Below are positions 1 to 34,735 of a stretch of DNA of 34,735 bases, in pieces (within the stretch, counting starts at the first letter, position 1; each line of letters begins with the position of its first letter). Under the pieces are notes generated by a model. The model was not told the DNA's origin and ran no database searches. It saw only the letters and a program-made list of their open reading frames with translations. Origin of the DNA: an uncultured Bacteroidales bacterium (GTDB lineage Bacteria > Bacteroidota > Bacteroidia > Bacteroidales > P3); assembly GCA_947165345.1 (NCBI GenBank), contig CAMVAA010000008.1, positions 1 to 34,735 of the forward strand, in the 5' to 3' direction. A program made the position numbers and the translations under genes.

Positions 1-461
1 GCTACCACAGAGTTTGTACCGATAATAGCTCCATCGCCAATATGAACGCCTGGCATGACAGTGACATTCTGACCAATCCAAACATCATTACCCACCACGG
101 TATCACCCTTTAGAGGCAATTCATCTTTCACAGGAGCGATGGCGCTGCCCCAGTCGCCACCCATGATGTAGAACGGATAGGTGGTCACGCCGTCCATGCG
201 GTGATTGGCTCCGTTCATCACAAACTCAATCCCTTTGGCAATGGCACAGAACTTGCCGATTATCAGCCGGTCGCCAATGAAGTCGTAGAAGTGGGTTACA
301 TGCTTCTCGAACTGGTCGGCACCGTCCACATCATCATAGTAGGTATAGTCGCCAATGATGATACAAGGATTCTTCACCACGTTCTTGATGAAGCAGAGGC
401 GAGGAAGATTGGGATTTGGGAAAGCCTCATTGGGGTTGGGCCTGTTTTGAAACTTAGTCAT
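1..461 (-). CDS. CatB/Vat-like hexapeptide-repeat O-acyltransferase (3' end truncated by window edge)
   Basis: Minus-strand translation [44 protein letters not shown]...[20 protein letters not shown]...[33 protein letters not shown]; left-handed beta-helix hexapeptides; open at base 1, hence absent from ORF track. Confidence 0.85.
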   Translation of the reverse strand, partial: [153 protein letters not shown]

Positions 462-829
462 AAAGTGTTTTTTCGTCTCATTATTCTGAATGTGCAACGG
501 TCGCTCCCTCGAAGAATGGTATTCTCAATCCGGACATCGAATTGGCTGTCAGGTTCAAGTTGCGAGAGAATAAAAAAGATGCTCTGTCGCGAACATTCGC
601 ATTGCTCTGGATTGCTTCTCAGACCACTTTTTACCTTTGGGCACGAACACTCCAAATAACTCAATTCATATTCCTTCCCAGGTTTGATCACCTTACCCAT
701 ATAGGAGGCGTTATTGTACGCTTCGGTATAGATTCTGTCAAAATCCCCATTATACTTGGCATATATTTGCTTATGCATCTGGAGGACATTGCCCTTGACG
801 CACTCTATCGCTTCCTCTTTATAATCCAT
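458..829 (-). CDS. Small protein with CxCP...CxCSR motif (possibly related to DUF6144 / L-2-amino-thiazoline-4-carboxylate hydrolase-like proteins)
   Basis: 123-aa ORF; motif ECSCPKVKSGLRSNPEQCECSRQ; stop overlaps start of the downstream acyltransferase (ATGA). Family assignment tentative. Confidence 0.6.
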   Translation of the reverse strand: MDYKEEAIECVKGNVLQMHKQIYAKYNGDFDRIYTEAYNNASYMGKVIKPGKEYELSYLECSCPKVKSGLRSNPEQCECSRQSIFFILSQLEPDSQFDVRIENTILRGSDRCTFRIMRRKNTL

Positions 830-905
830 ATTCTGTTTAATATTTAATGTCTTCTTGTCTTACCTCTCTATACTGGGGACAAACTCATCCGTTTTTGTTA
901 GACAA

Positions 906-2075
906 CTATAGGTTCTTTGTGAAGAACTCCGCCAGCGTGTCCCAAGGAATGTAGTTGCCCGTGCCGCCGTCGTAGAGGTCGCAGTGGGTGGCGCCGGGTA
1001 TGATGAGCAGCTGCTTGTTCCCGGGATTGGGATTTGGCTTGCCCACAAAGCTGTAGCCCTCTGCCCTACCCTCCACCATATAGTGGTAGGCGGCCTCACC
1101 GAAGTAGCGGCTGTGGGCCTTCTCGCCGTGCATCACGAGCACAGCCGAACGTATCTCGTTGATGTAATACAGGAAGCGGCTGTTGCTGTAGGCCTGGGTG
1201 CCGATGGCGCGCCAGCCGTCGTTGCTGTTGCCGCTGCGGGCGTGGTAGCCGCGCGGGGTCTTGTAGTAGGCGTGGTAGTCCTTCACGAACTGCGGCGCGT
1301 CGTCGGGCACGGGGTCCACCACTCCGCCGGCCATCGCCATCGGGTCTGCCAACCGTTGCTTGGCCAAGGCCTCGCGCGCCGCATGGCGGTCGGCCTCGTT
1401 GTCGCCCGCGTCGAAGTAGCCGTTGCCGCCCACGCGAGTCATGTCGTACATCGTGCTCGCCACGGTGGCCTTGATGCGCGGGTCGGCCGCGGCAGCGTTG
1501 AGGGCTATGCCGCCCCAGCCGCAGATGCCTATGATGCCGATGCGCTCCGCATCCACATTCTCCTGCTTCGCCAGATAGTCGACGGCGGCCATAAAGTCCT
1601 CGGTGTTGATGTCTGGCGACGCCGTGCGGCGCGGCTCGCCGCTGCTCTCGCCGGTGTACGAGGGGTCGAAGGCCAGCGCCACAAAGCCGCGCTCCGCCAT
1701 CCGCATGGCGTAGAGGCCGCTGCTCTGCTCCTTGGTGGCCCCGAAGGGACCGCTCACGGCGATAGCCGGATACTTGGAGTCTTCGAGTCCTACAGATGAC
1801 TTGACGTCCTGAAGTCTCGATGTCTCGATGTCTTGAAGTCCCGAAGTCTTGAAGTCTTTAGGAGTATAGAGGTCCGCGGCCAGCGTCAGCCCGTACTGTG
1901 TCTCGAACGTCACCTTGCGGTGGTTCACCTTGTCGCTCAGCGGGAACACCTTGTCCCACTCCTGTGTCAGTTCCATTGTCTTCATATTCATTTCTTCTTT
2001 TTCGTTCGTTGTCTTCTGATTGCATGCCGTCAGCACCGCGCCGAGCAGCATGACTGCCAATAAGTTCTTTTTCAT
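906..2075 (-). CDS. Alpha/beta hydrolase with lipoprotein signal peptide
   Basis: MKKNLLAVMLLGAVLTAC lipobox; GICGWGG nucleophile elbow; C-terminal GATHCDLYD catalytic His region. Confidence 0.85.
   Translation of the reverse strand: MKKNLLAVMLLGAVLTACNQKTTNEKEEMNMKTMELTQEWDKVFPLSDKVNHRKVTFETQYGLTLAADLYTPKDFKTSGLQDIETSRLQDVKSSVGLEDSKYPAIAVSGPFGATKEQSSGLYAMRMAERGFVALAFDPSYTGESSGEPRRTASPDINTEDFMAAVDYLAKQENVDAERIGIIGICGWGGIALNAAAADPRIKATVASTMYDMTRVGGNGYFDAGDNEADRHAAREALAKQRLADPMAMAGGVVDPVPDDAPQFVKDYHAYYKTPRGYHARSGNSNDGWRAIGTQAYSNSRFLYYINEIRSAVLVMHGEKAHSRYFGEAAYHYMVEGRAEGYSFVGKPNPNPGNKQLLIIPGATHCDLYDGGTGNYIPWDTLAEFFTKNL
1804..1859 (+). repeat. Degenerate octamer tandem repeat, consensus AAGTCTCG, inside hydrolase CDS
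   Basis: acgtcctg|aagtctcg|atgtctcg|atgtcttg|aagtcccg|aagtcttg|aagtcttt, seven units in register. Confidence 0.8.
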
Positions 2076-2135
2076 TAGTTATTTATTGATTACTTGGATG
2101 GATTACATGATTGTTCGTTTCCTCTGGCCGTCCCC

Positions 2136-3038
2136 TCAGCAGCAGATGCGGGTCTGGCGCAGCTGCTCTTTGCGGGCCGAGGGTATTATCTCTTCGTGGT
2201 AGAAGTAGTTGACCACCACCGGGGGCTCGCCGTGGCGGGCGTGGGTGCTGTCGTCGTTGCGGACATAGCGCAGGCCGCTCTCGGCGCAGTAGTGGCCCAG
2301 GTCGGCATTGAGTTCGTGCCAGTAGGCGCGGTCTTTCTTGGTGTATATGTCGTGGTAGAGGGTGTCCAGCTCTGGATGGTGTTCGTGCACCCACTGCAGT
2401 ATGCGCCCTTTGTAGTCGCCCCGCAGGTTGAGGTTCTCCAGCCACACGAGGTTGCACTGCCCCTTGGCCCGCTCTATGATGGCCTCCACGTCGGTGATGC
2501 CCGGGAAGATGGGCGAGATGAAGCAAGTGGTGTCGATGCCGGCCTCGTAGAACTGGCGCATGGCCTCCAGCCGACGTTCGATACTCACGCCGCGGTCCAT
2601 CTCGCGGCGGAACTCCTCGTCGAGGGTGTTGATGCTCCAGCTGACACGGGCTCCGGGAAAGGTCTTTATCAGGTCTATGTCGCGCAGCACCAGGTCGCTC
2701 TTGGTGGCTATACTGATGCGTATGCCGCTGCCCTGCAGCTGCTCCAGCAGCGCGCGCGTGCGCTTGTACTTGGCCTCGCAGGGCTGGTAGCAGTCCGTCA
2801 CCGAGCCGAGGAAAGCCTCCTTGCCGGCATAGCGCCCCGCGTTCTTGATATCCGGCCATAGCTTCACGTCCACGAAGTCGCCCCACGGCTCGGCGTGGTT
2901 GGTGAAGCGCTTCATGAACGAGGCGTAGCAGTACTTGCAGGCGTGGGCACACCCCACATAGGTGTTGACAGAGAAGTCGCTAACCGGCAGGTTCGACTTG
3001 GTCATCACGCTCTTGACGTCAATCTCTTTTATCGTCAT
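2136..3038 (-). CDS. Radical SAM protein, SPL-like / 'radical SAM mobile pair protein B' type
   Basis: MTIKEIDVKSVMTKSNLPVSDFSVNTYVGCAHACKYCYASFMKRFTNHAEPWGDFVDVK; CxxxCxxC [4Fe-4S] motif. Confidence 0.9.
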   Translation of the reverse strand: MTIKEIDVKSVMTKSNLPVSDFSVNTYVGCAHACKYCYASFMKRFTNHAEPWGDFVDVKLWPDIKNAGRYAGKEAFLGSVTDCYQPCEAKYKRTRALLEQLQGSGIRISIATKSDLVLRDIDLIKTFPGARVSWSINTLDEEFRREMDRGVSIERRLEAMRQFYEAGIDTTCFISPIFPGITDVEAIIERAKGQCNLVWLENLNLRGDYKGRILQWVHEHHPELDTLYHDIYTKKDRAYWHELNADLGHYCAESGLRYVRNDDSTHARHGEPPVVVNYFYHEEIIPSARKEQLRQTRICC

Positions 3039-3042
3039 CTCT

Positions 3043-3663
3043 CTATCTGATAAAGTTGGTGTTGATTCGTTGCGGTTCCTCTGCGGGCAGCCCGTGGGCG
3101 GCGCGCTCGGCGGCTATGGCGCGGACCATGAAGGCCATGTTGCGCCCCAGCACACGCATAATCTGTATCCCCTCCTCGTCCCTGCGCACCTCGTCGGCCG
3201 TGTGGCCGTGCACCATGTTCCAGTAGCGGCTGCTGACGATGGGCATCTCGGCCAGGGTGAAGTACTTGTTCAGCCGGTCCAGCGTGGCCGTCGTGCCGGC
3301 GCGACGGGCCGAGCAGACGGCGGCGCCCACCTTCATCCGCAGCGGGTAGCCGGCGCTGAAAAAGAGTCTGTCCAGCAGGTTGGTCAGCGTGCCGTTCGGA
3401 CCGGCGTAGTAGACCGGCGAGCCCACCACCAGTCCGTCGGCGGCCTCCAGCTTGGGGGCAATCTCGTTCACCATGTCGTCGAACACACAGCGCCCCAGCT
3501 CGCCGCACATGCCGCAGCCCAGACAGCCGCGTATATCCTTGTGGCCCACGTGGATGATTTCGGTACCCACGCCGCTCTTCTCTATCTCGCCCGCCACGGT
3601 GGCGAGGGCGGTGTATGTGCAGCCCTTGGCATTGGGGCTGCCGTTGAGTAGCAGTACTTTCAT
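3043..3663 (-). CDS. NADPH-dependent FMN reductase / iron-sulfur flavoprotein family
   Basis: MKVLLLNGSPNAKGCTYTAL FMN-binding loop; RGCLGCGMCGELGRC cysteine cluster; GSPVYYAGPNG. Confidence 0.9.
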   Translation of the reverse strand: MKVLLLNGSPNAKGCTYTALATVAGEIEKSGVGTEIIHVGHKDIRGCLGCGMCGELGRCVFDDMVNEIAPKLEAADGLVVGSPVYYAGPNGTLTNLLDRLFFSAGYPLRMKVGAAVCSARRAGTTATLDRLNKYFTLAEMPIVSSRYWNMVHGHTADEVRRDEEGIQIMRVLGRNMAFMVRAIAAERAAHGLPAEEPQRINTNFIR

Positions 3664-3774
3664 CTGTTCAGTTCTTTTTTACTTTATATATATTAACGCC
3701 CGGGCGGCACCTTTATTGTCCCGCCCGCGCATTTGCTTGCTCCTGTCGTGTATTGTCTATATAAAAAGTCGTGA

Positions 3775-3806
3775 CCCTCTCTACCCCCTCTCTACCCCTC
3801 CTCTGG
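3775..3806 (+). repeat. 11-mer tandem repeat CCCTCTCTACC (2 exact units plus degenerate third)
   Basis: ccctctctacc ccctctctacc cctcctctgg; same exact 11-mer as at 17391. Confidence 0.75.
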
Positions 3807-3849
3807 GGTCGCAGGGGTCGAAAAAAGGTCCTCCGACCGTCATCCTCGG

Positions 3850-4377
3850 CTACACATTCTTGATGAACTTGGCCGGGTTGACGCCCACGATGGTGTTCGG
3901 AGCCACATCCTTCGTCACCACCGCCCCGGCGGCCACCACAGCGTTCTCGCCCACAGTGACACCCGGCAGTATGGTGGCGCCGGCGCCCACCCAGACGTTC
4001 CGTCCTATGTGCACAGGCTTGCAAATCAGCAGCTGGCGGTCCTTCAGGTCGTGGTTGTTGCTGATGAGCTGCACGTTGGCGGCTATCATCGCGTCGTCGT
4101 CGATGGTGATGCCGCCGCGGCTCATCATCAGGCAGTTGTTCATTATCATCACACCACGCCCTATCTTCACGCGGTCGAAGCAGACGCCCGTCAGACCGGG
4201 CATCACCAGGCTGCCTTCGCCCAACCGCTCGCCGAACAGCTCACGCACCAGCGCGTTGTACTCGTCGGTGTAGGGCATCGGGTGGTTGAGTTGGAAGAGC
4301 CCCTGTGCTTGGCGCACACCCTCGGCGCGCTCTTCGGCAGTTGTTTTGCGAGGGTCAACTATCGTGGTTTCTGTCAT
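3850..4377 (-). CDS. Sugar O-acetyltransferase (maltose/galactoside acetyltransferase-like, hexapeptide repeat)
   Basis: MTETTIVDPRKTTAEERAEG...NCLMMSRGGITIDDDAMIAANVQLISNNHDLKDRQLLICKPVHIGRNVWVGAGATILPGVTVGENAVVAAGAVVTKDV; start set at 4377, trimming the ORF-track extension. Confidence 0.88.
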   Translation of the reverse strand: MTETTIVDPRKTTAEERAEGVRQAQGLFQLNHPMPYTDEYNALVRELFGERLGEGSLVMPGLTGVCFDRVKIGRGVMIMNNCLMMSRGGITIDDDAMIAANVQLISNNHDLKDRQLLICKPVHIGRNVWVGAGATILPGVTVGENAVVAAGAVVTKDVAPNTIVGVNPAKFIKNV

Positions 4378-4457
4378 AATGGCTTTTTCTTTATGTGACT
4401 TCTGTAAACGACCCCGTATGGGGTTCATCCTAATCCTATCTGCGGAAATAACCTCTA

Positions 4458-5107
4458 TTATTTCACCACGCTCCTGATCCACTTCTCCACCTTGGCCTTG
4501 CCGCCTCTCACCTTGTGGCCGTACATGCTCCAGCCAGCGGTGACCTTGGCCTTGGGGAAAGCGCGTTTCACGTCGTTCACGCAACTCGCCAGCCCGCTGC
4601 CCTCGTGGGTGGTGAAGGGGATGACCGTCTTGCCGTCGAGGTCAATGTCGCGGAAGAGGGTAAACATCACCTGCGGATAGATGTCGCGACCGAAGGGAGC
4701 AACGTCTTTTAACAGGTGCCCCACCACACAGGACCGCCTATGAAGACGGTGTCGTACTGGCTCAGGTCGGGTGCCTTCCCCTCGTATGGCGGCAGCTCAC
4801 CCGCGTTGGCCTCCTCCTGCGCCAGCTTGATAAGCGCGTTGTAGGCCATCCCGTCATACTTGTGCGTGACTATCTCGTACTGCTCCGCGCCCGTCAGCTC
4901 GCTGATATAGTCGGCCACGATTTTGGTGTTCCCCACCTCGGTGTTGCCCACGCTGTAGTTGTCGCCCGCGTGGGAGAAGAAAATAACGATTGCTTTACTC
5001 ATAGTTGTTCCGGTTTTTGATTGTTTCACATCTTGTTTGCTCTGTCCGTTGCAGCCCGCCGCCATCAGCAGCGCGATTGCCGCCACCAGAATGTTCTTTA
5101 GTTTCAT
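4458..5107 (-). pseudogene. Lipoprotein-signal flavodoxin (Flavodoxin_4-like) disrupted by a 35-bp frameshifting insertion
   Basis: N-terminal part MKLKNILVAAIALLMAAGCNGQ...FIGGPVWWGTC* (ORF 4709..5149) and C-terminal part YPQVMFTLFRDIDLDGKTVIPFTTHEGSG (ORF 4458..4727) lie in different frames. Confidence 0.8.
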
Positions 5108-5152
5108 CTGTCTCTTTGTTTTACGTACAATTATCACACAATCAACCATTAT

Positions 5153-5183
5153 TTCATGGTTAATTCATGCCAATTCGTGTCAA
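5153..5183 (+). repeat. Short degenerate tandem repeat, about 10-bp unit TTCRTGNNAA (3 units)
   Basis: ttcatggttaa|ttcatgccaa|ttcgtgtcaa in the intergenic region upstream of the disrupted flavodoxin. Confidence 0.5.
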
Positions 5184-5265
5184 TAGGTGCTTGCCCCGTA
5201 GGTGGCACCCTATCAGCACTATCCGGAGGCCTACGTCCGCCAGCCGATTCTTAATCAGCGTTTTG

Positions 5266-5793
5266 TCAGTTCATCAGACGACTCTCGCCCCAGCGGTACT
5301 GCGGGTAGGCCTTCTTGAGGTCGTTGGCCGAGCCGGTGACGTTGCTGCCGCCGCTGGTGGCGAAGACATTGAGCACCTTGCCGCTCAGGTCGTGGGCCTC
5401 TATGAAGGTGTTAACGATGGTGGGGGCGGTATACCACCACACCGGGAAGCCTATCCACACGGTGTCGTAGTCGTCCATGTTGGGGCACGTGCCTTTGATG
5501 GCCGGACGCGAACTCTTGTCCTTCATCTCCTTGGTGGACCGGCTCTGCTTGTCGCGCCAGTCGAGGTCGGCGGCGCTGTAGGGCACCTCGGGGGCAATCT
5601 CGAAGAGGTCGGCGTTCAGCTCTTTGGCCAGCCGCTGGGCGGCAGCCTTGGTGGTTCCGGTGGCCGAGAAGTAGGCCACAAGTGTCTTGTTCATATTGTT
5701 TCCTTTCTTTTGTGTGTTGTCGGTCTTGGGGTTCTGCGCGCAGGCGGCCATCATCAGGCAACAGGCGGCAATAATCATCGTGATGCGTTTCAT
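5266..5793 (-). CDS. Flavodoxin with lipoprotein signal peptide
   Basis: MKRITMIIAACCLMMAACAQNPKTDNTQKKGNNMNKTLVAYFSATGTTKAAAQRLAKEL; phosphate loop SATGTT; GFPVWWYTAP. Confidence 0.88.
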   Translation of the reverse strand: MKRITMIIAACCLMMAACAQNPKTDNTQKKGNNMNKTLVAYFSATGTTKAAAQRLAKELNADLFEIAPEVPYSAADLDWRDKQSRSTKEMKDKSSRPAIKGTCPNMDDYDTVWIGFPVWWYTAPTIVNTFIEAHDLSGKVLNVFATSGGSNVTGSANDLKKAYPQYRWGESRLMN

Positions 5794-5828
5794 GTCTCTG
5801 TGGTGTTTGGGGAGTTGTTGCATAAATC

Positions 5829-5868
5829 TAAAACACTGACGCATTGACACACTAACGCACTAACGCAT
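5829..5868 (+). repeat. Degenerate octamer tandem repeat, consensus TAACGCAY (about 5 units)
   Basis: taaaacac|tgacgcat|tgacacac|taacgcac|taacgcat; overlaps the last codons and stop of the CMD-cupin gene. Confidence 0.65.
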
Positions 5869-6985
5869 TGTACTGTTCGTCGTCGACAGGCTCGAGCCAC
5901 TCGTTGCGGAAGCCGGGCTGTTGGGCGGTGAAGTAGGCCAGGTGCTGCATCCAGCTGTCGGCGGCGGCACCGTGCCAGTGCTTGGTGCCGGCGGGGACGC
6001 TGACCACCGTGCCGGGCGTCAGCTCCACGGGTTCCTTGCCCCACTCCTGGTACCACCCGCGGCCGCTGACACAGACCAGCACCTGCACGGCTTTGTGGTG
6101 TATGTGCCAGTTGTTGCGGCAGCAGGGCTCGAAGGTTACGTTGCAGAGACCGCTCACCGTGTCGAGCACCGCCAGGTAGCTCTGCCCTATGAAGTATTTG
6201 GCGTAGGCGTCGTTGGGCTGTCCCAGCGGATAGGCCGAAGGCGACACCGTCCGCTGCTGTCCCTTCACGGCGGCTATGGCCGCCTCGCAACGCAACGCCT
6301 CAGCCTCCAGTCCGGCGGCTTTCAGCGCCTCGGGGATGGCCGCCAGCTGCGCCTCGCTGACGCCCATATTCAGCGCTCCGCGCACATGGGCCTGCAGCTG
6401 CGGCATCACGCCCTCCAACCCGCTCAGCGCGCTGACGGTCACCAGCTCCCTGTCGGCATGGGTCAGCACGTCGCGGGCGAAGATGTCGCCGAAGAGGTGC
6501 GCTTTGAGGTAGTAGTCCTCGGCCGGGCAGAAGTCATAGTTGAACGGCTGGCCGCTGAGCTTGGTCTGCACCTCGGTCCCCTGCTTCAGGGCGTCGTAGC
6601 CCGCGGGCATCGGCGACGCCTCGGGGCCAAGTTCGTAGGGCTCACCGTTGTCGTCAAACTCCTTCAGCACCTTCTGCAGCGTACCCAACGCATTGAGTGA
6701 ACGGGGGAAACCCATGTAGGCATAGAGCTGCGACAGGGCCTCCTTGATTTGGTTGGCGGTGAGGCCGGTACGCAAGCCGTTGCGTATGGCCACACCGAGC
6801 TTTGACTGGTCGCCGCGTGCCGCATTGCATGCTATCTCGGACATGTAAGTGGCCTGCAGTTCATCGAAACTGAGTGTGTACATTTCTTTATTTGTATCGT
6901 TGTTTGTATTGTTCGACTTGCTGCCGCAGGCGACCATCGCCAGGGCCATCACAGCCGCCACAAGCGGCATCAGTATTCGTTTCAT
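5852..6985 (-). CDS. Carboxymuconolactone decarboxylase-like (AhpD fold) plus cupin fusion with lipoprotein signal
   Basis: MKRILMPLVAAVMALAMVACGSKSNN; tandem CMD-like segments; C-terminal cupin CNVTFEPCCRNNWHIHHKAVQVLVCVSGRGWYQEWGKEPVELTPGTVVSVPAGTKHWHGA. Confidence 0.88.
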   Translation of the reverse strand: MKRILMPLVAAVMALAMVACGSKSNNTNNDTNKEMYTLSFDELQATYMSEIACNAARGDQSKLGVAIRNGLRTGLTANQIKEALSQLYAYMGFPRSLNALGTLQKVLKEFDDNGEPYELGPEASPMPAGYDALKQGTEVQTKLSGQPFNYDFCPAEDYYLKAHLFGDIFARDVLTHADRELVTVSALSGLEGVMPQLQAHVRGALNMGVSEAQLAAIPEALKAAGLEAEALRCEAAIAAVKGQQRTVSPSAYPLGQPNDAYAKYFIGQSYLAVLDTVSGLCNVTFEPCCRNNWHIHHKAVQVLVCVSGRGWYQEWGKEPVELTPGTVVSVPAGTKHWHGAAADSWMQHLAYFTAQQPGFRNEWLEPVDDEQYNALVR

Positions 6986-7047
6986 ATTGTATAAAATATT
7001 AATATTCATTGTTCAAAGTCCCATTGCACTATTGTTGCTTCCGACTG

Positions 7048-7080
7048 CAAAAATACATCCATTCCACCAGTCAGGCCAAA
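7048..7080 (-). promoter_or_regulatory. Candidate Bacteroidetes promoter for the CMD-cupin operon
   Basis: On the minus strand TTTG-N21-TATTTTTG (7077-7080 and 7048-7055); spacing slightly longer than the usual about 19. Confidence 0.4.
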
Positions 7081-7159
7081 TACAGAATGCCGCTCGTTGT
7101 GCACAAAATGCCTTCCGCCCGATGCAATAACAACGTTAGTTCCGCGTTATCAAACTACT

Positions 7160-7972
7160 ATGAGTACTCTAAGCGAAGACATCATCATCTCCACAAGCCT
7201 CGACCAGACGGCCGCCATGCAGCAGCAGGGCTACATCACCCACGCACTCTGCCGCGAGGGCAGCTGCACCTTCCGCCTCGGGGCCCGTGAGCACCGCCTC
7301 GTCACCGGCGACTGCCTCATCATCCCGCAGCAGTCGCTCCTGCTGCACGACTACGCGCCGAGCGACGACTTCCGCATCGAGGTCATCTACGTCTCCGCCA
7401 CCTTCACCGAAGTCGCCTCCCCGCAGAGCAACTACGGCATGCGGGGCCACCTCGCGCTCTTCGAGAACCCGGTGATGCACCTCACCGCAGCCCAACAAGA
7501 GGTCTGCGAGCTCAACTTCGACTACATACGCCGACGCCTCGCCCTGCCGCAGCACAACTTCCACCGCGACGCAATGCTCAACGCGGTGCAGTGCATGATA
7601 ATCGACTTCTTCGACTTCCACGTGGAACTCTACGGCGAGCGGCACGTCACCAATCAGCAGGCTCTGCTGATGCGGCAGTTCATGTCGCTGCTCGACCGAG
7701 GCGAGTACGTGCAGCACCGCGACGTGGCCCACTACGCCGACGCGCTGTGCGTCACACCAAAGTATCTCAGCGAGGTGTGCCGCGAAGTGAGCGGACAGTC
7801 GGCCATGTACTGGATCACCCGCTACACCGCCCTCAACATCAGCCGCACCCTCCGCAACCGCGCCCTCACCATCGACGAGATATCCGATTACTACGGATTC
7901 TCCTCAACCAACTACTTCGTCCGCTACGTGCAGAAGAACCTCGGCGCTTCGCCAAGCGCCCTGAGGGAATAA
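7160..7972 (+). CDS. AraC-family transcriptional regulator
   Basis: C-terminal HTH: HYADALCVTPKYLSEVCREVSGQSAMYWITRYTALNISRTLRNRALTIDEISDYYGFSSTNYFVRYVQKNLGASPSALRE. Confidence 0.92.
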   Translation: MSTLSEDIIISTSLDQTAAMQQQGYITHALCREGSCTFRLGAREHRLVTGDCLIIPQQSLLLHDYAPSDDFRIEVIYVSATFTEVASPQSNYGMRGHLALFENPVMHLTAAQQEVCELNFDYIRRRLALPQHNFHRDAMLNAVQCMIIDFFDFHVELYGERHVTNQQALLMRQFMSLLDRGEYVQHRDVAHYADALCVTPKYLSEVCREVSGQSAMYWITRYTALNISRTLRNRALTIDEISDYYGFSSTNYFVRYVQKNLGASPSALRE

Positions 7973-7987
7973 TCACAGAATTCTGTT

Positions 7988-9010
7988 TCAGAAGAGCTCC
8001 TGCTGGTTGCCGTTGGCCTTTATCTTGCCGAGGTGTTGGTAGGCAAGCATGGTGCATTCACGGCCGCGAGGGGTGCGCATGAGGTAGCCCTCCTGTATGA
8101 GGTAGGGCTCGTAGACCTCCTCCACAGTGCCGGCATCCTCGCCGACAGCAGTGGCTATCGTATTGACACCCACAGGACCACCCTTGAACTTGTCGATGAT
8201 GGTGGTCAGTATTCGGATATCCATATCGTCCAGTCCGTTACGGTCCACGTTGAGGGCCTGGAGGGCATAGCGGGCTATGTCGAGCGTGATGGTGCCGTCT
8301 CCCTTGACCTGGGCGAAGTCGCGCACTCGCCGCAGCAGACGGTTGGCTATTCGCGGTGTGCCACGCGAACGACGCGCTATCTCTATGGCACTCTCGCTGG
8401 TTATCTTGACCTGCAACAGCGCCGCCGAGCGGTTCACTATCTTTGTGAGGGTCTCTGCGTCGTAGTACTCGAGTCGGCAGTTGATGCCGAAACGGGCTCT
8501 TAACGGTGCCGTGAGCATGCCGCTGCGCGTGGTGGCGCCAATGAGGGTGAACGGCTTGAGGTTCAGCTGCACCGAACGGGCTGCAGGTCCACTCTCTATC
8601 ATGATGTCTATCCGGAAGTCCTCCATGGCACTGTAGAGGTACTCCTCGACCACCGGCGAAAGGCGGTGTATCTCGTCTATAAAGAGCACATCGTTAGGCT
8701 GCAGCGAGGTGAGCAACCCGGCCAAGTCACCCGGCTTGTCGAGCACCGGCCCCGAGGTAGTCTTGATACTGACACCTAACTCGTTGGCTATGATATTGCT
8801 CAGCGTCGTCTTACCAAGTCCCGGAGGGCCATACAGGAGTACATGATCCAGCGGCTCGCCGCGCTCCTTGGCAGCACGGACGAAGACCTTCAAGTTCTCC
8901 ACCACCTGCCGCTGGCCGGCAAAGCTGTCGAAGCCCGAAGGGCGCAACGCACGTTCTATCTCCTTTTCTTTCGGAGATATGCTATGGCTGTCGAGGTTGT
9001 CATTTCTCAC
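7988..9010 (-). CDS. ruvB: Holliday junction branch migration DNA helicase RuvB (proposed GTG start)
   Basis: [88 protein letters not shown] extends to 9109, but a promoter at 9058-9087 argues for a start downstream of it. Confidence 0.95.
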
Positions 9011-9057
9011 TGTTACAGATTGTATTATAAGGCCCTCGTGGCCTTCCGTTTGTCGGG

Positions 9058-9087
9058 CAAAGTTACTACTTTTTTTGTGATTGGCAA
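9058..9087 (-). promoter_or_regulatory. Candidate Bacteroidetes promoter of ruvB
   Basis: Minus strand TTG-N19-TAACTTTG. Confidence 0.55.
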
Positions 9088-9157
9088 GAAAAAAACTACA
9101 ACACCGCAATAAACCACACCTACCGGCGTTAAGTTAAAAATATATAATGCAAGACTC

Positions 9158-9997
9158 ATGAAATCTATAATCGTAGGAACCGACTTTTCCGAAGGATCAT
9201 ATGTCGCCCTCGAGCTGGCCGTCGACGTGGCCAACCGCATCGGGTGTGACATAACGCTGATATGGGTGAAACGCGAGAAACTACTCTTCACCGGCGACCA
9301 GGTGGACATGATGACCAACCTGGCCAAGGACAAACTGCAAGCCCTCTGCAACAAGTACCAGAAGGCCATGACGGGCGGCAAGCTCGAATGGCGCATCATC
9401 CACGGGCGTGTCTCCTCCGCCATTGCCGAGGTGGCACGCAAGGAGCTCTCTCCCATGATTATCATCGGCACCAACGGAGCCTCCGGCTTCGAGAAATTCG
9501 TTATCGGAAGCCAGGCTTCGCGCATTGTCCAGGACTCGCCCTGTCCCGTACTCACCATGCGCCAGGGCTACGACTTCCACAAGCGGCTCGAACGCATCGT
9601 GGTCCCCATCCGCGTCAATCCCAACTCGCGCGAAAAGGTACCACCTGCCGCCACCATGGCGCGCATTTTCGGCTCCGATGTGCACATCCTCGGCCTTCTC
9701 GACATGAAAGAGGAGGAGTCGGCTCTCCGTACCTACGTCCAGCAGAGCATCGACTACCTTGAACGCAACGGGGTTACATACCACTTCGACATAAGGCCTT
9801 ACTCCAACTACAGCGACACCGTCCTGAGCTACGCCGACGACATAAAAGCCGACCTCGTCATCATAAACACTGAGCAAGACCGCATCATCTCGCAGTTCTT
9901 CCTCGGTACCAACGCACAGCAAATCGTCCACCGCTCGCAAATACCCGTCCTCTGCATCCACCCGGCCGACTATATCAGTGTGGCCGCCAAGGTATGA
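9158..9997 (+). CDS. Universal stress protein (tandem UspA domains)
   Basis: MKSIIVGTDFSEGSYVALELAVDVAN; PMIIIGTNGASGFEKFVIGSQASRIVQDSPCPVLTM; second Usp-like half. Confidence 0.9.
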   Translation: MKSIIVGTDFSEGSYVALELAVDVANRIGCDITLIWVKREKLLFTGDQVDMMTNLAKDKLQALCNKYQKAMTGGKLEWRIIHGRVSSAIAEVARKELSPMIIIGTNGASGFEKFVIGSQASRIVQDSPCPVLTMRQGYDFHKRLERIVVPIRVNPNSREKVPPAATMARIFGSDVHILGLLDMKEEESALRTYVQQSIDYLERNGVTYHFDIRPYSNYSDTVLSYADDIKADLVIINTEQDRIISQFFLGTNAQQIVHRSQIPVLCIHPADYISVAAKV

Positions 9998-10037
9998 CAG
10001 GTAGCGTAACGGCAGACTCAACACTCAAATCTGCAGG

Positions 10038-11339
10038 ATGGAATATGATGTAATCGTCGTGGGTGGCGGTGCAGCCGGACTCATGGCAGCCGTCACGGCC
10101 AGCGGTCGCGGACGCCGCGTGCTGTTGCTCGAGAAGATGGACCAGGCCGGCCGAAAACTACGCATCACCGGCAAAGGGCGCTGCAATCTCACCAACACCG
10201 CCTCGCTGCGCGACACCCTGCCACACATAGGCAGCAGCACAGCTGGCACCACCCGCAAACCCGGCCAATCCGGCGGCGTATGGCTGCGCAACGCCTACGG
10301 CCGCTTCTTCAACCACGAGATTATGCAGTGGTTTGAAGAACACGGTGTGCCACTCGTCGAAGAACGGGGCGGACGCGTCTTCCCAGCCTCCGGCCGCTCT
10401 CTCGACATCTTCCTGGCCCTCATTGGCGAACTGGAGAAGAACCCCAACGTCACCATCCGCAAAAACACCACTGTCAAATCCATCGAAGTATTCAAAGACA
10501 CTAACGCCTCCTCAGACGTTATACCACAAGCCACCGGCGTGGTTCTTCAAAGTGGCGAACGCATCGCCTGCCGCCACATCATCTTGGCCACAGGCGGCCT
10601 CTCCTACCCCACCACGGGCAGCACCGGTGCCGGCTACCGTATGGCAACAGAGCTGGGCCACTCCGTCGTGGAACCAGTTCCTTCTCTCGTAGCTCTGCAG
10701 TGCAAAGAAACGATACCCGAAGAAATGGTAGGATTCGTCCTGAAAAACGTGCAGCTTTCAATCTCCGACCCTCAATCCACAATCTTTAATTCTGCCGTTG
10801 GTGAGATGACTTTCACCAACGACGGCCTCGCCGGCCCACTGGTGCTCAGCGCCAGCCGCATGGCCACCCGCCCGCTGCACGAAGGTCTGTCCCTCACGGC
10901 ACGCCTCGACCTCAAGCCTGGCCTCTCGCCCGAACAGATGGACCGCCGCCTGCTCAGCGACATCGACCAAAACGGCACACGCATATTCAACGACGCCCTG
11001 CGCCTCTGGCTACCAGCCGAGCTGATACCGCTGGCATTAAAACAATTACATATAGAATACTATAAACGTCTGCATCAAATCACTGGCGAGGAACGCCGTC
11101 GCCTTGGTCGCTGGCTCAAAGGTGTAGAGTTCACCATCACCGGCACTCACGACTTCAACGAGGCCGTTGTAACCCAGGGGGGAGTCTCACTGGCCGAAGT
11201 GAACCCCAAGACAATGGAATCACGCCTGGTGAACGGGCTTTACATCGTAGGCGAACTCCTCGACCTCGACGCCGACACCGGAGGCTACAATCTTCAGATT
11301 GCCTTCAGCACTGCACATGCCGCCGCTGAAGCAATATAA
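10038..11339 (+). CDS. NAD(P)/FAD-dependent oxidoreductase, HI0933/BaiN-like
   Basis: MEYDVIVVGGGAAGLMAAVTASGRGRRVLLLEKMDQAGRKLRITGKGRCNLTN; C-terminal GLYIVGELLDLDADTGGYNLQIAFSTA. Confidence 0.95.
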   Translation: MEYDVIVVGGGAAGLMAAVTASGRGRRVLLLEKMDQAGRKLRITGKGRCNLTNTASLRDTLPHIGSSTAGTTRKPGQSGGVWLRNAYGRFFNHEIMQWFEEHGVPLVEERGGRVFPASGRSLDIFLALIGELEKNPNVTIRKNTTVKSIEVFKDTNASSDVIPQATGVVLQSGERIACRHIILATGGLSYPTTGSTGAGYRMATELGHSVVEPVPSLVALQCKETIPEEMVGFVLKNVQLSISDPQSTIFNSAVGEMTFTNDGLAGPLVLSASRMATRPLHEGLSLTARLDLKPGLSPEQMDRRLLSDIDQNGTRIFNDALRLWLPAELIPLALKQLHIEYYKRLHQITGEERRRLGRWLKGVEFTITGTHDFNEAVVTQGGVSLAEVNPKTMESRLVNGLYIVGELLDLDADTGGYNLQIAFSTAHAAAEAI

Positions 11340-11383
11340 AAAAGAGTGCGGGCAGCTCCGATGAGCTGCCCGCACTCTTTTTT
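11338..11383. terminator. Bidirectional intrinsic terminator
   Basis: Perfect 21-bp stem aaaaaagagtgcgggcagctc/gagctgcccgcactctttttt, loop cgat, between convergent genes. Confidence 0.95.
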
Positions 11384-13298
11384 ATTCTTCTGCTGCAATG
11401 ACCGCCTCTTCCCATTCGCTCATCTTCTGCTCGAGTTGGTCTTTCAACGACTGGTATTCTTTATAATATTCGGGGGATTGCGCTTCGCCGGACGCCAAAA
11501 CAGCATCGCGTTTGGCTATCTCGGCTTCAAGAGCTTCTATCTCCTGCTCTTTTTGCTTCACCACGTTCTGCAGCTTGCGCCGCTCTCGCTCGCGCTCTTT
11601 GCTCTGCTCGTAGGCAACCTTGCCTTCCGTGGGGCTTTTCTGGCTGCTCTGACTGCTCTGGCCGCCCTGCTTTCCTATGCCACTCTGCTCGTCCTTGCGG
11701 CTCTCCAAAAACTCCATGATGTCACCCTTGAACTCATGCACCGCGCCATCTCGGAACTCGTAGAGCTCGTCAGTGAGGCCACTCAGGAAGTCTCTATCAT
11801 GGCTCACCACTATCAGTGTCCCCGTATATTGCAGCAGGGCATTTTTCAGTATGTCCTTGCTGTCCATGTCCAGGTGATTGGTCGGCTCGTCGAGTATAAG
11901 TAGGTTGCTCGGGGTAAGCAGCAGCTTAGCCAATGCCAGGCGTGCTTTCTCGCCTCCGCTGAGCACCTTGACCTTTTTGTCTATGTCGTCGTCACCAAAG
12001 AGGAAGCTACCGAGAATGTTGCGTATCTTGGGTCTGATATCGCCCTGCGCTATATCGTCTATGGTCTCATAGACCGTCTTCTCCAGGTTAAGCATGGCGG
12101 CTTGGTTCTGGGCATAATAGCCTACCGTCACCCCGGCTCCGAGTTTCAGCGTGCCGCTGTAGTCGTTGATGTCGCCCACTATTATCTTGGCCATCGTCGA
12201 CTTACCCTCGCCGTTGCGACCCACAAAGGCCACCTTTCTTCCGGCTGTAAGCAGCAGGTCCACGTTGTCGAAGACCTGATTGTCACCGTATGCTTTGCCC
12301 ACATGCTTCGCCTCCACCACAATCTTCCCGCTGTGCGGAGCCGGTGGGAACTGGAAGTGGATGCTCTCCGTCGAAATCTCGTCGACCTTCACCTCCTCCA
12401 TGCGCTCGAGCATCTTCACTCGACTCTGCACCTGCTTTGCTTTGGTGGCTTTGTAGCGGAACCGCTCTATGAATGCTTCAATCTGTGCCACCTGCCTCTG
12501 CTGGGCCGTGAGCTGCGCCATCTGGCTGGCCCTGCGTTCCTGCATCTGCACAACATATTCCGAGTATGGGCATCGGTAGTCATATATGCGCCCAGCCGTA
12601 ATCTCTATGGTTCGGCGCGTGATGTTATCGAGGAATGTGCGGTCGTGACTCACCAGGACCACCGCTCCACTATACTGAGCCAAGTAGTTCTCCAGCCATT
12701 GTATAGAGACTATGTCCAAATGGTTGGTCGGCTCGTCGAGCAACAGAAAATCAGGATGCCGCAGCAGGAGTTTGGCCAACTCGACACGCATCTGCCATCC
12801 GCCGCTGAATACCGCTACCGGCCTATCGAAATCGCTGTGGCGGAAACCTAACCCAAGCAGCACTTTTTCAGCCTGTTCTTGCCGGCGTCCACCGCCAAGT
12901 AGGGAAAGATGTTCCGACACCTCGTTGTGGCGCTCAAGCAGACGCGTATAGTCATCACTCTCGTAGTCGGTGCGCTCGGCAATTTCTGCTGCAAGGCTTT
13001 CCAGTTCGCGCTCCATCCCGTCGATGTTCTCGAAGGCCGTGAGCGCCTCTTCCATCACACTGCCCACGCTGTCAGGGATCATCTCCTGCGGCAGGTAGCC
13101 CACCGTCTGACCCGAGGCCACGACAATGGTGCCGCTCTCCGGCTCCTGCCACCCGCAAAGTATCTTCAAAAGAGTGGACTTGCCGGCTCCATTCTTGCCG
13201 ACAAGTCCAATCCTGTCGCGGTCTGACACATTGAATGTGACGCCGCTGAAAAGGTCGGTGCCCGTAAACTGCACCGACAAGTTGTTTACGCTAATCAA
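11382..13298 (-). CDS. ABC-F family ATP-binding protein (TTG start proposed)
   Basis: Two ABC cassettes with GKNGAGKSTLLK, LLLDEPTNHLD, GRNGEGKSTMAK, LSGGEKARLALAKLLL, ILDEPTNHLD; start TTG ATT AGC GTA overlaps tonB stop (TTGA). Confidence 0.92.
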   Translation of the reverse strand: MISVNNLSVQFTGTDLFSGVTFNVSDRDRIGLVGKNGAGKSTLLKILCGWQEPESGTIVVASGQTVGYLPQEMIPDSVGSVMEEALTAFENIDGMERELESLAAEIAERTDYESDDYTRLLERHNEVSEHLSLLGGGRRQEQAEKVLLGLGFRHSDFDRPVAVFSGGWQMRVELAKLLLRHPDFLLLDEPTNHLDIVSIQWLENYLAQYSGAVVLVSHDRTFLDNITRRTIEITAGRIYDYRCPYSEYVVQMQERRASQMAQLTAQQRQVAQIEAFIERFRYKATKAKQVQSRVKMLERMEEVKVDEISTESIHFQFPPAPHSGKIVVEAKHVGKAYGDNQVFDNVDLLLTAGRKVAFVGRNGEGKSTMAKIIVGDINDYSGTLKLGAGVTVGYYAQNQAAMLNLEKTVYETIDDIAQGDIRPKIRNILGSFLFGDDDIDKKVKVLSGGEKARLALAKLLLTPSNLLILDEPTNHLDMDSKDILKNALLQYTGTLIVVSHDRDFLSGLTDELYEFRDGAVHEFKGDIMEFLESRKDEQSGIGKQGGQSSQSSQKSPTEGKVAYEQSKERERERRKLQNVVKQKEQEIEALEAEIAKRDAVLASGEAQSPEYYKEYQSLKDQLEQKMSEWEEAVIAAEE

Positions 13299-13984
13299 CG
13301 CAGCGAGAAGTTGACGGGGAGGTTGTACTGCACACGCACAGCTTTGCCACGCTGCTTTCCGGGAGACCACTTGGGCATGGCCTTGACCACGCGGACGGCC
13401 TCCTGTCCACAGCCACCACCGATATCACGCACCACGCGCACACCCGTCACCGAGCCGTCGCGCTCCACAACGAACGTGACATACACACGTCCCGTAATGT
13501 TGTTCTCGCGAGCCAGCTGCGGGTATTTGATGTTCTGCTGCAGGTATTTCATCAGGGCTTCCACACCACCGGGGAATTCGGGGTCGTTCTCCACAACTTG
13601 GAAGATGGTCTGCTCCTCCTCTTCTTCTTCTTCCTCGACTTTTACTGGCGTAATCTCGATGTTTGTAGCCTCTTCCTGACGCTGGAACGAACTCATATCA
13701 ACCTCGTTCTCAGACTCGGCGTCATCCTCGATGACGTTCAGCTCGGTCGTAACCTCAGGTTGCTCGGGGGGCGGAGGCGGGGGCAACTCCTCCTGCTGTG
13801 TCTGGATGATGACATCCTCAACCTCGTTCTCGGCGGTACGCACCACCACCTCTACCTGCTCCTGGTCGTAACTTTTGATGTTAAACGCCACAAGGGCGGC
13901 CACCAAAATAACCACCAAGCCTATCTCCAGATAGAGCCCTCGGCGGTTTTCGAGGTCTGCCTTTGGATTTTTCTTGGCTTCCAT
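13295..13984 (-). CDS. Energy transducer TonB
   Basis: N-terminal TM helix; ELPPPPPPEQPEV; EEEEEEEEQTIFQVVENDPEFPGGVEALMKYLQQNIKYPQLARENNITGRVYVTFVVERDGSVTGVRVVR. Confidence 0.93.
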   Translation of the reverse strand: MEAKKNPKADLENRRGLYLEIGLVVILVAALVAFNIKSYDQEQVEVVVRTAENEVEDVIIQTQQEELPPPPPPEQPEVTTELNVIEDDAESENEVDMSSFQRQEEATNIEITPVKVEEEEEEEEQTIFQVVENDPEFPGGVEALMKYLQQNIKYPQLARENNITGRVYVTFVVERDGSVTGVRVVRDIGGGCGQEAVRVVKAMPKWSPGKQRGKAVRVQYNLPVNFSLR

Positions 13985-14075
13985 ATCTTTGTTTTTTAGT
14001 TTATTATTGCGAATTCAGTATTCCTTTTCACACCGCTAAATTACGAAAAAAATCCAATTTACCAACAAAAAATTG

Positions 14076-17000
14076 TTAGTTATGGTTAAAAATCGGCACC
14101 TCCACCACCCTCACGTCGGGTTCCAAATACACGATGTACCCACTCACCGCAGGGTATCCCATCTCCACCATGGCGGAGCAGTATCCAGCCACCTGGGTTC
14201 CGTGTTCTGCCATCGGTACACCGGTTTTGAAGTCCACCACCCATGTGCCCTCAGGGGCGAAAACTACACGGTCGGGACGCTCGCGACGGCCGCCCACCAC
14301 CATTTCGCACTCTCGCTTGGACGTATAGCGCGGGTCGAAGAAGCGACGTGCGTCGCTATGGGTCACCACACGACGTGCCAACGAAGCAAGCCGTTCGCGG
14401 TCGGCGGCGTCGGGCACCTGGGCAACAAAATCGGATATAGCCTGTTCCACCCCGTCAGCATCGGCCACAGCAGCCATAAGGTCATGGGCATAAATACCGA
14501 AACGGACCTTGTCCTCTTGGAGCTGCGTGACGGCGTTCTCCGACGGCGAGGCCACATGCACCTTAGACGTCCAGTCTGCAAACGAGAGCCTCTCGAGGCG
14601 CACCGGCTCCTTCCCGTCACGATTCCTGGCTGCGCTGATCCGCGTATCCTCGTCGCCACCATCATAGTCCACGGCGTCAGAAAAAGCCCTGAGAAGGGCA
14701 GGATAGCGCAGGTCCCGTTCCCTCGGTTTCTTTATGTCGTGGGCGTCGGGACAGAAGACATAGAGCTGCTCGCGCGGGCGCGTCAGCGCCACATACAATA
14801 TGTTGAGGTCGTCGACCTCACCGAGCATCTGCTCCTCCCGGCGCTGTGGCTCGAACACCGTAAGCTCGTCGTTTCCAAGGCTCACAAAGGCCGTTGGCAG
14901 CTGACAGCCATCGCCCTCGGCCGGCACATCGACCCACATCTCTACCGGGTAGTCGTGACCGTAGAAAAGGGGGCATATCACCACCGGTGCCTCGAGCCCC
15001 TTCGCTTTGTGAATGGTGAGCAGCCTCACGGCATCCACCTCGTCCGACGCTGCCGCCGATAGGCGCGGCTGGCTGTCGAACCACTCAAGGAATTCGCCCA
15101 CGTTCTGCCTATGACGAGCCGCAAAGGCTGCCACCCGGTTCAACAGTGATGCCACATACGGGGTGTCCACCCCGTCGAGTCCCAACTCGCGTACCACGGT
15201 CTCGCAGCAGTCGTATAAGTCCATCGACCCTAAGTAGTCGAGGTTCAAACGTATACCCCCTATGGTCGGCAACAGCCCACCATCCACGAAAGCATCCCGC
15301 GCAGTCTGCCCCTCCTCTACCCCTACTCTACCCATGGCCTGCATCCGATGTACCAAATCGGCCTGTGCCACCCTGTCGGCTCGGTTGTGCAACAGCCGCA
15401 ATACCGCCACCACCGCCATAACAGCATGGCTTTCGCGCAGGTAGAACGACTCTGTCGAGGTCAACGGCACACCTCCCCGTGCGGAGAGGTAGGCACTGAC
15501 AGCGCCCAGTTCGACATTGCTGCGCGCCAGAACAACGATGTCGGCGTATCGATAGCCTCGCTCCCCGACAAGGGTCTCTATCGTGTCCGCTATGCGACCA
15601 TAGATGGCCTCCTTGATGTCGGTGTCACCTACGTCGGCCTTGCTCACAAAGTCCAGCTTCACACATCCGCGCATCTCCTTGCTCACCCGCTGACGCAGTT
15701 CCTCGTCTCCCTCCGCACGCAGCCGTCCATCCGCGTCGCGACCCACATAGAGCTCCTGCACCAGCGCGTTGTCGGCATACATGTGGCGCGCCAGCCAAGC
15801 GAAGAGCATATTGTTGAATTCCACTATCGCCGATGCGGTGCGGTGGTTGGTGTCGAGCCGCACCAAGCTGTAGTTGCCCCGTATGCCCAGGGTGTGTCCG
15901 TGGTGTTTCATACCCTCAACCCTCGGCAGCCGTGCAAACTGGCGCACGTCGCCCTGCCGGAAGCGGTATATGGCCTGCTTGCCATCGCCCACCACCAGTG
16001 AACGGCAGCGTTGGCTCACCCCGTTCTCCAGCAGCGGCACCAGGTTATGCCACTGCATCACCGACGTGTCCTGAAACTCGTCTATCAGGAAGTGGCGATA
16101 GCGGTTTCCGAGGCGCTCGTAGACGAAGGGAGCCGGGTTGTCCTCGTCCTGAACCACACGGTTTATCAGGCGGTTGAAGTCGCTCAGGTGCACCACCTCG
16201 TTGTCGCGGGCATAGCGGCGCATCTCCCTGTCCAGCAGTCCCAGCAGGGCCATGGAGTATAGGTTGCGCAGCATAGCCCTCAGGCTGTTGTATCGCGTCA
16301 GCCCCTCGCCGAGCAGTCGTTCCACTTTGGCGTAGCGCTCGCGGAGCGCAGGCAGGGCGGCCTCGGCGGCTTCGCGCAGGGCCTTCGGCGCCTTGGCGGA
16401 GGTGAGCTTGCCGTCGTCCATGGCGGCCACGGTGCGTGCCGTCGGCGGTGCAATAGCGCCGTCGGCCATGCGGCTGAAGTAGCCGTAGTAGCCGCTCATC
16501 CCGTAGGGTGCCGTGTCGGCGTCGAGCCCGACCGCCTCGAGGGCGGCCACCATCTCGGCCCCCGCGCGGCGCAGGGCGGCCTCGTAGCGACGCAGCTCGG
16601 CCGTGTAGCCCTGCTGGATGTCACGGAAGTCGCTCAGCGTAAGCTTAGAAAGCTGCGCTATGTGGTCTTCCACGTCCTCCTTGAAGAGCTGCGTAGCCAG
16701 GGCCGACATAAGCCGTTCCACGTTGTAGCCCCGGTCCTCCTCCATCTGGCTGTCCGCGAAGGCCTGCAGCACCTCCGTCAGCTCCTCCTCGCCGTCGGTG
16801 CCGGCCAGCGACATAAGCTGCGAGACGGCCTCGTCGACCATCTCCTGCTGGTCAATCATCACGTCGAAGTTCATCGGCTGCCCCAGGTCGTGGGCAAAGG
16901 TGCGCACCACACGGTGCATGAAACTGTCTATCGTACTCACCGACAAGTCGCTGTAGTGGTGCAATACCTCCGAGTGGAGCCGGGCCGCCATGCGGCTTAG

Positions 17001-17285
17001 CACCCCGCCGTCCGCGATGCCCAGGTCGCGCATGATGTCGGCGCCCATGCCGCCGGCCGTCGGGTCCACGGGGGCCGAGGCCATGGTCTCGAGCTCGTGC
17101 ATGATTCTCCCTTTCATCTCCGCGGCAGCCTTGTTGGTGAAGGTAATCGCCAGTATGGAGCGGAAGCGGCTGTCGACGCCGGCCTCCCCGCCCGCAAATG
17201 CCATCTCAAGATACTCCTTCACAAGGGTATATGTCTTCCCAGACCCAGCCGAGGCCTTGCACACTATAAACGGATTGTCTGTCAT
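14076..17285 (-). CDS. AddA-like UvrD-family helicase with C-terminal nuclease-like domain
   Basis: MTDNPFIVCKASAGSGKTYTLVKEYLEMA; LIDEFQDTSVMQW; VVGDGKQAIYRFRQGD; LTIHKAKGLEAPVVICP; VVFAPEGTWVVDFKTG. Confidence 0.9.
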   Translation of the reverse strand: MTDNPFIVCKASAGSGKTYTLVKEYLEMAFAGGEAGVDSRFRSILAITFTNKAAAEMKGRIMHELETMASAPVDPTAGGMGADIMRDLGIADGGVLSRMAARLHSEVLHHYSDLSVSTIDSFMHRVVRTFAHDLGQPMNFDVMIDQQEMVDEAVSQLMSLAGTDGEEELTEVLQAFADSQMEEDRGYNVERLMSALATQLFKEDVEDHIAQLSKLTLSDFRDIQQGYTAELRRYEAALRRAGAEMVAALEAVGLDADTAPYGMSGYYGYFSRMADGAIAPPTARTVAAMDDGKLTSAKAPKALREAAEAALPALRERYAKVERLLGEGLTRYNSLRAMLRNLYSMALLGLLDREMRRYARDNEVVHLSDFNRLINRVVQDEDNPAPFVYERLGNRYRHFLIDEFQDTSVMQWHNLVPLLENGVSQRCRSLVVGDGKQAIYRFRQGDVRQFARLPRVEGMKHHGHTLGIRGNYSLVRLDTNHRTASAIVEFNNMLFAWLARHMYADNALVQELYVGRDADGRLRAEGDEELRQRVSKEMRGCVKLDFVSKADVGDTDIKEAIYGRIADTIETLVGERGYRYADIVVLARSNVELGAVSAYLSARGGVPLTSTESFYLRESHAVMAVVAVLRLLHNRADRVAQADLVHRMQAMGRVGVEEGQTARDAFVDGGLLPTIGGIRLNLDYLGSMDLYDCCETVVRELGLDGVDTPYVASLLNRVAAFAARHRQNVGEFLEWFDSQPRLSAAASDEVDAVRLLTIHKAKGLEAPVVICPLFYGHDYPVEMWVDVPAEGDGCQLPTAFVSLGNDELTVFEPQRREEQMLGEVDDLNILYVALTRPREQLYVFCPDAHDIKKPRERDLRYPALLRAFSDAVDYDGGDEDTRISAARNRDGKEPVRLERLSFADWTSKVHVASPSENAVTQLQEDKVRFGIYAHDLMAAVADADGVEQAISDFVAQVPDAADRERLASLARRVVTHSDARRFFDPRYTSKRECEMVVGGRRERPDRVVFAPEGTWVVDFKTGVPMAEHGTQVAGYCSAMVEMGYPAVSGYIVYLEPDVRVVEVPIFNHN
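15311..15332 (+). repeat. Two copies of the 11-mer repeat family inside the AddA-like CDS
   Basis: cctcctctacc|cctactctacc; second unit identical to 17424-17434. Confidence 0.6.
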
Positions 17286-17390
17286 CTTCCTCTGTCGTTT
17301 ATCGTTTGCAAAATTACACAAAATTCCCGACATGGACACCTCAAAATCAAAGATATATGTAAAAGCGTATCCCTCAGCACCTTCCCCGCA

Positions 17391-17446
17391 CCCTCTCTAC
17401 CCCCTCTCTACCCCCTCTCTACCCCTACTCTACCCCCCTCTCCACC
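17391..17446 (+). repeat. 11-mer tandem repeat CCCTCTCTACC (3 exact plus 2 variant units)
   Basis: ccctctctacc x3 | cctactctacc | cccctctccacc. Confidence 0.85.
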
Positions 17447-17505
17447 GTCACCCTCCATCCGAATATCACCCCTTCGACCCATAAACACATAACCCCTCCG
17501 ACCCA

Positions 17506-17577
17506 AAGTCTCGAAGCCCCAAAGTCCCAAAGTCTCGTAGACTCGTCGTCTCGAAGTCTTGTTGTCTCGTTGTCTCG
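17506..17577 (+). repeat. Octamer tandem repeat, consensus AAGTCTCG (9 units)
   Basis: aagtctcg|aagcccca|aagtccca|aagtctcg|tagactcg|tcgtctcg|aagtcttg|ttgtctcg|ttgtctcg. Confidence 0.85.
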
Positions 17578-17584
17578 AAACCCC

Positions 17585-19402
17585 TCAGCAAAACGACTGC
17601 ATCTCCACCAGCTTCCGGTAGAGCCCCGGCTCCGCAAGGAGCTGGTCGTGGGTGCCGCTCTGCACTATGCGCCCCCCGTCCAGCACCACTATCAGGTCGG
17701 CATGCCGTATCGTGGAGAGCCTGTGCGCTATGGTGATGGTGGTGCGCCCGTGTCCCAGGGCGTCGAGCTCGGTCTGCACCGCATGCTCGCTGGCCGAGTC
17801 CAGGGCCGACGTCGCCTCGTCGAATACCAGTATTGGGGTGTCGCGCAGCAGCGCGCGCGCTATGCTGATTCTCTGTCGCTGGCCACCCGAGAGGTTCAGG
17901 CCCCGGTCTCCGACCATGGTGTCGTAGCCCTCGGGCAGGCTCTGTATGAAGTCGTCGGCATTGGCCATCCGCGCGGCGGCCCGTATCTGCTCTCGCGTGT
18001 AGCGCGCGCTCCCGAACGATATATTGTTGGCCACCGTGTCGTTGAAGAGGATGCAGTCCTGGCTCACAAGCCCGAACTGCCGCCGCACGGAGTTGATATT
18101 CACCGCGCGCAGGTCCTGCCCGTCGATGCTGATGCTGCCCGAGCTGACATCATAGAAGCGCGGCAGCAGGTCCACCAGCGTGCTCTTCCCGGCCCCCGAC
18201 GGCCCCACGATGGCAAGGTGCATCCCGTGCGGTATGGTCAGGTCCACATGCTGCAGTATCGGCACACCGTCGTCGAAGTGGAACGACACGTCGCGCAGCT
18301 CTATCGCCGTGGCAAAGGGCGCCAGCTGCGGCGCTCCGGGCTGCTCCACGATGACCTCGTCGGCGTCCATCACGTCCAGGAACCGCTGCGCCGATGCCGA
18401 CCCTTTCAGCAGGCTGTTGTAGGCCGTCACCACGGCCTTGATCGGCGGTATGAGCCTGGCAAAGACGATGACGAAGAAGATAAACACCGAAGGCATGATA
18501 TGCCCCCCTATGACCCACGAGCCGCCCACGACGAGGATGATGACCAGCGCCAGCGTGCCGAGTATCTCCGACAGCGGCCCCGAAAGCTCGCGCCGCCGCG
18601 CCACGCGCTGCATCGTCGCGGTATAGTTCGCGTTGGCTCGGCCGAAGCGCTCCTCCTGGAACCGCGCCGCGCCCGAAAGCTTGACCACACGCATGGCCGT
18701 GAGCGTCTCCTCCAGCATCGCAAAGAGCCGCCCCAGCAGGTTCTGTCCCTGCTGCGAGTTGCGTTTCAGGCTGCCGCCTATGCGCGCTATCATCCACACC
18801 CCGCCCGGCAGCACCAGCAGGAAGAGGACAAACAAACGCCACGACACGAACAGTAGCGTCGCGCAGAACACTATGATGTTGATGGGGTCCTTCACCAGCG
18901 ACTGCAGCGTGCTCACCACGCTCCACTCTATGTCGGTCAGGTCGTTGGCCATGCGGCTTATGAGGTCCCCGCGGCGCTGACGCGTGAAGTAGCCCACCGG
19001 CAGTATCGTGATGCGGTGGTAGAGGTCGTCCCTGAAGCGCTCTATGAGGCCGTTGCGTATCGAGGCCAGAAACACCATGGCCACATATCGGAACAGGTTG
19101 CTCAGCAGCGAGCAGGCCAGATACCCGCCCCCTATCCACAGCAGGCAGTTCCACATGCCTATGCTCTCTTTGTATTGGTGCAGGTGCCAGAAGGCCCACT
19201 GCGCCACACCCTCCTGGCTGAAGGTCAGCGTCGGCTCGGCGGCCGGCACGCTGCCAAGCCCGAAAAGCAGCTCCACGAAGGGCACTATCATCACATACGA
19301 CCCCAGGTTGAACAATATGTGCAGCAGGTTGAAGAAGACGTTGAAACCTATCTTCCACGGAAAGAACCTGAGATACGAGAGTATGCGGCCTATCGGTTTC
19401 AT
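17585..19402 (-). CDS. ABC transporter permease/ATPase, MsbA/lipid-flippase type
   Basis: MKPIGRILSYLRFFPWKIGFNVFFNLL; VGPSGAGKSTLVDLLPRFYDVSSGSISIDGQDLRAV; NLSGGQRQRISIARALLRDTPILVFDEATSALD; start overlaps upstream stop (ATGA). Confidence 0.92.
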   Translation of the reverse strand: MKPIGRILSYLRFFPWKIGFNVFFNLLHILFNLGSYVMIVPFVELLFGLGSVPAAEPTLTFSQEGVAQWAFWHLHQYKESIGMWNCLLWIGGGYLACSLLSNLFRYVAMVFLASIRNGLIERFRDDLYHRITILPVGYFTRQRRGDLISRMANDLTDIEWSVVSTLQSLVKDPINIIVFCATLLFVSWRLFVLFLLVLPGGVWMIARIGGSLKRNSQQGQNLLGRLFAMLEETLTAMRVVKLSGAARFQEERFGRANANYTATMQRVARRRELSGPLSEILGTLALVIILVVGGSWVIGGHIMPSVFIFFVIVFARLIPPIKAVVTAYNSLLKGSASAQRFLDVMDADEVIVEQPGAPQLAPFATAIELRDVSFHFDDGVPILQHVDLTIPHGMHLAIVGPSGAGKSTLVDLLPRFYDVSSGSISIDGQDLRAVNINSVRRQFGLVSQDCILFNDTVANNISFGSARYTREQIRAAARMANADDFIQSLPEGYDTMVGDRGLNLSGGQRQRISIARALLRDTPILVFDEATSALDSASEHAVQTELDALGHGRTTITIAHRLSTIRHADLIVVLDGGRIVQSGTHDQLLAEPGLYRKLVEMQSFC

Positions 19403-21120
19403 AGCAGTCTGATTTGTTGGCGCTTGTACTCCGTGCCGCCGCGATACAGGACTCTGTCCTGACGTATTCCCATCGCCCTCAGCCTTTCGCAGGCGTCGCG
19501 GGCGTCGGCGCGCCGCGGGCCTTCTATCATCACGTGGACCATCGGGTGCGCCACGAGCCACGCCGCCAGGGCCTCCACCACGGACGTGTCTCCGAGGGCC
19601 ATGGCCGAAACGCTGTCGTCCAGGCGCACCGTGCGGCCGTCCAGCTCGCGCGCCGTGCCGCTCACTATGGCGGGCAGCATTCCCTCCGCGCTTAGGGTGA
19701 CCGTCGTCGGGCGCCGCTCGCCCAGCACAAGCAGGGTGTCGCGCCCTCCACTCGCCGTCCCCACGGTCATCCGGCACAGGCGCATCGGCTCCGGCCGCGC
19801 CGCGGGATACAGGTCGAACATCAGGATGTCCGTGCTGCGCGAGTCGTCGAGGCGCCCGGCGAAGTAGGCCCGCCGTCCGTCGGCGGTCACGCCGAAGCCG
19901 CTCTCGTCCGTCTCCGTGTTGATGGGCAGCCCCAGGTTCGTGGGACGGTTCCCGAAGCGGTCGTCGAGGTCAGCAAAGTAGATGTCGTATCCACCGAAGC
20001 CCTGCCATCCGTCGCTGAGGAAGTACAGCGTGTGCCCGTCAGCGGCAAGGAAGGGCATCTTCTCGTTGCCGGCCGTGTTCACGTTCGGACCCAGGTTCTC
20101 CGGGCGGCTCCAGTCGCCGTTGGCCAGCCGGCGGCACTTCCAGAGGTCGGTCCCTCCCACTCCGCCGCGGCGGTTCGAGGCGAAGACCAGCACCCTCCCG
20201 TCGGCGCTCACCGTCGGCTGCGACTCCCACGTGTTCGGGTCGTTCACGTGGCGCCCCAGCGCCTCCGGCTCGCCCCACCGGCCGTCGCGCTTCTCCACGC
20301 GGTATATGTCGCTGTTCGCGTAGCCGCGGCTGTCGGTGATGACGGAGTAGTAGAGCTCCCTCCCGTCGGCGGTGACGGTCACTCCTCCCTCCGGGCGTCC
20401 GCTGTTGAACGGCGCAGGTAGCGGCATGCCGGCGCTGTATGCCGTGTCCGTCCACCGGCTCGAGCACAGCTGCCACCTCGTCTCCTCAAGCTCGCGCGCA
20501 TAGTAGGTGCGCTCGCGCTTCACAGGCACCTTCCGCAGGTAGTAGAAGGTCGTCCCGTCGGGGCTCAGCGTGGGCAGTATCTCGTCGCGCCGCGAGCTGA
20601 CGCCGGCCACACGCTCCGGCTCGAACGGCGCGGCATTGAGCTCCGCCGCCGCCAGGAACTGCGACCAGTACAGGTAGTTCGACGCCTCCTCGTAGGCGGC
20701 CATGGTGGCCTTCTCCTCGCTCCCCTCCGCCAGCGCGAAGTAGCGCTCCAGCTCGCCCACCGCCTCGTCGTAGCGCTTGTCGGTGTAGTGGATCACTCCC
20801 ATGTAGTAGTGCGCCAGCGCATTGGGGTAGTCGGGCGCAAGCTCTATGCAGCGGCCGAAGTATTTCCGTATGCCCGCGGTGTTGAAGCCGTCGTTCACGG
20901 CCGTCATGCCGAGCCAGAACTGCGGCTCCGCGGCCTTGGGGTTGCGCGACGCCACCTTGCGCAGCAACACCGCAGCCTGGTGGTAGTCGCCTTTCTCGTA
21001 TAGCGTCAGCGCCTCCTCGTAGCTCCTGCGGTCGGCCCCTTTGAACTCCTGCCCCCACAGCGGACCGCACGCGCCGACCGTCGCTGCAAACAGCAGCAGC
21101 GCGGCCGTCGCGCGTCTCAT
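19399..21120 (-). CDS. TPR plus PD40 beta-propeller plus degenerate OmpA-like C-terminus (PorE-like)
   Basis: Signal peptide MRRATAALLLFAATVGACG; TPRs (YEKGDYHQAAVLLRKVASRNPKAAEPQFWLG...YPNALAHYYMGVIHYTDKRYDEAV); PD40 motifs (LPTLSPDGTTFYYLRK, PTVSADGRVLVFASNRRGGVGGTDLWKCRR, PFLAADGHTLYFLSDGWQGFGGYDIYFADL). Confidence 0.8.
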   Translation of the reverse strand: MRRATAALLLFAATVGACGPLWGQEFKGADRRSYEEALTLYEKGDYHQAAVLLRKVASRNPKAAEPQFWLGMTAVNDGFNTAGIRKYFGRCIELAPDYPNALAHYYMGVIHYTDKRYDEAVGELERYFALAEGSEEKATMAAYEEASNYLYWSQFLAAAELNAAPFEPERVAGVSSRRDEILPTLSPDGTTFYYLRKVPVKRERTYYARELEETRWQLCSSRWTDTAYSAGMPLPAPFNSGRPEGGVTVTADGRELYYSVITDSRGYANSDIYRVEKRDGRWGEPEALGRHVNDPNTWESQPTVSADGRVLVFASNRRGGVGGTDLWKCRRLANGDWSRPENLGPNVNTAGNEKMPFLAADGHTLYFLSDGWQGFGGYDIYFADLDDRFGNRPTNLGLPINTETDESGFGVTADGRRAYFAGRLDDSRSTDILMFDLYPAARPEPMRLCRMTVGTASGGRDTLLVLGERRPTTVTLSAEGMLPAIVSGTARELDGRTVRLDDSVSAMALGDTSVVEALAAWLVAHPMVHVMIEGPRRADARDACERLRAMGIRQDRVLYRGGTEYKRQQIRLL

Positions 21121-21182
21121 GCAGGTTGCTATGTCGTTCCTTGTCTCCACCGTTCGGCGTCTGTATGAGGTCCGTCGCTGCG

Positions 21183-22115
21183 TCAGAGTTTTGTCGGGTC
21201 TATGTGGAAATTCGCCCCCACGCCGTTGCACGGCGTGGTGCAGCGTATGGCACACTCGTCGCACGACGGGCTGAGTTCACCGTGCAGTCTCTTCTTCACC
21301 ATGTCCCCCACGGCGTTGCGCAGCGGCTCGATGCCAATGCCGCGTATCACCTCGTCGCAGAAGGCGTAGCTGAGCATCGTCACAGCGGTGCGCTCCGAGA
21401 TTCCGCGCGTCATGAGGTAGAACAAGGCCTGCTCGTCGAGCTGTCCTATCGTGCTCCCGTGCGAGCACTTCACGTCGTCGTTGTATATCTCCAGGAAGGG
21501 ACGCGTGTCCACGTGCGCCTTGTCCGTGAGCAGTATGTTGCGGTTGGTCTGGTAGGCCTCGGTCTTCACCGCCCCGTCCTGCACCAGCACATGCCCGTTG
21601 AAGCGCGCACGCGCCGCGTCGTCGACAATGCCCTTGTACAGCTCCCTGCTGTTGCAGTGCGGCTTGGCATGCTCCACGAAGATGTAGTTGTCGCACTCCT
21701 GGTCGCGGTCTATCAGGTAGAGGCCGTCGGCCTCCACGTTGCAGCCCTCGCCCTGCATCCTGATCACCACATTGTTCCTCACATGCCCTCCCCCAAGGGT
21801 GACGGTGCACATGCTCAGCGTGGCGTCTCTCTCCATGGCGATGCTGAGGTCGGTCAGATGGTGCTGCGGGGTGTTGACTCCCTGCAGCCTGTAGAGTCTC
21901 ACGTGCGACCCCTCGCCGATTTCCAGGTGCAGGTTCGGCAGGTCGTCCTCTATTCTGTAGCCGGCGCCATCGTCCAGCATAAACATCGGGGCGTCGTCGG
22001 CCGAGCAGAGCACCAGGCTCAGCTCCTCGCAGCGTCCGGTGCGCAGCGTCCGGGCCGCGGCCTCTTGCCGCCACTCGTCGGTCCACACATCGGGCAGTAT
22101 GTCTTTTCTAATCAT
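21183..22115 (-). CDS. sufD: Fe-S cluster assembly protein SufD
   Basis: TNRNILLTDKAHVDTRPFLEIYNDDVKCSHGSTIGQLDEQALFYLMTRGISERTAVTMLSYAFCDEVI. Confidence 0.93.
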   Translation of the reverse strand: MIRKDILPDVWTDEWRQEAAARTLRTGRCEELSLVLCSADDAPMFMLDDGAGYRIEDDLPNLHLEIGEGSHVRLYRLQGVNTPQHHLTDLSIAMERDATLSMCTVTLGGGHVRNNVVIRMQGEGCNVEADGLYLIDRDQECDNYIFVEHAKPHCNSRELYKGIVDDAARARFNGHVLVQDGAVKTEAYQTNRNILLTDKAHVDTRPFLEIYNDDVKCSHGSTIGQLDEQALFYLMTRGISERTAVTMLSYAFCDEVIRGIGIEPLRNAVGDMVKKRLHGELSPSCDECAIRCTTPCNGVGANFHIDPTKL

Positions 22116-22149
22116 AACGGTTATTCAACGTTTGCCGGTAACAGCTGTT

Positions 22150-22914
22150 TTACTGCTTCCCCTCCAGTTCTTCCTTTATCCACTCGTAGCCCCTCTCCTC
22201 GAGCTCCAGGGCGAGCTCCTTGGGCCCCGTCTTCACAATCCGGCCCTCGTAGAGCACATGGACAAAGTCGGGCACTATGAAGTCCAGCAGGCGCTGGTAG
22301 TGCGTGATGACGATGGTGGCGTTGTCCTTCGAGCGCAACTGGTTGACGCCTCCAGCCACGATGCGCAGCGCGTCGATGTCGAGCCCAGAGTCGGTCTCGT
22401 CGAGAATCGAGAGCGTGGGGTTGAGCATCGCCATCTGGAATATCTCGTTCTTCTTCTTCTCACCACCGCTGAAGCCCTCGTTCACCGAGCGCCCAGCAAG
22501 GCTGGCGGTCATCTCCACCACCTTCTTCTTCTCCTCCATCAGCCGCAGGAACTCGGCCCCGCTCAACGGGTCGAGGCCGTGGTATTTCCGCTGCTCGTTG
22601 ACGGCGGTGCGCATGAAGTTGGTGATGCTCACACCCGGTATCTCTACCGGATACTGGAACCCGAGGAAGATGCCCTCGCAGGCCCGCTGGTCCACAGGCA
22701 TGCCCAGTATGTCCTTGCCGTTGTAGATAACCTCGCCGGCCGTGACCGTATACTTCGGATTGCCGGCTATCACTCCGGCCATCGTACTCTTGCCGTTGCC
22801 GTTCGGACCCATGATGGCGTGCACTTCGCCACGGTTGACTTCAAGGTCCACACCTTTCAGTATTTCGCGTTCGCCTATCGAAGCGTGCAAATTGCGTATG
22901 GAGAGTAATGACAT
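22150..22914 (-). CDS. sufC: Fe-S cluster assembly ATPase SufC
   Basis: MSLLSIRNLHASIGEREILKGVDLEVNRGEVHAIMGPNGNGKSTMAGVIAG; FSGGEKKKNEIFQMAMLNPTLSILDETDSGLDIDALRIV. Confidence 0.97.
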   Translation of the reverse strand: MSLLSIRNLHASIGEREILKGVDLEVNRGEVHAIMGPNGNGKSTMAGVIAGNPKYTVTAGEVIYNGKDILGMPVDQRACEGIFLGFQYPVEIPGVSITNFMRTAVNEQRKYHGLDPLSGAEFLRLMEEKKKVVEMTASLAGRSVNEGFSGGEKKKNEIFQMAMLNPTLSILDETDSGLDIDALRIVAGGVNQLRSKDNATIVITHYQRLLDFIVPDFVHVLYEGRIVKTGPKELALELEERGYEWIKEELEGKQ

Positions 22915-22976
22915 TTTTATATACAATTTGTTGGTTTATACTACTCTATTGCTTTTCCTCACGGAAAAGTCATTAA

Positions 22977-23026
22977 GCAAAGATACACTTTTTTCTTCAC
23001 ACATCTGAAAAAAAGTGTATCTTTGC
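22977..23026. promoter_or_regulatory. 18-bp perfect inverted repeat with outward-facing -7 elements (divergent promoter region)
   Basis: gcaaagatacactttttt (22977-22994) / aaaaaagtgtatctttgc (23009-23026), 14-nt loop; TATCTTTG on each outward strand (23018-23025 +, 22978-22985 -). Confidence 0.7.
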
Positions 23027-23034
23027 ACCTTGAT

Positions 23035-23820
23035 ATGAGTACGCCAATAATAACACTGACAACCGATTGGGGCGACCAAGGTTTCTTTTCCGGCATGGTA
23101 AAAGGGCTTTTGTTCAGCCTGGTCGACGGGGTGCGGGTGGTCGACATCACCCACAGCCTCGAGGCGTACAATGTCATGACCGCCACCTTCGTGGTGCGAC
23201 ACGCTTGCTCCGGCTTCCCTCCGGGCACCGTGCATATCGTCGACGTCGCCTCCCGCCCGCCGTTCCTCTGCGTCAAGGCACGCGGCCAGTACTACCTCTG
23301 CAGCGACAACGGCCTGCCCTCCATGGCCTTCGGCGACGACATCGAGGATGTCAGCCTGCTGCAGGTGCAGGAAGGGGGCGTCTACAACTTCGCGGCCTAC
23401 AACCTCTTCGCACGCGTGGCGGCCCGCCTGCTCCAGGGCGCCTCCATGCGCGACCTCGGCGAGCAGCCTCAGCAGCTGCTGCAGCGCAACATGCCGCGCT
23501 ACATCCAGCAGGGCGACTATTTCCGCATCTACGTCCACTATATTGACTCCTACGGCAACGCCTACCTCGGCATGAGCTACCGCGAATTCGAGGGGCTGCG
23601 CCAGGGTCGGCCGTTCGCGCTCACCGTCCGCGACCAGGAAGTCACCGAGCTCTCCGCCGGCTACTTCCAGCAGCATTCCTCCAACGACCCCCGCCGCCGG
23701 CTACGCCTCACCGTCTCCGCCACCGGTCTGCTCGAGCTGGCCGTGAAAGAGGGATCGCTCGCCCAACTGGTCGGCCTCCGCGTCAACGAGAGCGTCCTCC
23801 TGAAATTCAAAGGCGAATAA
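23035..23820 (+). CDS. SAM hydroxide adenosyltransferase (SAM hydrolase, DUF62 family)
   Basis: MSTPIITLTTDWGDQGFFSGMVKGLLFSLVDGVRVVDITHSLEAYNVMTATFVVRHACSGFPPGTVHIVDV. Confidence 0.92.
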   Translation: MSTPIITLTTDWGDQGFFSGMVKGLLFSLVDGVRVVDITHSLEAYNVMTATFVVRHACSGFPPGTVHIVDVASRPPFLCVKARGQYYLCSDNGLPSMAFGDDIEDVSLLQVQEGGVYNFAAYNLFARVAARLLQGASMRDLGEQPQQLLQRNMPRYIQQGDYFRIYVHYIDSYGNAYLGMSYREFEGLRQGRPFALTVRDQEVTELSAGYFQQHSSNDPRRRLRLTVSATGLLELAVKEGSLAQLVGLRVNESVLLKFKGE

Positions 23821-23843
23821 CCTCACCCCACCCCCTCCCCCCC

Positions 23844-23950
23844 CCTTAAACCTTAAACCCTAAACCCTAAACCCTCAACCTTAAACCTTAAACCTTAAAC
23901 CCTAAACCCTAAACCTTAAACCCTAAACCTTAAACCTTAAACCTTAAACC
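23844..23950 (+). repeat. Heptamer tandem repeat CCYTAAA (15 units)
   Basis: 15 consecutive 7-mers, CCTTAAA or CCCTAAA with one CCCTCAA; no indels. Confidence 0.95.
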
Positions 23951-23986
23951 AAAAGGGCGGCAGAGTGCAAACTCTGCCGCCCTTTT
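23951..23986. terminator. Bidirectional intrinsic terminator with GCAA tetraloop
   Basis: Perfect 16-bp stem aaaagggcggcagagt / actctgccgccctttt. Confidence 0.92.
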
Positions 23987-24002
23987 AGACTTGCTCTTTC
24001 CG

Positions 24003-25088
24003 TTACTTTCCAGCCGTCTTCCAGCTGAAGAAGACCTGCAGGCCGGCCATCTGGTAGAACTGCCAGTGGCCCCACTTGCCGATGCCGCTGAAGTCGGTGT
24101 CCCACTTCATGTTGACGGCAAAGTTGGCGGCGATATGCTCCGAGAAGCGGTAGTCGAGCTTCACCTCGAAGTCCAGGTCGGTCTCGAACGCACGTTTCTT
24201 CAGCCAGTTGTACGAGGCCAGGTCGCTCCACTGCTCTCCCGCTGCGGGCAGATACTTCGATTCGGCAGCCATCGCCGCGGCATCGCTGTTCCACGCCATG
24301 TTCGAGGGCTTCCAGTAGTCGTAGAAAATCTCGAGACGGGCATAGAGGTCGAGGCTGGGCAGGAGGTCTTTCTTCAGATACTGCGCCTTGACATAGCTAC
24401 CGAGGGCGAAGTAGGCGTGACTGAAGGTCTTGGGGTCGGTGGCGTCGAAGTCGTCGGGCTGTATGACACCGTAGGTGAGCCCTGAGGCGATAAGATCGTC
24501 GTCGTAGACGAAGGTCGTCTTGCCGGTGAGGAACGAGAGCGACACCGACCAGTCGGCGCGCTTGTGCTCGAACGAGAGAGCCGTGGTCAGATAGGCGGGA
24601 GCGAAGAAGCGCGACACCTTGGTCTCCACCTGGCTCGCACCGTATCCGGTGTACTCATAGCCGGTTCCGAACTGCGTCTTCAAGTTGGCCGTGAACGAGG
24701 CACCCCAGCCCTTGTAGGCGTTCCAAGAGATGACGCTCGTCAGGTCTATCTTATCGTTGCTCTTGCGGCGGGTCTCGAAGAGGCCTCCGGCTGCTTCGGA
24801 CGTCGAGTTGTCCAGGTCCTGCCAAGCATAGCCGTAGGCGAGGTCGGCGACGTTGTCCCACACGAACTTGGGATGCGTGTACTTGTAGTTTCCGAAGAAC
24901 GTGGCCGTCACATCGATCTGCGAGTTACCGGTCTTGGACCAGTTGTGGAACAGGAACTCGCTGGCCTTCAAGGCCGGCGTGCTCGATGTCGTCCAGCTGC
25001 CGCCGCCAAGTGTGGCGGTCTCTTCCTGCGCCATGGCCGCAGTGCACAGCACCGCAATGGCGGCGCACATAGTAATTATCTTTTTCAT
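24003..25088 (-). CDS. DUF3078 domain-containing protein (exported, beta-rich)
   Basis: MKKIITMCAAIAVLCTAAMAQ signal peptide; WTTSSTPALKASEFLFHNWSKTGNSQIDVTATFFGNYKYTHPKFVWDNVADLAYGYAWQD. Confidence 0.88.
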   Translation of the reverse strand: MKKIITMCAAIAVLCTAAMAQEETATLGGGSWTTSSTPALKASEFLFHNWSKTGNSQIDVTATFFGNYKYTHPKFVWDNVADLAYGYAWQDLDNSTSEAAGGLFETRRKSNDKIDLTSVISWNAYKGWGASFTANLKTQFGTGYEYTGYGASQVETKVSRFFAPAYLTTALSFEHKRADWSVSLSFLTGKTTFVYDDDLIASGLTYGVIQPDDFDATDPKTFSHAYFALGSYVKAQYLKKDLLPSLDLYARLEIFYDYWKPSNMAWNSDAAAMAAESKYLPAAGEQWSDLASYNWLKKRAFETDLDFEVKLDYRFSEHIAANFAVNMKWDTDFSGIGKWGHWQFYQMAGLQVFFSWKTAGK

Positions 25089-25573
25089 TTTCCTGCTATG
25101 TTTTTGATTGCTTGGTTTATCTCGTCGAATGTGAAGCCCCTCTGTGCCAGAAAGGCCTCCAGGCGCCGCGAGGTGTCGTCGCCGTACGTGGCTGCCAACT
25201 CGTCGCGCTTCTTGGCGGCCAGCTCGGCAAGCATGGCCATATAGGCCTCGTTGCTGACCGTCGCCATGCCGGCGTCGATGGCCTCCTTGGGCAAGCGCTT
25301 CAGCCTCAGCTGGTACAGCACCTTCTGGCGGCTCCACTGCTGGTTGGCAATCTTGCTTTCGCAGTACGTCCGCGCATATCGCAAGTCGTCAATATATCCT
25401 TCTTCACGCAGCCGCGCCACTATCGGGTCGGCATCGTCGGCATGGCAACCCCAGGTCACCAACTTCTGGCGCACTCCGCTCTCGCACTGCTCCGCCATGG
25501 CACAATAGCGACGCGCACGCTCCAAGAGGGCGTGTATCTCCTCGTCATGGCTCATTATCTTGTCTTTACGCAT
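25085..25573 (-). CDS. recX: Regulatory protein RecX family
   Basis: ARRYCAMAEQCESGVRQKLVTWG...IVARLREEGYIDDLRYARTYCESKIANQQWSRQKVLYQLRLKRLPKEAIDAGM; ATGA overlap with DUF3078 start. Confidence 0.85.
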   Translation of the reverse strand: MRKDKIMSHDEEIHALLERARRYCAMAEQCESGVRQKLVTWGCHADDADPIVARLREEGYIDDLRYARTYCESKIANQQWSRQKVLYQLRLKRLPKEAIDAGMATVSNEAYMAMLAELAAKKRDELAATYGDDTSRRLEAFLAQRGFTFDEINQAIKNIAGK

Positions 25574-25787
25574 ACTATTCTCCTGCAAAAGTAGTTGCAA
25601 AATTACATAAAATATTCGATTCTAAGGGCTATAGACGAAAATATTTTTCTCCGCATAGCGGCTCTCCACCCGACCTCCCTCTCGCCGCACCTGATTAAAA
25701 GGTGTTTACACCGAAAATACGGCGAAGCCGGCGGCCTCGCGTCCGCGAACCCAGCCAGACAATCTGGCCCCATTTTGCAAACAAATG

Positions 25788-25818
25788 TTTGCCACATCGA
25801 ATTTTTTTCGTACTTTTG
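25788..25818 (+). promoter_or_regulatory. Bacteroidetes-type promoter for the GT5-like operon
   Basis: TTTG (25788-25791) - N19 - TACTTTTG (25811-25818), 24 nt before ATG at 25843. Confidence 0.75.
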
Positions 25819-25842
25819 CATTTTGATATATAAATACTTTTT

Positions 25843-26664
25843 ATGGGAAAAGGAAAGATATTGTTTGTCAGCCAAGAGATTATGCCTTTTTCGGACGAGA
25901 GTGAGCTTTCGATCATGGGTCGTAGTCTGCCGTCGAAAATGCAGGAGATGGGTCGCGAGACGAGGGTTTTCATGCCTCGCTTCGGCAGCATCAGCGAACG
26001 GCGGCACCAGCTGCATGAGGTCATCCGCCTCAGCGGAATGAACCTGATCGTCAACAACTGTGACCGCCAACTCATCATCAAGGTGGGCTCCATTCCGCAA
26101 GCCCGCCTGCAGGTGTACTTCATAGACAACGAAGACTATTTCGGCAGCTGCAAGACGGCGACCCTGCCCGACGGCACACTGCCCGAAAACAGCGACGAGC
26201 GGCTGCTCTTCTTCGGCCGCGGCACCCTCGAGGCTGTCCGCAAGCTCGCATGGCAGCCCCACCTCATCTGCTTCTCCGGTTGGTTCTCGGCCATGATTCC
26301 CTTCTTCTTGCGCCGCATAAACAAGGAGAACGCCTTCTTCAACGGCACCAAGATGGTCATCATGCTCATGGACGACGGCTTCTCCGGCCCTATCCCGGGC
26401 GACCTCGAACGCAAGATGAAGACCGACGGAGCCACCGCCAAGGACCTGCGCCTCTACGGTGACACCACCTACCTTGGCCTCATGAAGTCCGCCATCACAT
26501 ACTCGCACGGCGTCATCATCGGCTCGCCCAACGTGCACCCCGAACTTGTGGCCTACGCCAAAGAAAACAAGAGAACAGTGCTCGACTATATCGAAGACCG
26601 CGACGAATTCTTCACCCGCATTAACAAATTCTACGACTCCATCATCGGTCGCATCGACAACTGA
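25843..26664 (+). CDS. Glycogen/starch synthase N-terminal-domain protein (GT5-like, single domain)
   Basis: MGKGKILFVSQEIMPFSDESELSIMGRSLPSKMQEMGRETRVFMPRFGSISERRHQLHEVIRLSG; 273 aa only. Confidence 0.85.
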   Translation: MGKGKILFVSQEIMPFSDESELSIMGRSLPSKMQEMGRETRVFMPRFGSISERRHQLHEVIRLSGMNLIVNNCDRQLIIKVGSIPQARLQVYFIDNEDYFGSCKTATLPDGTLPENSDERLLFFGRGTLEAVRKLAWQPHLICFSGWFSAMIPFFLRRINKENAFFNGTKMVIMLMDDGFSGPIPGDLERKMKTDGATAKDLRLYGDTTYLGLMKSAITYSHGVIIGSPNVHPELVAYAKENKRTVLDYIEDRDEFFTRINKFYDSIIGRIDN

Positions 26665-26668
26665 ACGT

Positions 26669-27904
26669 ATGAAAAGACTAAACATGCTGGCCCTCGCGGC
26701 CGCATTGCTCTCGGCCCTGCTGCCCTGCGGCTGCAGCGACGAAAACACAGACCTCGGATCCAGCCTCGTGGACCCCTCCACCCTGTACAACGGAAAGACG
26801 GACACCCTTTACGCCTCGGCGGCATACAGCCGCATCGACGAACCGCTCAAGACCTCGTCCTACAGCTTCGGTGTCGTGGGCAACTACTCCGACGCCACGT
26901 TTGGCAGCGTCTCCTCGGTCCTCTACACCCAAGTGGCCCTCAAACAGGCTTCCACGTCCATCAACATCGAAGAGATGACCATCGACTCGGTTGAGCTCTG
27001 CCTGGTCAACGACGGTCTGTACCCCGACTCCACGGCCACCTACAACTTCCACTTCGAGGTGATGCGGCTGGCCGAAGCCATCGTCTCGGACAGCGACTAC
27101 TACAGCAACAACGCCATCCCGGTCGACCCCTCGGCCGTCTACTTCGACGGCGTCGTCTCCGTCGGCCCCACCGACACCGTTGTCCGCCTCACCCTCGACC
27201 CCTCGGTGCAGCAGATGCTGTCCTACACCGCCACGGCAGAAGAATTCGTGAACCTCTCCCGCGGTCTCCGCATACGTATCGTCGACGACGGCAGCCAGGG
27301 CATGCTGTCCATCAACTTTGCCGCCGTCAAGACCAAGCTCGTGGCCCACTACCACCGCGGCGACAACCTCGCCGACTCCGCCTCCTACGACTTCGTCATC
27401 GGCACCGGCGCCAACCACTTCACACAGTTCACCCACGACTACAGCACCTCGGTCTTTGCCGCGTCAGACAGCATCGAGGGCAGCCAGGCCCTCTATGTCG
27501 AACCGCTTGTCGGGACCAGTGCCTACATCAGCTTCGACAGTGCCATACGGGCCTTCGCCGCCGAGCACCCCCTGGCCGTCATCCACCAGGCCCGTCTGCT
27601 GATGCCCGTAGCCTCCTCCGCCCAGCCCGCCATGCCTGACCGCATACTGGCCACCTACGACCTCGACGGCACCGAGATGGCCGTCCCCGACATGCTGCTC
27701 GACGGCTTCGACGGCACATTCCACCCCGGCGACGGCTTCTACGCCCTGCGCCTCTCGCGCCATCTGCAGCATCTGCTGCGCCAAGGGAACGACCCCGGCA
27801 TAAAACTGATACTCGACTCGCGCCGCAACTCGCCGGCACGCGTCGTCCTGGAGGGAACACGCTCCGCCAACCCGACCAAGATAGTGTTCACCTACTCCGA
27901 ATAG
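26669..27904 (+). CDS. DUF4270 family lipoprotein
   Basis: MKRLNMLALAAALLSALLPCGCSDENTDLGSSLVDPSTLYNGKTDTLYASAAYSRIDEPLKTSSYSFGVVGNYSDATFG; follows the GT5-like gene. Confidence 0.85.
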   Translation: MKRLNMLALAAALLSALLPCGCSDENTDLGSSLVDPSTLYNGKTDTLYASAAYSRIDEPLKTSSYSFGVVGNYSDATFGSVSSVLYTQVALKQASTSINIEEMTIDSVELCLVNDGLYPDSTATYNFHFEVMRLAEAIVSDSDYYSNNAIPVDPSAVYFDGVVSVGPTDTVVRLTLDPSVQQMLSYTATAEEFVNLSRGLRIRIVDDGSQGMLSINFAAVKTKLVAHYHRGDNLADSASYDFVIGTGANHFTQFTHDYSTSVFAASDSIEGSQALYVEPLVGTSAYISFDSAIRAFAAEHPLAVIHQARLLMPVASSAQPAMPDRILATYDLDGTEMAVPDMLLDGFDGTFHPGDGFYALRLSRHLQHLLRQGNDPGIKLILDSRRNSPARVVLEGTRSANPTKIVFTYSE

Positions 27905-27933
27905 CACACACACAAACACAGCAGCACCACGAT

Positions 27934-29079
27934 ATGAAGAAATCATTCGTCATCATCATTGTCGCCGCCGCCCTCTCTACAGCCGCGTCGGCACAGACCA
28001 TCTATCGCAAAACCTTCAAAGGCACCGACCAAACCCTCGTCGAGGGGTCGCTCGACAGCGAGGGACGCCGCACCGGCAACTGGGTGTGGTACTACCCCTC
28101 CGGACGCCTCTCGCAGCAGGGCGCCTACACCGCCGGCAAGAAGAGCGGCACCTGGACCCTCTTCTACGACGACGGCAGCCGCATGGCCGAAGAGTGCCAC
28201 TCCACCGGCGTCACCCGCAGCTGGTACCGCAACGGCGACCTCAAGGACGAAGTAGCCGTCGAATACGGCAAACCCAACGGCGTCTACCGCTCCTGGTACG
28301 CCAACGGCCAGCAGGAAGAGGAGATAACCTACGTGGCCGGAAGCCGCGAAGGCGAGACCACCCAGTGGCACGAGAACGGCAAGGTACGCTTCCGTGGCGT
28401 ATACAAGAACAACGAATTGCAGGGCAAGGCCACCTGGTGGACCGACGCAGGGCGCGTGGACATGGAAGGCGACATGGTCGACGGCGAGCAGGAAGGCCCC
28501 TGGCGCTTCTACTGGCGCACCAACGGGCGCCTCGGCATCGAAGGCTCGTACTCGCACGGCAAGGAGACCGGCCTCTGGACCTACTACTACGAGACCGGCG
28601 AACGCTGGCGCTACGGCAACTACCGCAACGGCAAACGCGAAGGCCTCTGGACCACCCTCTACGAGAACGGCAACAAACTGCACGAGGGCAACTATGAAGA
28701 GGACAAGGAAGAGGGCCGCTGGACAGCCTGGTACGACGACGGCACCACCGTAGACTACTACGGCGACTTCAGCGACGGCCTGAAAGAGGGCGAGTGGCGC
28801 GGTCTCTATGACGACGGCACCGTCCGCTATATCATCCACTACTCCGCCGACATCAAGGACGGCGAGGAGGTGCGCTACTATCCCGGCGGCCAACTCGAGG
28901 TGCGCCAGAACTTCGTCCACGGAGTCCTCGACGGCCCCTACGAGCGCTACAACGAAGCCGGCGCCCTGGTCGAGAAGGGCCAGTTCGCCAAGGGCGAGAA
29001 AGAAGGGCGCTGGACCTGGTACGACGGCGGACGCGAGGCCTACCGGGCCAAGTTCAAGAAGGGAGAGCAGGTGAAATGA
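27934..29079 (+). CDS. Exported MORN/YwqK-type repeat protein
   Basis: Signal peptide then about 12 repeats like GKKSGTWTLFYDDGSRMAEE, NGKREGLWTTLYENGNKLHEGNYEEDKEEGRWTAWYDDG. Confidence 0.9.
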   Translation: MKKSFVIIIVAAALSTAASAQTIYRKTFKGTDQTLVEGSLDSEGRRTGNWVWYYPSGRLSQQGAYTAGKKSGTWTLFYDDGSRMAEECHSTGVTRSWYRNGDLKDEVAVEYGKPNGVYRSWYANGQQEEEITYVAGSREGETTQWHENGKVRFRGVYKNNELQGKATWWTDAGRVDMEGDMVDGEQEGPWRFYWRTNGRLGIEGSYSHGKETGLWTYYYETGERWRYGNYRNGKREGLWTTLYENGNKLHEGNYEEDKEEGRWTAWYDDGTTVDYYGDFSDGLKEGEWRGLYDDGTVRYIIHYSADIKDGEEVRYYPGGQLEVRQNFVHGVLDGPYERYNEAGALVEKGQFAKGEKEGRWTWYDGGREAYRAKFKKGEQVK

Positions 29080-29648
29080 GGCTTCTCTTAGCCTCCAAGT
29101 CGCCACGCCGCCGCCAGCTGCTCGGCGAGCTGGGCTACGAACTCCGCTTCGTCGACCTCGAGGTCAACGAGCATGTCTCCCCCACCCTACCGGCCGCCGA
29201 CGTAGCCGAACATCTGGCACGCCGCAAAGCCGACGCCTTCGACACCGCCTCCCTCGCCCCCGACGAGGTGCTCGTAACGGCCGACACGGTGGTGGTCCAC
29301 CGCGACCAGGTTCTCGGGAAACCTGCCGACCGGCAGGAGGCCATCGCGATGCTCCGCTCCCTCTCCGGCGACCGCCACACCGTATATACCGGCGTATGCC
29401 TCCGCTCACGCGGCGACTGCCAGTCCTTCACCGAACACACCGACGTCTTCTTCCGTCCGCTCTCCACGGCCGACATCGTCCACTACGTCGACACCTTCCG
29501 GCCCTACGACAAGGCCGGGGCCTACGGCATCCAGGAATGGATAGGAATGGTGGGAGTCAGCCGCATCGAGGGCTGTTTCTACAATGTCATGGGGCTTCCG
29601 CTCTCGGCTCTCTATGCGAGGCTGAGCCTCATGTCGGCATCCATGTGA
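29076..29648 (+). CDS. maf: Maf-like nucleoside triphosphate pyrophosphatase
   Basis: MRLLLASKSPRRRQLLGELGYELRFVDLEVNEHV; VTADTVVVHRDQVLGKPADRQEAIAMLRSLSGDRHTVYTGV; YDKAGAYGIQEW; ATGA overlap with MORN gene. Confidence 0.95.
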   Translation: MRLLLASKSPRRRQLLGELGYELRFVDLEVNEHVSPTLPAADVAEHLARRKADAFDTASLAPDEVLVTADTVVVHRDQVLGKPADRQEAIAMLRSLSGDRHTVYTGVCLRSRGDCQSFTEHTDVFFRPLSTADIVHYVDTFRPYDKAGAYGIQEWIGMVGVSRIEGCFYNVMGLPLSALYARLSLMSASM

Positions 29649-31501
29649 AGCTCTCCGCGTTCCATCATGTCACGGAGCTGGTCCGTCAGGGTATCGTCGT
29701 CATCGGGCGCGAGCATGACCAATAGCTCCTGCACACTGAGGCGCCTTCCTGCGAGCAGACTCCTGACACGGCCTTTGAAGTCGTCCGGAGCGCCATACTT
29801 ACGGCGGCACACATCGCACACGCCGCAGTCCTCCACCCCTTCTTTCTGTCCGAAGTAGGCCAGCATCCGTCTCATACGGCAGCTCTTGTCGTCGCCGATA
29901 TACTCCGCCATGGCCTCCATCCGGTCGCGGGCGGCGCGTTTCAGGCTGTCGTAGTCCTGCTCGCCGAGGTTCAGGCTCCGCTCGTCGATACGGGCCGAGG
30001 TGAAGATAATCTGGGGGTTCTTGCTCCGCCGGTGGTATTCGACCACGTGCATCTCGTGCAGCTGACGCAGCATGGCGCCGACGTCGGCGGCGTCCGTATT
30101 GTATCGCTGGGCTATCTTGCGCTCGTCGATGGGCACGGGGGCCATGGCTATGCCGGGATACATGCGCAGGAGGGTCTGCACCAGACCGCCGAGGCGCATG
30201 TGGTTCACCTCGAAGCGGTAGAGCTCGTCGCGGCTGACGGGGATAAAGAGGGTCGAGAAGGCATCGGTCCGGTCCGGCAGGGCTATCAGCCCTGCATGCT
30301 CTATATAGCGGCACGCGCTGTAGCACTCGCGGACACTCATGTTGTAGGTGCGGCACAGTTCCTCCAAGTCGAAGTCGAAGCGGCTGTCCGCCCCGCTGCC
30401 CACCGGTATCTTGTAGTAGTTGCACAAGGCCCTGTAGACGTTGCGGATATAGCGTATCGGCGGATACTCGGCCTCCACCATCTGCTCCAGGCGTTCCCGT
30501 TCGTTGGGCGAACAAACCAGGATGGCCGCCGCCTCTTTCCCGTCGCGGCCGGCACGGCCTGTCTCCTGGTAGTAAGCCTCCAACGACTCGGGGCAGTCGG
30601 CATGAATCACAAAGCGCACGTCGCCCTTGTCGATGCCCATGCCGAAGGCGTTGGTGGCCACCATCACACGGCACTGCCCTTTCATCCATACAGACTGGCG
30701 CAGGTCGCGTTCGCGCCCTTCCAGCCCGGCGTGGTAGTATGTGGCGCCCACGCCCTCGCTTTCCAGCTGGTCGGCAATGACCTTGCAGAGGCGGCGGCTG
30801 CGCGTGTATATGATGCCGCATCCTTCGAGGCCCTTCACCATCTGCACTATCCGCAGGTTCTTGTCGCCCGTGCGGAGCACGCTGTAGTGCAGGTTGGGCC
30901 TGGAGAACGACGCCGTGTAGCGGCGCACGTCGCGCATCTGGAGCAGCCTCACTATGTCGTCCGCGACGGCTGGGGTGGCCGTGGCCGTGAGGGCTATCAG
31001 GGGCACCCGCGGTTGGTACTGCCTTATGGCGGCAATGCGCAGGTAGGGCGGTCGGAAGTCGTAGCCCCACTGCGAGACACAGTGGGCCTCGTCGACGGCG
31101 ATCAGGCCCACACGCATACGGCGGAAATGCTCTATGAAGCGCTGCTGCTCGAGCCGCTCGGGCGAGACGTAGAGGAGCTTCACCGTGCCGCTCAGGCAGT
31201 TGGTGAGCGTGGCGGACACCTCGGCCGGGGACATGCCCGACACCACACACGAGGCTTTCACCCCGCGGTCGTTCAGCTGCTGGACCTGGTCCTTCATCAG
31301 GGCAATCAGCGGGGAGACCACCAAGCAGAGCCCCTCTGCCATCAGCGCGGGGATCTGATAGCAGAGGGACTTGCCACCTCCGGTGGGCATCAGGGCGAGG
31401 GTGTCGTGCCCTGCGGCCACGGAGTCTATAATCTCTTCCTGCAGGGGGCGGAACGAGTCGTAGCCCCAATAGCGCTGCAGGAGGCTCTTCTTGTCGCTCA
31501 T
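29612..31501 (-). CDS. recQ: ATP-dependent DNA helicase RecQ
   Basis: YWGYDSFRPLQEEIIDSVAAGHDTLALMPTGGGKSLCYQIPAL; VDEAHCVSQWGYDFRPPYLRI; ATNAFGMGIDKGDVRFVIHADCPESLEAYYQETGRAGRDG; zinc-binding CRMRRMLAYFG...CGVCDVC. Confidence 0.97.
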   Translation of the reverse strand: MSDKKSLLQRYWGYDSFRPLQEEIIDSVAAGHDTLALMPTGGGKSLCYQIPALMAEGLCLVVSPLIALMKDQVQQLNDRGVKASCVVSGMSPAEVSATLTNCLSGTVKLLYVSPERLEQQRFIEHFRRMRVGLIAVDEAHCVSQWGYDFRPPYLRIAAIRQYQPRVPLIALTATATPAVADDIVRLLQMRDVRRYTASFSRPNLHYSVLRTGDKNLRIVQMVKGLEGCGIIYTRSRRLCKVIADQLESEGVGATYYHAGLEGRERDLRQSVWMKGQCRVMVATNAFGMGIDKGDVRFVIHADCPESLEAYYQETGRAGRDGKEAAAILVCSPNERERLEQMVEAEYPPIRYIRNVYRALCNYYKIPVGSGADSRFDFDLEELCRTYNMSVRECYSACRYIEHAGLIALPDRTDAFSTLFIPVSRDELYRFEVNHMRLGGLVQTLLRMYPGIAMAPVPIDERKIAQRYNTDAADVGAMLRQLHEMHVVEYHRRSKNPQIIFTSARIDERSLNLGEQDYDSLKRAARDRMEAMAEYIGDDKSCRMRRMLAYFGQKEGVEDCGVCDVCRRKYGAPDDFKGRVRSLLAGRRLSVQELLVMLAPDDDDTLTDQLRDMMERGELHMDADMRLSLA

Positions 31502-34494
31502 CAGCGGACGAGGGTGACGGTACCCTTCTTCGTGGCGAGGGTCGGGGTGCCGGGCTTGCGGTAGTAGCAGATATACACGTAGGCACCCTGCTCGCAGAGC
31601 TCGCCGTCGCGAGTGCCGTCCCACTCGAAGGTCGGGTCGGCGGACTCGTAGACCAGCATACCCTGACGATTGTAGATGTATATGTGGAACTGCTCGTACT
31701 CGTTGGCGGTATAGAGCTTGAACTTCGAATTCTGGTCTTCGCTGCCGGGGGTGAAGATGTTGGGGAACCAGGTGGTGAAGAGCCTCACGGGGATGGTGAA
31801 GACATAGTTGGTGTCGCAATTCAGGGAGTTGTATGTGGTGAGGGTCACGGCGACGTCCTCCTTGTCCACGATGCCTTCGAAGGTGTGGCTGACCTCGCGG
31901 CCCATAGCCGTGGTGCCGTTGTCGAAGGTCCACATGGCGTTCACGCCGTTCTGCGACACGTCGCGCAGGAGCACGGTGGGGTCGTCGACGTCGATGTAGC
32001 CGGGGGTGAGGTCGACGGCCGGGGTGGGCCTGGGCAGAACCTTCACGGTAATCTCCTGAGGCAGGGCCTTGCAACCATTGGTGCCGTAGCCCCACATCTT
32101 GTAGGTGGTAGTGGCCTTGGGTGAGACGTTGACGACAGCGGCGGAGTCGGCGTTGGCCACGTCGAGGGAGGGGTCGGCGGGGGAGGCTTCCCAAGTGTAT
32201 TTGGAAGCGCTGCGCCCGGTGAGGACCGCCACGCCGCCCGGGCAGATGCCCTCCGCGGGCGTCATGGAGACGCGGGGTTTCACGAGATATACCGTAGTGC
32301 TGCTCCACGCGGAGCATTCGTCGGGGCTGGTCACCTTGACATAGTAGACGGCGGTGTCGGCGTAGGGGACGACCTTGAGGCTGTCGCCGGCGGGCAGGCC
32401 ACCGCTCACGGTGCCGTTGGTGAGCGACCACTCGTAGGTGCATCCGGTCATGCCTTCAGCCTCGACCTTGGCGGCCGTCTTCTCGCCTTCGCACACGATG
32501 GTCTCGCCGCTGACAATGAGGTTGGGGTTGAGGAAGACGCGGACGGTGTCGTAGGCTTTGTCCTCGCACCAGACGGTGTCACGGGTGGCGGTGTCGAGGT
32601 AGAAGAGGCCGTTGCGGACGGTGAGCTCGATGGGCTCGACGTCATGGACGAAGTCGCGGTCGGAGAGGGTCTTGCTCTCCGTGGCGGAGGAGCCGGTGAC
32701 GTAGTCGTACTGGAGTGGGACGGTGTCGTCGAGGTGGGAGGTGGGCTTGAGGAAGGCCCACTGGCGCCAGGTCACGTCGCGGGTGGTGTCGGTGATGGTG
32801 GTGTGGTCGCCGTCGCAGAGCAGCTTGTCGGCGATGCGCATGCCGGCGTCTGGCTTCCAGAGGGGCTCGATGACGTAGAGCTCTTCGGAGTAGCAGGTGG
32901 GGTCGGTGGTGACGGTGCGGACGACGAGGCTCTGTGTGGTGCGATTGGTGAGGTAGTATTCGAGGCTGTCGCGCGGGGCGGCGTCGGTGCCGGTGACGGT
33001 GTAGTAGGGTTCGCCGGCGCCGGTGGAGTTGTTGTAGAGGGAGTATGTGCTGCGCTGGAGCTGTGCAAGGTTGGGAGAGCCGGGCACCTCGCTGCGGTTC
33101 CAGACGCTGAGCTTGCCGTCGCACTCGACGAGGGTGTCGATTTCCATACGGGGCTTATTGTTGGTCACGTCGACATAGAGCGGCTGCCAGAAGGGCACTT
33201 CCGGGTTGATGGCCGACTTCATGTTGCAGCGGAATGTCTGGCGCTTGGCGAAGGAGTCGACCACGTCGATGGGTGTCGGCGAGTTGACGGGACGGTAGAG
33301 GACGCGGAAGTCGTCGGCCTGGACGTGGTAGTTGTAGGCGCTGTCGGCCTCGGTGCCGGAGAAGAGGGTGCGGAAGGTGAAGTAGTTGTTAGGGCCAGTG
33401 GCGGCCAGGTCGGACTGTGAGGAGTAGCCATACTCCGAAGCCTGCCACTCGTACTCGAGCATGCCGCGCGGGGCCTGGAGAGTGGTGACGTCGGTGGAGC
33501 GGCCTGGAGGGCAGCCGGTGCTGTTGATGGTCATGGGGCGGCACTCGCCGCAGATGTAGGCGTAGGCTGCGTGGGCAGTATAATCACAGTCGCGCATGAT
33601 AATCTCAATGCGGTGTGGCTCATCAAGACACTCGCCGAGGTTCACGACCACCTTCTCCCAGTCTTTATACTTGAAAGGGTCACCATAGTTAGTGGCACCC
33701 ACGTGCCAGCCAGCTTGTCCAGAAGCTGCCAATTGGATAGAGCCAGGCCCACCATCGTAACAGTAAGTACAATTGTTTGCAGTCGAGGCGACATAGTAGG
33801 CCAAGGTGTCACTTTTCTGCACCCACTGGTTGGCGGCGTTCTTCTCCATGACACGAATAACGAACGACGGGTCGGTATCTACCCCGTGTTCCGGGCCCTG
33901 AACCACGACAGCATAGTAGATGATGAAGACGGCATTGTCCACGTTAGGCACAAACTCGTAGTAGAGCGCGGCCGCTTTGCCCATGCCACAGCCGTCGCCG
34001 ATGCGGATGCTGCGGGTGAGGTTGGTGTTGAACTGGCCCTGGTCGGTGGTGTTGAAGCCCGACAGTCCTTGCCCTGCCGACTGCGACGGGATATAGGGCA
34101 GACGGTTCAGGGTGTTGGGGTCGGTACCGTTGGTGGTATGGATATAGAACTGCTTGTCGACGCTCGGGAGCTGGGCGCCGGCGGCACTCGAGACTTCCGA
34201 TACATTGGCCAAGGCCGTGCCGGTAAACAAGGAGGACTCCAGGTTCACCCCGGTATGTTGGGAGTGTACTTCCGGCGCTTGCGAGATGGCTTCACCGGTG
34301 CGGCCCGAGTAGCAGTTGCGAGCCACCGCCGACACACCGTCGTCGTACATATAGGTGGCACCGAAGTTGTTCGGGTTGTTCCAGCCCGGGCAGGCGGTCG
34401 CCTGGTTCCACTGCGCGTAGGCCATGTTGCCTGACGCCAGCGCGGCGGCCAGCGTCACCACCGCCAAAGCGGCTCTATACATCTTGGTCTTCAT
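31501..34494 (-). CDS. Large secreted protein with gliding-motility-associated/T9SS-type C-terminal domain
   Basis: Signal peptide MKTKMYRAALAVVTLAAALASGNMAYAQ; C-terminal WFPNIFTPGSEDQNSKFKLYTANEYEQFHIYIYNRQGMLVYESADPTFEWDGTRDGELCEQGAYVYICYYRKPG. Confidence 0.9.
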   Translation of the reverse strand: MKTKMYRAALAVVTLAAALASGNMAYAQWNQATACPGWNNPNNFGATYMYDDGVSAVARNCYSGRTGEAISQAPEVHSQHTGVNLESSLFTGTALANVSEVSSAAGAQLPSVDKQFYIHTTNGTDPNTLNRLPYIPSQSAGQGLSGFNTTDQGQFNTNLTRSIRIGDGCGMGKAAALYYEFVPNVDNAVFIIYYAVVVQGPEHGVDTDPSFVIRVMEKNAANQWVQKSDTLAYYVASTANNCTYCYDGGPGSIQLAASGQAGWHVGATNYGDPFKYKDWEKVVVNLGECLDEPHRIEIIMRDCDYTAHAAYAYICGECRPMTINSTGCPPGRSTDVTTLQAPRGMLEYEWQASEYGYSSQSDLAATGPNNYFTFRTLFSGTEADSAYNYHVQADDFRVLYRPVNSPTPIDVVDSFAKRQTFRCNMKSAINPEVPFWQPLYVDVTNNKPRMEIDTLVECDGKLSVWNRSEVPGSPNLAQLQRSTYSLYNNSTGAGEPYYTVTGTDAAPRDSLEYYLTNRTTQSLVVRTVTTDPTCYSEELYVIEPLWKPDAGMRIADKLLCDGDHTTITDTTRDVTWRQWAFLKPTSHLDDTVPLQYDYVTGSSATESKTLSDRDFVHDVEPIELTVRNGLFYLDTATRDTVWCEDKAYDTVRVFLNPNLIVSGETIVCEGEKTAAKVEAEGMTGCTYEWSLTNGTVSGGLPAGDSLKVVPYADTAVYYVKVTSPDECSAWSSTTVYLVKPRVSMTPAEGICPGGVAVLTGRSASKYTWEASPADPSLDVANADSAAVVNVSPKATTTYKMWGYGTNGCKALPQEITVKVLPRPTPAVDLTPGYIDVDDPTVLLRDVSQNGVNAMWTFDNGTTAMGREVSHTFEGIVDKEDVAVTLTTYNSLNCDTNYVFTIPVRLFTTWFPNIFTPGSEDQNSKFKLYTANEYEQFHIYIYNRQGMLVYESADPTFEWDGTRDGELCEQGAYVYICYYRKPGTPTLATKKGTVTLVR

Positions 34495-34610
34495 ATCTTG
34501 TATACTTTTGTTCGTGTCTGTATATATAGACGCACGAAGGGACGATTTGTTACATCGGGCGTCGTATTTTTTTGTATTAGGACAACGCAGGAAGGGGGAG
34601 TTTATTGTTT

Positions 34611-34735
34611 AAGTGGAAAGTGGAAAGTGGAAAGCGGAAAGTGGAAAGTGGAAAGTGGGAAGTGGAAAGTGGAAAGTGGAAAGTGGGAAGTGGGAAGTGG
34701 GAAGTGGGAAGTGGGAAGTGGGAAGTGGGAAGTGG
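34611..34735 (+). repeat. Heptamer tandem repeat AAGTGGR (17 full units, runs off window edge)
   Basis: aagtgga/aagtggg units in perfect 7-bp register, one aagcgga. Confidence 0.95.

Follow-up and report, generated by a model that had tools for sequence, protein, structure and literature searches.

Conserved, start-like internal ATGs in a Bacteroidales enzyme cluster suggest paired exported and cytosolic products

Four minus-strand genes in a 34,735-nucleotide stretch of DNA from an uncultured Bacteroidales bacterium (the window) encode a CMD-cupin protein, two flavodoxins (FLV1 and FLV2) and an alpha/beta (dienelactone-type) hydrolase. We found that all four begin with a lipobox-bearing signal peptide, followed by a polar linker of 12–16 residues, a methionine and then a cytosolic-type enzyme. 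The best explanation, and in our judgement a probable one, is that in-frame internal initiation at this methionine has been maintained, giving an exported and a cytosolic form of each enzyme. According to this proposal, the upstream ATG would open a Sec signal, mostly with a lipobox, and its product would be exported, usually lipid-anchored through a short polar tether and probably facing the periplasm. Some 33 codons further downstream, in A-rich, weakly structured linker DNA, the internal ATG would yield the enzyme without signal or tether; this short form would be cytosolic and would begin where cytosolic relatives begin. The linker DNA would have a double role, encoding the tether and providing the site where ribosomes bind to make the short form. 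The anatomy of the genes, the conservation of the methionine against a fast-changing linker and the selection for start-like nucleotides are established at the level of sequence comparison, and from them we infer that both products are made, are located as proposed and are enzymatically active. Flavodoxins need FMN and a reductant, which are normally cytosolic, so a cytosolic flavodoxin form is expected to be active.

Table 1. Features of the cluster, with positions counted from the first nucleotide of the window
Feature	Position	Strand	Evidence
CMD-cupin, long form (signal peptide, linker, CMD/Cupin_2 enzyme)	5852..6985	-	ORF; PF02627 1.4e-15, PF07883 1.4e-8
Candidate internal start codon, CMD-cupin (short form MYTLSFDEL...)	6881..6883	-	Met in 12/12 relatives; A/T signature
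FLV2, long form (MKRITM...)	5266..5793	-	PF12682 1e-61; NF005501 218.9 bits, cut-off 198
Candidate internal start codon, FLV2 (short form MNKTLVAYFS...), preceded by AAAGGAAACAAT	5692..5694	-	92/94 near relatives; SD-like 5-mer 47/87
FLV1, split by 35-bp insertion at ~4692–4728	4458..5107	-	ORFs 4709–5149 and 4458–4727; PF12682 on both halves
Candidate internal start codon, FLV1 (short form MSKAIVIFF...)	5000..5002	-	16/16 correctly anchored relatives
Hydrolase (HYD), long form	906..2075	-	PF01738 1.9e-8; same N-terminal layout
Candidate internal start codon, hydrolase (short form MKTMELTQEWDK...)	1983..1985	-	Met in 19/19 relatives
Second candidate internal ATG, hydrolase	1989–1991	-	
AraC-family regulator, divergent	7097..7972	+	PF12833 2.3e-15, PF02311 3.1e-5

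On the minus strand the gene order is CMD-cupin, FLV2, FLV1, an acetyltransferase, an FMN reductase, a radical SAM protein and the hydrolase, and the AraC-family regulator, judged by its position, is likely to control the cluster. The shared layout had been described in an initial annotation of this DNA, and the N-termini were exactly as quoted there: lipobox and linker are LTAC and NQKTTNEKEEMN in the hydrolase, AAGC and 16 residues in FLV1, MAAC and 15 residues in FLV2, and MVAC and 14 residues in the CMD-cupin protein. That annotation assigned the set to positions 5107–6985; the hydrolase belongs to it as stated, but lies outside that interval. Signal peptides, called by pattern or rule in all homologue counts, were predicted in 142 of 146 homologues, most of them with a lipobox. 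The earlier idea of a membrane-anchored periplasmic module is therefore plausible for the long form, but the lipid anchor is not universal, as the signal of 15 homologues carries an ordinary signal peptidase I site. The lipobox state also changed 18 times on the FLV2 tree. As predicted from these signals, which are of the lipoprotein or the plain Sec type, the conserved feature is export plus the methionine and not the lipid. Surface-exposed lipoproteins of Bacteroidetes carry acidic residues right after the lipid-bearing Cys (the LES signal, PMC5080379). The residues following Cys in the window genes are NQKT, NGQS, AQNP and GSKS, none of them acidic, and the LES motif (K-(D/E)2, Q-A-(D/E)2 or SDDDD) was absent after Cys in all four, suggesting that the long form is more likely to face the periplasm.

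We collected FLV2 homologues from same-genus genomes, 80 loci of (mostly rumen) Bacteroidales metagenome-assembled genomes (MAGs) and 393 genomes of the order, and the hydrolase and CMD-cupin were each searched in 295 genomes. The junction methionine was kept in 139 of 141 near relatives (counts per family in Table 1), compared with 6 methionines among 1,675 linker residues, so its retention, as first remarked from the window, goes beyond chance. Both exceptions are in FLV2, where L095 has lost the methionine and the lineage L015/L098 carries it a few positions further upstream; a supposed methionine-less FLV1, L105, proved to be a mis-anchored partial hit and was rejected. Linker sequences vary with hardly any restriction, and linker lengths span 5–49 residues. 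Across a tree built from 123 FLV2 domains, the methionine state changed 6 times, against 45–64 changes for each of the eight preceding residues. The spacing between methionine and domain is not constant among relatives, shifting by one to several residues (MKKTLV/MKTLV; MKQELQLTQ, MTRIELTQ, NMELQLTQ), indicating that the methionine is no fixed structural residue. In the structure model, residues 8–32 had very low confidence and strand 1 began at residue 37, with the methionine at the edge of the fold. The junction methionine is missing from about half of the FLV2 proteins outside the near relatives, from Prevotella-like hydrolases and from the directly secreted CMD type. Linkers routinely lacking it, which had been named beforehand as an observation that would contradict the idea, were thus not found among near relatives, but many homologues from other parts of the order have them.

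The surroundings of the internal ATG look like a Bacteroidales start site in nucleotide sequence, being A-rich, with a purine at −3, a synonymous shift towards A/T and weak predicted RNA structure. In the upstream 20 nt, internal ATGs had a proportion of A of 0.59, compared with 0.48 for true starts and 0.23 for other in-frame ATGs, and a purine occupied −3 in 95%, 86% and 80%, respectively. Initiation in Bacteroidetes relies on weak structure and A at −3 and not on Shine–Dalgarno (SD) pairing (PMC6847099), and the context of the internal ATGs agrees with this. Synonymous third positions were A/T-shifted from about codon −9 to +5, that is, into the enzyme domain (0.87 against 0.38 expected at codon −6; 0.61–0.67 against 0.30–0.35 at codons +3 to +5), and fell below expectation at codons +8 to +10 and +12 to +15. 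Expected values were derived from the codon usage of the individual locus, which controls for amino-acid composition. In the four families, RNA at the internal ATG was 1.8–2.3 kcal/mol less structured than synonymous recodings, compared with about 0 in control lipoproteins, and structure was stronger 12 and 20 codons downstream. The A/T signature was present in each of the four window genes. Its synonymous excess was +0.49 upstream and +0.15 downstream for the CMD-cupin gene and +0.41 and +0.21 for the hydrolase gene, with A at 0.65 in both (for CMD-cupin, in −20 to −1). Of the four, FLV1 showed the most pronounced start signature (MFE 0.0 versus a synonymous mean of −5.8); its synonymous excess lies mainly upstream of the ATG and reaches only 0.05–0.07 inside the domain, which we counted against the proposal.

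For 57 representatives with dissimilar linkers, the A/T excess at codons −8 to +5 was 0.26, versus 0.04 in 64 other lipoproteins (p=1e-8). These other lipoproteins had an excess of about +0.28 at their real starts and 0.01–0.10 in ordinary linkers. As related sequences inflate the raw z-scores and Fisher tests, this reduced-set test and the tree counts are more reliable. Secreted homologues without the methionine (FLV2 of other families, the directly secreted CMD type and Prevotella-like hydrolases) had no such excess inside the domain, the values in three families being 0.02, −0.05 and 0.05, compared with 0.22–0.32 when the methionine was present. Collectively, methionines at varying spacing, start-like synonymous DNA and the absence of both from methionine-less secreted homologues give good comparative support to dual products from alternative starts, one of two options left by the initial annotation. 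Could the internal ATG instead be the sole real start, preceded by an untranslated leader that merely resembles a signal? Copies without a signal exist, and in A content the internal context equals or exceeds the upstream one; a non-coding leader, however, would not keep an in-frame hydrophobic signal open in nearly all homologues, most with a lipobox, and the upstream starts have a start-like context of their own (A at −3 in 68%), making this explanation extremely improbable.

Two related genomes (1.2 Mb, 1,001 genes, 159 signal-bearing) were surveyed on 20-kb stretches, and six methionine positions passed the combined criterion: three lay in hydrolase and FLV2 genes, and the other three had no polar lipoprotein linker. 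This survey and the 64 control lipoproteins led us to reject a general lipoprotein property. An internal promoter producing a short mRNA was also rejected: the Bacteroides −7 element TANNTTTG was found upstream in 4/146 genes, and three of these copies precede the signal start. Aldo-keto reductase (AKR) lipoproteins encoded near FLV2 (L036:2082, L057:3880, L075:1786, L098:8835, L045, L046, L048 and L049) have a lipobox, a polar linker and a junction methionine in 8/8 cases, with no clear synonymous signature, so that retention of the methionine alone is no proof. DUF362 lipoproteins adjoining FLV2 (L058:9050, L059:9040, L066, L070:2224 and L067:6869) mostly have no junction methionine, and many of their linkers are GC-richer; a few lineages have the methionine in an A-rich context, and in L067 AAAGGAG lies 5′ of a methionine.

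The internal ATGs might also be fossil starts, left when signals were fused upstream of cytosolic genes, in which case the old start and its A-rich leader would be functionless and only the exported form would be made. The behaviour of the AKR lipoproteins fits this history, as do the resemblance of the linker to a translated A-rich 5′ leader and the fact that cytosolic relatives begin at the equivalent residue. However, linkers and 4-fold sites have turned over almost to saturation while the methionine and the A/T synonymous pattern stayed, and since ATG has no synonymous codon its loss would be expected as fast as that of its neighbours. Silent sites near saturation (FLV2 4-fold sites, 0.56 observed and 0.50 expected) exclude the fossil of a recent fusion, and on the same basis the start-like pattern appears to be maintained now, as a passive relic would have decayed; we consider fossil starts unlikely. 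Selection on the exported protein alone offers a different account, with the methionine acting as an N-cap or spacer and A-rich codons favouring slow or unstructured translation during Sec targeting. Although the linkers are polar and A-rich through their amino-acid composition, and the methionine does sit at the edge of the fold, a spacer role fits poorly with the variable distance to the domain. Such a methionine and such linker DNA are, moreover, mostly lacking from the 64 other lipoproteins and the neighbouring DUF362 lipoproteins, and the synonymous excess enters the enzyme domain only where the methionine is present. This account seems to us highly doubtful.

FLV2 differs from the other families in carrying SD-like 5-mers (AAGGA/AGGAG-like, −18 to −5) at 47 of 87 internal ATGs, versus 1/93 at its upstream start, 3/132 at true starts and 3/181 at other in-frame ATGs. 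As a general mechanism SD pairing was rejected for FLV1, CMD-cupin and the hydrolase (0/43). The same core DNA arises in FLV2 from Lys-Glu (AAGGAG) and Gln-Glu (CAGGAG) pairs, and Glu codons at −4 were GAG by 37:3, as opposed to 8:31 at −1. With about 20 gains and losses on the tree, and following in part from the Lys-Glu codons, the motif is only suggestive. In Bacteroidia the ribosome keeps its anti-SD sequestered except when bS21 is lacking, and SD sequences are largely ignored (PMC9976891), which makes the function of AAGGAG uncertain. A bolder reading, in which tandem starts double a whole detoxification or redox set across two compartments from one copy of each gene and the FLV2 AAGGAG is read preferentially by bS21-less ribosomes, whose anti-SD is free, the ribosome state setting the exported-to-cytosolic ratio, appears quite unlikely.

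Homologues starting exactly at the internal methionine, which had been suggested as a check, were found. At L103:9995 a signal-less FLV2 begins at the junction methionine, its enzyme is 88% identical, and its start overlaps the stop of the upstream ORF as ATGA; in L090 the signal ends in a nonsense codon, and the FLV2 enzyme is intact and open from the junction methionine, and L067 has an FLV1 without a signal, all three being MAG sequences in which assembly errors are possible. The L103 genome also has a signal-bearing FLV1. Furthermore, NF005501, a model of the cytosolic family, and 3KLB, a structure with bound FMN, both start at the equivalent of the junction methionine. FLV2 shares fold and family with the Flavodoxin_4/NF005501 flavodoxins (3KLB, the B. 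fragilis FMN complex, 4ICI and 4J8P; TM 0.82 on the target and 56% identity to 3KLB). These structures were solved as soluble flavoproteins, and 3KLB and NF005501, unlike FLV2, have no signal or tether.

Single genes with comparable starts have been described. HBP35 of Porphyromonas gingivalis gives an exported full-length product, and internal in-frame methionines, shown to be starts with M-to-A mutants, give shorter, probably cytosolic forms (PMC2907840). It is likewise a Bacteroidales gene whose internal in-frame starts change product location, but it is a single protein whose short forms lack the thioredoxin domain and function differently, whereas in the window the whole enzyme is kept, the start lies exactly at the border of tether and enzyme, and four unrelated families in one cluster are involved. 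PilB of Neisseria, as cited in PMC2907840, also has two in-frame starts in one ORF. Salmonella N-terminal proteoform pairs arise from two in-frame starts of one ORF, and in some pairs the signal peptide, and with it the predicted location, is not the same (PMC11005335); those are scattered single genes found by profiling, whereas the window set rests on conservation and synonymous-site selection in an SD-poor phylum. Eukaryotic dual targeting by alternative start codons, as in plant ATP sulfurylase (PMC4283515), works on a similar principle, one gene giving a targeted as well as a cytosolic enzyme through start choice, with eukaryotic start selection and organelle targeting in place of a bacterial export signal. 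We found no described gene set of dual starts, nor these lipoprotein flavodoxin and CMD clusters, in the openly licensed literature; the precedents are single genes. If both forms are made, a short A-rich segment would let an SD-poor bacterium place each enzyme on both membrane faces from one gene, the oddity of lipoprotein signals on flavodoxins and hydrolases would be resolved, and automatic annotation, with one start per gene, would miss half of the products. The methionine together with the synonymous A/T signature constitutes a purely comparative dual-start test usable on any genome collection.

The 35-bp insertion in FLV1 introduces a frameshift and a TAA stop and is absent from seven aligned homologues, indicating a broken gene or a misassembly; in this genome the frameshift would truncate the long form as well as the short one. 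PF12682 matched FLV1 in two pieces (26.6 and 39.6), with NF005501 at 35.9, below its cut-off; FLV2 scored above the cut-offs of both models (PF12682, 207 bits against 24). AhpD-like alkylhydroperoxidases have a defining CXXC redox motif in the CMD domain. This motif was absent from the 377-residue CMD-cupin protein, although its CMD family match is itself good, and an AhpD peroxidase was rejected. The description of the cluster as a redox module suits the two flavodoxins; for neither the hydrolase nor the CMD-cupin protein is it proven, and the AhpD-like activity is unsupported.

The radical SAM protein (2136–3038) matched TIGR04470, 'radical SAM mobile pair protein B' (427 versus a cut-off of 410), and no partner A was noticed beside it. 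FLV2, the hydrolase and CMD-cupin are 70–89% identical in other families of the order (G117 and G221 in family f81; G137 and G237 in f101; L130–L136, L160–L166 and L190–L193), which is as high as within the genus and suggests horizontal transfer of the cluster.
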